Source of the DNA: a virus
DNA: 64,000 bases
Reading direction: 5' to 3' (one strand)
IMG/VR virus record: IMGVR_UViG_3300010885_007382
Location: 29,826-93,825 of that record
Shown here piece by piece: positions 1-64,000 of the stretch. Position numbers and translations under genes: made by a program. Each line of letters begins with the position of its first letter. The stretch's first letter is position 1. The notes under the pieces are model-generated. The model ran no database searches, had not been told where the DNA came from, and saw only the letters and a program-made list of their open reading frames with translations.

Positions 1-708
1 CGTTTTGATTTTTATCTCTGGTTGAACTTCATAGTATTTTGTTCTGAAACCTATTCTCATTCTAAACATTCCTTTTCCTTTAATGAAAGGAATGTCAGAA
101 TGTTTACTTTTGATACTGAGATCATCTAGACTACCAACCAAAAAGAAATCATTACCAGCTTGCATATAAGCCACTGGCTCAGCTTTACCTTCGTTGTAAT
201 GCTTTGTTACTAGTTTACCTAGATCAACATTATCAACATCAACAAAGTATTGAGATGATCGGGTTTTTAGAAAGGCAGCCATTTGCTTATGTGTCACAGC
301 TTTGGGATCTTTAAGGCCGCCTTCAGTTGTTGGCACTTTTATTTGATTTTTGTTTTTAGCACCGACAAACTTGGCAAGATCATTGAGAAATTTATCTGCT
401 TGTGTTTTGCCTCTACCACTATTCAATAGTTGTGCCATAAATGCTTTAAGAGGAGTGATACCACCTTTTTCAGAAGCAGACCAGCGGTTTCCATCCCAAG
501 CTACTCTGATATTTCCCAAGTTGTCCGAGTGGTTCATTTTAACTTCCACCCAGGCTGTCTTTTGCGCTTTGCCTTTTTTTGTTAAAGTAACTTTGATATC
601 AGAATACTTAACATCAGCCTTAGGTCTTTCAGCCTTAAGACCAGATATCTTCATTTGATTGATTTTATCTCTAACCGCAAGCTCGTGGTCGTCTGATGCT
701 TTAGACAA
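1..708 (-). CDS. Hypothetical protein, 3' end outside window (possible PD-(D/E)XK nuclease)
   Basis: An open frame of 236 codons runs off the left edge without a stop. It has no suitable ATG; a TTG at 706-708 follows a perfect AGGAGG ribosome site after a 5-nt gap, so I take that as the start. I do not recognise the family with certainty. Around residues 35-56 there is an Asp followed by a strand carrying E-x-K (VEVK), which resembles a PD-(D/E)XK nuclease core, but this is inference from a short motif. The rest is rich in Lys, Asn and Asp. A CATAAATA box at 738-745 could be a late promoter for it. Confidence 0.6.
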   Translation of the reverse strand, partial: MSKASDDHELAVRDKINQMKISGLKAERPKADVKYSDIKVTLTKKGKAQKTAWVEVKMNHSDNLGNIRVAWDGNRWSASEKGGITPLKAFMAQLLNSGRGKTQADKFLNDLAKFVGAKNKNQIKVPTTEGGLKDPKAVTHKQMAAFLKTRSSQYFVDVDNVDLGKLVTKHYNEGKAEPVAYMQAGNDFFLVGSLDDLSIKSKHSDIPFIKGKGMFRMRIGFRTKYYEVQPEIKIKT

Positions 709-737
709 AGTATCCTCCTAAGGACTATTCCTAAGAG

Positions 738-745
738 TATTTATG
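738..745 (-). promoter_or_regulatory. Possible late promoter (CATAAATA)
   Basis: The minus strand reads CATAAATA about 30 nt upstream of the TTG-started gene at 708. T4 late promoters recognised by gp55 have TATAAATA as the -10 element and no -35 box. One mismatch; a gp55 gene is present in this window. Confidence 0.35.
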
Positions 746-750
746 AACCT

Positions 751-1044
751 TTAGTCATGAACCTCGAAAACGTATAGTTCAGGAACGACACCGACCCTGC
801 CGATATACTCAAACGTTTTCTTTTCATAATCTTCCATCGGCATATCTTCTTCAAAGGTAGCAAACCATCGCTCTTTCTTTCTATGAAGAGGATTGCAGAT
901 AACGTGTAGATATGTGGTATAAGCAGAATACGACACATCAATGATCTTGCCACCTTTGGGTATATCTACTCTTGAAAAAGAAGCATATCCAGTTTTGTCT
1001 GCTAAATTTTCAAGTTCAAATTTAATGATCTTCTTCTCACTCAT
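751..1044 (-). CDS. Small conserved hypothetical protein
   Basis: 97 aa, all beta-like pattern with a central PKGGKI turn and a C-terminal YVFEV strand. This layout resembles the small DUF7352-type phage proteins (a K/F-rich first strand, 'P-x-G-A-x-I' loop, closing HVFE strand), but the match is from memory and weak. The start ATG overlaps the stop of the upstream deaminase, so the two are translationally coupled. Function unknown. Confidence 0.6.
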   Translation of the reverse strand: MSEKKIIKFELENLADKTGYASFSRVDIPKGGKIIDVSYSAYTTYLHVICNPLHRKKERWFATFEEDMPMEDYEKKTFEYIGRVGVVPELYVFEVHD

Positions 1045-1457
1045 TATAACACCTCATATTTTCCAGTTTCATCAGTTGTATAAACGGTACGCTTGATACC
1101 AAACTCTGCGATTGCTCTTTCGCAACCACAACACGGTTTAGCCAGACCCCAAACAAAATGCTTGTCGCCTGCTTTAGGTTTCTTTACTCTGGTAATGTAT
1201 AACTCTGTGTCTTTCAGTTCTTCCACAGATAGTTCACGCAAGGCATTCTTGATAGCATGAACTTCCGCATGTAAAAAGATAGCCTCGGGATTCTTGGAAA
1301 ACTTTGCTTGGAATGGATGGGATTTCTTACGATTGTATCCGACAGAAACAATCTTGTTACGATACACGACCGCTGCGGCAAAACGGATATTGCTATCATC
1401 GTTTGCCTCAGCAATCTTAGCGAGAGTATTGAGTATTCCTACATTCACTTTTTTCAT
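1044..1457 (-). CDS. Cytidine/deoxycytidylate deaminase-like zinc enzyme
   Basis: 137 aa. The zinc signature of the cytidine deaminase superfamily is present: HAE at residues 63-65 and PCCGC at 108-112, giving the usual His plus two Cys ligands with Glu65 as proton shuttle. Enzymes of this group convert dCMP to dUMP or cytidine to uridine. In T4, dCMP deaminase (Cd) feeds thymidylate synthesis, and a dUTPase at 40700-41317 in this window fits that pathway. At 137 aa it is shorter than T4 Cd (193 aa) and lacks its extra zinc-binding insert, so the exact substrate is not settled; it could act on a modified base instead. A sigma70-type promoter lies immediately upstream. Confidence 0.8.
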   Translation of the reverse strand: MKKVNVGILNTLAKIAEANDDSNIRFAAAVVYRNKIVSVGYNRKKSHPFQAKFSKNPEAIFLHAEVHAIKNALRELSVEELKDTELYITRVKKPKAGDKHFVWGLAKPCCGCERAIAEFGIKRTVYTTDETGKYEVL

Positions 1458-1462
1458 AATGT

Positions 1463-1491
1463 ATTATATCACAAGATCAGTATTAGGTCAA
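1463..1491 (-). promoter_or_regulatory. Sigma70-type promoter for the deaminase
   Basis: Minus strand TTGACC (1486-1491), 17-bp spacer, TATAAT (1463-1468). Transcription would start near 1456, almost at the deaminase ATG, giving a very short leader. The -35 box lies inside the 3' end of the upstream gene. Confidence 0.7.
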
Positions 1492-2115
1492 TACAGGATA
1501 CTTATTGACAATCTTTCCTTTGACAACGGAAACAGTTCCTGGTACAACACCACCAACGTCTTTTCCGTCATAACGCCACTGTATCTGGATGATACCAACT
1601 TCACGGGCGTGCCATGCTCTCCAGCCAGTTGCTTTCTTAGAACCAAATGATTGATCGTATTCTAATTCAATAACGTCAGTGTATCCGTTGAAATAGTTAT
1701 ACTGATTAACATACTTTACTCTTTGATTGCCAGGAGTTGGTGCTTCAAACTTTGTAGAAGCAATTGGATCAATCTGAATTGGCGCATTGAACTCATCACC
1801 GATATTCTGAACACCACCCCAAAGAATTTCTTTACCTTTTGTAAAAGCAGTTGTTCTATACTGTGTCCAGAATTGGTATGATCTTCTTGGATAGATGTCG
1901 GCTGTTTCTGTTACGCCTTTGTCACCAAGATAGTCCATAACCCATGTTGCTTGCCACTTGTTATCGTGATAATCTTCTTGATAGAAATTTCTGTTATCTC
2001 CCGAGTTCCATACCATGAATGAGTATGGTTTACCATCTACGCCGTTATTAAAGTTATGTATTGAAATATAACCTGCTAGTGGCTGTGGCCAGTAATTACG
2101 GAAGATAAAAGCCAT
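1483..2115 (-). CDS. Hypothetical protein rich in aromatic residues
   Basis: 210 aa from the ATG at 2115, which follows TAGGAGA and overlaps the upstream Dps stop (TAATG). The protein is unusually rich in Trp, Tyr, Phe and Asn, with several WRAW/WRYD-like stretches, no signal peptide and no membrane segment. Such a composition suits a beta-rich binding or virion protein, for example a carbohydrate-contacting one, but no family is recognised. Confidence 0.7.
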   Translation of the reverse strand: MAFIFRNYWPQPLAGYISIHNFNNGVDGKPYSFMVWNSGDNRNFYQEDYHDNKWQATWVMDYLGDKGVTETADIYPRRSYQFWTQYRTTAFTKGKEILWGGVQNIGDEFNAPIQIDPIASTKFEAPTPGNQRVKYVNQYNYFNGYTDVIELEYDQSFGSKKATGWRAWHAREVGIIQIQWRYDGKDVGGVVPGTVSVVKGKIVNKYPVLT

Positions 2116-2555
2116 TACTTTTCTCCTAGAGTTGCCCTCAACATCCAACGCTGTTTACGATGTGCGGTGATCAGATCCTGAACATAGTTCTGCCAACCAA
2201 ATGCTTTCTCTTTGCCTGAAAGTTCATAGCATTCGTTTAGACAAGTAAGAACTTGTTCATTAGCATCATATAGGTTCTGTATCATCTTTTCTGGTTTAAC
2301 AATCTGTGCGTCTTCTTTAATCTCGGATAGCTCAATTATACGAGCGAGAGAAGCTGGAGCAAAATTATCCATTGCTCTAATGTGCTCGGCTACGACATCA
2401 ATCTCGCCGTGAACACTCTCATAGAACTCACCAAAGAAAGCATGATACTGTGGAAAGTTGTCACCAATGTAGTTCCAGTGATATGCGTGGGCTTTCATAT
2501 AGAGCACAAACATATTGCCTAATAGAACTTTAGCTTTCTCTACTACCTCGTCCAT
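2115..2555 (-). CDS. Dps-like ferritin (DNA-protection / iron-storage protein)
   Basis: 146 aa, the usual size of Dps or a little short. The four ferroxidase ligands are all found with exact family spacing: His26, His38, Asp53 and Glu57 (intervals 12, 15 and 4). Dps forms dodecamers that oxidise Fe2+ with peroxide and store it, protecting DNA from oxidative damage. It starts at an ATG behind AAGGAAG, overlapping the end of the upstream zinc-ribbon gene. Known in some marine phages. A Bfd-like ferredoxin at 18204 and five Fe-dependent oxygenases elsewhere in the window make an iron-handling role plausible. Confidence 0.88.
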   Translation of the reverse strand: MDEVVEKAKVLLGNMFVLYMKAHAYHWNYIGDNFPQYHAFFGEFYESVHGEIDVVAEHIRAMDNFAPASLARIIELSEIKEDAQIVKPEKMIQNLYDANEQVLTCLNECYELSGKEKAFGWQNYVQDLITAHRKQRWMLRATLGEK

Positions 2556-2751
2556 TCTTTTCTTCCTTATATGATTGCCATTTGTTTAGCGGACAATCGG
2601 CAAATGGCCATAATGTCTTAACACTCATAAAACAAAAGCATTCGAGACATTGAGTGGTTGTGTGATTATAGCTATCACATTTCTCACATATCTCTAGACG
2701 CTCTTTTGCCTTTTCTCTACGTTTAGCAAATACAGTTTCAATTTTTAGCAT
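2530..2751 (-). CDS. Small zinc-ribbon protein
   Basis: 73 aa. It carries two CxxC pairs (CEKC and CLEC, then CF and a last Cys before PLNKW) in the pattern typical of small zinc-ribbon proteins common in T4-like phages. The N-terminus is basic. Probably a nucleic-acid or protein adaptor; no defined function. It overlaps the Dps start by 26 nt and lies just behind a terminator, so it needs its own promoter; a CTAAATAC box just before the ATG is too close to be convincing. Confidence 0.75.
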   Translation of the reverse strand: MLKIETVFAKRREKAKERLEICEKCDSYNHTTTQCLECFCFMSVKTLWPFADCPLNKWQSYKEEKNGRGSRES

Positions 2752-2761
2752 ACGAGTATTT

Positions 2762-2795
2762 AGTAAAGAAAAAGGGCGACATTTCTGCCGCCCTT
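2762..2795 (-). terminator. Rho-independent terminator
   Basis: On the minus strand a 7-bp stem (AAGGGCG / CGCCCTT) with a 10-nt loop is followed by TTTTTCTTT. It sits directly behind the stop codon of the exported M15-like gene. Confidence 0.9.
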
Positions 2796-2798
2796 CTG

Positions 2799-3296
2799 TT
2801 AATGCTGAATATGTATGTGATTATAGTGACCCGGCACTCGCCAGAGGACGGTGTACCCTGCTGCTCTTGCGTCGGCAGCCAGCTGGTCAAACTTATTAGC
2901 ATATCCAGAACGTGCTTCTACCACGCCTCGCCCGACATTCACATCAATGGCTCGGCCAGCGTAGTGGGCCCATCCGTGATGAACATGATGGACTCCACCA
3001 AATGACGGATGTTCCGAAACACGAAACCCCTGACGCTGCAATTGGTGGCCGTAGGCTACCAGGGAAGTAGAAGCGGAACCAAAACCCCAATTCTCTTCCT
3101 GTGTATCCTGATAGTTTCTAGCCTGTCTCTTATTCTTAAAACGTGGCTGAGGTGAGACTGCCCAATCATCACCACCCAATAGAGAGGAGATAGGATCGGA
3201 TTCCTCAGCAACGTGATTGCCTGAATAACGGCTTCTTGCTTCTACGGAACCGCATAGAGCAAGTACCGCAATGAAAGCAAATAAGACCTTCTTCAT
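2799..3296 (-). CDS. Exported M15-like peptidase (candidate endolysin)
   Basis: 165 aa with an N-terminal signal peptide (residues 1-20, cut after VEA). The C-terminal half has the metal site of the VanX/VanY-type M15 peptidases: His111-x6-Asp118 and the closing His160-Ile-His162. M15 enzymes cut peptide cross-links in peptidoglycan, so this may be the phage endolysin or a periplasmic wall-trimming enzyme. The signal peptide implies Sec export rather than holin-dependent release. It is a single-gene unit closed by a strong terminator. The 198 bp upstream hold no gene; they contain two TAAATA motifs that could be late -10 boxes. Confidence 0.75.
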   Translation of the reverse strand: MKKVLFAFIAVLALCGSVEARSRYSGNHVAEESDPISSLLGGDDWAVSPQPRFKNKRQARNYQDTQEENWGFGSASTSLVAYGHQLQRQGFRVSEHPSFGGVHHVHHGWAHYAGRAIDVNVGRGVVEARSGYANKFDQLAADARAAGYTVLWRVPGHYNHIHIQH

Positions 3297-3494
3297 AGTA
3301 GTACCTTTCTGTTATGCCTCCACGGACAATACTCCACAGTAAACGAAAGATTAATGAAATGTGGGATTGTTTTAGGCATTGCCTGCCGAGAAGGGGATGG
3401 GTGCCAACGCTGGTACATTCGCAGTCGTTGGCTATTTACAGACCGCAAAGTCGCAAGCCTGTAATCTATTTAGTGGTTTCTGATATTCAAGAAA

Positions 3495-4118
3495 TCACTT
3501 TAAGTCCAATAATGTGTATTCTTCTTCCATACCGATTTGACCTCTTATAAACGTATTGAACGCTATACTGATCCTTTCATATGAATTATTCACAAGATTC
3601 ACTTGATGCGGCACATTAGAAGGAAAGATCAAAAGTCTTCCCGTCCAGACTGGCATTGACCATCTATTGCTATTGAACACATTGAAATCCTCAGTTGGTA
3701 GACTGAAAAACTTTGGACATGCTGCTGCCTCGCCTATAAATGTGACACTGTCATTATCTTGATTGGCTTGAACATAGAGAACGCCTGACAAGTAACTGTT
3801 AGGGTGTGTATGAACATGATGACCCTGACCATTACTAATCAGATTAACAAAAGATTGAGTTAGGTATACTTCAAACTTATCTTTTGGTTTCTGTATATTG
3901 CCAACATACCATTCAAGACTTTCATCTACAAATTTTCTAATGTCAGAAAGCTCTGGATCGTCTAGAACATTTCTACCTACAGTTGTTCTATTACCCATAA
4001 GTCCTGGTCGTGCGTTTTCAGAATGTGATAATATCGAGTCCAGTTCTTCTTCGGTAAAATCTCTATTCATCTCAAACGAAACAACAGGAGTTGAAAACAA
4101 TCCAAATGTTTCGGGCAT
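3495..4118 (-). CDS. 2OG-Fe(II) oxygenase (TIGR02466/PF13759 type)
   Basis: 207 aa. The jelly-roll iron site is visible: HVHTHP at 101-106 for the first ligands, His171 as distal His, and Arg182 (ERISIAFN) for 2-oxoglutarate. 'SGVLYVQ' after the first His is typical of this family. These enzymes hydroxylate proteins, nucleic acids or small molecules using Fe2+, O2 and 2OG; the substrate here cannot be told. One of five such genes in the window. It abuts the SpeD-like gene (1-nt gap), so they are co-transcribed. Confidence 0.85.
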   Translation of the reverse strand: MPETFGLFSTPVVSFEMNRDFTEEELDSILSHSENARPGLMGNRTTVGRNVLDDPELSDIRKFVDESLEWYVGNIQKPKDKFEVYLTQSFVNLISNGQGHHVHTHPNSYLSGVLYVQANQDNDSVTFIGEAAACPKFFSLPTEDFNVFNSNRWSMPVWTGRLLIFPSNVPHQVNLVNNSYERISIAFNTFIRGQIGMEEEYTLLDLK

Positions 4119-4119
4119 A

Positions 4120-4467
4120 CTATTCTCTTTCTATGTAATGCTCTACTATACGATCAGGAGAGAAAAACTCTTCTACCGCTCTGTGTACCTGTTGTGTATC
4201 ATATGGCTTACATGAGAAAACATCAAGATAAAAGTTGCCTGTATCGTCACAGAAATGACCACAGATGTTTGATGTTTCAATAAGCTGGACAAGTGTATAA
4301 CCTTGCTTATTGCCTTCACCAAAGTGAATGACCTGGGGCTCACCATATGCTTTCATGTCAATACGCTTCACTAACTCTTTAGCAAACGAAGCGATATTGT
4401 TTTTGTTTGTAATGAACTCTTTAACTCCACCATAACAATCAAGACTTAGGTGATAACCCCATGCCAT
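4120..4467 (-). CDS. speD: S-adenosylmethionine decarboxylase-like (SpeD)
   Basis: 115 aa, close to the size of bacterial class 1B AdoMet decarboxylases. The three key residues occur at the spacing of Thermotoga SpeD (Ser63, His68, Cys83): here Ser66, His71 and Cys86. Ser would form the pyruvoyl cofactor after self-cleavage, His aids processing, Cys is the catalytic acid. The residue before the cleavage Ser is Thr65 instead of the usual Glu. SpeD supplies decarboxylated SAM for spermidine synthesis; homologues occur in cyanophages. Some SpeD-like proteins are known to have switched to arginine or ornithine decarboxylation, so the substrate is open. No SpeE is seen in this window. Confidence 0.85.
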   Translation of the reverse strand: MAWGYHLSLDCYGGVKEFITNKNNIASFAKELVKRIDMKAYGEPQVIHFGEGNKQGYTLVQLIETSNICGHFCDDTGNFYLDVFSCKPYDTQQVHRAVEEFFSPDRIVEHYIERE

Positions 4468-4468
4468 A

Positions 4469-4816
4469 TCAGATATCCTTCTGCTTAGTTTGTTTCTTAT
4501 AAATTTCGTAAATCTGTTCTATTGCATTTGGATTGTAAGTCACATTTTTCATTGCGGCTAAAAGGCAGCTTGTGTCCTGCTTCTCAACAGCGGCAGTAAT
4601 CATAATAGACTGACCACCAATCCATACAGTTTCAACAACACCATTATCGTTTGTCATATTCAAAAGGATACCATATCCCTTTTCTTTCATTGTCTTATCT
4701 AATTCAGCATTACTAACACAAACTAACTTTTCTTCCGCCGCTTTGCCGTCCATCCGTTCTTTAGCATATGCCGATGTTAGAAACAAACCTGCTAACAAGA
4801 TGATTACATATTTCAT
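4469..4816 (-). CDS. Exported small protein, unknown function
   Basis: 115 aa from the ATG at 4816. The first 19 residues form a signal peptide (basic start, hydrophobic core, cut near SAYA). The mature part has two Cys (an early VCVS and a later TSCLL), so a periplasmic disulphide is possible. The ATG overlaps the stop of the upstream membrane protein (ATGA), which supports this start over an in-frame GTG 12 nt earlier. Family not recognised. Confidence 0.7.
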   Translation of the reverse strand: MKYVIILLAGLFLTSAYAKERMDGKAAEEKLVCVSNAELDKTMKEKGYGILLNMTNDNGVVETVWIGGQSIMITAAVEKQDTSCLLAAMKNVTYNPNAIEQIYEIYKKQTKQKDI

Positions 4817-4977
4817 TTCTTTTTCCACTTCAAAGTAACTTGTTTAAAGATATCATATACAACCGTTGTTATAAACACGGTAGCGACCAACATTAGCCAT
4901 GCCATTGAGGTCCAGATAATCATTGCTACAGTAGCGAACCAGTAGATGAACCAGTCATTCACAAAAACATATTCCAT
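4813..4977 (-). CDS. Small membrane protein
   Basis: 54 aa, start at 4977 behind GAGGTGA. Most of the length is a long hydrophobic stretch rich in Trp, Phe, Val and Thr, then a basic tail ending LKWKKK, so an N-out/C-in single or hairpin membrane protein is likely. It is coupled to the next gene by an ATGA overlap and preceded by a promoter at 4996-5023. Too short to assign a function. Confidence 0.7.
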   Translation of the reverse strand: MEYVFVNDWFIYWFATVAMIIWTSMAWLMLVATVFITTVVYDIFKQVTLKWKKK

Positions 4978-4995
4978 ATTCACCTCATTATGTTG

Positions 4996-5023
4996 ATTGT
5001 AGCATATTCTGTCAATATGTCAA
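4996..5023 (-). promoter_or_regulatory. Sigma70-type promoter
   Basis: TTGACA (5018-5023), 16-bp spacer, TACAAT (4996-5001) on the minus strand. It overlaps the 3' end of the 5012-5302 gene and would drive the small membrane protein, the exported protein and the genes beyond. Confidence 0.6.
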
Positions 5024-5038
5024 ATGTAGCATATTCTG
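4998..5038. repeat. Two 14-bp direct repeats around a promoter
   Basis: TGTAGCATATTCTG occurs at 4998-5011 and again at 5025-5038, a 27-bp period, flanking the -35 box of the promoter at 4996-5023. The spacing is between two and three helical turns. It could be a duplicated promoter piece or an operator. Confidence 0.55.
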
Positions 5039-5302
5039 ATATGACATAAGCGGAGGAGCATCCTCTGCCTTTGTCTTTACTTTCATAATATACTTTCTTG
5101 CCTGATCTGTCAATAGACGATCAAAGCCTTGTGGTATATGTATGCCTTTCACTAAGTCTATATCATTATGATATTGTGGACCGAAGGTGTTAAGAAACTT
5201 AGCAGAGGCTTCGGTCTCATCTTTAGCATCGAGGATCATAATCGCACGTTTATGACCCTCAGTTGGAACCATGTGATCCAGTGTGACAGTGTAATAGCAC
5301 AT
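5012..5302 (-). CDS. Hypothetical protein
   Basis: 96 aa. Starts at an ATG with a GGTGAT site just upstream. It has one clear alternation of charged helix (DAKDETEASAKF) and strand-like segments, no signal peptide and no membrane segment. No family is recognised. The 3' end overlaps a promoter and one copy of a 14-bp repeat. Confidence 0.65.
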   Translation of the reverse strand: MCYYTVTLDHMVPTEGHKRAIMILDAKDETEASAKFLNTFGPQYHNDIDLVKGIHIPQGFDRLLTDQARKYIMKVKTKAEDAPPLMSYQNMLHLTY

Positions 5303-5309
5303 TATTCAA

Positions 5310-5648
5310 TCACCAATCAAAGATGTCCTGTTCAATAACTCTTGCACCCGGACTGTTACGGATGATAATCTGTTTCTTCTGGACTACACGTGGAGCAGCA
5401 TAACCATCATAATAGTATCCGCCATAGTAAGGCTGATTACTAGCAGCAATAGCACCAGCGATAGCACCAACAGCTAGACCAGCACCAAGAGCGGCAGCAC
5501 CGTAACCATATCCACCGTAACCCCAACCACCATAACCAAAGCCAGGATAGTATCCACCGTAGCCGCCCCAAAACTGAGCATTAGCAGGTGTAGCAACCGC
5601 AAAGGAAATACCAATTGCGGCAATAAGAGCGATAACCTTGTTTCTCAT
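5310..5648 (-). CDS. Exported Gly/Tyr-rich protein
   Basis: 112 aa with a textbook signal peptide (residues 1-24, ANA-Q cut). The mature protein begins with a run of GGY/GYG repeats, then a Gly/Ala segment with the look of a glycine zipper (hydrophobic, able to cross a membrane), another Tyr/Gly stretch, and a more ordinary charged C-terminus. Proteins of this design often sit in the outer membrane or periplasm. It is the only gene here with both a strong sigma70 promoter and a perfect TATAAATA late box upstream, so it may be expressed throughout infection. Function unknown. Confidence 0.75.
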   Translation of the reverse strand: MRNKVIALIAAIGISFAVATPANAQFWGGYGGYYPGFGYGGWGYGGYGYGAAALGAGLAVGAIAGAIAASNQPYYGGYYYDGYAAPRVVQKKQIIIRNSPGARVIEQDIFDW

Positions 5649-5683
5649 CTAAGTCTTCCTTCAAGTGTGCTATCAGTATGCTT

Positions 5684-5712
5684 ATAATAGCATCCTAAGA
5701 GCGGAATGTCAA
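5684..5712 (-). promoter_or_regulatory. Strong sigma70-type promoter
   Basis: TTGACA (5707-5712), 17-bp spacer, TATTAT (5684-5689) on the minus strand, 36 nt upstream of the Gly/Tyr-rich exported gene. The -35 flank and the -10 region closely match those of the promoter at 8454-8482. Confidence 0.8.
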
Positions 5713-5719
5713 GTAGTGT

Positions 5720-5727
5720 TATTTATA
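5720..5727 (-). promoter_or_regulatory. Late promoter box (TATAAATA)
   Basis: A perfect T4 late -10 element on the minus strand, just behind the stop of the 2OG oxygenase gene and upstream of the Gly/Tyr-rich gene. gp55, which reads such boxes in T4, is encoded at 58478-59050. Confidence 0.6.
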
Positions 5728-6336
5728 CTAGAAAACCTCACCAAAAACAAAATTCAATGTGACACGAGGACCACCACTTCTCGGAATAGATGATGTGTGG
5801 CACTGAGTTAGTGGAATTAGAACAGATTTACCTTTCTCTGGTGGAACTCTTAGCTGATTTGTAAATCTTCCGTCAAAGTTTTCCGGGCCGTATCTTTTAT
5901 GAACATAATCATAATGCTCATTAAAGAAAAATGTGTCACCATCAGCATCATTCACAAAGTATAGAAAAGTTTCGCCACGAAAGTTATCGTCGGAGTTATC
6001 TACATGTGGTGGATGATGAAAGTCTTCTGGATAAGAACCGTCTTTTGTATATAGGTTAGCTTTGACACGCCAGATACGATTTTGGTATCTCTTACCTTTG
6101 TATCGTTCAAGCGCCTCAACGATTGGTTGAATGACCAAAGGATAATAATGTTCCGACATTATCTTGCCATTCACATAGAAGATGTGACCAAAGAAAGATG
6201 TGTTTAGTGTTCGGTAATCTTTGAATTGGTCATAGGTTGCTTCGGCTGTATAGTACCAAGGAAAGTTGCCATTAAGCAACTCTCTCTCGATTTCGTTTTG
6301 TTTCTCTCTTGATAGAAGGTCTTTAATGATTTCCAT
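5728..6336 (-). CDS. 2OG-Fe(II) oxygenase (paralogue of 19303-19890)
   Basis: 202 aa from the ATG at 6336, which overlaps the end of the sulfotransferase gene by 14 nt. Iron and 2OG site: His111-x-Asp113 (HPPHVD), His180 (QCHTSS) and Arg191 (GPRVTLNF). It shares long blocks with the protein at 19303-19890: ALER, RxKANxY, HxPHVD, FLYxVxDxDG, PEKGK and TLNFVF, so the two are paralogues. Substrate unknown. It follows APS kinase and sulfotransferase in one operon; hydroxylation creating an acceptor for sulfate is an attractive but untested idea. Confidence 0.85.
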   Translation of the reverse strand: MEIIKDLLSREKQNEIERELLNGNFPWYYTAEATYDQFKDYRTLNTSFFGHIFYVNGKIMSEHYYPLVIQPIVEALERYKGKRYQNRIWRVKANLYTKDGSYPEDFHHPPHVDNSDDNFRGETFLYFVNDADGDTFFFNEHYDYVHKRYGPENFDGRFTNQLRVPPEKGKSVLIPLTQCHTSSIPRSGGPRVTLNFVFGEVF

Positions 6337-7099
6337 GATGTAACTCGCTTTTATATTTTTCATCAAGATTTTTGAAATGCTCAAACAGAGTTGGGCCAAG
6401 TTCTTCTTCTGCAGGCACAGATATTTTTTCAATCTTTGATCTTATATAGTGCATATTCTTTGGACCAAATGGCACGATGTTCTTTTCTTGAAAGTCGCCT
6501 TTGATATTCTCTAGATCGTATGTATGTTTAGGTAAGTCAAGAAACGTTTCTATTCTACTAAGTTGTTCAATTGTGTGATTGATAAAGTCATCATAGTTAA
6601 TCAACAAAACGTCGGAGTGCTTTACTAGATCGATTATGGACTTAGTAGATGGTTCAACAAAGTTCTTCCACATCTCCTTTACATATCTTTCAACATCTGA
6701 TTGATTGGCGTTGGGATTCTCTTTCTTGTATAGAGTTGCCCAACTAGTCATAGCACTAGGTAAGTCTCTTGTTGTGATGAACACCTTTATATCTTTTTCA
6801 AAGACCTTTTGAGCAAAAGACATATTAGATCCCCATGCTCTATTTCTATCAATGATGATTGGTTCGCTTCTATGTTTCCACATACTATCTACAACTGCTT
6901 TAGTTATATTCTTTAGTTGTTCTGGTATGGGATGTGCGATCATCGTTGGCGTCTTGTGCCACGTCTCATCAACTGCTTTTAGAACCTCAAACATTGCTGT
7001 GGTTGATGCCACATGAACATCTGGATTTTGATTTAGTATGCTGGATAATACTGTGCCGCCTGATCTAGGCAGTCCCACAAAGAAGTGAAATGTTTTCAT
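6323..7099 (-). CDS. PAPS-dependent sulfotransferase
   Basis: 258 aa. The N-terminal GLPRSGGTVLSS is the 5'-phosphosulfate loop of sulfotransferases, and the middle VFITTRDLPSAMTSW segment is the 3'-phosphate loop (Arg and Ser). Such enzymes move sulfate from PAPS to a hydroxyl or amine of a sugar, protein or lipid. The start is taken as the ATG at 7099 inside the end of the upstream APS kinase gene (35-nt overlap); an in-frame GTG lies 9 nt earlier. The neighbour makes the donor PAPS, so the two form a self-contained sulfation pair. The acceptor cannot be read from the sequence. Confidence 0.85.
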   Translation of the reverse strand: MKTFHFFVGLPRSGGTVLSSILNQNPDVHVASTTAMFEVLKAVDETWHKTPTMIAHPIPEQLKNITKAVVDSMWKHRSEPIIIDRNRAWGSNMSFAQKVFEKDIKVFITTRDLPSAMTSWATLYKKENPNANQSDVERYVKEMWKNFVEPSTKSIIDLVKHSDVLLINYDDFINHTIEQLSRIETFLDLPKHTYDLENIKGDFQEKNIVPFGPKNMHYIRSKIEKISVPAEEELGPTLFEHFKNLDEKYKSELHHGNH

Positions 7100-7481
7100 C
7101 AAACTCACTAAAGTCCGTTATTCGAATAGTATAATCTGGTGGTTCAAATAATCTATCAGTATCTTTATACTGACTTTCTTTGATTGTGTCCATCCACACA
7201 ATCTTATCAGCATTGAAAACTTTTCTCAATTGTTGTGTCGGACATATGAAATCACATACAACAACTAATCCTAACTCATTACATGTCTTGGCTTTTTCTG
7301 ACATTCTCTTTGCTTGTCTCAATCGACCAGCATCAGAAAAGTCCCAGTCATCATACATCTTTCTTATGTTATCACCATTGAACCATATGAAAGATTTTTT
7401 ACTTTCCATCAATCCGTCTATGAGGCTACAGGCAAATGTTGTTTTGCCTGAGCCAGATAGTCCAGTTATAAGTATTATCAA
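7065..7481 (-). CDS. cysC: Adenylylsulfate (APS) kinase-like protein
   Basis: 138 aa. P-loop GLSGSGKTT at residues 7-15, then NGDNIRK (family: DGDNxR), an Asp/Arg segment DFSDAGRLRQ, VCDFICP (family: FISP) and a C-terminal FEPP, in the order of CysC. APS kinase phosphorylates APS to PAPS. It is short against the usual ~180-200 aa but all motifs are present; Asp to Asn in the first position of DGDN should be noted. Directly followed by the sulfotransferase, which uses PAPS. It overlaps the upstream RlpA-like gene by 4 nt. Confidence 0.82.
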   Translation of the reverse strand: MIILITGLSGSGKTTFACSLIDGLMESKKSFIWFNGDNIRKMYDDWDFSDAGRLRQAKRMSEKAKTCNELGLVVVCDFICPTQQLRKVFNADKIVWMDTIKESQYKDTDRLFEPPDYTIRITDFSEFDENISLLCGTA

Positions 7482-7960
7482 TTCAATCTTTCTACACTGA
7501 CGGAAGATGTGCTATTCATTCCAATAGCATGAGCAGCACCGTAACTAAGATCAAGATGCCGACCTCTAACAAAGGGACCTCGATCATTGACAACTACCGT
7601 GACGCAGCCGTGGTGACATACTCGTAGATGTGTACCAAACGGCATTGTTCTATGTGCGGCTGAATATCCGTGCGGGTTGAAAACCGCTCCTGATGCCGTG
7701 TGTCTTGATAAACGTTCACCATGCCCGTAGAATGAAGCAACCATATGGCTCCCTGCATTACCATGATTACCCCAACTAGCAGTCCAATCATTAGTATCGT
7801 CGCTTTGAATGCTGCGGCCATGTTTACCTCTTGTCACTTTCTGCTGTTGCTGTGGTTGTTGCCCGCCAAAGGCACCATCGAAAAAATCAGATAACGGATC
7901 GGCAGCGGCCGAAGTTGTCAGTGTAATGAAAATGGCCGCAGCCGATAGAAACTTATTCAA
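7478..7960 (-). CDS. RlpA-like exported double-psi beta-barrel protein
   Basis: 160 aa. Signal peptide 1-20 (SAAA-D), a Gln-rich linker (QQPQQQQ), then an RlpA-type double-psi barrel from about residue 73: ASFYGHGE, TASGAVF, MPFGT, VNDRGPF (125-130) and HLDLS. RlpA acts on peptidoglycan (lytic transglycosylase on naked glycan in Pseudomonas) in the periplasm. There is no lipobox and no SPOR domain. In a phage it could help lysis, wall passage or surface remodelling. Part of the run 8424 to 5728 driven by the promoter at 8454-8482. Confidence 0.85.
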   Translation of the reverse strand: MNKFLSAAAIFITLTTSAAADPLSDFFDGAFGGQQPQQQQKVTRGKHGRSIQSDDTNDWTASWGNHGNAGSHMVASFYGHGERLSRHTASGAVFNPHGYSAAHRTMPFGTHLRVCHHGCVTVVVNDRGPFVRGRHLDLSYGAAHAIGMNSTSSVSVERLN

Positions 7961-7962
7961 GA

Positions 7963-8424
7963 TTAAAACTCCTTGCGTGTTTGATTACACTCGAAAGTGT
8001 ACCAACCTTCATTGCGGAAGGCATCAATGATACGGTGACGATCATCAAAGATTGCGCCAACCGTATAGTTAGGATGACGCTGTAACCAAGTCTTGATGAT
8101 ATCAACTTTCATCTTATCATCATCACCACGAAAACCTCGAGGGCGCATATACATGTGATCATGTGAGATCCAAGGTATATGACGATTAAGCCACTCTAAG
8201 GTATCTTCACGGAAACGCTCATCTCGGGCTGTAACGATAATGACAGCATCACCAGGACGATCATTAGCCAGCGCATGTAGAACATCAATCACTGGCTGAT
8301 ATGGTTCATCCAAATGTTGCTTGGCAAAGAATGCGTCCCATTCTTTTTTACCATCAAGATGGTGCATCCGATGTTCATTATCGGCCAGCGTTCCGTCAAT
8401 ATCAAATACCCATACTTTATTCAT
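7963..8424 (-). CDS. HAD phosphatase, polynucleotide kinase 3'-phosphatase-like
   Basis: 153 aa. HAD motif I FDIDGT (Asp8, Asp10), motif II Thr65 in VTAR, a downstream Lys (DKMKVDIIK) and motif IV IFDDR. The arrangement and the RHRI/FR stretch behind motif IV match the phosphatase half of T4 PseT. PseT removes 3'-phosphates from nucleic acid ends; no kinase domain is present here. Alternative: a nucleotidase. Starts 2 nt after a TAG stop region and has its own promoter. Confidence 0.8.
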   Translation of the reverse strand: MNKVWVFDIDGTLADNEHRMHHLDGKKEWDAFFAKQHLDEPYQPVIDVLHALANDRPGDAVIIVTARDERFREDTLEWLNRHIPWISHDHMYMRPRGFRGDDDKMKVDIIKTWLQRHPNYTVGAIFDDRHRIIDAFRNEGWYTFECNQTRKEF

Positions 8425-8453
8425 CTATTCCATTTCCTTTCTCATTATGCTTT

Positions 8454-8482
8454 ATAATAGCATAAAAAGCCCGGAATGTCAA
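8454..8482 (-). promoter_or_regulatory. Strong sigma70-type promoter
   Basis: TTGACA (8477-8482), 17-bp spacer, TATTAT (8454-8459) on the minus strand. The -35 overlaps the stop of the upstream oxygenase gene. Drives the HAD, RlpA, APS kinase, sulfotransferase and oxygenase run. Confidence 0.8.
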
Positions 8483-9090
8483 GTCCATATTGTATACCAA
8501 TGCTCAAACACTCTTTTTAAGAGGGATTTTAGTTGCCTTTCAGTAAATGTTCCGTAATAGATATCATATCCGATCATGATTCTATCTTCATCGTTTTCGT
8601 TAGGACTTGTCCAGTGTTCTATTTCAGAGGGAAAGAAACATACTTCACCTTCGTTTAACAGATAAGGTTTCGGATGATCTTTCAAGAATAGTTTGCCAGA
8701 GTTGTCATAACTCTTTAGATAGAATACTGCACTACGGACTTCAGGAAGAAAAGTATGATAATGTGGTTTGATATATGATCCTTTAGGATACACATTAACC
8801 CAAGCCATGGCAATCTGCAATTTGTCTTTAGGCAATCCTTCTACATCAAAGTATCTGTTAGCTGCCTCAATAACAAAATCTGTGATCTCTTTGAACTCAG
8901 GATTTTTGTGTATATTATTACCACTACCATCAGCAATGAATGCTGTAGATGTTCCTTTCAACACATTAAGATTAGGAGTATCTGGTTTACCAGCAAGTTC
9001 ATCTTTAGCAACTTTAACCATATCATAGATGATAGGATAAAGATGTTTCTGTAACTTTTCTAGATCACCAGAATACTTTTCAATATACAT
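8479..9090 (-). CDS. 2OG-Fe(II) oxygenase
   Basis: 203 aa. Iron ligands HYH at 110-112 (His110, His112), distal His159 (EIEHWTSPN) and Arg170 for 2OG. 'WVNVYPKG' before and 'SAVFYLK' after the first ligands place it near the TIGR02466 group, distinct from the 5728/19303 pair. The start overlaps the preceding small gene's stop (TAATG). Substrate unknown. Confidence 0.82.
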   Translation of the reverse strand: MYIEKYSGDLEKLQKHLYPIIYDMVKVAKDELAGKPDTPNLNVLKGTSTAFIADGSGNNIHKNPEFKEITDFVIEAANRYFDVEGLPKDKLQIAMAWVNVYPKGSYIKPHYHTFLPEVRSAVFYLKSYDNSGKLFLKDHPKPYLLNEGEVCFFPSEIEHWTSPNENDEDRIMIGYDIYYGTFTERQLKSLLKRVFEHWYTIWT

Positions 9091-9260
9091 TAAAACGGAG
9101 GTGCTGTGCTTTGTAGAAACTGCCTAACAATCTGCAAATTGATTGTCATAATATCTCGAATAACATCGTCAGAAACCTCAGCAGGCAGCTTTGATCTCAT
9201 TGTGTTAAAAAGTTGATCCAGAACTTCTTGTGGAATTTCTTGTGGAGGATTTGTTGCCAT
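9090..9260 (-). CDS. Small hypothetical protein
   Basis: 56 aa, start at 9260 behind AAGGAGA. A Pro-rich beginning (NPPQEIPQEV) leads to a probable amphipathic helix with repeated Asp/Ile. Ends in a TAATG overlap with the 2OG oxygenase. No family recognised. Confidence 0.65.
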   Translation of the reverse strand: MATNPPQEIPQEVLDQLFNTMRSKLPAEVSDDVIRDIMTINLQIVRQFLQSTAPPF

Positions 9261-9272
9261 TGTTTTTTCTCC

Positions 9273-9413
9273 TTACATTCCAAACTGACGTTTTACTGTG
9301 TCAACGATTTCATCAATGACCGTATTGATTTCATCGTCTGTCTGTGTAACACCAAACTTATCTCTAAGAATGGCGATAATGGCTGTTCTTGTTTCATCTG
9401 ATAAGTTGAACAT
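9273..9413 (-). CDS. Small hypothetical helical protein
   Basis: 46 aa, start at 9413 behind GGAGATA. Predicted to be two short helices (ETRTAIIAILRDKF and DEINTVIDEIVDTV). It sits between two other tiny genes with good ribosome sites, 12 nt before the next. Function unknown. Confidence 0.65.
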   Translation of the reverse strand: MFNLSDETRTAIIAILRDKFGVTQTDDEINTVIDEIVDTVKRQFGM

Positions 9414-9422
9414 GGTTATCTC

Positions 9423-9536
9423 CTATTGACTTGATAGTATGTTAATGTCGCTGGCAATAAAGCCAATAACAATTGTAATAGCAAAGAACATGATCATTCT
9501 AAAGATGGCTTGTCTCTTTAGTTCATCTTTATTCAT
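9423..9536 (-). CDS. Tiny membrane protein
   Basis: 37 aa, start at 9536 behind AAGGAA. A charged N-terminus (MNKDELKRQ) precedes one transmembrane helix of about 20 residues. Overlaps the upstream gene by 4 nt. Function unknown. Confidence 0.6.
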   Translation of the reverse strand: MNKDELKRQAIFRMIMFFAITIVIGFIASDINILSSQ

Positions 9537-9712
9537 GCTACATTCCTTTGATGCCATTTGCGTTGAATTGAAACAGTTCCACTTGACTTCAAAGAATTGT
9601 AAGCACGAAACGCTTTACCTTCTTTATCGTGATACTCTTTACGAAAGATCACTTTACCATTGTCTGTTGCTTCAACTACCCAATAGTATGTATGCTTTGT
9701 ATCTTCACGCAT
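9533..9712 (-). CDS. Small hypothetical protein behind the tRNA
   Basis: 59 aa from the ATG at 9712, chosen because GGAG lies 6 nt before it; longer in-frame starts would run into the tRNA. Strand-rich start (YYWVVEA), then a basic, Lys/Tyr-containing tail. Possibly nucleic-acid binding by charge. No family recognised. Confidence 0.65.
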   Translation of the reverse strand: MREDTKHTYYWVVEATDNGKVIFRKEYHDKEGKAFRAYNSLKSSGTVSIQRKWHQRNVA

Positions 9713-9731
9713 TTTCATCTCCATAATGTAA

Positions 9732-9808
9732 TGGCGATCCCAGGATGACTCGAACATCCAACCTACTGCTTAGAAGGCAGTTACTCTATCCTGTTGAGCT
9801 ATGGGACC
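9732..9808 (-). tRNA. tRNA-Arg (anticodon UCU)
   Basis: 77 nt including an encoded CCA. Seven-bp acceptor stem (GGTCCCA with TGGGATC, one G-U), D arm with AGCTCAACAGGATAGAG, anticodon stem ACTGC/GCAGT with loop CTTCTAA giving UCU, and T arm with GTTCGAGTC. Reads AGA, a codon common in AT-rich phage genes but rare in GC-rich hosts. It is the only tRNA I find in the window. Confidence 0.95.
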
Positions 9809-9809
9809 A

Positions 9810-10043
9810 TTAAGCAAACTCAGCCTGAAAGGTTTGATTGATATCTTGAACAGGAACTCTTTGAAGAATGAAAGATGGTGTGAAGCCAGCGAAGCCACCA
9901 CCTTTACCCAGAAAGTCACAAAGAGCCTGTGCGTCTTCCTCAAAGAAAAACTGAGCAACAATCTGGTCACTCGCTTCCTCATGAACAAGCCAAAGCAATT
10001 CATCGTCATCATTGAACTCAGGATAGTATTTGTATTTGGTCAT
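9810..10043 (-). CDS. Small hypothetical acidic protein
   Basis: 77 aa, ATG at 10043 behind AAAGGA and overlapping the gp41 stop (ATGA). Acidic start (EFNDDDELLWLVHEEASD), aromatic and Gly-rich middle. It ends right in front of the tRNA. Similar small genes follow the helicase in other T4-like phages, but I cannot name the family. Confidence 0.7.
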   Translation of the reverse strand: MTKYKYYPEFNDDDELLWLVHEEASDQIVAQFFFEEDAQALCDFLGKGGGFAGFTPSFILQRVPVQDINQTFQAEFA

Positions 10044-11413
10044 ACTTTTAATCCTTTGAACTTGTTCTTGTTCTCAAACTTTGGTTTAGGTTGAGGAATA
10101 TCTTCCCCAGTATCCACTATATCTTTGGCAGACTGTTCAACATCATACAACTTCATACGTGTCTTGTCAACTCCTATTACATCTCTTTTATACCTGGATG
10201 GATCAGCATACCTATTTTTCAATTGCTTTACCATGATTTGATTTAACTGTTCCAACTGTTCCGTTACAATCAAAGCAACGAAGAAATCCGCAGTAGCTGG
10301 AAGACCAAATGATTCGGAAGTATCAGTAAGGTCAGGATCAGTTGAACCATACCCACCTCTTGTCAACTGTGTGGCAGACCAGATCGGAACATTATACTCT
10401 ACCGCAAGACCTCGCAACTCTTCAGCAATGGCTTTAATGTATGTGTAAGAATTTACACCATTGCCTGGTTTAATACGAGCCGAGGCACAAATGTTGAGAT
10501 AGTCAATCATGATAACGTCTGGCACAAATCCTTTCTTCAAGTTAAGTTCATTCAACAATGATCTAAAATGAACAGTTGAGGCTGAAGCAGTTGGATACTC
10601 TTTAACAATCAACTTACCGTTAGTCTTTTGTTTCAGTGTTTCAATCTTCTTGTCATAGATATCTCTTGGTAGAACCATAAGATCATCCATTGATACATTT
10701 AGAACATTAGCATCAATACGTTTAGCAACTTCCTCTTCAGCAAGTTCCATAGAGATATATAAAACATTCTTGCCCTGGTTTATATAACCAGAAGCAAAGT
10801 GACATAGAGTAAGTGACTTACCAACGCCGACGCCAGCCATAACGATATTAAGAGTTTTCTTTGGAATGCCATTCTTCGTAATCTTGTTAAAGTAATCTAG
10901 GTCAAAAGGTATTCTTTCTTCTACACGATGATAGTAATCATAACGATCATTTGCTTGTTCTATATAATCATGGCCGACATTAGGATCAAAAGAGATAGCA
11001 AGAGCATCAGACAAAAGAGAAGGAATAGCGCCTTTGGTAAGTTTGCCCTTGCCATTCATAATCTCCAATGAAGATGTGATAGCATTATAGATTGCCTTTT
11101 CCTGGCAAAACTTTTCAGTATTGTCTAAAAGCCAATCTGGGTTTGTCTTTTCTGTGTCACCATTAAGAGTTTTTAGTGTCTCCCGCATTGACTTAACAGT
11201 ATCATCCGTTGTGCCACGAATGTTGTTAATCTCAATATCAAGAGCATCAAACGTAGGTTGCTCACCATACTTCAATAAGAAGTCGGCCACTTCTTTGAAA
11301 AGCAGCCGATCTTCCATATTACCAAAGTATTCTTCTTTCAGAAATGGTAGAACCTTACGAGTGTAATTCTGATCCTTGATCAGATTCTTCAGTATCGTTT
11401 GTTCTAGTCTCAC
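10040..11413 (-). CDS. 41: Replicative DNA helicase (T4 gp41 / DnaB-like)
   Basis: 457 aa, near T4 gp41 (475). Walker A GVGVGKS at 194-200, Walker B IMIDYLNIC, and gp41-type blocks such as KRIDAN, LRGLAVEYNVPIWSATQ and LPATADFFVALI. The N-terminal part matches T4 gp41 (a K-x-LIKDQNY start followed by EEYF). It unwinds DNA ahead of the fork and loads the primase. The C-terminus is basic. It overlaps the upstream gene by 59 nt, which I accept because the N-terminus aligns with T4. Confidence 0.96.
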   Translation of the reverse strand: MRLEQTILKNLIKDQNYTRKVLPFLKEEYFGNMEDRLLFKEVADFLLKYGEQPTFDALDIEINNIRGTTDDTVKSMRETLKTLNGDTEKTNPDWLLDNTEKFCQEKAIYNAITSSLEIMNGKGKLTKGAIPSLLSDALAISFDPNVGHDYIEQANDRYDYYHRVEERIPFDLDYFNKITKNGIPKKTLNIVMAGVGVGKSLTLCHFASGYINQGKNVLYISMELAEEEVAKRIDANVLNVSMDDLMVLPRDIYDKKIETLKQKTNGKLIVKEYPTASASTVHFRSLLNELNLKKGFVPDVIMIDYLNICASARIKPGNGVNSYTYIKAIAEELRGLAVEYNVPIWSATQLTRGGYGSTDPDLTDTSESFGLPATADFFVALIVTEQLEQLNQIMVKQLKNRYADPSRYKRDVIGVDKTRMKLYDVEQSAKDIVDTGEDIPQPKPKFENKNKFKGLKV

Positions 11414-11708
11414 TCACACCCTCCACTTCTGACGATTCCAACAATACAGTATTAAGAATTAATCCTAATGCCGCATTGAACTTTTCATTCTTTCTCAAGG
11501 TCGTCATTGACAAATCATTTGTCTTGATGATCTCATAATCATAGAGTAGGCGAGGAATGTTATCCTCACCCATCTTGAATGTAACAGTTGTATAACGATA
11601 CACTACTCCAGCAAAAGGGTCAAGGGTTAATTCAATAGGAACCGTAGATCCTGCTTCTTTTGCGTTAAATAAATCATCTCTAAACTTATAATCAGTTCCC
11701 AGTTCCAT
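11355..11708 (-). CDS. Conserved protein between uvsX and gene 41
   Basis: 117 aa. Strand-rich N-terminal part ([14 protein letters not shown]), a helical middle ([15 protein letters not shown]) and a disordered acidic tail (Glu/Ser/Thr-rich). A protein of this kind lies between uvsX and gene 41 in cyanophages, so its place is conserved though its function is unknown. Overlaps both neighbours, 17 nt with uvsX and 59 nt with 41. Confidence 0.75.
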
Positions 11709-12744
11709 CTTCTACCTCTTCATTGTATTTGCCATAAAGAAAGTCTGCCTGGCATCCTTCATTGATAGCATCCAAGATTTCCTTTGTAAAGAACTTTTCA
11801 GGATTCTTTTTGATTTCCTTTTCAAATGCTTTGGCACCATTTGGGAACTCAAAACGAGTAGAAACTTTCTTTATAATACCATACTTTTCAGCAAGATCAA
11901 GCAAACCATAATACTTGTCAAGACCTGAAGAATAGTTTAGCCAAGTTTCAACTTTCTTATCTTCTACAGTCATACGAGACTTTTTGAGATGTGCGGTAAT
12001 CACAGCACCAGTTCTACCATTGTCATCATCTAGTGTCTTATCTTTCTTCTTTGAAAGAAACACAATAGTAGAAGCAGCATACTCTAGACCAGAGCCGCCG
12101 CCCATCTTTTTCATTGGCACATACGAACCAACAACATCATAGACATGGTTAGTAACAATCAACGGAACCTGAGCCTTGCCAAGTTTCAATGTAAGAACAC
12201 GAAAAGCACCACGAACCAATTGGGCTCTTGTCATGTCTCTTGTGTCTTTACCATCAGCGATATCTTGCATCTCTTTGTCGGTTGATAGATTGCCAAGACT
12301 ATCAAGAACAAAGATCATTGGTGGCTTCTCTTTGCCTTCAAGATACTTGTCAAGGATCTTTACTGCCTGTGTTCTAAACTCTTGAACAGTAGCCACAGGA
12401 ATAATGCCAACACGCTTTGCGTCAATGCCACGATCAGTAATGAACTGCTTGGAGATAGCGGACTCTGACTCAAAGTAAAATACAAATCCACTTGCGTTGT
12501 CCTCTAGAAACTGCTTTACCACATTCAATGCATAGAACGTCTTACCAACAGAAGGTTCACCAGCAAATGCTGTAACCTTATTCTGTGGTAGTCCACCATA
12601 GATTGTTCCTGATAGTAATGCATTCATTACATAGCTGCCTGTGCCAATGAAACCTGACACATCACCAGCAGCAACACCGTCATCAACGATGCCTGCGTAT
12701 TCATTATCAATTTCTGATATTAGTTGTTTGAATATATCTGACAT
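11692..12744 (-). CDS. uvsX: UvsX RecA-like recombinase
   Basis: 350 aa (T4 UvsX 391). Walker A GEPSVGKT at 62-69, Walker B MIFVLDS, and the [18 protein letters not shown] block typical of phage UvsX. It forms filaments on ssDNA for strand exchange and recombination-dependent replication, with UvsY (62136) as mediator. Start behind AAGGAGAAACTT. Confidence 0.96.
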
Positions 12745-12783
12745 AAGTTTCTCCTTCTTGTCAATTAGTTGCTAACAATCTCG

Positions 12784-12972
12784 TTACGCAACTTCCTTGA
12801 AATGTTTTTGTAGTTCTGGTGACAGTTTCTTTAATAGGTCGCCACTCACACCTACACGAACAATATTTGCTAGTTCAACAATGTTGTTTGGAGTTATATT
12901 TTGTCCTGGCGCAAACTCATATAAACGAGCAGGTGAATTTTTATGATGCTCGTCTTTCTTACTCTTCGCCAT
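12784..12972 (-). CDS. Small hypothetical basic protein
   Basis: 62 aa from the ATG at 12972, with AAAGGA 6 nt before it. Lys/His-rich start (AKSKKDEHHKN) then a helical C-terminus with LSPELQKHF. Overlaps the halogenase end by 14 nt. Function unknown. Confidence 0.65.
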   Translation of the reverse strand: MAKSKKDEHHKNSPARLYEFAPGQNITPNNIVELANIVRVGVSGDLLKKLSPELQKHFKEVA

Positions 12973-14542
12973 GATAGATCCTTTCCTTTGTGAAGTCATA
13001 TACAGTTGGACATTTAGATGCTTTGTAGTCCCAAATATCTTTCTTTTCGTTTAGATGTTTTGTTATCTGTTCGAACTCCTGTGCTAGATTAAAGCCACTA
13101 TCATTCATCCAATGAATATAATGCATGTCAGTAGGAAAGTAGTTTAGTCCTGTTGCCACAGCATTGATACCATCGTTATTAAATCTTGTTGTAACATACT
13201 TTGACTCATAAGCTCCTATGAAGGATTCATTTCTAGAGACACCTCTCTTCAGAGATTTCTCAACATCACAATAACTACGGTTGCCAACATCTCTCCAATA
13301 CTCTGTATCATTTCTAAGTGATAGAGAATAGTGCATGGCAACGAACTGTGAAAAGTTATCAAACATTACACGGCATGACCAGTTGTAACCATCCTTATCA
13401 AACTGTGTTACAAGATGTTCTTCCTTGTCTCTATCAAGAGCACGAAGCAAACGAACAAGGAACATGTGAACACTATACAGTCCGTTGCTTTCTAGTGGTT
13501 CAATGAAACCAGCAGATAGACCAATAGCCGTAACATTCTTAACCCATACTCTTTCTGATACGCCTGCTCTGAATTTGATCTTGCGAAACTTTTGTTCTTC
13601 TCGCAACTTACCTTTAGACTTTAGATGTGCCTTAAATTCATCTAAGGCGCCTTCATCAGAGATATACTTATCAGAGTAAACATAGCCAGTTCCCAAACGA
13701 CTCCACAATGGTGTGTTCCATACCCAACCATTGCCAAGAGCATGACAGTCGGTGTAAGGAACAATCTCTTTGCGTTTATCATCAAAAGGAATCTGTGCTG
13801 CCCATGCTGAGTTGTTTGGTAGAATATCATTGAATGAGATAAAAGGTTCATTCATTGCTTTACCAAGAAGAATGGAAGCAAAGCCTGTGCAGTCAATGAA
13901 TAGATCAGCCGTAATCTCTCGTCCATCATCAAGAACTAGTTTCTCAATACCATCTTCATTGACGATAGTATCTTTGACCAATGCTTGTATGTGTTTGACA
14001 CCTCTTGGTTTCACAAACTTGTCACGCAACCAAATGGCAAACTTGATAGCATCAAAGTGATAAGCAGCATCTCTATTGAACTTATATCCTGGTAACACAC
14101 CATCTTCCGTGGTTATACGATTAGCATTAACCAATGACATAATGGGATACATGTTATCAGCATAATCAGATAGCGGTGTCTCTGGATATAGAAACTTCTT
14201 TAGATACCAATCGTTCTTCGCATACTTGTTTCCTACAGTATCAATTTCACCAAACGGATAGTGAAACGTGCCTGAACCAATCTTATAAAAGTCTGTGAAA
14301 CTAATTGACATCTTATAAGTGGCGTCACATGCTTTCATAAAGTCTGTGTCTTTAATCTGGAGCAGACGCAACCAATCATTGATAAAGCCTAACGTGGATT
14401 CACCAACACCGACTGTAGGTGTGTTTGGATCTTCGATAAGAATGATCTCTCTATTGTCCAATCTTTGTATAAGAGTTGCGGCAGTCATCCAGCCAGCAGA
14501 TCCACCACCGACAATAACAATCTTATTGATTGGTTTACTCAT
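12959..14542 (-). CDS. FAD-dependent tryptophan halogenase-like enzyme
   Basis: 527 aa, the size of PrnA. FAD-binding GGGSAG at 12-17, GVGESTL at 45-51, the catalytic Lys at 77 in YKMSISF (PrnA Lys79), halogenase signature WVWNTP at 273-278 (family WxWxIP) and Glu351 in PLES (PrnA Glu346 region). Such enzymes make HOCl from reduced FAD, O2 and chloride and chlorinate tryptophan or other aromatic groups. Homologues are known in cyanophages, without a known role. All active-site residues are present, so activity is likely. ATGA overlap with the polymerase gene fixes the start. Confidence 0.9.
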   Translation of the reverse strand: MSKPINKIVIVGGGSAGWMTAATLIQRLDNREIILIEDPNTPTVGVGESTLGFINDWLRLLQIKDTDFMKACDATYKMSISFTDFYKIGSGTFHYPFGEIDTVGNKYAKNDWYLKKFLYPETPLSDYADNMYPIMSLVNANRITTEDGVLPGYKFNRDAAYHFDAIKFAIWLRDKFVKPRGVKHIQALVKDTIVNEDGIEKLVLDDGREITADLFIDCTGFASILLGKAMNEPFISFNDILPNNSAWAAQIPFDDKRKEIVPYTDCHALGNGWVWNTPLWSRLGTGYVYSDKYISDEGALDEFKAHLKSKGKLREEQKFRKIKFRAGVSERVWVKNVTAIGLSAGFIEPLESNGLYSVHMFLVRLLRALDRDKEEHLVTQFDKDGYNWSCRVMFDNFSQFVAMHYSLSLRNDTEYWRDVGNRSYCDVEKSLKRGVSRNESFIGAYESKYVTTRFNNDGINAVATGLNYFPTDMHYIHWMNDSGFNLAQEFEQITKHLNEKKDIWDYKASKCPTVYDFTKERIYHGEE

Positions 14543-17079
14543 GAGAAGAAATCCTCTAGACTTGATACACGTTCTGATTTCCATCCGATAGCATCAAGAA
14601 TGATCTTCAGTGGTTCCAGAAACGATTTGTCGAATTGTGTATTATAGTCTATATATTGGTGTAAGTCAAACTCTTCCGGTATACCTCCAGCAGGAAAACT
14701 TATGATGTTAGATTGAATGTTGTTTGGTTCCTGTAAGTAGATATACTTTAGCTTCTCACCTGTTTGTATCATTTGATACTTAGTATCAATGCCATGCTTA
14801 GATAGAAGGTGATTATATAAGATAGCACCACGAACATGAATAGGTGTGCCTGATGCGAACAAAGTTTTCTTATCATGCCACTTGACCAATGCATTGAGAC
14901 CCCGAGGAAAAGCAATGTCCGCCAAAGGAAGAGTTTTAAATTCGTCACGGAAAGTTTCAATGAAAGATATGACAGCTTCCTCATCTGCGCCAAAGATAAC
15001 ATCAATTGCCTCTCTAAGTTTCTCTCTACATGCTGTTGGTGTTGAACTCTTTACCATTTCTAAGCCCATAACTTTTTTCTTAGGTTGAGCATACTGCACA
15101 CCTTCGTTGTTATAGACATTTAGGATATAACGCTTCTTGGCAGTCCAGATTGCTTTGTCTGCCAATGCTTCACGCTTCATGATAATCTTTTGTTGAAAGA
15201 CGTTAGTGTAATCACCAAGTTCTCCACAAGTCTTATCAATAACAGGTTGCAATTTACTTTCACAAACTCTGTCCAAGAAATTGATGGCTTTCTCAATATC
15301 TTTAACATCGTCACGCAACGTCTTAGATACCAGTTCTCCAAGGTTGAGATAAACCGAATCAGTGTCAACCGCAATAACGAAGTCATCATTGGACTTTAGT
15401 ACCTTCCTGAGATAGTCGTTAAGTGATCTTTCGATCCAGCGTATGGATAGTTGACCAGTAGTCGTGATCGCAATCGCATTGCGTAGATCGAAGAACCTAA
15501 AATATTTCGAGCCCATTGCGCCGTATAGTGAATTAAGTGAGACTTTCTTGCTGAGTTGCAGGTTCTTAAACTTAGCAATTTCCTTTTTAAGTTCTGCCTT
15601 CTTTGCTTTGTTCGTCTCATTCTCGTATTGTGTCTCTGCATCTAACATCGCCTTCTTATATACTTTACGGTCATTGAACATCTTCTCGACCATTTCAGGC
15701 ATGAAGCCTTGCTTGTCACGACGATAGAACTGACCGTTAGCAGTTAAACAAACATTGTCATCGTTAAGGCTAGATGTATCGACGCCCTTAGCAAGAAGTG
15801 TATCAACGGATACCCCATCGGCGATAATACGACGCATACCATCAGTATAATCGTCAACCTCAACAATGGTTTCGGGAGAGATGTTGCTTCCCATAATAAC
15901 AGACGGATACTCGCTATTAACATCGAAAGAAGCCACCCAATCGTGAAAACCGATAAGAGGATCTTTAACGTAAGCACCAACATATGCTGTATCCTTTTTA
16001 TGCTTCTCTATAGGCGGAACAACAACGTTCTTTGACTTTAGATGATTGAAGCAAATCACATCCCACATACGAACCTGTGCGAACACATCTTCATAATTAC
16101 ACTTGTTATCATAGGATAGTGTCAAAGCAAGTTCAATGAACTTTCCTTTATCATCAATCTTGTCAACGAGGTCAACGTCTTTGATGTTATAGTCGATGAA
16201 CTTTTGGAAGTCATCCTTATATAGATTATGAAGTGAACCATATTCATCGTATGACAGTTTACGCTCACCAAGTTCAACATGAGCAATATTGTCTAGACGA
16301 TAGGACTCTTGTGACTGTCCAGTTGGTGAATACTTTTTGTATAGTGACAATAGATCGAGTGTAGCAATACCGAGAATGGTATAGCCTTGACCACGACGAC
16401 CCATACCTAAGTCTAACACTTTGGTGTTGATAACATTCCAAGGCGATAGCTTCTTTGCTTCGTTACCATATAGTTTTGTGATACGATTTACAAGATATGG
16501 TATATCAAACTGTTCAACGTTCCAGCCAGTAATGATATCTGGATGATCTTGCTGCCACCAACCAAGAAACTTAGTGATAAGTTCATATTCACTAGCACAT
16601 TTATGATAAGTAACATCCTTGCGGCTGTTTCTATAATCACCAACACCAAACGTATTGAAATGACCATTCATCTTAACTGTGATGGCAGTCAATGGCTCTT
16701 TAGCTTGATCTGGCTCTGGAAAGCCATTCTCTGATCCAACCTCAATATCGATGTTAGCAATCTTGATGTCGTTTATGTTCCAGTCAATAACATTTGGAAA
16801 CTCATCAGCAATGAAACAATACTGATAACGAGTGTTACCATATATTCTGAAACTTTCTACATCTTCGTATTGATCAACAAAGTCACGACATTCACGAATC
16901 GATCCAGGTTTAACTGGACCGACATACTCGCCGTGAATGGTCGTGTATTTGGTTGGCTTCTTAGAATACACGAAGAGAGTCGGGCTGTAGTCAACTTTTG
17001 CTTTGACTGCCCGACCATCTTCGATACCACGATAGAGTATTCTACCGCCCCATATTTCAACGTTTGTGTAATATCTCAT
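14539..17079 (-). CDS. 43: DNA polymerase, family B (T4 gp43)
   Basis: 846 aa, uninterrupted. Exonuclease motif I Asp111-x-Glu113, Exo III around YNIKDVDLVD (297-306), polymerase motif A FDVNSEYPS (Asp386), motif B KVSLNSLYG (512-520) and motif C DTDS (572-575). Proofreading and polymerising sites both look intact. The C-terminus should bind the clamp (gp45). No intein or split as seen in some T4-like phages. Lies directly downstream of an Sm-like gene, as in cyanophages. Confidence 0.98.
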   Translation of the reverse strand: MRYYTNVEIWGGRILYRGIEDGRAVKAKVDYSPTLFVYSKKPTKYTTIHGEYVGPVKPGSIRECRDFVDQYEDVESFRIYGNTRYQYCFIADEFPNVIDWNINDIKIANIDIEVGSENGFPEPDQAKEPLTAITVKMNGHFNTFGVGDYRNSRKDVTYHKCASEYELITKFLGWWQQDHPDIITGWNVEQFDIPYLVNRITKLYGNEAKKLSPWNVINTKVLDLGMGRRGQGYTILGIATLDLLSLYKKYSPTGQSQESYRLDNIAHVELGERKLSYDEYGSLHNLYKDDFQKFIDYNIKDVDLVDKIDDKGKFIELALTLSYDNKCNYEDVFAQVRMWDVICFNHLKSKNVVVPPIEKHKKDTAYVGAYVKDPLIGFHDWVASFDVNSEYPSVIMGSNISPETIVEVDDYTDGMRRIIADGVSVDTLLAKGVDTSSLNDDNVCLTANGQFYRRDKQGFMPEMVEKMFNDRKVYKKAMLDAETQYENETNKAKKAELKKEIAKFKNLQLSKKVSLNSLYGAMGSKYFRFFDLRNAIAITTTGQLSIRWIERSLNDYLRKVLKSNDDFVIAVDTDSVYLNLGELVSKTLRDDVKDIEKAINFLDRVCESKLQPVIDKTCGELGDYTNVFQQKIIMKREALADKAIWTAKKRYILNVYNNEGVQYAQPKKKVMGLEMVKSSTPTACREKLREAIDVIFGADEEAVISFIETFRDEFKTLPLADIAFPRGLNALVKWHDKKTLFASGTPIHVRGAILYNHLLSKHGIDTKYQMIQTGEKLKYIYLQEPNNIQSNIISFPAGGIPEEFDLHQYIDYNTQFDKSFLEPLKIILDAIGWKSERVSSLEDFFS

Positions 17080-17390
17080 TAAGGTGTGATGATGCTAGAT
17101 GTTGGAATCTGAATGCCACCGAAGAGGCTGTTATACTGATTAACAAACTCTGGTAGCGGCTTTGCTGTAGTAACAACTAGACTTCTATTGATTGAAAACT
17201 CCTTGTCGTCACTAAACTGTAGATACGGCGCAAGTCCAACCTGCGGCGTCTTTGGATTTAGTTGATCTGGAATAACAACAATGCGAACAGGATTCTTCAC
17301 ATTGATTACTAGTCCGACGTTCTCCGATACAACCTCAGCAATGATTTCTTCACCGCCGAGGAACTTGATTAGTGTTAGATTTGCTGCCAT
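17079..17390 (-). CDS. Sm-like phage protein upstream of the polymerase
   Basis: 103 aa from the ATG at 17390 (GGAG 10 nt upstream). The N-terminus has the short strand pattern LIKFLGGEEIIAEVV followed by VKNPVRIVV, which resembles an Sm/Hfq-like barrel found in T4-like phages. The protein at 60243-60662 starts in the same way (LVRLQNGDDVIAEVV). RNA binding is possible but unproven. 1-nt overlap with gene 43. Confidence 0.7.
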   Translation of the reverse strand: MAANLTLIKFLGGEEIIAEVVSENVGLVINVKNPVRIVVIPDQLNPKTPQVGLAPYLQFSDDKEFSINRSLVVTTAKPLPEFVNQYNSLFGGIQIPTSSIITP

Positions 17391-17391
17391 A

Positions 17392-17595
17392 TTATACAAT
17401 CTCCATTAGGTAGTCATAAACTCCAAGTGTGATCCACTTGAAAGGCACAGTAGTCATACGGCTACCATGTTCGTTGACAAAGGTATAAGCATTGTCCTCA
17501 TCAGCAACCTTGCCGATGCGTTCCCACTTGCCATCATAGGCACGCTGCTTAAAATCTTCTTCGTAAATCTTCATTGTCTTTTCGCTGAAATTCAT
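17392..17595 (-). CDS. Small hypothetical protein
   Basis: 67 aa from the ATG at 17595 behind GGAGACTGAT. Compact, charged, strand-rich sequence (GKWERIGKVADEDN, then FKWITLGVY). No recognisable family. Sits between two conserved phage genes in the polymerase operon. Confidence 0.65.
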   Translation of the reverse strand: MNFSEKTMKIYEEDFKQRAYDGKWERIGKVADEDNAYTFVNEHGSRMTTVPFKWITLGVYDYLMEIV

Positions 17596-17605
17596 ATCAG
17601 TCTCC

Positions 17606-18232
17606 TTAGTCCCATAGGTTACGATAATACTTACCGAACAATCTGAATCCATTATCTATTCTGTTATTATACTCTTTAATCTTATCATAGTCAACCCAAT
17701 AATCAGGATTTGTTTGTGTTATTTGTGGTTGCTGATAATCATTACCATCATCATCAAACAATGTATCTGAATAGACTGGTTCACCATGACGAAACTGGTC
17801 TTCCCAGTCATCATCAAGTTCTTTCTCAAAGGCCCAAATCATTTCATTAAGAACCCATTCCCACTTGTAATGAATCCAACGGTCATCTGTCTCATAGTCA
17901 TCAGGACCTTTGCTAAAGGTATGACGCATATGTGATGGCAAGTCCTCATCATCAACTAATGGTGAACCGTGTTTAGTTTCTTTGAGTTGTTTAAGCATAG
18001 GAAGAATGATATGTGCGAGTGTGTTATCCATATTCCAAGTATCATACTTGTCAATACGAACTTCAATCTTGCGTTTGGTTTTGCTGTTTAACCATTCGCA
18101 AACATCATCAACCCAAGTTCTAGATAGCCAAGAACCAATCTTGTCTTGCGTATCTTCACTGACGAATGGAATTAGTTCGGCGAGTTGATATGGACCCCAC
18201 CACTTAACATACGGTCGGATTTTGACTTTCAT
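17606..18232 (-). CDS. Conserved T4-like phage hypothetical protein
   Basis: 208 aa. Rich in Trp, Asp and Tyr. The segments NTLAHIILPMLKQLK and KHGSP-x-VD-x-EDLP, followed by a Trp-rich helix (IHYKWEWVLNEMIWAFE), belong to a family found widely in cyanophages and related phages. Soluble, no signal. The family's function is not known to me. Overlaps the end of the ferredoxin-like gene by 29 nt. Confidence 0.75.
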   Translation of the reverse strand: MKVKIRPYVKWWGPYQLAELIPFVSEDTQDKIGSWLSRTWVDDVCEWLNSKTKRKIEVRIDKYDTWNMDNTLAHIILPMLKQLKETKHGSPLVDDEDLPSHMRHTFSKGPDDYETDDRWIHYKWEWVLNEMIWAFEKELDDDWEDQFRHGEPVYSDTLFDDDGNDYQQPQITQTNPDYWVDYDKIKEYNNRIDNGFRLFGKYYRNLWD

Positions 18233-18398
18233 AATGTTTCCTTATCTCAATTTTGATACTCTGAACACAGGTAGCACAAACTACCGAGCATCCATGCTTT
18301 TCCATAATTTCTTGAACGGATGGAACATCACCAGAATGGTGTTCAAGGATTTGTTTTACATTACTGGAAGATATAGTATTACAGGAACATAAGATCAT
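18204..18398 (-). CDS. Bfd-like [2Fe-2S] ferredoxin
   Basis: 64 aa, the size of bacterioferritin-associated ferredoxin. Cys4-x-Cys6 near the start and Cys41-x2-Cys44 (CATC) give the four cluster ligands of the BFD fold; Cys37 is extra. Bfd passes electrons to stored ferric iron so it can leave ferritin. The phage Dps-like protein at 2115 is a possible partner, though they are 16 kb apart. Driven by the promoter at 18423-18450. Confidence 0.8.
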   Translation of the reverse strand: MILCSCNTISSSNVKQILEHHSGDVPSVQEIMEKHGCSVVCATCVQSIKIEIRKHYESQNPTVC

Positions 18399-18422
18399 TG
18401 TTCTTTCCCCACATACATATAT

Positions 18423-18450
18423 ATTATATCAGGATGTGTGGAGGAGTCAA
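18423..18450 (-). promoter_or_regulatory. Sigma70-type promoter, overlapping the spanin start region
   Basis: Minus strand TTGACT (18445-18450), 16-bp spacer, TATAAT (18423-18428). Drives the ferredoxin and polymerase operon leftwards. The -35 box abuts the start codon of the rightward spanin gene (18452), and the spanin's ribosome site lies within its spacer. Confidence 0.7.
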
Positions 18451-18451
18451 G

Positions 18452-18790
18452 ATGCCCGTTAATAGTTGGACAATCAATTTGATTTTAGGAATAGTTATGG
18501 CTATCATTGCCGGCGGCGGAATATACATTTGGAAAAATTCCATAGAAGAGGCTACACTAGCACAAGCCAGAGTGGAAGCCTTAGAGAAAGAGTTAGCATT
18601 ACAAGAAACCGTCATTAATGACCTAACAGAGTTGAGTAAAGAAAGTAACAGGATCATTGCCGATCTAAAAAACAAAGAATCCTATTTGAACGATAAGCTA
18701 AAAGGACTTGATGTATATCTAGACACACACAAAGATGAAAAGGAATCATCAGAGGTTCTCAAAAGAACTATAAGGGAACTATCACAATGA
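18452..18790 (+). CDS. Rz-like inner-membrane spanin subunit
   Basis: 112 aa, ATG at 18452 behind GGAGGAG. One N-terminal transmembrane helix (about residues 8-27) is followed by a long charged coiled coil to the end (ARVEALEKELALQE, then further heptads), the design of Rz-type i-spanins. Its stop overlaps the start of a small lipoprotein gene (ATGA), as in classic Rz/Rz1 pairs. Together they would span the periplasm and fuse the membranes in the last lysis step. These two are the only rightward genes in the window. No clear rightward promoter is visible. Confidence 0.8.
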   Translation: MPVNSWTINLILGIVMAIIAGGGIYIWKNSIEEATLAQARVEALEKELALQETVINDLTELSKESNRIIADLKNKESYLNDKLKGLDVYLDTHKDEKESSEVLKRTIRELSQ

Positions 18791-19047
18791 AGAAACTACT
18801 AATCCTTTCACTATTACTAGCTGGCTGCCAATCAACAGCACCAACAACAAGATTACAAGTCATCACACCTCCAGATGAAATGTATGACTGTCCGATCAAG
18901 ACAAAGTGGCCGAACTGGAAAACGCTAAATGACACCGACGTAGCCAAAACGATTGTTGAACTTTATAAGAATAACTCTCGTTGTAAGAACTCCGTCGATG
19001 CCATCAAGCAATATCTAACGGACGCTAAAGCCCGTATAGAAGATTAG
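18787..19047 (+). CDS. Rz1-like outer-membrane spanin lipoprotein
   Basis: 86 aa. Lipoprotein signal with lipobox LLAGC (Cys14), then a short mature part containing Pro-rich and two-Cys segments. Lipobox, size and 4-nt overlap with the i-spanin gene identify it as the o-spanin by context; sequence similarity among Rz1 proteins is always weak. It ends in a convergent 4-nt overlap with the leftward membrane-protein gene. Confidence 0.78.
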   Translation: MKKLLILSLLLAGCQSTAPTTRLQVITPPDEMYDCPIKTKWPNWKTLNDTDVAKTIVELYKNNSRCKNSVDAIKQYLTDAKARIED

Positions 19048-19268
19048 AGAGTTGTTGGATCTGTTGGCTTCGAAGCGTTGGTAACGTTCTGATCCTTTGC
19101 GACAGCGCCGAGACCAACGATTGAAAGTAGGAAGGGCCATACTTCATCCAATGGTGGAAGAGGCATGGACTCTGGCCATACACCAGCATACTTTAATCCA
19201 TATGCTACTAACGGAATAAGACCAATAATAGTCGTTCTCCAGTTAGCGAGAAAATTCTTTAACATCAT
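19044..19268 (-). CDS. Small membrane protein, candidate holin
   Basis: 74 aa. 'FLANWRTTIIGLIPLVAYG' begins a transmembrane helix, and a second hydrophobic stretch lies near FLLSIVGLGAV; the tail ends AKDQNVTNA, a closing seen in a common family of small phage holin-like proteins ('lakDaNVTg'). Next to the spanin pair but on the opposite strand. Start at the first of two ATGs behind GGAGATA. Confidence 0.6.
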   Translation of the reverse strand: MMLKNFLANWRTTIIGLIPLVAYGLKYAGVWPESMPLPPLDEVWPFLLSIVGLGAVAKDQNVTNASKPTDPTTL

Positions 19269-19278
19269 TATCTCCTTT

Positions 19279-19298
19279 ATAAAGAAGCCCGAGCGGGC
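19279..19298 (-). terminator. Short terminator hairpin
   Basis: On the minus strand GCCC-GCTC-GGGC followed by TTCTTTAT, directly behind the stop of the oxygenase gene at 19303. Short stem and imperfect T tract, so moderate strength. Confidence 0.65.
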
Positions 19299-19302
19299 AC
19301 TC

Positions 19303-19890
19303 TTATTTAGTGAAAACGAAGTTCAAGGTCATTCTTCTCTCGTGGAATCGAGGTGGTGAACTGGCGTGGAGCGTCTGTAAATCAAACAAAACACCCTTGC
19401 CTTTCTCAGGAGCGACGAAGCCACTCTTTGTCACATTGTCAGTAGGAAACCGCTCATTGAACATATATGTCGGTCCATCACTATCATCCACATAATATAG
19501 AAAAATCTCACCATCACCTATTGTATCTGTCTTTTCGTCATACACATCAACATGCGGTGTATGAAAATGAAAGTCTGGATAGTCAGGCTGCTTCAGGTAC
19601 ATGTTAGCCTTCATACGAAACAACCGCTTCATATATGGTCGTTTCATATGTCGCTCTAATGCTCCAACGATAGGAGCAAAGTATTTGAAGTATTCCGATT
19701 GAGATTGAAAGTCATCGTATAACATATTCACAAAGAATGGCGTTTCTTTTACACCGTCTATCTGTTTAGGATAGTTTGATATGTAAGAAAAGTCACAAGT
19801 GTTATCTTGAAAGAACCACGGAATCCGAAGAGCCGACGTTTCAATCAAGTCTTGATGTTCTTTAGCGAACAGGTTATCGATGACTTTCAT
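19303..19890 (-). CDS. 2OG-Fe(II) oxygenase (paralogue of 5728-6336)
   Basis: 195 aa. His113-x-Asp115 (TPHVD), distal His175 (LHASSPPR), Arg186 (RRMTLNFVF). It shares ALER, RMKANMY, FLYYVDDSDG and PEKGKG blocks with the oxygenase at 5728-6336; the pair probably arose by duplication within the phage lineage. Unlike that copy it stands alone between a terminator and an exported small protein. Substrate unknown. Confidence 0.85.
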   Translation of the reverse strand: MKVIDNLFAKEHQDLIETSALRIPWFFQDNTCDFSYISNYPKQIDGVKETPFFVNMLYDDFQSQSEYFKYFAPIVGALERHMKRPYMKRLFRMKANMYLKQPDYPDFHFHTPHVDVYDEKTDTIGDGEIFLYYVDDSDGPTYMFNERFPTDNVTKSGFVAPEKGKGVLFDLQTLHASSPPRFHERRMTLNFVFTK

Positions 19891-19920
19891 AGTGTAGCAC
19901 TTGTCTGGGAGACGTTCTAT

Positions 19921-20208
19921 TTAGAGGCCGAGAAATCCAACACCGAGAAGACCACGCTTGCCCTTAGGTGAGATATCAATAGAGATATCAGAACCATCGT
20001 TGTCAACATCAACATCAGCACCAGGAGGCGCAGTAACAACTAGACCGTGTGGGGTATACTGTGCGGCAGGAGCATAAACACCATTGCTCTTTGTAGCACC
20101 AGGAACAGCAACAGTCTTGCCGTTGTGTGTCTCATCTAGTGTGGTTAAAGCAAGTGCCGAACCAGTTAGACCAAGAACAAACGCTGCTGCTAGAATTACC
20201 TTATTCAT
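19921..20208 (-). CDS. Small exported protein
   Basis: 95 aa. Signal peptide 1-20 (SALA-L). The mature part is Gly/Val/Asp-rich with a DVDVDNDGSDISIDIS acidic strand and a hydrophobic end (GLLGVGFLGL). The Asp-rich stretch could bind calcium. No family recognised. Confidence 0.7.
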   Translation of the reverse strand: MNKVILAAAFVLGLTGSALALTTLDETHNGKTVAVPGATKSNGVYAPAAQYTPHGLVVTAPPGADVDVDNDGSDISIDISPKGKRGLLGVGFLGL

Positions 20209-20223
20209 TATTTCACCTTTTAG

Positions 20224-20577
20224 TTAGAGTAAATGACTGGACAGAACCATTAGACTAATCCATGCCCACAATGTATTGAAGCCAACAAGGGTAGGCAATA
20301 GTTTCTTATTGCTTGCCCATATCAGCGCCAATGAGGTAGCTAACGTTAGAAAGTATAGCCACCAAATCTGTATACCGAATATCAGTCCGGGAACAATGAT
20401 GATTGCTTTAGCTAACCAAGAAATGAACTCAACAGTATTGAAATCTGTCCAGTATTCTCTAGTAAACCACATGCCATAACAATCACGAATTTTAGCATAA
20501 CCTGAATGCCCATATGTAACTGCTATAGCAATAGCCCAAACGCCAGTCGCTATAGCAGCCTGTTCAACTGTAATCAT
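20224..20577 (-). CDS. Polytopic membrane protein
   Basis: 117 aa with about four hydrophobic segments (residues 8-25, 48-66, 68-84 and 95-115), almost no charged residues between the last three. No recognised family. Sits in the small-gene region, 1-nt spacing from the next gene. Confidence 0.65.
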   Translation of the reverse strand: MITVEQAAIATGVWAIAIAVTYGHSGYAKIRDCYGMWFTREYWTDFNTVEFISWLAKAIIIVPGLIFGIQIWWLYFLTLATSLALIWASNKKLLPTLVGFNTLWAWISLMVLSSHLL

Positions 20578-20578
20578 A

Positions 20579-20743
20579 TTAGCACTTGAATGTTACTGTG
20601 GCGTCTTTCCATTCGCCCATGACAGGAACTTGTGCCTGTGCTGATTTCAAATGACAAACTTTAGGTTCAATCTTAACCTGATGTTTTTCACATTCACCTG
20701 AGTGAAGGCAAATGCTGATAACAGCAAATACTAACTCTTTCAT
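20579..20743 (-). CDS. Small exported or membrane-bound Cys protein
   Basis: 54 aa, start at 20743 behind AGGAGAATAG. Short hydrophobic N-terminus and four Cys residues (the last is the C-terminal residue), so a periplasmic disulphide protein is likely. 4-nt overlap with the upstream gene. Function unknown. Confidence 0.6.
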   Translation of the reverse strand: MKELVFAVISICLHSGECEKHQVKIEPKVCHLKSAQAQVPVMGEWKDATVTFKC

Positions 20744-20919
20744 TTTCTATTCTCCTCTAACACACGGTAGGCAATGACAAGCATCTGCGCTGCCGTGTTA
20801 GCATTAGTAATATCTACCAATGCTTTCTTATATGCTTCACATTCTTTATCAACGTTGAAGCGGTGCCATCTGTTTTGTTCTCGCATCTTCTGGATGCCAA
20901 TAATGCTTTCTTCATCCAT
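20740..20919 (-). CDS. Small helical hypothetical protein
   Basis: 59 aa, ATG at 20919. Highly charged helix (EESIIGIQKMREQNRWHRF, then KECEAYKKALVD). It ends with an ATGA overlap into the next gene. It overlaps the preceding membrane protein by 8 nt. Confidence 0.6.
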   Translation of the reverse strand: MDEESIIGIQKMREQNRWHRFNVDKECEAYKKALVDITNANTAAQMLVIAYRVLEENRK

Positions 20920-21118
20920 AAATTGATAATCCTACTAAAGTAAATAGTCCATACATTAGTGATCCACCAATGACGGCACCTAATAGTTTCAACTCTAAAT
21001 TGTTATTCGCCTTGCGATTGCGAAACGGCTCTGTGATAGTACCGCTCGAATATTGACAAACGATCTTCTTCCGAGTAGCAGTCGGGAATTGGATAACCTT
21101 TGACTTTTTGCCAGACAT
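20912..21118 (-). CDS. Small protein with C-terminal membrane helix
   Basis: 68 aa from the ATG at 21118, with GGAGATG upstream. Basic N-terminal half (RKKIVCQY, RNRKANNN) and one C-terminal transmembrane helix (LLGAVIGGSLMYGLFTLVG). Its first half overlaps 116 nt of the next gene in another frame. Confidence 0.5.
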   Translation of the reverse strand: MSGKKSKVIQFPTATRKKIVCQYSSGTITEPFRNRKANNNLELKLLGAVIGGSLMYGLFTLVGLSIYG

Positions 21119-21209
21119 GTTCAGCCATCTCCAATGTAAATTCACGATCTAGTTGTTCAGCGGTTTTGTTTAAAGGTACCCATATCGGTACACCAGGTAT
21201 CTCATCCAT
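21003..21209 (-). CDS. Small hypothetical protein, out-of-frame overlap
   Basis: 68 aa, ATG at 21209 behind TAGGA. Soluble and charged, with aromatic residues (AEHVWQKV, FERYYHRA). It shares 116 nt with the following gene in a different frame, and both have plausible ribosome sites and protein-like composition. Confidence 0.6.
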   Translation of the reverse strand: MDEIPGVPIWVPLNKTAEQLDREFTLEMAEHVWQKVKGYPIPDCYSEEDRLSIFERYYHRAVSQSQGE

Positions 21210-21390
21210 GTTTAGTCCTATTATGATAATACACCATCATCTCACAAAGTTCAATAGTTTTTTTAATGTCGGACTCATCTATTCTCTGTTCCGCCAAAAT
21301 CATTAATTGCTCGTTCTTGCTCTCGCACATACTGATCTGACGGAGTATTTCTAAACAATCTTCCAGGTCTTCGTTTAACATCTCGAACAT
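21202..21390 (-). CDS. Small helical hypothetical protein
   Basis: 62 aa from the ATG at 21390 behind AAGGGGA. Acidic, Leu-rich helix (NEDLEDCLEILRQIS) then a second helix with ELCEMMVYYH. Overlaps 116 nt of the upstream membrane-protein gene in another frame. Confidence 0.55.
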   Translation of the reverse strand: MFEMLNEDLEDCLEILRQISMCESKNEQLMILAEQRIDESDIKKTIELCEMMVYYHNRTKHG

Positions 21391-21577
21391 GACTTGTCCC
21401 CTTTTTGCGGATCCAATCGGTACATGCTCTAATTTGTTGATCCGTGATTTCTCCATTACAAACTGGTCTCATCTTCGGATACATAAAAATTTGATCGAAT
21501 ATAGGTATAGTCATATAAAGAAAAATGAAGACCGCCCCAAAGGTAAACGGTCTAGTTTCATACCATCTCTTGAACAT
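21275..21577 (-). CDS. Membrane-anchored hypothetical protein
   Basis: 100 aa. One N-terminal transmembrane helix (about residues 12-31), then a soluble Arg/Lys-rich part with two Cys. Overlaps the next gene by 116 nt. The ATG lies 5 nt downstream of the stop of the gene before it. No family recognised. Confidence 0.6.
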   Translation of the reverse strand: MFKRWYETRPFTFGAVFIFLYMTIPIFDQIFMYPKMRPVCNGEITDQQIRACTDWIRKKGTSHVRDVKRRPGRLFRNTPSDQYVREQERAINDFGGTENR

Positions 21578-21581
21578 AGTA

Positions 21582-21770
21582 TTATTTAGTATAGTTCAAT
21601 TTCTCTTCAACCCATTTCTGGTAATCATCATGGTTGGAGAAATATGATAACACAAGGTCAATAGCATCACGCATTTCATCATCTTCCGCATGATGATAAG
21701 CAGACTTTAGATTTTGTCTTGTGATTTCATCCATAATGTCATAGTCGATTTCAAGTGTAAATTTATTCAT
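21582..21770 (-). CDS. Small protein, paralogue of the next upstream gene
   Basis: 62 aa. Shares the pattern 'AI-x-x-VLSYF-x-x-x-DY-x-x-W' with the product of 21763-22002, so they are tandem paralogues. Small helical proteins of this type are frequent in T4-like phages; function unknown. Overlaps its paralogue by 8 nt. Confidence 0.65.
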   Translation of the reverse strand: MNKFTLEIDYDIMDEITRQNLKSAYHHAEDDEMRDAIDLVLSYFSNHDDYQKWVEEKLNYTK

Positions 21771-22002
21771 CTATAACCTCCAATCCAACATCTTCGCCAA
21801 AGTCAACCTCTTTACCCTTTGGCCCATATACGCCTTTATACCATGTTATATAATCTTGTCTATTCAGATAGTGTGATAATACAATCTCAATAGCATTACA
21901 GACACCATCCTCTTCTGGATTGTTTAGCATAATCTCATGGTATCTTTGTAGGTCTTGAACGACTATTCCAGATAGCATAGCATCATCTAATTCAATTTTC
22001 AT
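21763..22002 (-). CDS. Small protein, tandem paralogue
   Basis: 79 aa from the ATG at 22002 behind GGAGAATAAAG. Contains 'AIEIVLSHYLNRQDYITW', matching the shorter neighbour, plus an extra acidic C-terminus (EVDFGEDVGLEVIDE). Function unknown. Confidence 0.65.
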   Translation of the reverse strand: MKIELDDAMLSGIVVQDLQRYHEIMLNNPEEDGVCNAIEIVLSHYLNRQDYITWYKGVYGPKGKEVDFGEDVGLEVIDE

Positions 22003-22198
22003 CTTTATTCTCCAATACACGGTTTATTTCAGCATCTATTTCCTCATGCGACATATTGGAAAAAGCACGGAGCATATTGACACGAAAGGCACCCCGTAAC
22101 TTCTCATTCTCAGCACGAAGACGTAGGATTTCTTGTTGCATAGCACGCCAACCATCCAACATGTATTCGAAGTCCTGTTGTGAATAATCATCACTCAT
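21992..22198 (-). CDS. Small coiled-coil protein
   Basis: 68 aa. The middle (EILRLRAENEKLRGAF) is a leucine-zipper-like coiled coil; ends are acidic. Likely a dimeric adaptor. Overlaps the neighbours by 11 and 4 nt. Confidence 0.6.
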   Translation of the reverse strand: MSDDYSQQDFEYMLDGWRAMQQEILRLRAENEKLRGAFRVNMLRAFSNMSHEEIDAEINRVLENKDEN

Positions 22199-22602
22199 CG
22201 TGCCACCTTATTCAATGCTTTGAGATCATCGGACTCGGACAATACCTGAAGCCCACCTTTGTTATACAACGGCATAACACGTTTAGCCTTCGCTAGAATT
22301 TCATTGCGAGTTTCTTCGGACTCTTTGTGTATGTTAGCCATAACGGAACGATTGGCTGTAGCATTAGGACCACCGTTACAAACCTCACGTAAGGAACGCT
22401 CATGTTCTTTTGTTGATCGTTCTACCTGTAGTGAAGCAGAATAGTCGGAACGCCATTTAGTGTCTTTAGTTTTCTTTGCTTTGATTTGTTTTGGGGATAC
22501 ACCCATCTTGATTAGCCAAGCATCGTGTTCGGAACGGTCATGCTTGGTCTGTTTGCGTTTGCGTAGATTGGTAGTGGTGTAATAGACGGGAAGCAATGGC
22601 AT
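22195..22602 (-). CDS. Basic hypothetical protein
   Basis: 135 aa from the ATG at 22602, which follows GGAGGT and lies downstream of a promoter; a longer frame would start inside the promoter. Very Lys/Arg-rich in the first 60 residues (LRKRKQTKHDRSEHD), then a helical end. Nucleic-acid binding is likely from charge alone. No catalytic motif seen. Confidence 0.65.
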   Translation of the reverse strand: MPLLPVYYTTTNLRKRKQTKHDRSEHDAWLIKMGVSPKQIKAKKTKDTKWRSDYSASLQVERSTKEHERSLREVCNGGPNATANRSVMANIHKESEETRNEILAKAKRVMPLYNKGGLQVLSESDDLKALNKVAR

Positions 22603-22627
22603 ACAAACCTCCATGATAAGAACTCTC

Positions 22628-22656
22628 ATTATAGAGGATCTAGGTGGGTTTGTCAA
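22628..22656 (-). promoter_or_regulatory. Consensus sigma70-type promoter
   Basis: Minus strand TTGACA (22651-22656), 17-bp spacer, TATAAT (22628-22633): both boxes perfect. Drives the small-gene run 22602 to about 20224. Confidence 0.85.
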
Positions 22657-22685
22657 TGCGACATATTGTCGCACCTTGTTTACAT

Positions 22686-22973
22686 TCAATCCATGTTTCC
22701 AAAGTCATTATTCAATCGTGAAGGTGGAATAGATCCACCACCAACAGAACCACCACGACTATCAGGAGCAAATGATTGAACCATTGTGGGTGCTGACGCT
22801 GTAGGTAGCTGGTGCGGACTAGCATTGAATGCGGTTGATCCCTGACTCCATCCAGGGTTCTCCCATGAATACGCAGGAATATCTGTTACAGGACCACCAC
22901 TCAAGGAATGATACTGAGCACTAGCAACCGTGGGGAATACCACCATTGAGATTATCGTCAAATATTTCATCAT
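22686..22973 (-). CDS. Small exported protein
   Basis: 95 aa with a signal peptide (ASA-Q cut near residue 19). The mature part is Ser/Gly/Pro-rich and poor in charge, without a recognisable fold. Overlaps the upstream gene by 4 nt. Confidence 0.65.
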   Translation of the reverse strand: MMKYLTIISMVVFPTVASAQYHSLSGGPVTDIPAYSWENPGWSQGSTAFNASPHQLPTASAPTMVQSFAPDSRGGSVGGGSIPPSRLNNDFGNMD

Positions 22974-23230
22974 ACATTCTTTTTCCTTTTCTTCTTAAAC
23001 TTGTACCACACAAGATATACAGAACCTATGGCCATCATTATTCGTTCTTTGATAGTGTATCCACCTTTCATAAGTTGGACTCTCATTATGTTATTATCTT
23101 CTTGTAAAACAGTAATCAGATAAGCAGCCTTACGAGGAACAGAGTGACATTGAACATGGTTGTCTTTCTCAACCCAATCAGCCAGCTTGTGTAAGGAATC
23201 TATAATTTCGTTATAGTCTGTTTCAGTCAT
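22970..23230 (-). CDS. Small hypothetical protein with C-terminal membrane helix
   Basis: 86 aa from the ATG at 23230. Helical N-terminal part (DYNEIIDSLHKLADWVEKD), then a C-terminal hydrophobic stretch ending in a basic KFKKKRKK tail. 4-nt overlap with the glycosyltransferase gene, so it may belong to the lipid operon. Confidence 0.65.
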   Translation of the reverse strand: MTETDYNEIIDSLHKLADWVEKDNHVQCHSVPRKAAYLITVLQEDNNIMRVQLMKGGYTIKERIMMAIGSVYLVWYKFKKKRKKNV

Positions 23231-24216
23231 ACTATGTTCTCTATAAACTGATCGGTTGCTGCTTCCCATGAGAATTGTTTTGCTCTGGCCACAGCATGAT
23301 CTCTATTGAGTTTAGACGCTTTCACAATTGCCTCTTCAAAGTGATAACTATCTGTTAGAATACCTGACTTACCATCTTCAATAATGTAACGATTAACTTC
23401 GTTATCGAGTGCAGCAACAGGTAATCCACAAGCCATTCCTTCTAATACAACAAGTCCAAATGTATCTGTCATTGATGGCCAAGCAAACACATCATATGCC
23501 TGTAATAGTTTAGCAATCTCTTCTCGGTTCTTACGACCAAGAAAATAAGCATCAGTATATCTCACTTTATATTCCTCTAACTGAGGTCCATCGCCGATTA
23601 CATACTTAACAATGTTTGGATTGCTCACCTCTAGATATTCGATTAGGTTCTTTTCGGCTGATACACGACCGACATAGACCGCACGAATAACACCAGTGTT
23701 CTTCCAATCAGATGGTTTGAAGATATTTGTATCAACTCCACGGGACCATATCTTTACATTCTTTATACCGAGTTTAGAACAGTAATCAACCATGGCGGGG
23801 GTTGGTACCATAACACAATTGCTGTTTCTATGGAACCAACGAAAATACCCACCAGTAATTCTTGGTGGTATATAAGCGTGTTCATAAAGGTACTCTGGAT
23901 ACTTAGTGTGAAAGGATGTAGTGTAACGTCTCTTATACTTTTTACAATAATATCTTGCGGCAAGACCGATTGATCCTTCTGTTGCGATATGAATATGTTC
24001 AGCTTCTTTCACTTCATCATCAGCTATACCCATAGGCAAAAGCGGCATGTAGATGCCAGTTGAAGGTTGTAAAGGTATTGTCATCTTGAATAGACCAGGG
24101 TGGACAACTCTTACAGAATGTCCACGCTTTTCTAAGTGTTCAATAGTTGTCTTTAATGTTGTAACAACACCATTGATTTGTGGATCCCACGCATCAGTAA
24201 AGATAGTCAAACGCAT
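23227..24216 (-). CDS. GT4 glycosyltransferase, Agt-like (glycolipid synthase candidate)
   Basis: 329 aa, GT-B fold. The N-terminus 'FTDAWDPQINGVV-T-L' and the donor region VGRVSAEKNL, DTFGLVVLE and GMACGLPVAA are of the GT4 type seen in the alphaproteobacterial enzymes next to PlcP-like phosphoesterases. Those Agt enzymes glycosylate diacylglycerol to monoglycosyl lipids under phosphate limitation. The first Glu of the EX7E motif is Asp here. Start TAATG-overlaps the stop of the PlcP-like gene, so the two are coupled. Donor and acceptor are inferred from context; a role in capsule or LPS sugar transfer is the alternative. Confidence 0.78.
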   Translation of the reverse strand: MRLTIFTDAWDPQINGVVTTLKTTIEHLEKRGHSVRVVHPGLFKMTIPLQPSTGIYMPLLPMGIADDEVKEAEHIHIATEGSIGLAARYYCKKYKRRYTTSFHTKYPEYLYEHAYIPPRITGGYFRWFHRNSNCVMVPTPAMVDYCSKLGIKNVKIWSRGVDTNIFKPSDWKNTGVIRAVYVGRVSAEKNLIEYLEVSNPNIVKYVIGDGPQLEEYKVRYTDAYFLGRKNREEIAKLLQAYDVFAWPSMTDTFGLVVLEGMACGLPVAALDNEVNRYIIEDGKSGILTDSYHFEEAIVKASKLNRDHAVARAKQFSWEAATDQFIENIV

Positions 24217-24959
24217 TATAGTTTCCTTATAATCTCAAACTTTCCACTGTGGTGTTCAACAATAGCGGTGCAGGATTCTACCCAGTCACCACAGTTCATA
24301 TATTTAACACCATCAATAGTAGATATATTAACAGAATGTATATGGCCACATATAACCCCATCGACGCATCTCCTTTTGGCTGCATCTGCAACCACAGACT
24401 CATAGTCACCGATAAAGTTTACTGCCTCTTTGACATTATGCTTTGCCCACGCAGATAATGAGAAGCCTCGAATGTTAAGAGTTCTATATACCCATTGTAA
24501 TTTAGTATTCAAGTCAATCATACAATCATAAGCCCAACCACCAACATAAGCAAGCCACTTAGCATTGGTTGTGACCAGGTCAAACTGGTCACCATGAATA
24601 ACAAGATACCTATTGTTATCTTCTCCCACATGAATACACTCATTTACTAACTCAATATTACCCAATACAGTTCCACCATACTCACGGAGAAACTCATCAT
24701 GGTTACCAGTTATATAAACAACTTTGTGCCCGTTCTTTGATAGTTTGAGAAGGTATTGTAGAACATTAGAATGAGACTGTGGCCAATGTATTTTTTTCTT
24801 CATACTCCAACCATCAATAATATCACCTATTAGATAGTATGTTTCGGCCTCAGTAGATTTTAGAAACTCTAGCAAGAGTTCCGCATTTGAATGTTTAGTG
24901 CCAAGATGAACATCAGATATAAAGATAGAGCGATACTTTCTGCGATCTTTATTTTTCAA
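24216..24959 (-). CDS. PlcP-like metallophosphoesterase (LpxH superfamily)
   Basis: 247 aa. Dinuclear metal site: DVH at 16-18, GD at 45-46, GNHDE at 85-89, His122 in IHGD and GHIH at 205-208. The signature WPQSHSNV, 'GNHDEFLREY' and MNCGDWVESC matches the alphaproteobacterial COG2908 proteins often labelled UDP-2,3-diacylglucosamine hydrolase, several of which are phospholipase C (PlcP) that cuts PC, PE or PG to diacylglycerol when phosphate is low. The gene next door is an Agt-like glycosyltransferase, the usual PlcP partner. Starts at TTG behind AGGAGG. True LpxH activity cannot be excluded. Confidence 0.82.
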   Translation of the reverse strand: MKNKDRRKYRSIFISDVHLGTKHSNAELLLEFLKSTEAETYYLIGDIIDGWSMKKKIHWPQSHSNVLQYLLKLSKNGHKVVYITGNHDEFLREYGGTVLGNIELVNECIHVGEDNNRYLVIHGDQFDLVTTNAKWLAYVGGWAYDCMIDLNTKLQWVYRTLNIRGFSLSAWAKHNVKEAVNFIGDYESVVADAAKRRCVDGVICGHIHSVNISTIDGVKYMNCGDWVESCTAIVEHHSGKFEIIRKL

Positions 24960-24987
24960 AGGGCCTCCTTTTAGGCTGGTCCACGTC

Positions 24988-24995
24988 TATTTATC
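24988..24995 (-). promoter_or_regulatory. Possible late promoter (GATAAATA) before the PlcP-like gene
   Basis: Minus strand GATAAATA, 28 nt upstream of the TTG start of the PlcP-like gene, overlapping the stop codon of the small gene before it. Differs from the T4 late box by one base. Part of the match is the TAA stop, so chance is possible. Confidence 0.3.
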
Positions 24996-25137
24996 CAGCA
25001 CGAACCGTCAGCCCTTTTTCTTTCAGTATCTTCATATACTCTATCTTCAGTTCCAATAGATTATCTTTATTCACCTCTTTGTCTTTTACATACTCAGCGA
25101 ATTGTTTATCAAATTCTGCCTGAGTAATAGAGTCCAT
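24991..25137 (-). CDS. Small helical protein after the acyl-CoA dehydrogenase
   Basis: 48 aa. ATG at 25137 overlaps the dehydrogenase stop (TGATG). Charged amphipathic helix (QAEFDKQFAEYVKDK, LKIEYMKILKEKG). Too small for an enzyme; possibly a partner or regulator. Function unknown. Confidence 0.6.
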   Translation of the reverse strand: MDSITQAEFDKQFAEYVKDKEVNKDNLLELKIEYMKILKEKGLTVRAG

Positions 25138-26795
25138 CAGAGGTCGGCATTCATCATTGTATCGCTACCTTTACGAATACGGTTCAAAAGAAACTGTGTC
25201 TTGGGTGCGATCCGATCCATGAAATACTGGGCTGTATTGTGTCTGTCTTTATCGTCAGTAGCAAGACAAATCTTCACATGAGCAAGACCAAGCAATACAA
25301 TACCAAAAATCTCCATGTAATCATATGCGGCAGAACCAGCATTGTTTGGATTCTTCATAGCATGACCAACTAGCCATTCTGTCGCCTGCTTCAAATGATC
25401 AACGGATGTAGTCATTGGCTGAACAATAGGATTGATACCATTCTCATAAGCGCCGGTTAAGAAATGAGCACTATCAGCCAAGAATGTTTTTATACCCCGC
25501 CCAAAGTTCTTAGGGAGTTTACGACCAACAAGATCCATTGCCTGTATGCCGTTGGCACCTTCGTAAATCTGAGATATGCGAACATCCCGAACAATCTGCT
25601 CCATACCCCACTCTTTAATATAACCATGTCCTCCAAAGACTTGCTGTGCCTTGACAGCATTCTCAAAACCATAATCAGTAAACATACCTTTCAATACTGG
25701 TGTAATAAGTCCTAATCGTTCCTGTGCGTCATCTGATTTATCATCAACGAGCAAGGCTGCTTCATATAAACACAATCTTGATGCTTCGTTGAAAGATCGT
25801 ATATCGAGAAGCATACGACGGACATCAGGATGGTTAATAATAGCCACAGCGGGGCCTTTAGGATCAGTGATTCTAGAACTTTGTATCCGTTCTCTAGCAT
25901 ATTCCAAAGCATTTTGATAAGCCAACTCCGATTGTCCAAGTGCCTGTAGAGCACAGTTAATACGCTCCTCATTCATCATGTGGAACATAACATTTAAACC
26001 CTTACCTCTTTCGCCAAGTAGATAACCAACAGCACCATCATAGTTCATAACACAAGCAGGTGAACCTTTGATACCCATCTTGTGTTCAATAGAACCAACT
26101 GATAGTTTGTTGTATTCACCATCACCATGTATCTTAGGAACAATAAACAAACTGATACCTTTTGTTCCTGGTGGATCACCTTCAACTCTTGCTAATACAA
26201 GATGAATAATGTTTTCTGTTAGGTCATGTTCACCACATGAAATGAATATCTTTTGACCTGTAATTAAAAATTCTGTATCTCTACCAGTAGAAATGGCTTT
26301 TGTTTTGAGCAAACCTAGATCAGTACCACAATGTGGTTCTGTCAAGTTCATGGTACCAGTCCATTCACCAGAGGCCATCTTAGGAACATAATTATCTTTT
26401 TGCTCTTGTGTACCTTCTGCTAGAATAGCTGTAATCGCACCCTTAGTAATACCAGGGAACAAACTGAAGGCCATGTTACTAGAACAAACAAACTCATTGA
26501 CGGCTGAGAATAGAACATTAGGCAATCCCTGACCACCATATTGTTCTGACACATCTAATGCGCCCCAGCCACCTTTACTAAACTCTTCATATACTTTGTG
26601 AAATGTACCTGGCACAGTAACATCATTAAACACGCCTCTTTCACAACCATTGTCACCATCAGCATTAGTAGGAAAGATAATCTCTTCACATAGCTTTGCT
26701 GCTTCATTGATAATAGGTTCAGATAGATCGTTGTCAAACTTTAAAACATCACGAAGAAGAAATAATGCGGATTCAGTCGGTGCTTTGTATTTCAT
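25137..26795 (-). CDS. Acyl-CoA dehydrogenase
   Basis: 552 aa, complete. Family motifs: LTEPHCGTD at 151-159 (FAD/substrate), FISCGEHD, GGHGY at 388-392 and IYEGANGIQ with the catalytic base Glu412. The extra C-terminal ~110 residues mark the longer acyl-CoA dehydrogenase branch (PF12806-type) that includes bacterial AcdB/FadE-like and DmdC-like enzymes. The reaction is alpha,beta-dehydrogenation of an acyl-CoA, passing electrons through ETF. Chain length and substrate cannot be read from sequence. It lies between sugar genes and the PlcP/Agt pair, linked by small overlapping genes, so it is co-transcribed with them. Phage-encoded examples are rare to my knowledge. Confidence 0.93.
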   Translation of the reverse strand: MKYKAPTESALFLLRDVLKFDNDLSEPIINEAAKLCEEIIFPTNADGDNGCERGVFNDVTVPGTFHKVYEEFSKGGWGALDVSEQYGGQGLPNVLFSAVNEFVCSSNMAFSLFPGITKGAITAILAEGTQEQKDNYVPKMASGEWTGTMNLTEPHCGTDLGLLKTKAISTGRDTEFLITGQKIFISCGEHDLTENIIHLVLARVEGDPPGTKGISLFIVPKIHGDGEYNKLSVGSIEHKMGIKGSPACVMNYDGAVGYLLGERGKGLNVMFHMMNEERINCALQALGQSELAYQNALEYARERIQSSRITDPKGPAVAIINHPDVRRMLLDIRSFNEASRLCLYEAALLVDDKSDDAQERLGLITPVLKGMFTDYGFENAVKAQQVFGGHGYIKEWGMEQIVRDVRISQIYEGANGIQAMDLVGRKLPKNFGRGIKTFLADSAHFLTGAYENGINPIVQPMTTSVDHLKQATEWLVGHAMKNPNNAGSAAYDYMEIFGIVLLGLAHVKICLATDDKDRHNTAQYFMDRIAPKTQFLLNRIRKGSDTMMNADL

Positions 26796-26940
26796 TCTTC
26801 TTTTCCTTCTCTTCTAGATATTCCATCCATTCTTTAACACGCTTCAGTTCACCTTTTTCAAACTCTCTTGAGTGGCTGTAGATTACAGGCCATGCCATAT
26901 GTCCATCAATAAGAAGTTTCAGTTCTTCCCACTTATCCAT
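26773..26940 (-). CDS. Small helical protein between galE and the acyl-CoA dehydrogenase
   Basis: 55 aa. ATG at 26940 overlaps the epimerase end; its stop lies 23 nt inside the dehydrogenase gene. Very charged C-terminal helix (VKEWMEYLEEKEKKNE). Its ribosome site would be GAAGAATGG-type, weak. Function unknown. Confidence 0.55.
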   Translation of the reverse strand: MDKWEELKLLIDGHMAWPVIYSHSREFEKGELKRVKEWMEYLEEKEKKNEIQSTD

Positions 26941-27874
26941 TCTTCATACTTTCTATGATATCGTCTAGTGTATGCTCTGGTTTAAATTTTAATACTGTTT
27001 CTGCGGTTGTTGTATCAGCAACAAGATAAGGAACGTCACCATTGCGACGATCCTCATAAACTATTTCCATCTCACCATTATGAATGATTTCGTTTACTTT
27101 GTCAATCACTTCCTTGACAGTATATCCAGTGCCTGTTCCAATGTTACAAGCAATATTAGAACCTTCATTGTTACTTATATACTCATAGGCACAGATATGA
27201 GCCCGGCAGATATCAATCACATGAACATAATCACGAACACACGTTCCATCTTTCGTTGCCCATGTGTCTCCGTAAATAGCTGCTTTCTTGTTTCTGACTA
27301 GAAGAGGAATGAGATGTGTTTCTGGATTATGTTCTTCATGTAGATTTGCTTTAGCGTTTCTACCACAGGCATTGAAATAGCGTAGGCGGGCTACATTGAT
27401 ACCATCAAGAGTAGATAATATATCTTCACATATTGCTTTTGTTTTACCATAGACAGAAACAGGATTTATTGGTCGTGTTTCCATTATGTGTCCAGCTAGT
27501 GGATTGATGGAGTCACCATACACAGCGGCAGTAGAAGAAAAGATAAAGTTCTTTATTCCGTAGTATTTTGCTGCGTCGATGGCTCCGAATGTGGCACCAA
27601 TGTTGTTCCTGTAGTATGCCCATGGATCTCGTTCACCCTCTTCCACTGAAATGTATGCGGCAAAGTGGAATAAGCAGTCGATACTCTTTGATCCGAAATA
27701 AAGGGAATTGACAGACATATCAATACGGCTATAAACATCATACAGATGCCTAAGATGCGGTTTATCAACTTTATCTACTCCTATGATGTGACAGTCTGGA
27801 TATGACTGCCGCAACTCGTAGCACATATGGCTGCCGATAAAACCGTTACAACCCGTGACTACGAATGTTTTCAT
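26933..27874 (-). CDS. galE: UDP-glucose 4-epimerase-like (GalE family)
   Basis: 313 aa, short-chain dehydrogenase fold. GCNGFIGSH NAD loop at 8-16, SSTAAVYG, catalytic YGKTK (Tyr-x3-Lys), and RYFNACGRN/HEEHNPETHLIPL, the GalE signature. Interconverts UDP-glucose/UDP-galactose or the GlcNAc/GalNAc pair. The start ATG lies in an ATGA overlap with the upstream gene. Last enzyme of the sugar operon before the lipid genes. Confidence 0.9.
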   Translation of the reverse strand: MKTFVVTGCNGFIGSHMCYELRQSYPDCHIIGVDKVDKPHLRHLYDVYSRIDMSVNSLYFGSKSIDCLFHFAAYISVEEGERDPWAYYRNNIGATFGAIDAAKYYGIKNFIFSSTAAVYGDSINPLAGHIMETRPINPVSVYGKTKAICEDILSTLDGINVARLRYFNACGRNAKANLHEEHNPETHLIPLLVRNKKAAIYGDTWATKDGTCVRDYVHVIDICRAHICAYEYISNNEGSNIACNIGTGTGYTVKEVIDKVNEIIHNGEMEIVYEDRRNGDVPYLVADTTTAETVLKFKPEHTLDDIIESMKNG

Positions 27875-28863
27875 TTTTTCTCCACAACATGTTTGAGGCA
27901 CATACGAATTGAGTCATCAACTTTCATCTTGGCTTCCCAACCAAGTTCATTCTTTGCTTTATCACAATCAGGAATACGCACAAGAACATCGTTCTCATAA
28001 TTACCAACTGTTTCGTAAAGCAAGAAGTAATCATCAAACAATCTAAACTCTTTTGAAGCAATGTCCTTGATCTTCTCTGCTAGAACTCGCATAGAGATAG
28101 GTTCAGGATTACCTAGATTGTATATCTGGTTATCTGTCTTGTTAGAGAATGAATGATCAGCAATAGCAGCAGCCACTTCATCAATCCACGTGAAGCAACG
28201 TACCTGACTACCATTACCGATGATAGGTAGTGGATGCTTTCTCTCGATTACAATGTTTTTGATGTAATCAGCAAACACATGGGAGATACCAACTTCAGCA
28301 TCTTCACTCTTTTCATATGGTGTAATGATATTGAACGGACGCCAGATTGTATATTTCAATCCATGCTGCTTTAGGTATGCCTTAGAAACACGTTCACCAA
28401 CAAACTTTGATAGTCCGTAATCTGTATATGGTGCTGGATTTGTATCAATGATATCTTCCGCTACAGGATAACCAATCTTCTGTGGACAGTTCTCATAGAC
28501 CATAGATGATGAAATGTAGATTACCTTTAGCACACCATTCTTAACAGCAGCCCTAAGAACATTATCATGTAGAGAGATATCTTTATACATCTCACCACAA
28601 TATTTATTGAAGCCACCGACGCCGTAGATTGTAGCAGCAGCCTGAATGATACAGTCTGGTCTAGTCTGTTCAATCAATCTATCAACGCTGATACGGTCTG
28701 TAAGATCACACTTGATAAACTGATAATCATTACCGGCGATACCAAGACGTTCGCCATATCGTGCTAAGTTATCAACACCGACAACAACATAACCCTTTTT
28801 CAATAGCAGCGGAATAACTGCCTGCATCAATGAACCTTCACTACCTGTCACTAAAACCTTCAT
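27871..28863 (-). CDS. NAD-dependent nucleotide-sugar epimerase/dehydratase
   Basis: 330 aa SDR. N-terminal VTGSEGSLM (the last Gly of GxxGxxG is missing), SSSMVYE, catalytic YGLSK. Resembles GDP-fucose/GDP-mannose or UDP-sugar epimerases; the exact product is not clear. ATGA overlaps on both sides place it in one operon with the sugar dehydrogenase and GalE. Confidence 0.82.
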   Translation of the reverse strand: MKVLVTGSEGSLMQAVIPLLLKKGYVVVGVDNLARYGERLGIAGNDYQFIKCDLTDRISVDRLIEQTRPDCIIQAAATIYGVGGFNKYCGEMYKDISLHDNVLRAAVKNGVLKVIYISSSMVYENCPQKIGYPVAEDIIDTNPAPYTDYGLSKFVGERVSKAYLKQHGLKYTIWRPFNIITPYEKSEDAEVGISHVFADYIKNIVIERKHPLPIIGNGSQVRCFTWIDEVAAAIADHSFSNKTDNQIYNLGNPEPISMRVLAEKIKDIASKEFRLFDDYFLLYETVGNYENDVLVRIPDCDKAKNELGWEAKMKVDDSIRMCLKHVVEKK

Positions 28864-30107
28864 AGAACTTCTCCTGCTTTATATATGCCGGTATTACTTA
28901 GCTTACTTTTTGGAAACATCTTCCATAGATCAGCAATAACACAATCGTAGCTAAAATCTGTTGTCTTGTATCCGAATGTCTCTGGATTGAGAAAATCATC
29001 ATGTGGTGTCATGACAATCACAGCATCGAATGTTTTGTTGTTTGGTATATTCATATCTTCAATATGCATCGGGTCAACCATATAAGCAGTCACACCATGC
29101 TTCTTACATACCTTCTTCATCTTGAATGAAAGACTGTTTCGTGTATCGTCACAGTTCTTCTTGAATGTAGCACCGAGAATTAGAACGTTCTCAATGTTAG
29201 GATTTATTTCTCTGATACGGTTGAAGATATAATCAGGCATGCCCTCATTGATAAGGAAGCTAGTTTGAATAAGATCGCCGAAAGGAATATCAGAAAGAAG
29301 AAAACGACCATCTTTAAATAGACAAGGCCCTCCGACATTAGGTCCAGGGTGAGGTACATCCATTCTTGGATAGTCGTAATTACATGCGTCAATAACTTTA
29401 TCAATGTTTACTCCATGCTTTTCACCAATCATCCAGAACTCATTGGCAAACGCAAAAGTAACATAACGATACATATTTGTCATCAACTTGCCAATCTCTG
29501 CCTCTTTGGGAGACAGATGAAAGATTTGATTTGTGATAAAGGTACTAAAGAAATCTCTAGCAACCTCAAAAGAACGAGTTGTAAAAGCACCAACAAGCTG
29601 TGGTAGCTTGCCAGTTTCAATAATAGACTTACCTTGAACAACTCTCTCAGGACAGAATACAAGATGATAATCAGCACCTTCTGCCCAGCCATGTTTCTTG
29701 GCAATATGTTTACGAAGAACCTCTGTTGTTCCTGGTGATACTGTAGAACGAAGAACAATCAATTGTCCTACATTCATACGAGGAATAAGAGTATCATCAA
29801 CAAAATTAAAAAGATCATCAAGTCTGGCATTACCTTCTCCATCAACTGGCGTGCCAATCATAATGGCGATAACATCAACGTTTTTGATAAAGTCAAAGTC
29901 TGTCGTAAATATCAAACGATTGTTGTCAAGATTGCGGCGAAGAATAACACCAGCACCTTCTTCAACATATGGCACAATACCTTTGGTTAGACAATCAACA
30001 TTATACTGATTGATATCTATACCATAAACTGTATGACCTGCTTCAGCAATCACACAAGCAAATGGAAAGCCAACATGACCACCTGCACCAATAACTGCTA
30101 CTTTCAT
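28860..30107 (-). CDS. UDP-sugar 6-dehydrogenase (WecC/Ugd family)
   Basis: 415 aa. Rossmann GAGGHVGFP at 7-15, CPERVVQGK (typical for the N-acetylmannosamine/GlcNAc dehydrogenase branch) and the catalytic Cys in GGPCLFKD. Oxidises the C6 hydroxyl of a UDP-sugar to a uronic acid with two NAD. Suggests an acidic sugar in the glycan made by this cluster. Confidence 0.9.
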   Translation of the reverse strand: MKVAVIGAGGHVGFPFACVIAEAGHTVYGIDINQYNVDCLTKGIVPYVEEGAGVILRRNLDNNRLIFTTDFDFIKNVDVIAIMIGTPVDGEGNARLDDLFNFVDDTLIPRMNVGQLIVLRSTVSPGTTEVLRKHIAKKHGWAEGADYHLVFCPERVVQGKSIIETGKLPQLVGAFTTRSFEVARDFFSTFITNQIFHLSPKEAEIGKLMTNMYRYVTFAFANEFWMIGEKHGVNIDKVIDACNYDYPRMDVPHPGPNVGGPCLFKDGRFLLSDIPFGDLIQTSFLINEGMPDYIFNRIREINPNIENVLILGATFKKNCDDTRNSLSFKMKKVCKKHGVTAYMVDPMHIEDMNIPNNKTFDAVIVMTPHDDFLNPETFGYKTTDFSYDCVIADLWKMFPKSKLSNTGIYKAGEVL

Positions 30108-30886
30108 TTTCTAAACCTTTCGCAATCTATCTTAGTCAAGCATCCGTTGACCGCACTTCTATCACCAAGTTCGACAACATCATATGCCTTGACGCCCTCT
30201 CTAGCACCGATCCACATTTCATCATACATTCTTACAGGTGCTTGTTTGATCCAAGCATCTGTAGTTATCTCTTGTAATTTATGCCACCATGTCTTATCAA
30301 TCGGGTCGGGCAGTTGTCTTATATGACTTGAGTTTGCCCACCAAAAGTTACCACAGAAATGTGGCGAAGGTTCTTCATGATAATCACCACCAGCAATGTC
30401 ATAACTGTTTAGAGCATTCTCACAAAACTGCCAGTTTCGTAACACAGACCAATTCATGAAAGAACGCCAGTAAAAGTATTCCTTATGTTTGACAATGTTA
30501 TTGACATTGACGTTAGTGGAATATGAAGTTGAGCCTTTGGAATGAAAGTATAGAACCTTCATGTCTTCAGTCTTACAATCCTCATAGATACGCTTTAGTG
30601 TAATATCTTCCGTGCATGACTTGTTAGTGTTTCTATTATAGAGCATGTCACGGTCGTTGTCAAATGGATTCTTGACAGCGGTTAATTCCATAGGAATGTT
30701 ATAGGACTCACATAGTCGGACAAACATAGCAATACGATCATCGTCCTGAGCAATACAGGTGACTTTCATCTTATCAATTTGTGTATTGAGACCTGAATCC
30801 TCTATCACCTTCATTTGCTCAAGAAAGATAGATGACCAGATTAGAGGATCATCTGTTAGATGAATATGATAATATGCTCTAATCAT
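30104..30886 (-). CDS. Glycosyltransferase-like protein (HSKG type)
   Basis: 260 aa from the ATG at 30886. Contains YFHSKGS followed by HKEYFYWR and later CGNFWWANSSHI, a pattern shared by phage and bacterial proteins annotated as glycosyltransferases or rhamnan-synthesis-like. No clear DxD except IAGGDYH. Overlaps the neighbouring genes by 8 and 4 nt. The transfer reaction is inferred. Confidence 0.65.
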   Translation of the reverse strand: MIRAYYHIHLTDDPLIWSSIFLEQMKVIEDSGLNTQIDKMKVTCIAQDDDRIAMFVRLCESYNIPMELTAVKNPFDNDRDMLYNRNTNKSCTEDITLKRIYEDCKTEDMKVLYFHSKGSTSYSTNVNVNNIVKHKEYFYWRSFMNWSVLRNWQFCENALNSYDIAGGDYHEEPSPHFCGNFWWANSSHIRQLPDPIDKTWWHKLQEITTDAWIKQAPVRMYDEMWIGAREGVKAYDVVELGDRSAVNGCLTKIDCERFRK

Positions 30887-32099
30887 TGATCTCAAACTTT
30901 GGGAAGTAACGCACAAAAATATCCTTATGTGTATGTGGTGGTCTAATCTCTTTGATCTTCTTTACAATCTCATCATAAAAGTTCCATGCTAGTGGAACGA
31001 AGCATACTTTTGGTTTCTCAAAATGATTTAGTGTTAGATAAGATTGAGAGTAAATCGGAACAGACATACCTGGTGTAAAGTGTAATTGCTTGAGAGGATT
31101 ATCATCAACGATAAAGTCTGGACCTTCATTAGCAAAGTTCATTAGAGTGTTACCTTTAGCAGGAGCACCATAACCAACTACTGTATATCCTAATCCACGA
31201 TAGCCTCTGATTGTCTCAGCAAACTTATCAGCAATAAAGTAACACTTTTCAGCATAGTGAGTATATGTGTCAGGATCATACAAACCATAGTTTTCTTCTT
31301 CCACAATCTTCTTTTCAATATTCAACTTTGCTTCTTTGACTTTTGATATAACAAAGATAAGACTTCCACCATGAATTGGATGTTCTATAACATCGATAAG
31401 GTGTAGTCCGGCACGATTACACAAAGCTCTAGCTGACTTGATGTTATAAAATGATAGATGCTCGTGGTAGATTGTATCAAACTCACCATTGATAATCATA
31501 TCAGCCTGTGATACGGAACAGAACAATAGACTATCCTCATGCATACGTGGAGCAATGTTCTTTAGCAAAGATAACTGATCCGCATTATGAGCAAAGGCAT
31601 TCAAGCAAGTGATAACATCAAACTGCTTAGAACCAAACTCTTTGCCTGTAAAGAATCCACAGTGAACCGTATGATTGAGAGAAGATATTGGATGCAAGTT
31701 TTCAGCAGGATCAACGCCATATCTGGAGGCTCCCGTGCCACCCCATGCGTTTAGAAAACTACCGTCATTGCATCCAATATCTAACACTGACTCTGGTGTA
31801 GAGCCATATTTCTTTACGATCTGGTCAACTAGCCAATTGAAATACTCTAACGATGTTTTAGCTGTACCTGACACATAAGCATAATCCTTGAACATCAATT
31901 CAGGATTTACTTGATGTGTTAGTTGAACATGAAAGCAATGTTCACAGCGATTAATTGCTAGAGGAAATGTTTGCTCAGGTTCATTCTGTATCTTCTTATA
32001 AGAGTTAGCTAATGGTTGGGAATTGAGATCCAACACAGGAACTAAATCGGTAGAACCACATGCGATACATTCTGTAATAGGACGACATTCCCAATCCAT
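30879..32099 (-). CDS. Zinc-ribbon SAM methyltransferase (sugar C-methyltransferase type)
   Basis: 406 aa, three parts: N-terminal zinc-binding CxxC...CxxC (CIACGS, RCEHCFH), central class I SAM fold (VLDIGCNDGSFL) and a C-terminal Rossmann-like domain with YGAPAKGNTLMNF. This order is that of TylCIII/NovU-like nucleotide-sugar C-methyltransferases. It would methylate a keto-deoxy-sugar made by the 4,6-dehydratase at 32672. Substrate inferred from family and context. Confidence 0.87.
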   Translation of the reverse strand: MDWECRPITECIACGSTDLVPVLDLNSQPLANSYKKIQNEPEQTFPLAINRCEHCFHVQLTHQVNPELMFKDYAYVSGTAKTSLEYFNWLVDQIVKKYGSTPESVLDIGCNDGSFLNAWGGTGASRYGVDPAENLHPISSLNHTVHCGFFTGKEFGSKQFDVITCLNAFAHNADQLSLLKNIAPRMHEDSLLFCSVSQADMIINGEFDTIYHEHLSFYNIKSARALCNRAGLHLIDVIEHPIHGGSLIFVISKVKEAKLNIEKKIVEEENYGLYDPDTYTHYAEKCYFIADKFAETIRGYRGLGYTVVGYGAPAKGNTLMNFANEGPDFIVDDNPLKQLHFTPGMSVPIYSQSYLTLNHFEKPKVCFVPLAWNFYDEIVKKIKEIRPPHTHKDIFVRYFPKFEIND

Positions 32100-32102
32100 A
32101 GT

Positions 32103-32675
32103 TTACTCCTTAATCCAATACCATGCGTCTTGCTCAGGAAGATGAATTGGTGTTGCTCCCATCTCTTTAGCAAATTCATCAACCGCACGACCAACGCCTT
32201 CAATTACACGATAGTCATGGCCAGCAAATACTCCGCCCTTCTTAATCTTAGGCCAGTAGTTGCGACAGTCTGTTAGAACCTGAGCATACTCATGTAGACC
32301 GTCAATGAAGATAAAGTCAAACGCATTGTCTTGAAACAACGGAACAGCATCGTCGGATGTTAGACGATAATGCTTCCATCTATCACCAAACTCTGCGGTA
32401 CGACGACGCATATTTTCATACTTCTCGTCCTGTTGACGCTGACTGATATAACCTTCTGGATACCAATCTTGATATGCCTGATAAGGATCCACACCATATA
32501 GCTTCAAGTCTGGTCTATTCTTGAGAAAGAACCAACTCGTTGGTGCTTCATCAACACCGATTTCAATACCAACAGGATTAACAAAGTCCTTTAGTAATGG
32601 AAGAACATCTTTACCAGATACCCATTGTGGGTCTGGCATAGGATCAATAATTGTATATGTTACACCGTTACTCAT
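32103..32675 (-). CDS. Class I SAM-dependent methyltransferase
   Basis: 190 aa. GIEIGVDEAPTS motif I, LYGVDPY acidic loop, and FDFIFIDGLHEY with AGHDY behind it, as in Methyltransf_24. Often acts on sugars in such clusters. Overlaps the dehydratase gene by 4 nt. Confidence 0.82.
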   Translation of the reverse strand: MSNGVTYTIIDPMPDPQWVSGKDVLPLLKDFVNPVGIEIGVDEAPTSWFFLKNRPDLKLYGVDPYQAYQDWYPEGYISQRQQDEKYENMRRRTAEFGDRWKHYRLTSDDAVPLFQDNAFDFIFIDGLHEYAQVLTDCRNYWPKIKKGGVFAGHDYRVIEGVGRAVDEFAKEMGATPIHLPEQDAWYWIKE

Positions 32676-33718
32676 TCTGTCACCTCAATCCATTCTGGGT
32701 TAGCAAGTGACCAGTCGACCACTTCTTTGATACGCTCACGCAATGTATATTTCGGTTCCCAACCAAGTGATTTCATATACTCACCTGATAGACCATAACG
32801 CAAGTCATGACCTGGACGTGAAGAATGGAAGTCAACCATTTCATAGTTTAGTTCTTTGCCTTCTGCGCCAGCAACATACTTAGCTAGTTCTAGATTGTTG
32901 ATTTCTTCTTTACCAACAACATTGAACTTAGGACACTTAGCTCCACCATAATCAGGCTCATGAACTTTAGCAACCTGCTCTGGTGATAGATGTAGTAGGA
33001 AATACATAGCATCAGCAACATCAGCCGCATGAATATAGAAACGTGAACCAGGAACAGTCTTTGATGGATCTGAATGGATCGTAACAGTTTCTTCATTGCG
33101 AACCTTACGAATACACATTGGTAAGAACTTCTCTGGATGCTGACGCTGACCAAAGACATTCATTGTATGTGTAATGAAGATAGGCAACTTGTATGTGTTC
33201 TCGAACGAAACACACATCTCTTCACCAGCAGCCTTAGACGCCGAATAAGGATTAGTTGAGTTGTAACGATCACGTTCTCCATATGTAATTGTACCAGGAG
33301 CAGGACCGAATACTTCGTCGGTGCTGAAATAGACGAACCTCTTTAGATTGGAACATTTGCGGGCAAAGTTTAGAATATTTACTGTGCCGACAACATTGTC
33401 CATAACGAATGACATTGGATCTTCAATAGAGCGGTCAACGTGTGACGACGCTGCCATGTGTAAGATGTAATCAACATCACCAATAAAGTTTTGCTGTAAT
33501 GATGTAACTTCGGCACGAAGATCACCATACACAACTTTTACTCTCTTGCGTGTTGCCACATCATAACGACGAACAACATCATCAAGACGATTTAGATTGC
33601 CAGAGTAATCTAGGCGATCTAACGATACAATGTTCCAATCAGTTTTCTGAAGGAACAAGTCAATAACGTGGTGACCGATAAACCCGGCACCACCTGTAAC
33701 CAATAGTGTTTTACTCAT
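32672..33718 (-). CDS. rfbB: dTDP-glucose 4,6-dehydratase-like
   Basis: 348 aa from the ATG at 33718 (an ATG 6 nt upstream is equally possible). GGAGFIGHH at 8-16, STDEVFG (Asp-Glu of the dehydratase), YSASKAAGE with catalytic Tyr/Lys, and a TMNVFGQRQHPEKF stretch. Makes a 4-keto-6-deoxy sugar. Supplies the C-methyltransferase downstream. Overlaps the preceding gene by 8 nt. Confidence 0.88.
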   Translation of the reverse strand: MSKTLLVTGGAGFIGHHVIDLFLQKTDWNIVSLDRLDYSGNLNRLDDVVRRYDVATRKRVKVVYGDLRAEVTSLQQNFIGDVDYILHMAASSHVDRSIEDPMSFVMDNVVGTVNILNFARKCSNLKRFVYFSTDEVFGPAPGTITYGERDRYNSTNPYSASKAAGEEMCVSFENTYKLPIFITHTMNVFGQRQHPEKFLPMCIRKVRNEETVTIHSDPSKTVPGSRFYIHAADVADAMYFLLHLSPEQVAKVHEPDYGGAKCPKFNVVGKEEINNLELAKYVAGAEGKELNYEMVDFHSSRPGHDLRYGLSGEYMKSLGWEPKYTLRERIKEVVDWSLANPEWIEVTE

Positions 33719-34421
33719 TTTCATAGACTCCCACGGGTGAGACATAACCTTCTACGCCAATCTTTTCCACTTCATAAAGTAAATCTTTAGGAATGTTTTT
33801 GTAATAAGAGTTTTCAGCATCGATACCGAGACTGGCGCAATCGGCAGCAATGTTTCTGATAACCTCTCTGTAGTTATCTAGTAGAGCATAATCCATGTGC
33901 CAGCAACGCACAACAAACAAACCTGTAAGACCGATTTGATCTTTCACAGGACTATTTGATGGGTGATGCTTCACAAAGACATACTTGTTTTCATAAGCAG
34001 GATCACTCCACTTAAAGTTTTCATTAATCTTATACCTACCAGATAACTTACAGATACGCTTTGCCTTGATGTTCTTATACTCTGTCTCTAGAAAAGTAGA
34101 AACAAACAGAAACATAGAACGAGTTTCGGCAATACTATTACCAATACCATACTGAGCGATGTTCTGTGATATCTCAGCAATACCAGGAATATGACCTGTG
34201 AAAGCCATACGAACACCATGATCTTTCAACCAGTCAAGTTTCTCTTCCTCGATAGGTAGATAAGATCCATCAATTAAGTATTTTATATTATTTGGTACCT
34301 GTTTGTCAATAGATAAAATGGTCTCTTGTGTCTGTTCCCATCTAACATCATTAGAGTAGAGGGAACGACCAGTCACATTCATAGCACTATTGATGAAGAA
34401 TACTACATCAGTCTCTTCCAT
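33711..34421 (-). CDS. Hypothetical, possible glycosyltransferase
   Basis: 236 aa. The segment KRICKLSGRYKI resembles the 'KLSGRY' core of phage/WavE-like proteins in LPS clusters. A VFFINSAMN start and INE-rich middle. No DxD pair is certain. Sits inside the sugar operon with a 1-nt overlap to the oxygenase gene. Confidence 0.6.
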   Translation of the reverse strand: MEETDVVFFINSAMNVTGRSLYSNDVRWEQTQETILSIDKQVPNNIKYLIDGSYLPIEEEKLDWLKDHGVRMAFTGHIPGIAEISQNIAQYGIGNSIAETRSMFLFVSTFLETEYKNIKAKRICKLSGRYKINENFKWSDPAYENKYVFVKHHPSNSPVKDQIGLTGLFVVRCWHMDYALLDNYREVIRNIAADCASLGIDAENSYYKNIPKDLLYEVEKIGVEGYVSPVGVYENE

Positions 34422-35221
34422 TATTTGTCTCCTGCATGAAACTTGTCTGCCGTAGCAACATTGGATCTATCTCGGATTAGTTGCTCAATCTCTGGATTAC
34501 CTTCTTGTTCTTTTGTAGGAGCAAACAATGCTTTACCACGAGGATCAGCACCAACAGGAGCAGGCTGAACATAGTAAGCAGCAAGAGATTTGCGAACAAC
34601 ACCTTCTGGACACTTTAGTTCTTTAGGAAGACCATGCCAGCTATTCTGTGTTGTGTCAAAGATAACGGCACGATTGAATTTGTTTTCAACTGTCTTTACC
34701 AAATTCTTCGGGCGTCTCTTTTCTGAATCGTGTGTCCATAGCTCTAGGCCGCCTTCCCATTCTGTCTTCCAGTCTGGCGTCATATAGATAATGATGTTCA
34801 GTTTGCGCTGTTCACCAAGTTTAGGATGAATGTTGTAATCAAGGTGAACATTGTTCTTGCCACCTTTGGTATGCATATGCCATCCACCACCATTCAGACC
34901 ATAATCCATCCATAACTCAGTTGTATTGGGATTGCCAATAAGACCTCTGACATTAAACAGAAAGTTGAAACGACCAAGCATAGTGAATACTTGATACGTT
35001 AGCTTAGGAAACTTGTCCCATTTGTTGAAGACTTTCTTGTTCTCAATAGCATTGTTATAGTAGCCAAGAGAAGGATCGTTGTAATCTGGAAACTCATTAG
35101 CCAATTGTTCTGCTACGTGTGGCAAAAAGAAATCATCAATAACTACGTGATTAAAAGGTAGACCTCTATTATACTGTTGTGTCACTTCCATCCAATTGAT
35201 GTATCGTGTCATATTACCCAT
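34421..35221 (-). CDS. 2OG-Fe(II) oxygenase (PF13640 type)
   Basis: 266 aa. His126-x-Asp128 in HLDYN, distal His196 in NSWHGLP and Arg210 in VRKSLAAYY; WEGGLELW lies between them. Compared with the other four oxygenases it is longer and of a different branch. In the sugar operon it may hydroxylate a sugar or lipid. The start could be the ATG 9 nt later. Confidence 0.88.
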   Translation of the reverse strand: MGNMTRYINWMEVTQQYNRGLPFNHVVIDDFFLPHVAEQLANEFPDYNDPSLGYYNNAIENKKVFNKWDKFPKLTYQVFTMLGRFNFLFNVRGLIGNPNTTELWMDYGLNGGGWHMHTKGGKNNVHLDYNIHPKLGEQRKLNIIIYMTPDWKTEWEGGLELWTHDSEKRRPKNLVKTVENKFNRAVIFDTTQNSWHGLPKELKCPEGVVRKSLAAYYVQPAPVGADPRGKALFAPTKEQEGNPEIEQLIRDRSNVATADKFHAGDK

Positions 35222-35942
35222 TTTTATAAGCCCTTATCGTCTGTTGAACATCTGAATACTGATAGTCCAAACCAAAGTTCTCTTTCATATACTTCGGAAA
35301 GAACTCTCGCATGAGATATTCCATCTCTCTGAAACCGTCTTCTTTATTGTATGTGCTTTCATCAGGCAGCATATGTCTAACAGTTGTTTCATGGACAACA
35401 TGGGCAGATGCTTGTAAATAATAGCATAAGACTTTATCAATACCCCAATCCGATGCTTCATATCTGTATGCGTCTAAAAAACGAAGAACCTTACGATAGA
35501 TATCATTACGAAAGAATGGCACACCTAGTTCAATAAAGTTAGTTTCTGTAAAAGCAAACTCTGGGTTATGCTTGAGGCAATCATATGTCTGAAATGAGGT
35601 TGTTGATTGTTGAAACAATCTGAAATCATAACGCCGAGCATATGCTAGTGACTTGTTGATTGACTGAATGTCGGTAGCATAATCATCATCCCATACACCA
35701 ATGTAATCATAATCTTCCCAGTTGATAATCTTTGAAACTTCAGGAGCAAGATTCCACTTTAGACCTTTACGGCGAATTATGTAGTCATATGTTCCTGGTT
35801 CTGGCTGAAAGTCATTATAGACTACCACACAAGTTTCATATGTGCGTTCTGGCTTTGTATAGCGCCAATGATTATCTTTATCATAATCTTCATGAAAGTA
35901 GATCGGACGACCTGTGGGAGTAATGATTAGGGCTTTATTCAT
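35214..35942 (-). CDS. DUF707-like glycosyltransferase candidate
   Basis: 242 aa from the ATG at 35942 (ATGA overlap). 'VVVYNDF', then YIGVWDDDY as a DxD-like centre and FTETNFIELGVPFF, the layout of DUF707-type proteins. Later SDWGIDKVLCYYL. Likely transfers a sugar within the same glycan pathway; donor unknown. Confidence 0.68.
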   Translation of the reverse strand: MNKALIITPTGRPIYFHEDYDKDNHWRYTKPERTYETCVVVYNDFQPEPGTYDYIIRRKGLKWNLAPEVSKIINWEDYDYIGVWDDDYATDIQSINKSLAYARRYDFRLFQQSTTSFQTYDCLKHNPEFAFTETNFIELGVPFFRNDIYRKVLRFLDAYRYEASDWGIDKVLCYYLQASAHVVHETTVRHMLPDESTYNKEDGFREMEYLMREFFPKYMKENFGLDYQYSDVQQTIRAYKNG

Positions 35943-36814
35943 TTGTTGATCACACCTTGATATACATTTTGTTGAAACCAATCTAGGAAGTTATCAGGAT
36001 TGAAGTTTCTGATAAACTCATCATCTCTAAACATAGGCTGTAGATAGTATTGGTTGTATGCGTCCTTGTTAGTATGTAGTCTAATGATAGCATCAAAGAA
36101 CTCTTGTTCGCTAGAATAGTCATAACGGTTAATGAATGCTCTTGGATTGAAATCTAGTGCCGCAGTTGGACTACCCCAATAGATTGGAACAGTCTTAGCA
36201 CAAAGAGCCTCAAATAGTTTCTCGGTACAGTAGCCAGGATAAGAACTATTCTCAAAGCAAAGATTGAAACGATACTTGCTCATAAACTTTACTTTTTCAG
36301 CAACGCTTTCAGGCCGCCATCCTTCATACATATTATTGAATAGAGGACCAGCGGAATCTACCTGATCAACCTTTGATAGAATGCCGAAGTAATCGTTACG
36401 ATACTTACATCCAGGATTCTTTACAACAAATGAACAGAACTTTTTTGTGTTGAAATCATCCTCATGTCTTGCTTCTCTATTCTGCCAAATCTTATGGTCA
36501 AACTCATAGATTAGATAGAGAGGCAAACGAAACATTCTACTTGTTGTAGGATGGTCAAATGAAATAGAAAAGTTACATCTGTAATCAGACGGACGCTGGT
36601 TCTCACCTGTGTAGAAGATACGAACACAATTCTGATATCTTAGATTACTTTCACCAAAGTTTCTATCACCAAATATAAGATAATCCGGGCGCTCATCGTC
36701 CCGGACTATCTCAAATCGTTTTGATAACAGACTAGTAAAATATTCTTTGGCACCATCAAAGGTATCAGCAAAGCCTAGTCTTAGTGTGTTTTTAGAGTTA
36801 TCACTTCCTCGCAT
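35939..36814 (-). CDS. GT10 fucosyltransferase-like protein
   Basis: 291 aa. The C-terminal donor motif 'NLCFENSSYPGYCTEKLFEAL' region (split here: FENSS, GYCTEKL, TVPIYWG) is the alpha-1,3/4-fucosyltransferase signature. Would attach fucose or a similar deoxy sugar. Overlaps its upstream neighbour by 34 nt. Confidence 0.85.
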   Translation of the reverse strand: MRGSDNSKNTLRLGFADTFDGAKEYFTSLLSKRFEIVRDDERPDYLIFGDRNFGESNLRYQNCVRIFYTGENQRPSDYRCNFSISFDHPTTSRMFRLPLYLIYEFDHKIWQNREARHEDDFNTKKFCSFVVKNPGCKYRNDYFGILSKVDQVDSAGPLFNNMYEGWRPESVAEKVKFMSKYRFNLCFENSSYPGYCTEKLFEALCAKTVPIYWGSPTAALDFNPRAFINRYDYSSEQEFFDAIIRLHTNKDAYNQYYLQPMFRDDEFIRNFNPDNFLDWFQQNVYQGVINK

Positions 36815-37719
36815 TTTCCATCACCATATACTTTCTCAACAAGGTCTCTAATAGCAGGAACACGATCCCATTGATGGACAATCGTGAAAGGTATGTATTC
36901 GTTTGTCACAAGGTCATCTTTTATGATAGGCTGTGTGTCTTTATACACTTTTATATATTCGTCAAGTTTAGACGGGTCTTGTCTAACAATCTGTCCAATG
37001 TCACCAGCACCAGCTTTGATTGCTTCTAGTGTCGTTCCAAGTTGAACAGCCCAACCACTCTCATTACTTGTTCTAATAATCTCCAATTCATAAGCAGCCA
37101 TGCTAATGATAAAGTTGAACACAGCCTGGTCAACAATAGGAATAGGACGATTGACTGACTGAAAGAAAATCTGAATTAGAAGGTCTCTAACCTCATCAGC
37201 AAATCCAGCAATTGTTCCTACATTGTAAATCAACTTATCTTTCAACTCATCATACACCAATGGACCGAATGTGTCAAGTAGATTTTTACTACCCCACGGC
37301 TCATCTTTGTATGCCAATCCTTCTGAGGCACACACCATAGATGCCGCACCATACAACAACTTGCTTTCAAGAAATTCTGTTGGATCTTTCTGAAAGATAA
37401 CATCACGGGTATCAGTGACGGTGACAAAACGGTATTCATCTTTGTTCTTGCGTAGGAAATCCCAGATGAAAATGAAACGTTCTACATGTGGAGGAATGTT
37501 GTTTTCTGTTTTAGCAATGCCACCATCTTCGGTACGATTGCCATAAGCATAAACTTTTACATCTTCTTCCACAAGTTTCTTTACTGTATCGCCTGACATG
37601 TTTGTAGCAACTAAAACAATGTCACCTTTGAAACCAGTCTTCTTGATTGAATTGACCCAATAACGCAACTGATTCCAATTGTAGTTACTGGCTCCGCCTA
37701 TGATTAGGTCTTTAGCCAT
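36781..37719 (-). CDS. Glycosyltransferase-like protein (GT-A type)
   Basis: 312 aa. FVTVTDTRDVIFQKDP contains a DTRD acidic centre like the DxD of GT8/GT77-type enzymes; YNVGTIAGF and IVHQWDR close the fold. Overlaps the GT2 gene by 16 nt. The sugar is not known. Confidence 0.72.
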   Translation of the reverse strand: MAKDLIIGGASNYNWNQLRYWVNSIKKTGFKGDIVLVATNMSGDTVKKLVEEDVKVYAYGNRTEDGGIAKTENNIPPHVERFIFIWDFLRKNKDEYRFVTVTDTRDVIFQKDPTEFLESKLLYGAASMVCASEGLAYKDEPWGSKNLLDTFGPLVYDELKDKLIYNVGTIAGFADEVRDLLIQIFFQSVNRPIPIVDQAVFNFIISMAAYELEIIRTSNESGWAVQLGTTLEAIKAGAGDIGQIVRQDPSKLDEYIKVYKDTQPIIKDDLVTNEYIPFTIVHQWDRVPAIRDLVEKVYGDGKCEEVITLKTH

Positions 37720-38453
37720 GGATACTTCCCTTCATAATATGCTTGTTGTGTTTTGTTACCTGTCTCGAAAAACTCTTTTGTTACTGAATTAGGATTACCA
37801 TCTAAACGATAGCATAGTGTATGTTTACCGTTTGTATCAAACTTAGCTTGATCTTTAACAGCATGAAGAAACATACGATCACCACCCCAACCAGAATGCC
37901 AGAGATGACAAGTCTTTTGGATAAACTCTCTCTTGAAACAGAATGATGATGTATCGATTAGGTATTGTGGTCCGTGCGGTGAGTGGCGTGACATGAAAAT
38001 CGGCCATTTACCGAGACTTTCACAATTGTCGTCCAATAGATACGTCCGCTCAGGGTTGAAAATCTTACGGAGGGAGAAAGAAAAATCGAGGTTCTTACTT
38101 TCGATTGTTTCGATAAGTGTTTGAACATGATTAGGCTCATACCAGTTGTCTTCATCAAGGAAGAGAATGTAATCCGAATTGATTAGATGTGGATAAGCAG
38201 CATAGATACGATGACCATAAAAGTTGCCGCCAGTCTTGCCAGTGTTCTCTGGAGCAATGACAATCTGTGTTCCTGATCGATCGGGTTGCCCAAGTTGTTC
38301 ATATACTGGTGTAGCGTATTCACGACCATCAATAACAATGAGATGATTACACTTGTATGTCTGATTACTAACACTTTCTACAGCGTCAATAAGTTTTGAT
38401 GATCCAATAGTAGGCGTGATTACAGTAACGGGTTTTTCAATCACTAGTTTCAT
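37704..38453 (-). CDS. GT2 family glycosyltransferase
   Basis: 249 aa. VTVITPTIG start, NQTY, and LFLDEDNWYEP (DxD equivalent) followed by a CFKREF and GWGGDRMF acceptor part: GT2 fold. First gene of the sugar operon, immediately after the Hsp20 terminator; its own promoter is not obvious, so read-through or a weak site must serve it. Confidence 0.88.
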   Translation of the reverse strand: MKLVIEKPVTVITPTIGSSKLIDAVESVSNQTYKCNHLIVIDGREYATPVYEQLGQPDRSGTQIVIAPENTGKTGGNFYGHRIYAAYPHLINSDYILFLDEDNWYEPNHVQTLIETIESKNLDFSFSLRKIFNPERTYLLDDNCESLGKWPIFMSRHSPHGPQYLIDTSSFCFKREFIQKTCHLWHSGWGGDRMFLHAVKDQAKFDTNGKHTLCYRLDGNPNSVTKEFFETGNKTQQAYYEGKYPWLKT

Positions 38454-38460
38454 AATAACC

Positions 38461-38498
38461 TCATAAAGAAGAACGGGGCTTGATAACAGAGGCCCCGT
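38461..38498 (-). terminator. Rho-independent terminator behind Hsp20
   Basis: Minus strand ACGGGGC - 12-nt loop - GCCCCGT followed by TCTTCTTTATG. Strong stem, imperfect T run. Separates Hsp20 from the sugar operon. Confidence 0.88.
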
Positions 38499-38509
38499 CC
38501 ATGTTATAC

Positions 38510-39031
38510 TTATTTAGGTGTCATTGTATCAGCGATTTTCTGTAGTCCCTGAGTCCACGCTTTTGTGCCCTCAGTGAGTAGGTGTTTGGTCGTCTCCTGA
38601 ACACCGAACGGATCCAAGATGTCGATTTTCTTGGCTTTCTTCTCTTCGGGGATAAAACGTTCAAGAGCAATTTTAAGTAGACCATTGACTAACTCCGCAT
38701 TCTTTACCACTACAGTGTCAGCAAGTGTAAACTGGCGAGTAAAGGCACGATTGGCGATACCTTGATAGATGTAATCATTATCAGTGGCATCGTGTTTACC
38801 TGTTACTGTCAGTGTGTCATCTTTCAATTCAATATCAAGATCAGTCTTACCAAAGCCAGCCACAGCCATTTCAATCACGAAATGTTCATCATCGACCTTC
38901 TTGATGTTGTATGGTGGGTATGCTGGAATCTTAGGCAGGGCTTCTGATGCTTCACGGAGTCGATCAAAGATAGTCTCGAAACCGATAGCGTTCTTGTATA
39001 GATTGTTATTAAATTCTCTAAATGCGTTCAT
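38510..39031 (-). CDS. hsp20: Small heat-shock protein Hsp20
   Basis: 173 aa. Alpha-crystallin domain about residues 42-135: IKKVDDEHFVIEMAVAGFGK, then LTVTGKH, a flexible loop and FTLADTVVV, with a GLLKIAL strand and an IDI tail. ATP-independent chaperone, common in cyanophages and other T4-like phages, thought to aid virion assembly. Own promoter and terminator, so a single-gene unit. Confidence 0.92.
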   Translation of the reverse strand: MNAFREFNNNLYKNAIGFETIFDRLREASEALPKIPAYPPYNIKKVDDEHFVIEMAVAGFGKTDLDIELKDDTLTVTGKHDATDNDYIYQGIANRAFTRQFTLADTVVVKNAELVNGLLKIALERFIPEEKKAKKIDILDPFGVQETTKHLLTEGTKAWTQGLQKIADTMTPK

Positions 39032-39087
39032 GTTGTTCTCCTATTAAGCGAGATATAACGACGATACCTTTCGGCTACCGTCATTAC

Positions 39088-39117
39088 ATTATATAGTAAT
39101 TGTCATATATTTGTCAA
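39088..39117 (-). promoter_or_regulatory. Sigma70-type promoter for Hsp20
   Basis: Minus strand TTGACA (39112-39117); TATAAT (39088-39093) after 18 bp or TATATA (39090-39095) after 16 bp. Located between the tail-fibre-like gene end and Hsp20. Confidence 0.75.
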
Positions 39118-39120
39118 GGG

Positions 39121-39993
39121 TTATTGTGCAATTTCCTGTAAGAATACCTGAGAGATAGCAACCTCATAACTACCTTGTCCTGCGGAATTGATTGTTCGAT
39201 TTAAATAGAATGAAGAGGCACCAGTTCCTGCTGATTGTATCATTAATTTATAAGTTATTGCTGATGTGGTCGCAGGTGAATCCAAATACATAAAAGTAGT
39301 TGTCATAGGCGTAGAAGCATTATCCGCATCATAACCAGGATTCCAAACACCCGACCAATAATTAGCATCTGTGGTATTAGTACCAATCATCGTATCAACG
39401 CCGCCGACACTTCGGTATAATCTAAAGATAGTATCGTGAACCACTTCATAACTTATACAATAAGTAACTAATACATTACTTGTAGCTGATCTTGGTGTTA
39501 TTGTTGTATTGAGTGATGTAATATAGGCTCCTGTAGATCCAGCAGTGGCAAAACTATAAACATCTTTTGAGTCAACACGATTATACACTAATTGAACAGC
39601 AACACCAGGAGCAGCAAAACTTGAGGTTGCTGCAATTCTACTCGCCCGAACAACATTTGTTGCTGTCACATTACCGGAAGTTGTATTACCTGTAACTGTT
39701 AATGTATTATTAACCGTTACTGTATTTGCGATAAGAGATCCTGTTGTAATTGCGTTTGCTGATGATAGAGCAATGATAGTATTGACTGATACTGTATTAG
39801 CAACGATATCTATTGCTGAGACACGACCATTAGCATCAATGTCAAACTTTGTATTACCATCAACATTCAATTTAAAAAGTCTTGAACTAGCATTGGCACC
39901 AAAACCCATAGTTGAAATGCTCATAGCAATACCATTGTAGGTATTAGTATTGCTCATCCATACCTGAGCCATGTTTGCTATTGATACTGTCAT
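39121..39993 (-). CDS. Probable tail-fibre or other virion protein
   Basis: 290 aa, low in charge, rich in Thr, Ser, Asn, Ala and Val. Residues 50-115 repeat a short NTVTVNNTLTVTGN-like strand pattern seen in phage fibre shafts; the C-terminal half (from about 125) looks like a compact beta head. Preceded, with an ATGA overlap, by another Gly/Ala-rich protein. Receptor-binding role is inference from composition. Confidence 0.65.
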   Translation of the reverse strand: MTVSIANMAQVWMSNTNTYNGIAMSISTMGFGANASSRLFKLNVDGNTKFDIDANGRVSAIDIVANTVSVNTIIALSSANAITTGSLIANTVTVNNTLTVTGNTTSGNVTATNVVRASRIAATSSFAAPGVAVQLVYNRVDSKDVYSFATAGSTGAYITSLNTTITPRSATSNVLVTYCISYEVVHDTIFRLYRSVGGVDTMIGTNTTDANYWSGVWNPGYDADNASTPMTTTFMYLDSPATTSAITYKLMIQSAGTGASSFYLNRTINSAGQGSYEVAISQVFLQEIAQ

Positions 39994-40703
39994 TGTGTTA
40001 TCACCGATGCTGTTAAATTCATTGTTGGATAAAAATCTATGTAATCTTGTATTACTATGTATTGTCCATCATCTTGAACCAATGCGTCTGATACCGACTC
40101 TATCGCAGGATAAGCATAGTCTCCTGTCATTACTCTTGTATCAAAATAGTTAGCAAAAGTAAATGAGTAACCCGATGTCTGACCAACTACTGTGGTACCT
40201 GGACCAATTGGTGCGCCTTGTAAATTACCTAGCTGTGCTACTGCGGCTCCACCACCAATACCAGTAAAGTTTTGAACCGTGCCCATGACAGTGCCAGCAA
40301 CAGAAACTAGTTCACCAATATTTAATGCACCAAAGTTACCGAGTCCGAGTTGCTGCATCATACCAAGACCAGCAGCGGCACTCCCAGAACCTATGCGAAC
40401 TGTATTCTCACCTTGAACCGGTATCGGCAAACCTGTTACGTGAGGTATTAAACCCAGAATATCAGGTGAAGCCATATCTTTGATAGCAGCAATCGCTGGT
40501 ATCTGCATCGGTCCTAAATTAACATTACTACCCGATAATGCTTGTAATGCTCCTAAAAGATTATGACTATCTAATCCACCTTGTGTAGCTGGCATCAGCA
40601 TTTGAGCGCCGATGAAGATGTTGTTTATTGGAATAGGTAGAGGCAATGTAGATGCCCCACACATTCTCAACATGCTTACAAGATGAATTGGAAATCCACT
40701 CAT
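39990..40703 (-). CDS. Possible virion-associated protein, Gly/Ala-rich
   Basis: 237 aa, hydrophobic and nearly uncharged, with many Gly/Ala/Pro runs (GSGSAAAGLGMM, GIGGGAAVAQL) and PIPIN. It has a compact acidic C-terminus. Such Gly-rich proteins occur as adhesins or baseplate-associated factors in T4-like phages. No family confirmed. Coupled to the fibre-like gene downstream and overlapping dUTPase by 4 nt upstream. Confidence 0.55.
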   Translation of the reverse strand: MSGFPIHLVSMLRMCGASTLPLPIPINNIFIGAQMLMPATQGGLDSHNLLGALQALSGSNVNLGPMQIPAIAAIKDMASPDILGLIPHVTGLPIPVQGENTVRIGSGSAAAGLGMMQQLGLGNFGALNIGELVSVAGTVMGTVQNFTGIGGGAAVAQLGNLQGAPIGPGTTVVGQTSGYSFTFANYFDTRVMTGDYAYPAIESVSDALVQDDGQYIVIQDYIDFYPTMNLTASVITQ

Positions 40704-41317
40704 TTCTTCTTAGTTGATCCTTTTGGTCTACCTCGACCACGTTTAACAGGAGTCGAAGTCTCTGCTTTGACTTCCTTTGCTTCTGGAATATTTATGACGA
40801 CCATATTCTCTTTTGTAGTGATACCTGTAGAACCAAATCCACCTTGGCGCTTTGTCTTGTGTAGCGGTCTCGCTGGTGTTTCTTCTACTGTATATTCTAC
40901 ATTCTTAACCAACTCGGCTTGTGCTACACGATCACCATGATTGATTGTAACAGCATTACCGGAGATGTTGTGAAGCATAACAAACACTTCTTCAACATAA
41001 TCGGAATCAATAACACCTTCAGCATTAGCAAGAACGAGACCTTGCTTTAAAGATGTACCAGAACGAGCGTGGATGCGAACTGAGTAGCCTTCTGGGATAT
41101 CCATGATACAACCAGTAGGCACTAGAACTCGCTCACCAGGAGCAATGCTAATAGCAGCATTCATAGGTCTAGCAAATGGCTTATTCATATGTGAATAGCC
41201 ATTATAGTCTCGCTTGCCTGATCCTTGAAATGCTAGATCAAAACAAGCCGACTGTTCGGTTTGATGTTTAGGAATTGTAATGTTGGGATGTGTTTTCCAA
41301 ATTTTCAATGTAGTCAT
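40700..41317 (-). CDS. dut: dUTPase with C-terminal AT-hook-like tail
   Basis: 205 aa. Trimeric dUTPase motifs: ACFDLAF, ARSGTSLKQGL, GVIDSDYVEE, GDRVAQ and the C-terminal GGFGSTG. Hydrolyses dUTP to dUMP, keeping uracil out of DNA and feeding thymidylate synthesis. After the catalytic end there is a ~35-residue extension finishing RGRGRPKG followed by Lys residues, an AT-hook-type minor-groove binder. That tail is unusual for dUTPases. Confidence 0.93.
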   Translation of the reverse strand: MTTLKIWKTHPNITIPKHQTEQSACFDLAFQGSGKRDYNGYSHMNKPFARPMNAAISIAPGERVLVPTGCIMDIPEGYSVRIHARSGTSLKQGLVLANAEGVIDSDYVEEVFVMLHNISGNAVTINHGDRVAQAELVKNVEYTVEETPARPLHKTKRQGGFGSTGITTKENMVVINIPEAKEVKAETSTPVKRGRGRPKGSTKKK

Positions 41318-41331
41318 AACAAACTCACTTT

Positions 41332-41745
41332 CTATTCTGTATCTGAAAACCTTTTCTTACCTAGTGAATACTTAGCAACCAAGTTCCACTCACTCTTCTC
41401 ACCGTAAGAGATAATCTTGATACGGTTAAGAGGTGTTAATGGTTCTTCTGATTTGCTCTTATCAACTAGTGAAACCAATCCCCATTCAGCTAGAAGATTG
41501 GCGATGGTATTTCTTCTACCACGATCTTCTTCTGAAAAGTCTGTTGGCTTGCCATCAAGCATGAACATTTCTTTGAAATGAACAAGATAGTAGTGGCCTT
41601 GCTTGTGTAGAATATGACATGACTGATAGAGTGTCTTGTCTTTCTTTGACGCAACTCCAATACGTGTTAGCGTCTCTTTCACTTTAAGAAAGGCCTGAGG
41701 ATCAGGAAGTTTAACTTCCACGAACTCTTCTAGGTTTACTGTCAT
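41332..41745 (-). CDS. regA: RegA translational repressor
   Basis: 137 aa from the ATG at 41745 (AAAGGTGG upstream). Long blocks match T4 RegA: FLKVKETLTRIG, LYQSCHIL, YYLVHFKEMF and LDGK, up to NLVAKYSLG. RegA binds start regions of early mRNAs, including clamp and helicase messages, to stop their translation. Position between gp62 and the dUTPase keeps T4 order 45-44-62-regA. Confidence 0.96.
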   Translation of the reverse strand: MTVNLEEFVEVKLPDPQAFLKVKETLTRIGVASKKDKTLYQSCHILHKQGHYYLVHFKEMFMLDGKPTDFSEEDRGRRNTIANLLAEWGLVSLVDKSKSEEPLTPLNRIKIISYGEKSEWNLVAKYSLGKKRFSDTE

Positions 41746-42118
41746 CTTTGCCACCTTTGTCTATTGCTTTTCTTATTTCTTCTTTTTGGGCATTACTCAG
41801 TAAAACCAATACCTCTTTAGCCTTCTCATATGAATAGTTATAGTATTCTTTTACGGCTTCTAGGTCATCAATGGTTTCACGCTTTTCCCATTTACGAAAA
41901 GGGCGTTTATAGCCTCTGATGGTATTTAGTAAATACTGATATTGAAGGGTGGCTGATAAACCTGGATACTTGTTCATCTCATTAGATTGAAAAACACAAT
42001 CGTAGTGAAACGAGAGAGCCCGATTCACTACGAAAGCATGGTAGTCTTTTTCGTTATCTAGAACATAGTTCTTATTATGTAGAATCGATGGAATGATTTC
42101 TTTGAAGAGATCGGTCAA
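41711..42118 (-). CDS. 62: Clamp-loader small subunit (gp62-like)
   Basis: 135 aa if the TTG at 42118 (GGTGG 5 nt upstream, stop overlap) is used; an ATG at 42130 is the alternative. Family features: 'FVVNRALSFHYDCVF', NEMN, YQYLLNTIRGYKRPFRKW and the KAKEVLVLLS helix, the phage clamp-loader subunit A type. With gp44 it loads gp45. Shorter than T4 gp62 (187 aa). Confidence 0.85.
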   Translation of the reverse strand: MTDLFKEIIPSILHNKNYVLDNEKDYHAFVVNRALSFHYDCVFQSNEMNKYPGLSATLQYQYLLNTIRGYKRPFRKWEKRETIDDLEAVKEYYNYSYEKAKEVLVLLSNAQKEEIRKAIDKGGKDDSKPRRVRGS

Positions 42119-42606
42119 TACTGCCACCATGAAGGTTGAGAAGGAATCTTTTTAACATTAGGCATCTCAAACTTTTTGAAATAGAGATCAAGGTTTTCAG
42201 ATATCGGCACAGATTTCAATATCTGACTTCTGATAAACTCATGTGGTGTATTCCAAAATAACCAAAGAACGTAATCAGGATCTGCATCCCAAACATCTTT
42301 ATAGTTAAAGTGTCTATACTTACCACCTGTAAGTTTTACATAACCATTAATTTTTTCTCCATTCAGTTCTTTCTCTTGATTTTCAGTTATAGATTTACGA
42401 ATTGAGTTTTCAAACTCTTCATTTGTATCAAAAGGACTATTTTCATATGCTACATTAACATAAGACTTCTTATATTTGCCTACATTGTCTTGCTGACGTT
42501 CATAGATATGTTTAAGTTTTTTTGATATTCTAACATCAGAGGATGGTCTCGATCCCCATTCTATACCATTTGGTTGATTTACTTTATTCCATTCTAGTTT
42601 AGCCAT
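42115..42606 (-). CDS. Hypothetical protein between gp44 and gp62
   Basis: 163 aa from the ATG at 42606 (TGATG overlap, GAGG upstream). Basic and aromatic; contains DYVLWLFWNTP followed by FIRSQIL, like small phage proteins with a conserved 'Y-x-x-WL' block. It interrupts the T4 order 44-62. Function unknown; a replication role is suggested by place only. Confidence 0.7.
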   Translation of the reverse strand: MAKLEWNKVNQPNGIEWGSRPSSDVRISKKLKHIYERQQDNVGKYKKSYVNVAYENSPFDTNEEFENSIRKSITENQEKELNGEKINGYVKLTGGKYRHFNYKDVWDADPDYVLWLFWNTPHEFIRSQILKSVPISENLDLYFKKFEMPNVKKIPSQPSWWQY

Positions 42607-43541
42607 CACTTCACCTCACATTCAACCATCAATTCAGTTAGACATGCGACCAAGTTCAACTCTTGATCGGCGACGAAGGCTGATTGATACTGATACTTGG
42701 CAAGAGTAACCACAGCCATTGGAACACTCTCGGCTTTTAGATACACACAAAGGTTATCATAGATCGATCTAAAGATACGGCTCTGGTCAATGTCAGAGTT
42801 ATTAACAACCCATTTACGCATGGTTGAAAAGTCTTTATCCTTGAGAGCCTTGATTAGATCATCAAGTTTTCTTACTGATTCAACTTGACTAAGAACACCA
42901 GCATCAATGTTTCCAGAAGTAGAATACCTTTGCAACTCGTTAAGAGTCCTACGATAGTCTGGGAAGTAGCGTTGGACAATCTTTCCCAATACATCTTTGT
43001 CATATGTAATACTTTCTTCAGTAAGAATGTTGGCAAGGCGCTTAAACATCTGTGCTGCCATCTTTGCCTTTTCATCACCTTTCAAAGCAAAGTCAATGAC
43101 GGAACAACGAGAATGTAGAGCATCAATCAAGCGGGCTTTAAAGTTACAAGTGAAGATGAAAGAACAATTCTCACTAAACTCTTCAATCGCACCACGCAAG
43201 CCTGCCTGTGCTTCTGGTGTAAGATAATCAGCCTCATCAAGAATGATAACCTTACGGCCGCCAGTCAATGAAACTGTAGAAGCATAGCCTTTGATCTTTG
43301 TGCGAAGAGTATCAATACCTCTTTCATCAGAACTATTGATGAATAGAAAGTTACAACCGATCTCTTCACACATTGCTTTGGCGACTGTGGTTTTGCCACA
43401 GCCAGCCGTACCTGTTAGCATCAGATTAGGGATATCACCCTTTGTCACATACTCCTGAAACACTTTCTTCAAGCGATCAGGCAAAATACAATCCTCAATT
43501 TTGTGAGGACGGTATCGTTCCACGAAAAGATATTCACTCAT
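42606..43541 (-). CDS. 44: Clamp-loader ATPase (gp44)
   Basis: 311 aa, T4 gp44 is 319. Walker A GTAGCGKTT at 44-52, Walker B VIILDEAD, SRC motif in LHSRCS, and FTCNFKARL. AAA+ subunit that opens gp45 and places it on primer ends. Overlaps the DsbA-like gene by 1 nt. Confidence 0.97.
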   Translation of the reverse strand: MSEYLFVERYRPHKIEDCILPDRLKKVFQEYVTKGDIPNLMLTGTAGCGKTTVAKAMCEEIGCNFLFINSSDERGIDTLRTKIKGYASTVSLTGGRKVIILDEADYLTPEAQAGLRGAIEEFSENCSFIFTCNFKARLIDALHSRCSVIDFALKGDEKAKMAAQMFKRLANILTEESITYDKDVLGKIVQRYFPDYRRTLNELQRYSTSGNIDAGVLSQVESVRKLDDLIKALKDKDFSTMRKWVVNNSDIDQSRIFRSIYDNLCVYLKAESVPMAVVTLAKYQYQSAFVADQELNLVACLTELMVECEVK

Positions 43542-43837
43542 TAAGAAGCCGTCTTTCTCATAACCTCATCATAGAAAGATTCAAAGGTGTTGTTCTCTTC
43601 AATCTCTTCGTTAAAGTTAGCCTTGAAATAGGCTTTGGCCATACGACGAATGAGACGCTTATCAACACCTAGTTTACCATTTGTTTCTGTAAGGATTTCT
43701 TTCTGTAGTTCTCTCTCGGCTCCAGCCCGTGTCATACTATCATTCAATTCAATGATAGCCTTACGTAGGACTTTCTTATCTTCGGCTGAAAGAGCCTCGA
43801 TGTTCATCGTTGGAGAATTATGTCCGATCATACTCAT
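43541..43837 (-). CDS. dsbA: DsbA-like double-stranded DNA-binding protein
   Basis: 98 aa from the ATG at 43837, chosen for its GAGGTGA site and the TAATG overlap. The stretch ILTETNGKLGVDKRLIRRM and the following KANF...FESFYDEV parallel T4 DsbA (KDELGVDGKMFNRL and ELYDTV). DsbA binds dsDNA and favours late promoters. Small and charged. Confidence 0.78.
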   Translation of the reverse strand: MSMIGHNSPTMNIEALSAEDKKVLRKAIIELNDSMTRAGAERELQKEILTETNGKLGVDKRLIRRMAKAYFKANFNEEIEENNTFESFYDEVMRKTAS

Positions 43838-44022
43838 TAGTTCACCTCGATTACTGCGCCAGGATTGATACAAACAACATGAGAAGCTGGAATGCCACCA
43901 GCATCTCTACATCTATCTCTCCAAGCAGCCTCTTGAAATCCAACATACACATCACCAAGCAAAAAGATTAGCAATGCTCCCATCAACATAAGATATGCTA
44001 GATCGAATGTCCTTCCCATCAT
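43837..44022 (-). CDS. Small membrane protein
   Basis: 61 aa. N-terminal transmembrane helix (about residues 7-26) then a soluble tail with two Cys (RCRDAGG, VVCINPG). Between gp45 and DsbA with overlaps on both sides. Function unknown. Confidence 0.65.
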   Translation of the reverse strand: MMGRTFDLAYLMLMGALLIFLLGDVYVGFQEAAWRDRCRDAGGIPASHVVCINPGAVIEVN

Positions 44023-44672
44023 TTTGTCTCCAAAGCAATAAAGTATTTCAGTGTATTGGAAGCATTCTCAAACTTGGCAAATGCGCCCTTCTGAATTTCA
44101 ACGTTGTAATCATTAGGAAGCAGCTTGAGATTATCTGTCTTGAATGAAGCGGTAAAGTCTTGACCAGCATATTCACCGATCTTGATTGTACCACTGTTAG
44201 ATGTATCGTTTGCCCGCTCATGGATCTTCAAAAGCAATTCTCCGTTCTTACCAACAACAGAAAGATTAGGAAGACCATTCATTGTAGCAACTTTGATTAG
44301 CTTCTGTAATGTTTCATTTGGTAATGAGAACTTAACATCTACACTCTTTAGAACAAGTTCTTTATCTGGTGGTGTAATGATTAGGTTGGCAGAACAAGCA
44401 CGATAGTCAAAAGATAGTTCACCATCATCTAATGTAACAGCCTCTTTGTTGAATGTTAGTTCTGGATTACGCAGAGTGGTAAGATTGCCAAGAAACTGGT
44501 TCAGGTCATAGATACCAAACTCTGATGGAATATCATCTTCTACGGTTGCTTCAACGAGGATAGATTTTTCTGGGGAAATAGTCTTCTGTGTTTTGCCAGC
44601 ACCGAGAACAACACCACTATTGATAGAGGCAAAGTTCTTTAGCACCGCTACGGTATTATCACTTAGTTTCAT
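44019..44672 (-). CDS. 45: Sliding clamp (gp45)
   Basis: 217 aa from the ATG at 44672 (GGAG 5 nt before). The start MKLSDNTVAVLKNFASINSG matches T4 gp45. The trimer tethers the polymerase and, with gp33 and gp55, activates late transcription. A promoter lies 34 nt upstream. Confidence 0.96.
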   Translation of the reverse strand: MKLSDNTVAVLKNFASINSGVVLGAGKTQKTISPEKSILVEATVEDDIPSEFGIYDLNQFLGNLTTLRNPELTFNKEAVTLDDGELSFDYRACSANLIITPPDKELVLKSVDVKFSLPNETLQKLIKVATMNGLPNLSVVGKNGELLLKIHERANDTSNSGTIKIGEYAGQDFTASFKTDNLKLLPNDYNVEIQKGAFAKFENASNTLKYFIALETK

Positions 44673-44686
44673 TATATACTCCTGTG

Positions 44687-45283
44687 TCAAACTGGATGAT
44701 GCATTATTGTAATGCGTTTCTCTTCTAATGTCAATGTTGATTTGATATTATTTTTCAGGTCTTCTAATGTTCCTTCATTTACTATCATGTAATCAGGAAC
44801 GGTATCATTCCAAGCTGTTTCAGATATGTGTAACTTGGAAAGTTCATCAGGTGATGGATCGAGTCCTCTTTTGACACGAACAATGGCACCGCCGACACTC
44901 CGAACAAAAGCGATTTCATTAGGAAACCGAACGTCAGTGATAACCACATCTTCATATCCCTGAATGCGTTTTTCTAAAGCCGCAATCCAGATGTTATCTG
45001 CGATACCGTGCCGACATGCTTCTGTGCCAAACTTTTGTAAAATTAATCTCGGTGTGACTTCGTAACCAAACTTGTGTGACCACCAAGGATCGACACGCTC
45101 ACGAAAAGCTCTTGAGGCGTTACTATCACCTTCAAGTAAGCCACGAGGCCATACAAAGATTTGTGCAACAGCATCTTTCAATGCATCAGCGAAAGCAAAC
45201 TGGTGATACCCATGTTCTCTAACTAGGATATCACCAACACTGCCCTTGCCGGAACCGATGAAACCGACAAGTCCAATTATCAT
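44687..45283 (-). CDS. 1: Deoxynucleoside monophosphate kinase (T4 gp1-like)
   Basis: 198 aa. P-loop GFIGSGKGSV at 7-16, FADALKDAV, and ITDVRFPNE, the dNMP kinase block. Phosphorylates dNMPs, in T4 including the modified hydroxymethyl-dCMP. Gene starts 4 nt inside the preceding one; gp45's promoter lies in its 3' end. Confidence 0.92.
   Translation of the reverse strand: MIIGLVGFIGSGKGSVGDILVREHGYHQFAFADALKDAVAQIFVWPRGLLEGDSNASRAFRERVDPWWSHKFGYEVTPRLILQKFGTEACRHGIADNIWIAALEKRIQGYEDVVITDVRFPNEIAFVRSVGGAIVRVKRGLDPSPDELSKLHISETAWNDTVPDYMIVNEGTLEDLKNNIKSTLTLEEKRITIMHHPV
44706..44734 (-). promoter_or_regulatory. Sigma70-type promoter for the clamp operon
   Basis: Minus strand TTGACA (44729-44734), 17-bp spacer, TACAAT (44706-44711), inside the 3' end of the dNMP kinase gene. 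Confidence 0.75.
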
Positions 45284-46110
45284 CGTAGGTTACCGCTCAA
45301 TGCTGCTACGGCTGGAAGGTCACCCTGGAAGCCATATGTACCAACGTGAGTTGTCTTCATCCATGGGCATAGCCAAATCTTGATACCGATCTTGCGTGAC
45401 CACTGACAGAACATATAGTCTTCTGAAAGGTAACGATGGGACTCTGGATCAATTACAGTATCAAAGAAAGCATGAATGTATCTTGAACCATCAAAGTTAG
45501 CCTGACCAATATGATCTGGTTTATAGTTCAATTCAGGATATGCTTCCTTGAACTTGTCAAACACTTCACGCTTGACCATCATGTAACCTGTACCAATCTC
45601 CATAACCTCGACTGGCTCTGTTACACGGAAAGATGTTGTACCAGGAACTGGATTGAACACAAAGTCACCTGTGATCTGGTCTAGTTCATTAGCATTGAAG
45701 CCATCACGCAACTTAATCTTGTCACCATCAACCGTGCTATTCTTCTGAATGGCATTGACGATGTTTGACCAGTTGATTGATTTCTTAGGATAAGGTCCAC
45801 CGATGATATCACGATCAAGTGCCAAGAGTGCTAGAACATCCTGTGGATTGAAATTGATATCAGCATCGATGAATAGTAGATGTGAACAACCTGAGCGAAG
45901 GAACTCATCAACAAGATAATTTCTTGCTCTGGTGATTAAGGACTCGTTAAAGATAAATGAGAAGCGGCACTCGATACCATACTGAATGCAGATAGCTTGA
46001 AGATCAAGACAGGCTTTAGCATAAAGACCAAGGCACTGTCCACCATAACAAGGTGTGGCGACAAACAGCTTTTTCTTTCTCAAGTCATCGGTTGAAATTT
46101 TGATTTCCAT
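45280..46110 (-). CDS. GT-A glycosyltransferase-like protein
   Basis: 276 aa from the ATG at 46110 (GGAGA upstream). LFVATPCYGG start, LLFIDADINF (DxD) at about 85-94 and a long GTGYMMVKREVF block; the order is that of a phage family annotated as glycosyltransferase. Its place next to nucleotide and replication genes, away from the sugar operon, suggests a different target, perhaps modified DNA. This is inference. Confidence 0.75.
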   Translation of the reverse strand: MEIKISTDDLRKKKLFVATPCYGGQCLGLYAKACLDLQAICIQYGIECRFSFIFNESLITRARNYLVDEFLRSGCSHLLFIDADINFNPQDVLALLALDRDIIGGPYPKKSINWSNIVNAIQKNSTVDGDKIKLRDGFNANELDQITGDFVFNPVPGTTSFRVTEPVEVMEIGTGYMMVKREVFDKFKEAYPELNYKPDHIGQANFDGSRYIHAFFDTVIDPESHRYLSEDYMFCQWSRKIGIKIWLCPWMKTTHVGTYGFQGDLPAVAALSGNLR

Positions 46111-46125
46111 ATTATTCTCCATACG

Positions 46126-46160
46126 ACAAAAGCGCAGCACCCATTACAGGTGCCACGCTC
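46126..46160 (-). terminator. Terminator with bulged stem
   Basis: Minus strand AGCG-TGG-CACC / GGTG-CTG-CGCT with a short loop, followed by TTTTGTC. Lies between the winged-helix gene and the glycosyltransferase-like gene. Confidence 0.65.
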
Positions 46161-46182
46161 TTATATAGTGTGCTATATTTTA

Positions 46183-46398
46183 TTAGCCAGCAAAGCGGTA
46201 GAAAGCGGTGCGCTTACCATCAACATTGCGATAGTTGGTATAGATTGTGTAAGTCTCACGTAGGTCATAGATACGCTTACCAACGTTCTCATAAGGAACC
46301 TTAGCAAGGTTGGCAAGACGAGTAGCGGTAATACCCGCACCCTTTGTGTGCTTACGGAGGACTGTTTCAATCTTTTCCATTTGCGTCTTAGTAGCCAT
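46183..46398 (-). CDS. Small winged-helix DNA-binding protein
   Basis: 71 aa from the ATG at 46398. A helix-turn-helix (ITATRLANLAKVPYENVGKRIYDLR) and a strand-rich wing (YTIYTNYRN). Regulator or DNA architectural protein. It has its own promoter and terminator, so a single-gene unit. Confidence 0.72.
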   Translation of the reverse strand: MATKTQMEKIETVLRKHTKGAGITATRLANLAKVPYENVGKRIYDLRETYTIYTNYRNVDGKRTAFYRFAG

Positions 46399-46479
46399 TA
46401 TATATTTACTCCATTTTAAGTTATCGGTGTTGGTGGTCGTGAAAGGAAAGGACCTGTGTATAACCACCAACACCATTAT

Positions 46480-46507
46480 ATTATACACAGGTATTCGGGA
46501 ATGTCAA
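46480..46507 (-). promoter_or_regulatory. Consensus sigma70-type promoter
   Basis: Minus strand TTGACA (46502-46507), 16-bp spacer, TATAAT (46480-46485). Just behind the MoxR gene's stop; drives the winged-helix gene with a leader of about 75 nt. Confidence 0.85.
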
Positions 46508-46510
46508 GGG

Positions 46511-47707
46511 TTAAAAGACATAACTGATAGGAGTATCGGTACCCTCAGCAGGAGCACCAACAGCATCAATAGGTTCAACTGTTTCATCAACTTTTTTGTA
46601 AAGTTCGAGGAATGAATTTTTTGTATCAACATCAAAACGATTAAGGCAAAGTTCAATAGCCTTCATCTTGTTTTGGTTGAAGATAGCGAACGCTTCACAG
46701 ATATGAACCAGACGACGGGTAGAGATGATTTCTGACAAAGCACCTTCATAGAAAGACTTGCGGATAACATCTGCCCAAGTAACCAACTTGTCAACAAACT
46801 CTGGGTTGTTGATACCAGAAGCACCAAGAACATTACTAAGGATCTTTGACTCAACTTTTGAGGCAGGATATTCTTGTTCCATTGTAATGCTGAAACGCTC
46901 AAGGAACGCTTCATTCATAACGTTGGTACCGATGAACCGACCATCGTCAGAACCTTTACCCTTGGTGTTAGCAGTAGCAATAACATTGAAACCAGTAGTC
47001 GGATGAACAACCCGATTGGTCTTTTTCAAGTAAACTGCTTTACCTTCAAGCACTGGCTGGAGGCACATAAGTTTATTGGAACCGAGATCAACCTCGTCCA
47101 GTAGTAATACGGCACCACGAGACATAGCAGTAATAACAGGACCGTCCTGCCATACTGTTTCACCATTGACAAGTCGGAAACCACCAATAAGGTCATCTTC
47201 ATCAGTCTCAATTGTAATGTTGACACGGACCATTTCACGCTTTTCGGAAGCGCAAATCTGTTCAATCATCATTGTCTTACCATTACCAGACAGACCAGTA
47301 ATGTAAGTAGGATAAAACTTTTTAGATTTGATGATAGAACGGACATCATTGAAATGACCGAACGGAACATAACCAGAAGCCTTTTCAGGAACGAGAGAAA
47401 CCTCAGCATCGGTAGAAACAACCGAAGGAGCAACCATAGCAACTTTAACAGCAGGCTCGGTTACAATCTTAGCAGCCTTAGCCTTGACTGGCTTAGGTGC
47501 AATAACAACAGGTGCTGCATCAACACCATTTTCAGTAATAGCATAAACGCCACGAGCAATCTGGCGAGTTGGATCTTTACGCAACCACGTAGGAAACGGA
47601 AGATCATATTTATCACAGATAGTTTTAATCTGGGAACGATTGATTTGGCGAACCGCACCAAGCTCAAAGCGAACCTTGTCGAGGAATTCTGAACGGGAAC
47701 TTGACAT
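46511..47707 (-). CDS. MoxR/CobS-like AAA+ ATPase
   Basis: 398 aa from the ATG at 47707. A ~110-residue N-terminal part with a short helix-turn-helix look and an Ala/Pro/Val linker, then AAA+: GLSGNGKT at 138-145, LLLDEVD at 201-207, ATANTKGKG and RRLVHI. Often labelled cobalt chelatase CobS in cyanophages. MoxR ATPases work with VWA proteins as chaperone-like remodellers, and one is encoded directly upstream. Own promoter. Confidence 0.9.
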   Translation of the reverse strand: MSSSRSEFLDKVRFELGAVRQINRSQIKTICDKYDLPFPTWLRKDPTRQIARGVYAITENGVDAAPVVIAPKPVKAKAAKIVTEPAVKVAMVAPSVVSTDAEVSLVPEKASGYVPFGHFNDVRSIIKSKKFYPTYITGLSGNGKTMMIEQICASEKREMVRVNITIETDEDDLIGGFRLVNGETVWQDGPVITAMSRGAVLLLDEVDLGSNKLMCLQPVLEGKAVYLKKTNRVVHPTTGFNVIATANTKGKGSDDGRFIGTNVMNEAFLERFSITMEQEYPASKVESKILSNVLGASGINNPEFVDKLVTWADVIRKSFYEGALSEIISTRRLVHICEAFAIFNQNKMKAIELCLNRFDVDTKNSFLELYKKVDETVEPIDAVGAPAEGTDTPISYVF

Positions 47708-47744
47708 ATCGAACATACCTTTCACGTTTTTCGATTATGGATAT

Positions 47745-47773
47745 ATTATAGTAGGTTATGAGGGAGATGTCAA
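47745..47773 (-). promoter_or_regulatory. Consensus sigma70-type promoter
   Basis: Minus strand TTGACA (47768-47773), 17-bp spacer, TATAAT (47745-47750). Between the VWA and MoxR genes; the leader to the MoxR start is about 30 nt. Confidence 0.87.
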
Positions 47774-47795
47774 CCCCCTCATAAGTTATTGTTTT

Positions 47796-49979
47796 CTAAG
47801 CAACCTTTTTAGAATGACCAGCTATTCTTTCCGAGAATTGACGAAGAAGAACTCTGTTTACAGTCTTCTTTTGAGTGAACTTGGTGAAAGCGGAAACCAT
47901 CTTTTTAGTGGTCATCTTCTTATCACCAGAGTTATCAATCTCCAACTCGTTCTTTGTGTTACGGAGAGCATTGGAGTCAATGATGTAATATTCATCATAA
48001 CCAGCACTCCGAACAGGATAGTATTTGTTCTCATTCCAATACTTGCGGGCTTTGAGAAAAGCCTCTGGGTTATAGTTTGAGATGTTAAACTCGGAATTTA
48101 GACGCTTGAAGGAACGATCATAAAGATAGAAGCCTACAAGATTACAACCAGTGCTATCTTTTAGGATACGGAGTAATGTGCTGGTGTTACCATGAGGACC
48201 CCAACCATAAGATTGCCAATCATAAGTCTTGCGAGTTGTTGGATCAACATAGAAATACTTACGGTTCTGACCGTGAACACGTGGAGTAGTTTCATTTTTG
48301 ATACCAGATGATGGATTGGACTCACCATCGGAAAGAACAATCACGTTGGTGATTTCAACTTTGTTACGAGCCTTGAAATCGTTGATGATTTTAGGAGCAA
48401 TCATCAATGCTTCATTCAAAGGCGTACCACCAAGACCATCACAGTGAATGTTACCACCATTACCAAGATGCCACAAACAGGTCATAGCAAAGTTAAACTC
48501 TTCGGTCTTCATACGTGAAGAGAGAAAGTTGCGTAGGACAACATTACCAGTACCAATCACATTATCACCGTTGAGAGCGGAGAAAGGATGATCAGCATTA
48601 CTATCTTTGAAAGCATAGACCTCGAAAGGAACACCAATCTGTTTGCAGAATAGGCAGAGGGAAAACAATTGTTTCATTGTGTTCTTTAGATTGTAGGTCA
48701 TTGAACCAGACCAATCAAGAAACATAACAAAGCCATGGTTCTTACCCTGTGGCACAGTAGCAACACGGCGGAAGATATCTTCACTATACTTGTAGGTATG
48801 AAGTTTGTTTGTATCAATAACACCAGTCTTGGCGATACTGATTTTAGCATAAAGCTCGGCAGCCTTGCGCTGTTCAAACTCCTTGACAAGGAAAGAGATA
48901 GTTTCTTTTTCTTTCAATTTCCATTCAGTCAATTCCCTACGAGCATGATCAAACTCTTCCTGAGTAAAGACATACCAGCCTTGACGATTGCCAATTGATT
49001 GACGCCATTCAGCAAGAACCGTTTTGTAATCGTGGACAGCTTTATCCCAATTGACAAGAGGTTGTTTAACGTAAACGAAAACGGTATTTTCGTTTTTAAC
49101 AATCTCTTCGGATTTCTTCTGCCATGTTTCATCGGTACGTGATACAGGAGCATTAGCAGGAAGATCAGATGGAGCACCACCTTCACCAGAAGAGGACGTT
49201 GGTGCTAGATCACCTTCGCCTTGTTCGGCTTTGCCTTGACTGGAACTGGCTTCATCATCGGTTTCAATATCTGACTCGTCACCATCATCATCAAAATCGT
49301 TACCATCAATATCATCATCTTCATCCTCGCTTTCCTCAGCAACAAGATCCATTTCCATCTCTTGCTGTTCTTCAAGTTTCTGTTTGCAGTAGATATAAAT
49401 CTCTTCGGTCAAGAGTTCCACATCAGCAAAGGTTTCAGCCTTTTCAACTTTATTGAGAAGGACTTTTTCTTCGGGAGTGAATGTGATATTGAAATGAATG
49501 TTACCACCCTTGAAGTATAGGTTCAAGCGGTCAATAAAGTTCATGGTGTTGATATCACGATTGGCTGTACCAAAGAAATCACGGTCGACCAGTTCTTTGT
49601 AACCGATCAAATAGTTTTTACGTGAACCTGGATAACGGCGTTTCTGGCGCTTATCAATACGTGCGTCTTCAATAACATTAAAGAAACCTTGAACGGTCTT
49701 TTTAAGTGTTTCGGAAACTTTTTCGTTAGGGAAAACTTTAGCAGTAAGTTTGTCTACCGCAGCCACATATTCATCGGCATGTGGTGTATCAAGGGCGTGA
49801 CCAGTCTCATGGACAATCAATAAGTCTTCAAGGTCACGGGAGATGCCCTGCCAAATAGGAAGCATAAGAACACGGTTACGCAAATCAAACATTGCTGTTT
49901 TGATATTAGGTTGTTGCTGGACTGTAATATTTTCAGTAGCAAGCAACTTGGCAAGCATCGAGGTTTGATTGACCGACAT
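47796..49979 (-). CDS. VWA protein with HEXXH metalloprotease motif (CobT-like)
   Basis: 727 aa. N-terminal domain with HETGH at 57-61, a zinc-protease motif, followed by helical IEDARIDKR; a very acidic Asp/Glu stretch at about 206-250; and a C-terminal von Willebrand A domain with the metal-ion site LDWSGSM (421-427) and VLSDGESN. CobT-like annotation is usual in cyanophages, but chelation is unlikely without a cobalamin pathway. The MoxR gene follows. Start chosen for GAAAGGAAAG just before it. Confidence 0.85.
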   Translation of the reverse strand: MSVNQTSMLAKLLATENITVQQQPNIKTAMFDLRNRVLMLPIWQGISRDLEDLLIVHETGHALDTPHADEYVAAVDKLTAKVFPNEKVSETLKKTVQGFFNVIEDARIDKRQKRRYPGSRKNYLIGYKELVDRDFFGTANRDINTMNFIDRLNLYFKGGNIHFNITFTPEEKVLLNKVEKAETFADVELLTEEIYIYCKQKLEEQQEMEMDLVAEESEDEDDDIDGNDFDDDGDESDIETDDEASSSQGKAEQGEGDLAPTSSSGEGGAPSDLPANAPVSRTDETWQKKSEEIVKNENTVFVYVKQPLVNWDKAVHDYKTVLAEWRQSIGNRQGWYVFTQEEFDHARRELTEWKLKEKETISFLVKEFEQRKAAELYAKISIAKTGVIDTNKLHTYKYSEDIFRRVATVPQGKNHGFVMFLDWSGSMTYNLKNTMKQLFSLCLFCKQIGVPFEVYAFKDSNADHPFSALNGDNVIGTGNVVLRNFLSSRMKTEEFNFAMTCLWHLGNGGNIHCDGLGGTPLNEALMIAPKIINDFKARNKVEITNVIVLSDGESNPSSGIKNETTPRVHGQNRKYFYVDPTTRKTYDWQSYGWGPHGNTSTLLRILKDSTGCNLVGFYLYDRSFKRLNSEFNISNYNPEAFLKARKYWNENKYYPVRSAGYDEYYIIDSNALRNTKNELEIDNSGDKKMTTKKMVSAFTKFTQKKTVNRVLLRQFSERIAGHSKKVA

Positions 49980-50004
49980 AAACTTTCCTTTCACGATTTT
50001 GATA

Positions 50005-50033
50005 AGTATAGCAAATCGTGGCTGGTTTGTCAA
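50005..50033 (-). promoter_or_regulatory. Sigma70-type promoter
   Basis: Minus strand TTGACA (50028-50033), 17-bp spacer, TATACT (50005-50010), ahead of the VWA protein gene. Confidence 0.82.
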
Positions 50034-50053
50034 GGGCTAATGGAATCAATGAT

Positions 50054-50179
50054 TTAGCGAGGAAACCGACTGTATAGATACGATACCAGGAAGATTATCG
50101 CATAGATTGTAAACACGATCAGGAATGGTTCGACGTTTGACCACATGTTTTCCAGTTTGTAGAAATCAAAATATTTCAT
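50054..50179 (-). CDS. Tiny membrane protein after the CmoA-like gene
   Basis: 41 aa from the ATG at 50179 behind GAGGAAACT. One transmembrane helix (residues 18-36) with a basic end. Last gene of the modification operon. Function unknown. Confidence 0.6.
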   Translation of the reverse strand: MKYFDFYKLENMWSNVEPFLIVFTIYAIIFLVSYLYSRFPR

Positions 50180-50186
50180 AGTTTCC

Positions 50187-50888
50187 TCACTTGGTAGCGA
50201 TAGCGCCGACGAAAAGAAAGTTTCTCCAGAACGGTTGAACATTCTTGAAACCTGCGGAACGTAACATATCAGTCAATTCATTCCATGTGTTTGGCTTTAG
50301 CATATTGCGGAGTGTGACTTCTTTGTCCATGATATCTTTCTCGGTGAAAGACTTGCGCTTGTAATCATAGAACATAAAGGTGAACATATCTTGAAAGCGA
50401 CCTGTATCTGCCACAGTCTTTTCAGCAAAGATGAAAGCTCCACCAGGATTTAGTCCTTCGTAGATGTTACTGATAACCTCTTCACGGTCTTTTGGTGGCA
50501 TGAACTGTAAAGTAAAGAGAGATGTTACAAGTGAACAATTGTAAAAGGTATAGCTTCTAATATCGGAAAACTCAAACTCAAAAGATGTTTCTGGAAATTT
50601 ATCACGTAGAAATGTAAAGCGTTTCTCCATATCATTCTTGAAGCCTGTAGCAACCTCTACACCAATGTATGTGGCAGAAGGAGCAATAGTTTCATTCTGT
50701 ATCGCCATTGCCTCAATCGTCTTGCCAGTTGATGATCCAATATCAACTACATTAGTCCAATCTTCAACATAATACCGTGACAAATTTACAACATCGTCAT
50801 GTAGGTGTGTATAACCACGAATGGACTTTTCAATGTGATTGTCAAAGCCTTCGTCACGATGGGCAAACGTAAAATCATAATCACTCAT
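50187..50888 (-). CDS. CmoA-like SAM enzyme
   Basis: 233 aa (E. coli CmoA 247). HIEKSIRGY (20-26), SAM-binding VVDIGSSTGKT, SLFTLQFM (123-130), IYEGLNPGGAFIFAEK and DYKRKSFTE track E. coli CmoA block by block (SVPGY, NFTLQF, YQGLNPGGALVLSEK, DFKRANGYSE). CmoA makes carboxy-SAM from SAM and prephenate for tRNA wobble modification. In an alignment by eye the carboxylate-binding Arg199 falls on Glu190 here; Arg194 is one helical turn away. So a related but altered SAM-derived donor, or plain methyl transfer, is possible. It overlaps the C5-MTase gene by 4 nt. Confidence 0.78.
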   Translation of the reverse strand: MSDYDFTFAHRDEGFDNHIEKSIRGYTHLHDDVVNLSRYYVEDWTNVVDIGSSTGKTIEAMAIQNETIAPSATYIGVEVATGFKNDMEKRFTFLRDKFPETSFEFEFSDIRSYTFYNCSLVTSLFTLQFMPPKDREEVISNIYEGLNPGGAFIFAEKTVADTGRFQDMFTFMFYDYKRKSFTEKDIMDKEVTLRNMLKPNTWNELTDMLRSAGFKNVQPFWRNFLFVGAIATK

Positions 50889-52027
50889 TTTGATACCTCA
50901 TTGTATGGTTTCAATACATTCTCATAGATTGACTTAGCAACCTCTGCCATCATCTTTGGAGCAACCATACGACCAATGCGTTCTGCTTGCTGGTCAAATG
51001 TTCCTGTCAACTCATAATCTTCAGGTAATGACATAAGGCGTTTTAGCTCTTTGATTGTTAGCTTGCGGTTCTCAGCATAATGAAAGACACCCGACAAACC
51101 TTTCTTCTGTCCCTGCTGTGTTAATGTTGGACATGGTAGATGTGGTGCAGGTCTAATCATATTGAAGCAAGATGCTTTGGGATTCCATTCACGAAACTCA
51201 GGGTCACTTGGTTTCATATGCCGCTTTGGTCTAAAAGGAATTGGGTCAAGAAACTTTTTCTGAAACGAACCTTCGTAAAAGTCTCTTAGCTCTTTGATTT
51301 CTTCTGGATCATTCTTTATATCGTCAATAGCATCTTCCATTGATATCTGATAACCAAACTCATCTGGAAAGATACCTGCTAAATTGAGAAACGATAAACC
51401 GATGGCATCTGCTACATCTTCACGAACACAGATAAAGATTGTTCTTTCTCTACCTTGAGCAACACCAAAGTCGGCAGCATTCAATACTCTATATGTGACA
51501 TAGTAACCAATACCTTCAAAGGCTTTGATGAACTCGTTTAGCTTCTTAGTTGCTTCACCAAATGTGATACCTTTAACATTCTCTGCCACGATGACCTTTG
51601 GCTTAATCTCATTAGCGACACGAATAAACTCTAGGAATAAATCCTCGATATTCTCTACCGTCTTACCGTCAGAATAGCTCTTAGTCTTGTCCCAACCTTT
51701 CTCCCGTTTTCCCGCAACAGAGAAAGCCGAGCATGGCGGGGAACCGTCGAGGATGTCTAACTCCCCTTCTTTTAGCTTAACCTTGTCTAAAAAGTCTTTT
51801 CCGGCGTATTTCTTGATATCATCAACTAGAACAGGTGTGTCAGGATAGTTCTTTTTATATGACGCTATGGCTTCTTCCACAAATTCATTAATCAATAATA
51901 TCTTTCCACCAGCAAGACGATAGCCAGTAGAACTGCCACCACCACCGGCGAAGCAACTAATAACGGAAAACTTATTTTGAGCGGAAGCCTTCTTCACATC
52001 TTTGACAGTATATGGTTTGTATTTCAA
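50885..52027 (-). CDS. C5-cytosine DNA methyltransferase with altered motif X
   Basis: 380 aa from the TTG at 52027 (GGAGAG 8 nt before; stop overlap with upstream gene). Motif I CFAGGGGSS (25-33), motif IV SPPCSAF with catalytic Cys99, ENV (149-151), motif VIII QGRER (191-195), a recognition domain about 210-320, and motif X RIGRMVAPKMMAEVA. In normal enzymes motif X is GN(S/A)V; here it is GRMV, so Asn is Arg353. In engineered M.MpeI changing this Asn to Lys lets the enzyme use carboxy-SAM. With a CmoA-like gene next to it, a carboxymethylating or related activity is a strong hypothesis. Confidence 0.92.
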   Translation of the reverse strand: MKYKPYTVKDVKKASAQNKFSVISCFAGGGGSSTGYRLAGGKILLINEFVEEAIASYKKNYPDTPVLVDDIKKYAGKDFLDKVKLKEGELDILDGSPPCSAFSVAGKREKGWDKTKSYSDGKTVENIEDLFLEFIRVANEIKPKVIVAENVKGITFGEATKKLNEFIKAFEGIGYYVTYRVLNAADFGVAQGRERTIFICVREDVADAIGLSFLNLAGIFPDEFGYQISMEDAIDDIKNDPEEIKELRDFYEGSFQKKFLDPIPFRPKRHMKPSDPEFREWNPKASCFNMIRPAPHLPCPTLTQQGQKKGLSGVFHYAENRKLTIKELKRLMSLPEDYELTGTFDQQAERIGRMVAPKMMAEVAKSIYENVLKPYNEVSK

Positions 52028-52824
52028 AATAACGACTCTCCTTTGTCTTGCCAATCACGGACAAGATCAATTACTCGTTTTCTATTATAGAGATTGATTT
52101 CGGGATTGTCAAGCAGTTTCTCAAACTGACTAGGTATGTTTGCTGCTAGTTGTAGGTTCTCGTGGCGTCTTACCTTTGTTCTCTTGAACTCAGGAAAGGC
52201 ACTGACGACTTTCACTTTCTGGAATGGCCTGTTCATCTCATACCAATCAAACTGCATCATATAATTTCGGACACGATCATCAAAGTATGGAGCGATAAAC
52301 TTTATACCACGTTCATCACATAGTTGCTCTTGCTGTCTAACACCAACTGGATTAGAAGCGGCAAAGTATGCGTTGCGGAACTCATCAAACTTTTCTTTAG
52401 GCTCTTTGAAATGGAGGCAGGCTCTTTTAGATACACCATACCAACCATCAGCACCCCAGCCTGTCAGTAGTTCTTTCTCTTTGATATTGGGATAGACATA
52501 TAGAAACGGCCAGGTACATTCTAGCTGTGTTTTCTTTTGACAGTTATAATGGGATACCAAATGCTTAAAGTCACCCACTATATTGACAGTAGGAACATTA
52601 ATGATATTGATATCCCAGTTAAACTCTTTTGCTGTATCAATGGCGTTCTGTGCGTCTTTAGAAACGACATCATCAACATACATGGTATAGCAATGTAATG
52701 TCTTGCCAAGTCTATGTGCAGCAAAGGCGACAGAGATGGAGTCAATGCCGCCTGATAGTAATACTGCTACGTCTTGTTCTTTTGATTGTTCATTCACAAT
52801 GTCCATTAATATAGTATCTATCAT
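52024..52824 (-). CDS. Asparagine-synthetase-like ATP pyrophosphatase
   Basis: 266 aa from the ATG at 52824 (AGGTGG upstream). PP-loop SGGIDS at 24-29 followed by VAFAAHRLG; LLTGWGADG is the second family block. Only the synthetase half is present, with no N-terminal glutaminase domain. Such enzymes adenylate a carboxyl group and join it to an amine. Next to the C5-MTase and CmoA-like genes, amidation of a carboxylated base is possible. Asparagine synthesis or LPS amidation are alternatives. Confidence 0.82.
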   Translation of the reverse strand: MIDTILMDIVNEQSKEQDVAVLLSGGIDSISVAFAAHRLGKTLHCYTMYVDDVVSKDAQNAIDTAKEFNWDINIINVPTVNIVGDFKHLVSHYNCQKKTQLECTWPFLYVYPNIKEKELLTGWGADGWYGVSKRACLHFKEPKEKFDEFRNAYFAASNPVGVRQQEQLCDERGIKFIAPYFDDRVRNYMMQFDWYEMNRPFQKVKVVSAFPEFKRTKVRRHENLQLAANIPSQFEKLLDNPEINLYNRKRVIDLVRDWQDKGESLF

Positions 52825-52997
52825 TTCCACCTATCTTTGATTTCTTTGACACGTTGCTCTAGGTATTCTTGAACTATAGCTATTTCATTGCTACGGTCTT
52901 TTTTCAGTTTCAAACTACCAACTTCTTGTATGAAGGCGATCATCTTATTATAATCTTGTGAGTAGCAATGATTTTTGTTGGAATCAGTTTTTGCCAT
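52821..52997 (-). CDS. Small hypothetical protein
   Basis: 58 aa from the ATG at 52997 (GGAG 8 nt before). Charged helical C-terminus (EIAIVQEYLEQRVKEIKDRW). Coupled by ATGA to the asparagine-synthetase-like gene. Function unknown. Confidence 0.62.
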   Translation of the reverse strand: MAKTDSNKNHCYSQDYNKMIAFIQEVGSLKLKKDRSNEIAIVQEYLEQRVKEIKDRWK

Positions 52998-53090
52998 ACT
53001 GTTTGCTCCAGAGATAGTTATTGACACGAATGACAAAACTTGCCAACCAATTTATGAAACTGCTATTCCAAAACCAGTGATTGTATCTCA

Positions 53091-53327
53091 TTAGATAACT
53101 CCTTTATCTATAAGACCAGCAACATATATGAATGATATCACTAGCTGGATTACTATTAGTGATGGCTTACGCCACATTAGTGAAACAACCAACCATCCGA
53201 GATTGCCTGCTAGTGATAGAACAACATTAGCAGGATAGATGTTCAAGGATGTTAGTGCGGCTCCACAAAGAAGAATGAATGTAGAAGCCCATTCAAAAAT
53301 GAACTCAATTCGTTTCTTGGTAAACAT
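53091..53327 (-). CDS. Small membrane protein (PnuC-like look)
   Basis: 78 aa from the ATG at 53327 (GGGAG before). Two to three membrane segments with 'LTSLNIYPANVVLSL' then GNLGWLVVSLMWRK, a pattern seen in phage membrane proteins and the start of PnuC-type transporters. Too short to be a transporter alone. Function unknown. Confidence 0.62.
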   Translation of the reverse strand: MFTKKRIEFIFEWASTFILLCGAALTSLNIYPANVVLSLAGNLGWLVVSLMWRKPSLIVIQLVISFIYVAGLIDKGVI

Positions 53328-53418
53328 TAACATCTCCCATCTGTGAAAGACCGAACCAAAGATTGTCGATGTTGTATTGCTGATAACCAAACTGTGTATT
53401 ATAAACGTAGGTGATCAT
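53305..53418 (-). CDS. Tiny first gene of the modification operon
   Basis: 37 aa, ATG at 53418 behind GAGGAAT and about 20 nt downstream of the predicted transcription start. Rich in Asn, Gln, Tyr and Gly. It overlaps the next gene by 23 nt. Good ribosome site and position make it likely real; function unknown. Confidence 0.5.
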   Translation of the reverse strand: MITYVYNTQFGYQQYNIDNLWFGLSQMGDVNVYQETN

Positions 53419-53443
53419 AACTATTCCTCTCAGTTAGATATAC

Positions 53444-53472
53444 ATTCTACTACACTAGCCATCGTTTGTCAA
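53444..53472 (-). promoter_or_regulatory. Sigma70-type promoter of the modification operon
   Basis: Minus strand TTGACA (53467-53472), 17-bp spacer, TAGAAT (53444-53449), overlapping the stop of gene 46. Reads through the AsnB-like, C5-MTase and CmoA-like genes. Confidence 0.75.
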
Positions 53473-55176
53473 GGTGGAAAAGTTCTTCACTTTTTGGAAT
53501 TGTAATGTTCTTTGGAACTTATCTACCATTGTATCTTTGTGAGAGATAACAAAGATGTTTCCACCTTCATGACCTATATCCCACATAATACGAATGAACT
53601 CATCTATACCTGCTGTATCCATAGCACGATCTAGGATCTCATCAAACACAAGTATATTGACATTGACGCTATTCTTTAGCTTGGCAACCTGACGCCATGT
53701 GAGTAGAATAGCAAGATCAATTCTTAGTTTCTCTCCCTCAGAAAAGTTATGGTATGAAAACTCATCTCGGTATCTTGATTTGATTGTTTCCTCAAAGGAC
53801 TCGTTAATGTTAAAGTTGACGAAGAAACCAAGTTTTGCCAGATACTTATTGATGTGCTTGTTGATGATTGGGAGATATTGCTTAATGATCTTAGTTTTGA
53901 TTCCACCATCTTTGAGTAGAGTAGTAGCGAGGTCGATGTATGTCCGCTCATCTAGAAGGGTCTTCTTTTCTTCTTCGAGGGTGGAAATATCATATTGGAC
54001 GGTTTCGAGTTGTCGTTCTGACTCTTGGGTGGTTTTATCTGATGACGCCAAGGACTCAATCTGTTCAATGATTTGATTAAGATTATTAGAAATATGCTTA
54101 TAGGTAGACTTAGCAGATGAAAGATCCATCTTAATTTGATTGAGGCTTCGTAGAATTTCATCTATCTTTTCAATCTCTGCTAGAATTGAAGTAATCTGTT
54201 CTTCAACCTTATTTAGTCCGTCAGCAAGTTCACCAGTTTTGTTTCCTATTTCATCTAGTCTAACATTCTTGAACGATGTATCAATATCCTGATGACAAGT
54301 TGGACAAGTATTGTTCTCCATTAGAAAATGTGCCTCGGTTTGAAACCGATCCATGTTACCTTCCATCTTAGCCTTGAAACTGATTAGCTTACTATGCTTT
54401 GATTTCAATGCCGAGGTATCAGCACCTTTCTCAATGATGGTATCTCTCTTTGTTTCTAAGTCGGAAATGATAGCTTGTTCGGCAACTAAACTATCTTTTA
54501 GTTCTTGTTCTTTTAGTCGCAATTCGGAAACTTTACTTTCATTATTGACCTTTAATGAGGCCAATGTCTGTTCAATGTAAGTTTTATTTTCTTCTTTGCT
54601 TGTAAGAGTGATTTTGTTCTTTTCGATACCTTCACGATTGACTTGTAAACGTGTCTTGATCACATTAGTCATGGCAGTAAAGATTTGAATGTCCAATAGT
54701 TCTTCGATGACGGCACGACGATCATTGGAAGACAACTGCATAAATGGTGTGAATGAGGCAGAGCCGAGAATAACAATCTGTGTAAAGGACTTGTAGTTCA
54801 TCTTGATAATATACTTTTCAAGATACTCTTGGTAATCTTTAACTGCGGCGTCTTGATTTACTTTGACACCTTCACAAAAGATTTCAAACACATTAGGCTT
54901 TGCACCACGGATTACTTTGTATCTTTTGTTACTTGATGTAAACTCAATCTCTACCTCACAATTCTTTTGATTGATAGAGTTGACAACATTACCTTTACTA
55001 ACTTTACGAAAAGGTTTGCCGAAAAGAACGAATGTAAGGGCATCGAGAAAGGTTGACTTTCCCGAGCCGTTGTGTCCCATAATGAGTGTGTTCTTATGTG
55101 TATCTAAAGAAATTTCTGTCCACTGATTACCAGCGGACAGAAAGTTGCGCCACTTGACATAATGAAAGGTTAACAT
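53455..55176 (-). CDS. 46: Recombination endonuclease subunit gp46 (SbcC/Rad50-like)
   Basis: 573 aa. Walker A GHNGSGKST at 34-42, long coiled coils on both sides of the zinc hook CPTC (291-294), signature NFSEGEKLR, Walker B LVFDEILD. With gp47 it resects DNA ends for recombination-dependent replication. Separated from gene 47 by the ftsH gene, unlike T4 where only a small gene lies between. Confidence 0.96.
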   Translation of the reverse strand: MLTFHYVKWRNFLSAGNQWTEISLDTHKNTLIMGHNGSGKSTFLDALTFVLFGKPFRKVSKGNVVNSINQKNCEVEIEFTSSNKRYKVIRGAKPNVFEIFCEGVKVNQDAAVKDYQEYLEKYIIKMNYKSFTQIVILGSASFTPFMQLSSNDRRAVIEELLDIQIFTAMTNVIKTRLQVNREGIEKNKITLTSKEENKTYIEQTLASLKVNNESKVSELRLKEQELKDSLVAEQAIISDLETKRDTIIEKGADTSALKSKHSKLISFKAKMEGNMDRFQTEAHFLMENNTCPTCHQDIDTSFKNVRLDEIGNKTGELADGLNKVEEQITSILAEIEKIDEILRSLNQIKMDLSSAKSTYKHISNNLNQIIEQIESLASSDKTTQESERQLETVQYDISTLEEEKKTLLDERTYIDLATTLLKDGGIKTKIIKQYLPIINKHINKYLAKLGFFVNFNINESFEETIKSRYRDEFSYHNFSEGEKLRIDLAILLTWRQVAKLKNSVNVNILVFDEILDRAMDTAGIDEFIRIMWDIGHEGGNIFVISHKDTMVDKFQRTLQFQKVKNFSTLTNDG

Positions 55177-56960
55177 TAAAACTCTCTAGTTGGTATCTTT
55201 CCTTCTAACAAGTCTGAGATTTCTTCACCTGATAGAGTTTCATATTCTAGCAGGCCTTTCGCTAGTGTGTCAAGGTCTTTTCTCTTTCTAATGATAATTT
55301 TCTTTGCGGTATCGTATCCTTCTTCTACAAGACGCAATACTTCCTTATCAACAATCTTTTGTGTTTCCTCAGCAATCTTAGGTGAATGCCACATATCAGC
55401 ACTAGGATCACTGTATGCCATTCTACCAAGAATAGGAGAAAACCCAAGTTGTGTAACCATTGCTCTTGCAAGTTTAGTCGCCATCTGGATATCACCAGAC
55501 GCACCAGAGGTTACATTCTTATTACCAAAGATAATCTCTTCAGCAACTCGTCCACCCATAGCCATTGCTAGTTGGGCAATCATCTCTTCATAAGACTGTG
55601 AGATTTGATCACGTTCTGGTAGAGATTGAACCATACCCAATGCACGTCCACGAGGAATGATTGTTGCCTTGTGAATAGGAATAGAGCCAGGCATATTGAG
55701 TGATACTAGAGCGTGACCAGCTTCGTGATAGGCAGTCATTCTCTTTTCTTCATCAGTCATCAATAGTGACTTACGCTCTGGACCCATAAGGATCTTATCA
55801 CGGGCATCTTCAAACTCCATTCTAGTAACAATACGCTTTGATCGTCTTGCCGCTAGTAGAGCCGCTTCGTTGACAAGATTAGCAAGATCAGCACCAGAGA
55901 AACCAGGTGTTCCTTTTGCTACAATCTTTAGATCAACATCAGGACCAATCGGAACTTTGCGAGTGTGAACTTTCAAAATCTTTTCACGACCAACAAAGTC
56001 AGGATTCGGAACTTGGATCTGTCTATCAAAACGACCTGGGCGTAGCAATGCTTGATCGAGAACATCAACACGGTTTGTTGCTGCTACAATGATGATACCT
56101 TCGTTTGTTTCAAAGCCATCCATCTCAACGAGCATAGCATTCAATGTCTGATCTCTTTCATCGTTGCCACTGATACCATTGGCACGGGAGCGACCAACAG
56201 CATCAATCTCATCAATAAAGATAATGCAAGGAGCATTCTTCTTTGCTTGTTCAAACATATCACGGACACGGGAAGCACCGACGCCGACAAACATTTCAAC
56301 AAAGTCTGAACCAGAGATACTAAAGAAAGGAACACCAGCTTCACCAGCAACGGCTCTTGCTAATAGTGTCTTACCTGTACCTGGAGGACCAACGAGTAGA
56401 ACGCCTTTTGGAATCTTACCACCAAGTCTTTCAAACTTATGTGGGTCTTGTAGAAACTCTACAACTTCCTGTAAATCGTCTTTAGCATGGTCTACACCAG
56501 CAACATCTTCAAAGGTTATCTTGGTATTGCTTTCTGTGAGTAGTTTTGCTTTTGACTTACCCATACCCATAACGCCGCCACCAGCAGGACCACGACGAGT
56601 AAGAAACATCCATAAGCCAAAGAATAGAAAGATGGGAAAGATATTGATAAACAGATTGACCCAGAAGTTTCCTTCGGATTCAGGTCTCACCGTTACATTA
56701 ACTTTGTGTTGCTCTAGTCTTGGTAATAGTGTAGAAAGACTAGCAACATATGTGGAGAATGTTCTATTGTTGTCTCTATAGTGACCTACAATCTCACTAC
56801 CACTAATAACAACATCGTGGATTTTATCACCATCTACCTGTGCAATGAAATCACTATATCCGATCTCACTGGTTGTTTTCTTATTCGGTTCGCTCCAAAT
56901 TGTCGCTACCAAAAAGATAGCAACGGCAATGAATGCCAACCATGCTAAATGTTTCTTCAT
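55176..56960 (-). CDS. ftsH: Membrane AAA+ metalloprotease FtsH
   Basis: 594 aa, near full length (E. coli 644). Two transmembrane helices (5-22 and 101-120) with a periplasmic domain between, AAA+ Walker A GPPGTGKT (191-198), [13 protein letters not shown], arginine-finger region RPGRFDR, and zinc site HEAGH (412-416). All needed for ATP-driven degradation of membrane and some soluble proteins. C-terminus ends soon after the protease domain. In phage context it could clear host membrane proteins or act with host FtsH. 1-nt overlap with gene 46. Confidence 0.96.
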
Positions 56961-56971
56961 ATCAAATTCCC

Positions 56972-58048
56972 TTAGACTGTCTCCACTTGGAGGGCTTCGT
57001 TATATACATCTATCATAAAATCTTTCATCTTATCATTGTTCACAGGCAATGTTAGCCCGGAAATGTATTTTCTTAATATCGTTGCGGTATCTTCCGCTTC
57101 ATCAACTTCCATATCGTCTTCATTGTCTATGAGGACGGAAGCATCTTCAACAATCTGTATATCTAATGGCCCTGCTTTATATAGTGAGTCAAATAACAGG
57201 TCAAACGCATACGGATTAGATTTGTTTACGACTACTAACTTTATGTAGCAATCTTTAAATCTGCTGAAATCTGTTTTCTGTATCTTCTCAATAATGTTAT
57301 CATCAACGACATCATCATACTTGACGATCCTGAACATACGATAAGGATTCTTGATAAACTCTAAATTTCTAGTGTTAGTATCCAGGACACTAAACCCTCG
57401 AGGATCGTTGTAATCAGCCCAAGTATATTCGCCAAAGGCACCAATATAACTAACATTGCCAATAGTAGAACGGTGATGATAGTGACCCGAATACACTCTA
57501 TCAAATTTATCAAAGACGTTGCGATCCATACCATGGTCTGATATTGCTCCTTTGTGCATGGTGAAACCTTGAACTTCAAGGTGACCCATCATGATTTCTG
57601 CCTTAGGCTTTGTGATTGCTTCAAATGCTGCTTCTCGATTACTCTCTGTAATCCATGGCATCAACTGAATATCCAACCCATCAATATTGACAATACTAGG
57701 TACAGAATGAGTATGAATATTCCCATATCGTCCGGCGATAATTTCATCTAGTGCGTTAACCTCGTGTGTGTCTTTATAATACATATCATGATTACCAACG
57801 ATGATATGCGTTTCAATACCTCTATCTGCTAGAGGTTCAAAGAAATCTTCACGAAGTCGCTTTGCCGACATAAAGTTCACATACTTACGACGGTCATAGA
57901 TATCACCAAGATGAATGACATGCTTGATCTTATGCTCATCAATGTAATCGAAGAACCACTTCCAACATTTATTTTGGTACAACTGAAACGCCGGATTATC
58001 ATTTCTGACTCCGGCGTGTGTATCAGTTGGCATAGCAATCAGCGCCAT
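56972..58048 (-). CDS. 47: Recombination endonuclease subunit gp47 (SbcD/Mre11-like)
   Basis: 358 aa. Metallophosphoesterase motifs DTHAG near the start, [20 protein letters not shown] and SGHYHHR. Nuclease partner of gp46. T4 gp47 is 339 aa. Confidence 0.95.
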
Positions 58049-58111
58049 AATCTTTCCTTTAGTTCACGTAACAAGTTCAAAGACACAGTATAAACTAAAA
58101 AGATGACCTCG

Positions 58112-58294
58112 TCAATCTTCTTTGGTAGCTTCATTGTAAGTCTCATATTCTGATTGACGAAGCCAACCTAAGGAAATCATACGCTTCATAACCTTGTCTT
58201 TACTTTGCTTATCAATAGGAAAAGGTTCAACGACCTTATCACAGAACCATTCAATGTTTTGATCAATCTCTTTGACCATATCATCAATATCCAT
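58112..58294 (-). CDS. Small hypothetical protein
   Basis: 60 aa, acidic helical sequence (DDMVKEIDQNIEWFCDKVVE). 1-nt overlap with the gene before. No recognised family. The 63 bp to gene 47 hold nothing visible. Confidence 0.6.
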   Translation of the reverse strand: MDIDDMVKEIDQNIEWFCDKVVEPFPIDKQSKDKVMKRMISLGWLRQSEYETYNEATKED

Positions 58295-58500
58295 TATCGT
58301 CGCTCCCGCTTAAACTTAGGTGCGATAACGTTTCCCATCTCTCTATCATATTCCACAATGGCATTATCAATAGCTGTCTTGATAGCAGCAAGACGCTGGC
58401 GATAGTTGCCACGAACATGAACTCGTTCTTTCTTGTCCTTCATGGTAGCAATCAATGACTGAACCTGAAAAGGTACATCAAACTGATTCTCTTCTTTCAT
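58294..58500 (-). CDS. Small basic hypothetical protein
   Basis: 68 aa from the ATG at 58500 (AGGAGAGAGTG). Basic, Arg/Lys-rich (KDKKERVHVRGNYRQRL and KFKRERR at the end), suggesting nucleic-acid contact. Overlaps gene 55's end by 23 nt. Common next to gene 55 in T4-like phages, function unknown. Confidence 0.65.
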   Translation of the reverse strand: MKEENQFDVPFQVQSLIATMKDKKERVHVRGNYRQRLAAIKTAIDNAIVEYDREMGNVIAPKFKRERR

Positions 58501-59050
58501 CACTCTCTCCTACAAACTTTTCAAGACCTTCTTTTTTCTCTTTACGCTTTTCTTTCTTTACCAGTTCTCTTTCCTCAAACCTACCGATAAACTCATTGAT
58601 GTTATCATACATTGTGGTCGGTATCATATGATTACCATCGTTATCAAGCATCAAATCAGATACACTGGAATCAAGAACACTCTCTTGAAACTTCTTGTAT
58701 ATTATATATCTATTCTTCTCTTCTTTGTTTATACGTCTATGAAAGGCGTAGTAGATGATCTGTGTAAAGTATGCGAACGGATTACTATACTTGTCACTAT
58801 CAAAGTTATCAAAATACATCAAGCAGTTTTCAATGGCGTCAGATTTCATTTCATCAACAAACGAGTAGTTCATGAACCTAGGCTTATGTGCTAAGTTCTC
58901 CGCAATAAGAAAGATACACTTTCCTATGTAGTCCGAAAGAACAGGCTTCTCTTTACCTTCAGCAAGGGCAATCTTACAGTTTTTCTTATACTCAACTATC
59001 TCATTATAAAATCTTTCGTTATCTACATAGTGCGTTTTCTTCTTAGCCAT
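58478..59050 (-). CDS. 55: Late sigma factor gp55
   Basis: 190 aa from the ATG at 59050 (GGAG 7 nt before). The core IAENLAHKPRFMNYSF, then DEMKSDAIENCLMY, SNPFAYFTQIIYYAFHRRI matches T4 gp55 almost residue for residue. Directs host RNA polymerase to TATAAATA late promoters. The basic C-terminal tail should contact gp45. Confidence 0.96.
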   Translation of the reverse strand: MAKKKTHYVDNERFYNEIVEYKKNCKIALAEGKEKPVLSDYIGKCIFLIAENLAHKPRFMNYSFVDEMKSDAIENCLMYFDNFDSDKYSNPFAYFTQIIYYAFHRRINKEEKNRYIIYKKFQESVLDSSVSDLMLDNDGNHMIPTTMYDNINEFIGRFEERELVKKEKRKEKKEGLEKFVGESDERRESV

Positions 59051-59810
59051 TGCTGTCTCCATGGAACGGACATGTTCCTCGTTCTTTATTTCTTTTCCTA
59101 AGCTGTAACACTTTTCTCCATCCATAGAATGATGGGTTATCTGATATCAGTCTCAACTTTTCAAACTCAGGCTTTGTTACCAGATGATTATGAACCTTTA
59201 GTTTCTTTTCTGACAACGGAACTAGATGAACGAAAGGATTACCGACAGGTATCATAAACGTTCCATTCCGCATAGGAAACATAAAATTCACATTCACTGG
59301 AGATATTATATCAAAGTTTATCACCCCTGGCAAGACTTTTATTTCAAGTTTATCAAGAGACCATTCCGCACCAAGCCATAGAAACTTAGCGCCTGTCTTC
59401 TCTCTGAATGCCCAAGGACTTACAAGTTTGATATGATAATGATTAGGAAAAGATCCACCGAGTTGTTCTCTAATATGATCTTGAGGCGGATCGGTATTGT
59501 TGGCAGCCCAGTAATGATAGATACCATCTTCAATCTTGAATGAGATATCACTCCAGTTTTCTATTATGATACCTTTCTTATACAATTCCACAATAGCATA
59601 GCAATCCCTAGCCGTCATATCTTCGTGTTTTCTAAGAAAGTGTCCGTTCTCAGGTGTGCTATAGAAAGTAGGTTCGTAGGGAGTTAGCTGTTGCCACCAG
59701 TCTGGAAATGCTTTACTTGCTCTGACAATGGGTGTTGTCATGTAGGTTTCATTACTAGCTGTAAAGCAGTCTAGATGGATCTCAGGCGCTCTATGAAAAA
59801 AATGGAACAT
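59043..59810 (-). CDS. Conserved hypothetical protein next to gene 55
   Basis: 255 aa. Aromatic and Pro-rich; central strands with IKLVSPWAFREKTGAKFLW then VLPGVINFD and FMFPMRNGTFMIPVGNPFVHL. Related-looking proteins sit beside gene 55 in cyanophages and recall DUF6065. Ends in a small Cys/His (CPFHG) motif. Function unknown. Overlaps gene 55 start by 8 nt. Confidence 0.72.
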   Translation of the reverse strand: MFHFFHRAPEIHLDCFTASNETYMTTPIVRASKAFPDWWQQLTPYEPTFYSTPENGHFLRKHEDMTARDCYAIVELYKKGIIIENWSDISFKIEDGIYHYWAANNTDPPQDHIREQLGGSFPNHYHIKLVSPWAFREKTGAKFLWLGAEWSLDKLEIKVLPGVINFDIISPVNVNFMFPMRNGTFMIPVGNPFVHLVPLSEKKLKVHNHLVTKPEFEKLRLISDNPSFYGWRKVLQLRKRNKERGTCPFHGDSNG

Positions 59811-59835
59811 AATGTAAAAACTTTCATTTTGGCCC

Positions 59836-59864
59836 TTGACAGGCTTTTCACACCTCGGTATAAT
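59836..59864 (+). promoter_or_regulatory. Rightward consensus sigma70-type promoter
   Basis: Plus strand TTGACA (59836-59841), 17-bp spacer, TATAAT (59859-59864): perfect boxes facing right, opposite to all nearby genes. Start would be near 59871. The transcript would hold a GTTGC-GAA-GCAAC hairpin (59929-59941) and enter the 59941-60243 gene antisense. No protein gene is seen behind it. Confidence 0.65.
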
Positions 59865-59940
59865 ATGCTTTGCATTAACACCACTACTACCAATTGCAAA
59901 CCAAATGCAACTTACGAGCGAAGCGAGTGTTGCGAAGCAA

Positions 59941-60243
59941 CTACTTAGCAGTAGTAAATCCTGGTTCAGTAAGCATCATTAGCTTATCAATCTGCTTTTT
60001 AAGCACAGGACCACGATCAGGCCACTTGATAATAGGTTGATCGGAATTCTTTGATAAGTTCTGTAGTAGAGGAAGATATATCTTTCTGACTGCTTCCAAT
60101 CTCTTTTTAAGGTCAGCGATTTCATCCACTGTAGGAGCAGTTGCTTCTGCTACAATGTCGTCTTCGTTGCTGAATGAAAAACCAAAGTCATCTACTAGGT
60201 CAGCATCTTCTAGTGATAGGTATGGGTTAGTTGTAGTAGCCAT
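59941..60243 (-). CDS. Conserved small hypothetical protein
   Basis: 100 aa. Acidic disordered N-terminus (LEDADLVDDFGF), then a helix ending KIYLPLLQNLSKNSDQPIIKWP, with IDKLMMLT behind it. This KWP(D/N)R pattern is conserved in cyanophages and related T4-like phages. Function unknown. 1-nt overlap with the gene before. Confidence 0.72.
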   Translation of the reverse strand: MATTTNPYLSLEDADLVDDFGFSFSNEDDIVAEATAPTVDEIADLKKRLEAVRKIYLPLLQNLSKNSDQPIIKWPDRGPVLKKQIDKLMMLTEPGFTTAK

Positions 60244-60662
60244 TAGTGATACACCTTCTTATTATATAGTCCTGCTTCTTCTAAGGCCTCTTTCAACCTT
60301 TCAAAAGAGTTTTCTTCCTCGGACTTTTCATTTACCTTTTCTTCCTCTTGTGACTTCTTTGTATAGTAGTCCATGTTGTTCCAGTAATACTCATTCATCT
60401 TTGGTGCTACATCTACCATAAACAGAATATCAAGGGAATGTATAATGAACTCTTGTTGCTCACATATACGTGGAAAGACCCATGGCATAAATGCTACAGT
60501 AAGATAACCTGAAGATTCCGAAGGTACATATACAACTTTAAGAGGATGGAATAGCGCATAGACTACACCATTCTCATCCTCCATCTCAACTACTTCCGCA
60601 ATCACATCATCCCCATTTTGTAATCTAACTAGCTTCGCATTGGGATAATCACTGATATCCAT
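60243..60662 (-). CDS. Sm-like phage protein
   Basis: 139 aa. Begins KLVRLQNGDDVIAEVVE and later HPLKVVYV, IIHSLDILF and MNEYYW, the phage Sm-like barrel type, followed by a highly acidic tail (QEEEKVNEKSEEE). A second, shorter copy is at 17079-17390. RNA or protein binding is possible. Confidence 0.7.
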   Translation of the reverse strand: MDISDYPNAKLVRLQNGDDVIAEVVEMEDENGVVYALFHPLKVVYVPSESSGYLTVAFMPWVFPRICEQQEFIIHSLDILFMVDVAPKMNEYYWNNMDYYTKKSQEEEKVNEKSEEENSFERLKEALEEAGLYNKKVYH

Positions 60663-60665
60663 AAT

Positions 60666-62135
60666 CTATCCTTTCATACTTATTTTGTAGATTTTGAACT
60701 TGAACTTTTCTTCGTTGTAGGTTTTAACTCGCTCGAAGAAATGCTTGAGAGTAAAATTCTCTTTTGACTTCCAGCTAAAGTCGTCGGCAATGTCATATAA
60801 GGTGGCGGATTTCTTTGTGTCACTAACCCTAAGACCTCTACCGATTGATTGTAAGTTACGAATCTTGGACTTGGAAGGAGATGAAAATATGACGTTATCC
60901 AAGGCCACGATGTTAGTACCAGTGCTAAGAACACCAACGGACCCAACAATAATAGCATTGTGTTCAGTCTCGACGATCCTTCGTATTTGTTCTCTATCTT
61001 CGACATTTGTTCCTCCGTGAATAAAGAAGACCTTTCGTCCTTCTTTAGATTTACTCTTAATCATGTCATATAGAATAGCACCATGCGACTCAACATAGTT
61101 GAACAGCAATAGAGTATTGCCTTCCATTGAGATAGCAAGATTTGTAACAAATGTGTTACGTGCAGGATTAGATATGATATACTTTATCTCATCCTGATAT
61201 GATGCTGATTTCATATACTGACATTCTTCGTCACTATATTTCAATATCAAACATTTAATGGTCAATTCAGCCAGTTGCTTTTTCTTCATCAACTCAGCCG
61301 AGGTTGTAGCCTTATAGACTTGACCAAACAACCCTATCAACTGCCATTCATGAGACTTGGCACCTGATAGTGTTCCTGTTACACCAAGACGATAGTTTGC
61401 CTTGGTACATTTACCTACGATATCTGTTAGCGCCTTAGCTTGTGCCTGATGCACTTCGTCACAGATAACGTAGTCAAACTGTTGAAAGTATTCTTTTGGT
61501 AATCTCTGTAATGACTGCCATGTAGAGATTATAATTGGCTTCTCTGATACTTTATCTTTACCTGAATAGACACGATGACAATACTTGTCCATGTCTTTGC
61601 CATTCTTAGCAGAATAGTCCTCAAAGTCACTATACATTTGTTCTACTAGGGCTGACCTCGGAACAATAAGAAGGCCTCGCTTCCCTTGTTTAAGAAGATA
61701 ATTACAAACAAGATATAGCAAAAGAGACTTGCCGGAACCAGTAGGACTAAGAACAATGCGACGTTTAGAACGAATAGCATGGACGAAAGCATCCATCTGA
61801 TAATCTCTAGGAAGATGTTTCGGGTTAAGTTTTTCAACAAACTCTTTTGCCTCATCTAATGAGAATGATGTATCTAGGTCTTCACCAGAATACTCAAATG
61901 TATATCCATGGTTCTCTGCCCATTCAATAACTTGTGGTGCTAGACCACGATACATTTGTCTATTGAGTGGATTGAATAGTCTTAGATAACCATCCCAAAG
62001 TTTCTGCTTGTAAGAAGGAACAAACTGAAACCCTGGGGGTCTAAATGAGAATGCGTCTCTAAGTTCCCATGCCACGCTTTCGTCACAGTGAACCTTGATG
62101 TAGGATTCATTCTCATTAGTAATAGTAATATGCAC
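60666..62135 (-). CDS. uvsW: DNA/RNA helicase UvsW
   Basis: 489 aa (T4 UvsW 503). Superfamily 2: LSPTGSGKSLL, DEVHQ, GVTGTL and the C-terminal SIGRGLR; the N-terminal part LPRDYQMDAF fits the Q motif. Rewinds R-loops and branch-migrates forks, moving replication from origin to recombination mode. It starts 1 nt after UvsY's stop. Confidence 0.96.
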   Translation of the reverse strand: MHITITNENESYIKVHCDESVAWELRDAFSFRPPGFQFVPSYKQKLWDGYLRLFNPLNRQMYRGLAPQVIEWAENHGYTFEYSGEDLDTSFSLDEAKEFVEKLNPKHLPRDYQMDAFVHAIRSKRRIVLSPTGSGKSLLLYLVCNYLLKQGKRGLLIVPRSALVEQMYSDFEDYSAKNGKDMDKYCHRVYSGKDKVSEKPIIISTWQSLQRLPKEYFQQFDYVICDEVHQAQAKALTDIVGKCTKANYRLGVTGTLSGAKSHEWQLIGLFGQVYKATTSAELMKKKQLAELTIKCLILKYSDEECQYMKSASYQDEIKYIISNPARNTFVTNLAISMEGNTLLLFNYVESHGAILYDMIKSKSKEGRKVFFIHGGTNVEDREQIRRIVETEHNAIIVGSVGVLSTGTNIVALDNVIFSSPSKSKIRNLQSIGRGLRVSDTKKSATLYDIADDFSWKSKENFTLKHFFERVKTYNEEKFKFKIYKISMKG

Positions 62136-62585
62136 TTAGTTTCCATTCATCATATGTTTATACTTGATAAAGTTTCCTAGATCCCACGTTCTATTGTGTA
62201 GAGACTTTAGAACCATATCACAATAGGAGACAATCTCTTCATGTGCTATTCTTTTAAGTAACAGTTTATTTAGTTCGGCATCTGTATCAAGTTTTCTAGC
62301 AATCTGCGGATTAGACAATACATGCTGCATATAGTCCCATCCTCTTTCATCACAGTCTTCCTTTGTAAGATGACCTTGATAGTATTCTTCACGCAAGCCT
62401 TTAAGCAACTTGTAATCTGTTTCCATTCTACGCAATAGAATGTTATGATGGACACGAACATTAAGGTATTTGCTATGAAGATGGGAAATCTTTAGAGTTT
62501 CCTTTTCCATAGCATCTGGGTTTATACTAGTATCACTTGCCCATTCCTTCATCAATGTTTCAAGTGTCACCGGTGCAGTAAGCAT
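62136..62585 (-). CDS. uvsY: Recombination mediator UvsY
   Basis: 149 aa (T4 137). The block SKYLNVRVHHNILLRRMETDYKLLKGLREEYYQG parallels T4 UvsY's SKWLN...KARLDYYSG, and both end with a helix of the IKYKHM type. Loads UvsX on ssDNA coated by gp32. A promoter lies upstream. Confidence 0.88.
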   Translation of the reverse strand: MLTAPVTLETLMKEWASDTSINPDAMEKETLKISHLHSKYLNVRVHHNILLRRMETDYKLLKGLREEYYQGHLTKEDCDERGWDYMQHVLSNPQIARKLDTDAELNKLLLKRIAHEEIVSYCDMVLKSLHNRTWDLGNFIKYKHMMNGN

Positions 62586-62617
62586 TATGTAATCCTTTAT
62601 CAGCCATTAGACTGTGT

Positions 62618-62646
62618 AGTGTATCATATATCAGTCAGAAAGTCAA
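62618..62646 (-). promoter_or_regulatory. Sigma70-type promoter for uvsY
   Basis: Minus strand TTGACT (62641-62646), 17-bp spacer, TACACT (62618-62623), overlapping the stop of the tail-tube gene. Confidence 0.6.
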
Positions 62647-63164
62647 AATCTTTCTACTTCAAATAGATCGTAACGGAATTGAATTGTGCAGGTAGGAATG
62701 TTATCCGCATCTGTCTTAGTATCGAAATCAATTCCACCCAATGAGGTTGGATGACAATTGTGAAACTTAAAACGAATGTTCGGATTATTTGCGTTGGTAT
62801 TGACAGTTAGATAACCGTCAAAGTAAAGAGGAGTTTTATCTTGTAGACCTTTTCTCAAGTATTCTTCTGATGATGATGGTCTTGTTAATCCTTTGAGCCA
62901 GTTGTATGTCTCTTCCCATATACGCATATCTTCATCAACGATAGCTGTAATAGACAATGGCTCAAATGCTAACTTATCACCATGACGATATGTATTAGAG
63001 AAAGGTGTTGGTACAGTTACCTCAGATGTTGATACTGATGGTATGGAGACTGTCTGGCAGAAATACTTTAGATATGGCTTATCAGGTATGATAAACGTAA
63101 ATCGTGTTAGCTGTAGAATACTGCTATTCTGTGGTGTGTTTGAAGCAAAGGACTCTAATGCCAT
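62643..63164 (-). CDS. Tail-tube-like virion protein (gp19/gp54 fold)
   Basis: 173 aa. TRFTFIIPDKPYLKYFCQTVS, VPTPFSNTYRHGDKLAF, ITAIVDEDMRIWEETYNWL and CHPTSLGGIDFD fit the T4 tail-tube fold (T4 gp19: FTFQCKATALP, WTVTVMNDEAHDARQKFVDW, LWPTNVGELQLD). Could be the tube itself or a tube-like completion protein. Good AGGAGA site; a CTAAATA box upstream may be a late promoter. Confidence 0.82.
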   Translation of the reverse strand: MALESFASNTPQNSSILQLTRFTFIIPDKPYLKYFCQTVSIPSVSTSEVTVPTPFSNTYRHGDKLAFEPLSITAIVDEDMRIWEETYNWLKGLTRPSSSEEYLRKGLQDKTPLYFDGYLTVNTNANNPNIRFKFHNCHPTSLGGIDFDTKTDADNIPTCTIQFRYDLFEVERF

Positions 63165-63215
63165 AATAGTTCTCCTGACTATATTTAGTCATTAGCAAAA
63201 AAAAAATTGGTCAAC

Positions 63216-63239
63216 AAAAAAGGGGGCCGTAGCCCCCTT
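63216..63239 (-). terminator. Strong terminator behind gp23
   Basis: Minus strand 8-bp stem AAGGGGGC / GCCCCCTT with a 4-nt loop and a T6 run. Ends the capsid message. Confidence 0.93.
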
Positions 63240-63266
63240 AGATGAACGGTAATCCCGTTTCTTATT

Positions 63267-63295
63267 AGTATACCATAATGGTATAATCAGGTCAA
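63267..63295 (-). promoter_or_regulatory. Possible sigma70-type promoter with a palindrome
   Basis: Minus strand TTGACC (63290-63295), 17-bp spacer, TATACT (63267-63272). A perfect 17-bp palindrome with 8-bp arms (63269-63285) covers the -10 and most of the spacer. The gp23 terminator lies only 30 nt downstream, so any transcript would be short unless read-through occurs. Confidence 0.45.
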
Positions 63296-64000
63296 ATTTC
63301 GGACCCTGAAGATACGATAGTATCTATTTGCCTGTGTAGCTGTCTCACGGGTACCAACAACACCGTCACCAGCAGTTGTCGCAAACGGATTTGCTACCAT
63401 TCCGTAACGTGTTTTGAAGCCAATCTTTGGCTGGAAGGTGTCCTGACCGATTGCACGAACCATCTGTAGTGGAACGTATGGGCAGTAGAACAAGCCAGCG
63501 TCGAATGGTGAAGAACCACGGTAACCAACGGTTACTAGCTCATCGCCGTTCTCTGAACCACCGAAGTAAGGATCGATATAAACCTTAATGCGGCCATGAA
63601 GAGTACCAACGAAGGTGTTACCTGTATCGTCAACAGTTAGATCAGCAGAAAGCTGTGGGGTGTAAGAAAGAACACCAGCCATAGCCATAGCTGAAGCAAC
63701 GTCTGAAGAAACGATAAGGACGTTACCCTTGCCACGACGGGTTGCCTTGGCGATTGCGTTACATTCACGCTCGATGTGGAAAATGAGACCTTTGAACTTC
63801 TCAACTGACCAACGACCGTTTGAGTCGGTGTCAAGATCGAATGTACCAGCAGTTGTAACACCATACTGAGCACCGAGTGTAGCAGAACGATAGATTGTTC
63901 TGATAACTTCACGGTTGATTTCAGCCAAGATTTCTGTTGAAAGAATGTTGGCCAATTCTGTCTCAGCATCAAGGCCGTGAATGGCTTTAAGATCCTGAGC
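63287..64000 (-). CDS. 23: Major capsid protein gp23, C-terminal part
   Basis: 237 codons of the 3' end; the 5' end is outside the window. GRWSVEKFKGLIFHIERECNAIA (split: GRWSVEKF, HIERECN), NVLIVSSDVASAM, VYIDPYFGG, GYRG and the closing RYYRIFRVRNL are gp23 hallmarks. Main shell subunit, normally processed by the prohead protease at its N-terminus (not visible here). Confidence 0.96.
   Translation of the reverse strand, partial: AQDLKAIHGLDAETELANILSTEILAEINREVIRTIYRSATLGAQYGVTTAGTFDLDTDSNGRWSVEKFKGLIFHIERECNAIAKATRRGKGNVLIVSSDVASAMAMAGVLSYTPQLSADLTVDDTGNTFVGTLHGRIKVYIDPYFGGSENGDELVTVGYRGSSPFDAGLFYCPYVPLQMVRAIGQDTFQPKIGFKTRYGMVANPFATTAGDGVVGTRETATQANRYYRIFRVRNLT

Follow-up and report, generated by a model that had tools for sequence, protein, structure and literature searches.

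A conserved counter-oriented promoter and paired hairpins beside uvsW suggest an undescribed regulatory RNA or replication signal in T4-like phages

What does a perfect host-type promoter do in a gap between genes that run the other way? T4-like phages are very common aquatic viruses, and to our knowledge neither early and late timing nor the start of replication is settled for those without the T4 polymerase-modifying genes. We examined this question at one locus of a T4-like record, in a 64,000-nucleotide stretch (the window) that corresponds to bases 29826-93825 of a 93,825-base IMG/VR sequence. In a comparison of UvsW proteins, the closest named phages were Kyanoviridae with identities of at most 47%, indicating a T4-like phage without a close isolate in the collection compared. 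The leftward gene order is tail-tube gene, uvsY, uvsW, Sm-like gene, orf100 (our name for the 100-amino-acid gene at 59941-60243, minus strand), gap, phrog_7084 gene, gp55, and SbcD-like gp47. The features of the locus are:

58478-59125, minus strand: gp55 late sigma factor gene (phrog_234, E 2e-55)
59043-59810, minus strand: phrog_7084 gene, left neighbour of the gap, missing from some relatives
59305-59333, minus strand: promoter-like site TTGCCA-17-TATAAT (11/12), upstream of gp55, putative function
59836-59864, plus strand: orphan sigma70 promoter, exact at 12/12, with TTGACA at 59836-59841, a 17-nt spacer and TATAAT at 59859-59864
59865-59875, plus strand: palindrome ATGC-TTT-GCAT, directly behind the -10 box and spanning the predicted start
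59871-59913, plus strand: predicted RNA start (near 59871, from the usual distance to the -10 box) and leader, A/C-rich and unstructured
59914-59928, plus strand: hairpin 1, AC-GA-GC-GAA-GC-GA-GT, in which GA faces GA (G.A mismatches) below a GAA loop, with co-varying flanks
59929-59941, plus strand: hairpin 2, GTTGC-GAA-GCAAC, with a co-varying outer stem
59941-60243, minus strand: orf100, 100 amino acids, without family, antisense to any read-through
60243-60662, minus strand: small gene next to uvsW, weakly Sm-like/DUF6561, also antisense to read-through
60666-62135, minus strand: uvsW helicase gene (phrog_16, E 7e-102), a possible antisense target

The conserved promoter and hairpins suggest that a regulatory RNA or replication signal, so far undescribed, lies between the early and the late genes. 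Because the counter-oriented border promoter has counterparts in S-CREM1 and Syn19, questions of timing and origin can be tested in existing laboratory systems.

An orphan promoter in a non-coding gap

A sequence-only reading of this DNA had described a perfect rightward TTGACA-17-TATAAT inside a leftward region, and our scan confirmed it as a 12/12 match, with the 16-18 nt spacing of a sigma70-type promoter. Five perfect promoters occur in the window, four on the leftward coding strand and this one on the plus strand, compared to a mean of 0.03 expected per window from dinucleotide shuffles of the window. No supported gene was found in the gap between the leftward ORFs at 59043-59810 and 59941-60243. 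ORFs do cross the RNA region in the window, yet a coding reading was rejected because neither the start-to-hairpin distances (10, 11 and 12 nt) nor the hairpin linkers in relatives are kept in threes.

No named phage had DNA similarity to the region at E 1e-5, and a short query run at E 10 returned seven records with weak partial matches, to Vibrio and Sulfolobus viruses, which we took as chance. Among bacterial genomes 39 stretches matched, but none held a relative of any of eight window proteins compared and none had a second GCGAAGC close behind; these were therefore also taken as chance, and they give no clue to the host.

Conservation of the gap in relatives had been named beforehand as a check on the promoter, and it bore the promoter out. 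A profile search of viral contigs with orf100, which used neither promoter nor hairpins and thus gave an unselected sample, yielded 52 non-redundant gaps from the best 80 of 315 loci. Within this sample, both boxes and their spacing were kept as a 12/12 antisense promoter in 51 gaps, the exact double hairpin was present in 45, and promoter and hairpins co-occurred in 51 when variants were counted. The spacer sequence drifts while the boxes stay. Six promoter-bearing gaps carry variant hairpins: a GTA loop replaces GAA in hairpin 1 (L209 and L239), the hairpin 2 loop is GTAA (L247) or GTTA (L197), or a G-C pair has become A-T (L219 and L220). The sole exception among the 52 is the most distant gap (L250, 48% identity). 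Six relatives found through the left-neighbour protein likewise retain the boxes and the 17-nt spacing, with varying spacer and gap.

Pattern searches located the same unit. A scan for the hairpins only found 69 stretches, and the hairpin pattern had 78 matches (48 distinct) in the loci of the first pass. A 12/12 antisense promoter with 16-18 nt spacing was found at all 34 distinct places adjacent to orf100, the window copy included, in a first-pass set that was selected on hairpins. The strict promoter-plus-hairpin pattern matched 86 stretches; of the 80 listed, 67 lie beside orf100, four lie between gp55 and uvsW without orf100 (L106, L115, L165 and L292), and nine lie elsewhere, including two (L087 and L281) with a sequence similar to that of L106. 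A relaxed promoter plus AGCGAAGC pattern, which served only as a negative control, matched at least 120 stretches, and among the matches listed those without GAGCGAAGCGA were scattered, mostly at unrelated places. This last result is what a chance promoter-like sequence would resemble. Such an origin is extremely improbable for the window copy given the 0.03 perfect matches expected and the 51 of 52 gaps (best 80 of 315 loci) that keep it; on comparison of sequences, the orphan promoter is not a chance match.

Further observations concern the immediate surroundings of the boxes. The 59865-59875 palindrome takes the form ATGCTTTGCAT or CTGCTTTGCAG in several relatives, its ends varying together (ATGCTTTGCAT to CTGCTTTGCAG) as expected of an operator or 5' hairpin, and is weak or absent in others; either function is possible. 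In four loci (L338, L341, L343 and L387) a second TTGACA falls within the spacer of the promoter, roughly one helical turn further along. In three gaps (L018, L020 and G004:C1:119080-119162), leftward and rightward consensus promoters stand back-to-back.

Two adjoining hairpins and the predicted RNA

The sequence-only reading had noted a GTTGC-GAA-GCAAC hairpin behind the promoter. That hairpin (hairpin 2) is present, and the description was incomplete in that it overlooked hairpin 1, which touches it. The hairpin 2 core TTGCGAAGCAA occurs once in the window compared to 0.01 expected. The final base of hairpin 2 is also the final base of the orf100 stop codon, so that antisense overlap with orf100, as the same reading had proposed, starts there.

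The structure, written by hand, was evaluated on 30 distinct aligned hairpin pairs, in which 98.1% of cells paired compared to at most 44% for slid versions. Loci with the hairpin pattern but without a 12/12 promoter were excluded from the RNA rows (13 loci: L025, L035, L036, L037, L040, L044, L045, L049, L051, L058, L060, L064 and L075). We counted 34 double changes, a number inflated by kinship among the rows, compared to 9.4 ± 2.2 in shuffles, none of 500 of which reached as high. Because the search expression behind these rows prescribes the GA pairs, the loop ends and some of the stem positions, pairs could vary freely only in columns 2-4/16-18, 7/13 and 25/36; all 34 double changes fall in these columns. 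An earlier count with other cuts agreed, giving 20 double changes versus 5.3 for hairpin 1 (24 distinct rows) and 31 versus 12.7 for hairpin 2 (19 distinct rows, two rows with four-base loops left out). RNAalifold, run on a plain alignment (A2), returned five pairs with none compensated.

In the 30 aligned rows the plus-strand loops stay G..A and hairpin 1 keeps GA facing GA. The facing GA is a stable arrangement in this sense, and c(GNA)g DNA hairpins are known for stability; in the minus sense the loop ends and the facing GA would be U.C mismatches. With RNA parameters, hairpin 1 of the window folds as plus-strand RNA (-1.4 kcal/mol) and not as minus-strand RNA, whereas hairpin 2, taken by itself, gains stability in the minus-strand RNA (-4.9 versus -3.2 kcal/mol). 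The strand preference of the hairpins fits RNA and single-stranded DNA alike.

With a start at the usual 7 nt behind the -10 box and an end some 4 nt beyond hairpin 2, the predicted RNA is 60-89 nt long (median 74). The 37 distinct leaders are 70% A+C and 11.7% G, and ACCA is found in 36 of them. Predicted RNAs of two relatives fold better than shuffles (L052, z -3.35; L068, z -2.59), and those of the window and L003 fold no better (z -0.33 and 0.24). No family in Rfam 15 matches the RNA by covariance models, the best nearby match being an upstream one at E 8. The terminator scan listed neither hairpin on either strand as an intrinsic terminator, which requires a T-run behind the hairpin on its own strand. 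A test for extra synonymous constraint under the antisense, on 49 distinct orf100 genes of 74, gave no clear signal (two flagged columns, one before the gene proper). Thus the anatomy, the covariation in the hairpins and the location next to uvsW and gene 55 agree with the earlier suggestion of a small RNA or antisense control, which fares less well within orf100, where the antisense stretch shows little extra constraint. Promoter and structure are well supported by comparison; from them we infer the RNA and its function.

The product of the Sm-like gene is a possible partner of the predicted RNA. It matched PF20198 (E 1e-4) and PF16243 (E 0.014), both below the cut-off, and phrog_431 (E 5e-13). 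Its counterpart in S-CREM1 is annotated 'RNA-binding protein'.

Position in the genome and distribution among lineages

Across eight records of 92-174 kb (this one and seven relatives), nearly every perfect promoter is on the coding strand. In seven of the eight, this promoter is the single perfect one on the non-coding strand; in the other (G002) it is one of three. Each of the five records larger than 160 kb has a stretch of 65-81 kb that is devoid of perfect coding-strand promoters; the element lies inside this stretch or at most 2.8 kb from it, and at most 8 kb from its edge. The annotation of S-CREM1 shows structural genes up to gp23, then uvsY, uvsW, the 'RNA-binding protein' gene, the gap, gp55, gp47 and replication genes. 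It has 33 sites of 11/12 or better in the direction of the genes and two opposed to them; its longest coding-strand desert (77,750-152,190, about 74 kb) ends at the gap, where the coding-strand site at 152,190 adjoins an antisense site at 152,148. From gene content, we infer that the promoter-poor stretch is the late block and that early genes start at the gap.

Equivalent gaps were scanned in 15 cultured phages, several of the cyanophages being close kin; RB27, which has a different gene order, was left out. An antisense site of at least 10/12 was present in 12, all of them among the 13 cyanophages; MA10 reached only 9/12. Of the two non-cyanophages, Melnitz has no antisense site and the gap of Moby measures only 11 nt. 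The cultured cyanophages thus keep the promoter in the gap, and hairpins of this type are absent. The RNA model found no strong match in cultured phages, the best (E 0.014) being in S-CREM1 at another place.

The survey of further lineages drew on 72 of 74 uvsW-related loci, L405 and L406 being too short. In 17 of these, gp55 was out of reach, and 41 non-redundant gaps were judged. An antisense site of at least 11/12 was found in 16 of the 41 and a 12/12 site in nine, two of which (L348 and L351) are members of the orf100 group. As background, 118,596 nt of upstream sequence from these loci held three sites of at least 11/12. The L115/L336 and L165/L377 lineages have similar hairpins with other stems, which the RNA model matched weakly (E 1.7e-4 to 0.17).

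At E 0.01 the RNA model gave one match in seven of the eight records and two in G004. The extra copy in this 165-kb record (L036:5404-5428, or G004:C1:14005-14038) is non-syntenic and far from uvsW. It lies at about 14.0 kb, antisense, just past a stop codon, and is preceded by TTGCCA-17-TATAAT (11/12). This copy suggests that the unit is portable and argues against a role confined to uvsW. In another T4-like group, GAGCGAAGCGACATTGCGAAGCA occurs without a promoter near gp19, uvsY or uvsW (L040, L058 and L075; twice in L040).

Readings of the element

Overall, a conserved noncoding RNA locus at the border of late block and early genes in a T4-like phage group is the best explanation, one that we hold at even chances. 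Its parts differ in strength: the conserved promoter very probably makes a plus-strand noncoding RNA, and a cis antisense or boundary role is proposed tentatively. Early in infection the perfect promoter would be recognised by host sigma70 polymerase in its unmodified form. Transcription would begin near 59871, giving an RNA that carries the A/C-rich leader and ends in or just past the two adjacent G..A-loop hairpins, at a length of about 60-90 nt judged from the conserved anatomy. As there is no terminator, part of the transcription would continue and produce RNA antisense to orf100, the Sm-like gene and uvsW. The main role would be in cis, with early antisense transcription or collision keeping the late block quiet at its end, and uvsW in particular, until polymerase is switched to gp55. 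According to two sources, T4 UvsW is made from a late promoter and clears R-loops at origins (PMC3016281), and early genes of cyanophages are believed to be transcribed by host polymerase without modification (PMC2984593), their host-type promoters having the same sigma70 consensus; early antisense against uvsW would make sense on both grounds. Unlike those early promoters, this one faces against the genes and serves no supported ORF. Comparison supports the promoter, its orientation, its place and the hairpin covariation, and on this basis we propose the expression, timing, ends and effect of the RNA. A promoter pointing into the late block is common to lineages and the hairpins occur only in some, which favours a cis effect, while the extra copy in G004 is a point in favour of the RNA itself. 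Points against this explanation are the z of -0.33 for the window RNA, the RNAalifold result, the little constraint in orf100, the greater strength of hairpin 2 as minus-strand RNA, the G004 copy, which a purely uvsW-directed role leaves unexplained, and the cultured cyanophages without hairpins.

That same copy, with its 11/12 promoter and its antisense position after a stop codon, and the retention of hairpins and ACCA leader would also fit an RNA whose leader and hairpins act in trans on other RNAs or on a protein (the adjoining Sm-like protein being one candidate), the antisense position being incidental. We consider this somewhat unlikely, given one copy at one place in the other seven records, cultured cyanophages that hold the promoter there without these hairpins, and the weak Sm-like match. 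Alternatively, the hairpins could have nothing to do with the promoter and serve the leftward orf100 mRNA, either stabilising its 3' end or acting as its stop signal: they lie directly past the stop codon (GAGCG to stop, 25-72 nt in the 34 places), hairpin 2 is stabler as minus-strand RNA, and similar promoter-less hairpins follow genes in the other T4-like group (L040 and L058). This is improbable, however, since hairpin 1 folds only in the plus sense, the G..A loops and facing GA are kept on the plus strand in all 30 rows, and promoter and hairpins, variants included, occur together in 51 of 52 gaps (best 80 of 315 loci).

An unlikely alternative of another kind is a replication origin of the T4 oriF/oriE type, in which the promoter transcript would stay as an R-loop and prime leading-strand synthesis while the displaced plus strand would form c(GNA)g DNA hairpins of very high stability. 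T4 minimal origins, as PMC3016281 describes them, are about 100 bp with a promoter, oriE apparently having an early one; three active origins lie at transcription strand switches, and UvsW removes R-loops. The element shares with oriF (ori(uvsY)) and oriE the form of a promoter element of about 100 bp near uvsY/uvsW or at a strand switch, and it is the sole counter-oriented perfect promoter in seven of eight records, adjoining uvsW. In contrast to oriF, which combines a MotA middle promoter with an AT-rich unwinding element, it has a full sigma70 consensus and extra hairpins, and the stretch behind the promoter (59865-59912) is not AT-rich, at 38% GC versus 39.5% in the window. The leader is G-poor, and although transcription direction would switch at the element, no GC-skew shift occurs there in S-CREM1 or G003. 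The two ideas could be combined as an early/late border device across Kyanoviridae and uncultured relatives, with one counter-oriented host-type promoter per genome that quiets the late-block end early and starts R-loop replication, UvsW later removing the R-loop. Were this improbable scheme true, antisense RNA, origin and off-switch would lie together.

Among known systems, the nearest likeness is CfrI of cyanophage S-PM2 (PMC2984593 and PMC5931967), which also comes from a T4-like phage, is noncoding and runs antisense over the 3' end of an opposite-strand gene. CfrI differs in being about 225 nt long and directed against psbA (to whose 3' end it is complementary) and a homing endonuclease gene; the present element lies elsewhere, at the uvsW/gp55 border, and no psbA family match was found in any of the eight records examined. 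The element is not described in the accessible text of the literature on cyanophage antisense or noncoding RNA and on T4 R-loop origins; the Syn9 transcriptome (Doron et al. 2016) may list such a start.

Elsewhere in the window, strong terminator-like hairpins with T-runs lie on the leftward strand at 55143-55113 and 63239-63220 (minus). Two leftward promoter-like sites, at 5684-5712 and 8454-8482 (minus), share TTGACATTCCG...ATGCTATTAT, as if duplicated.
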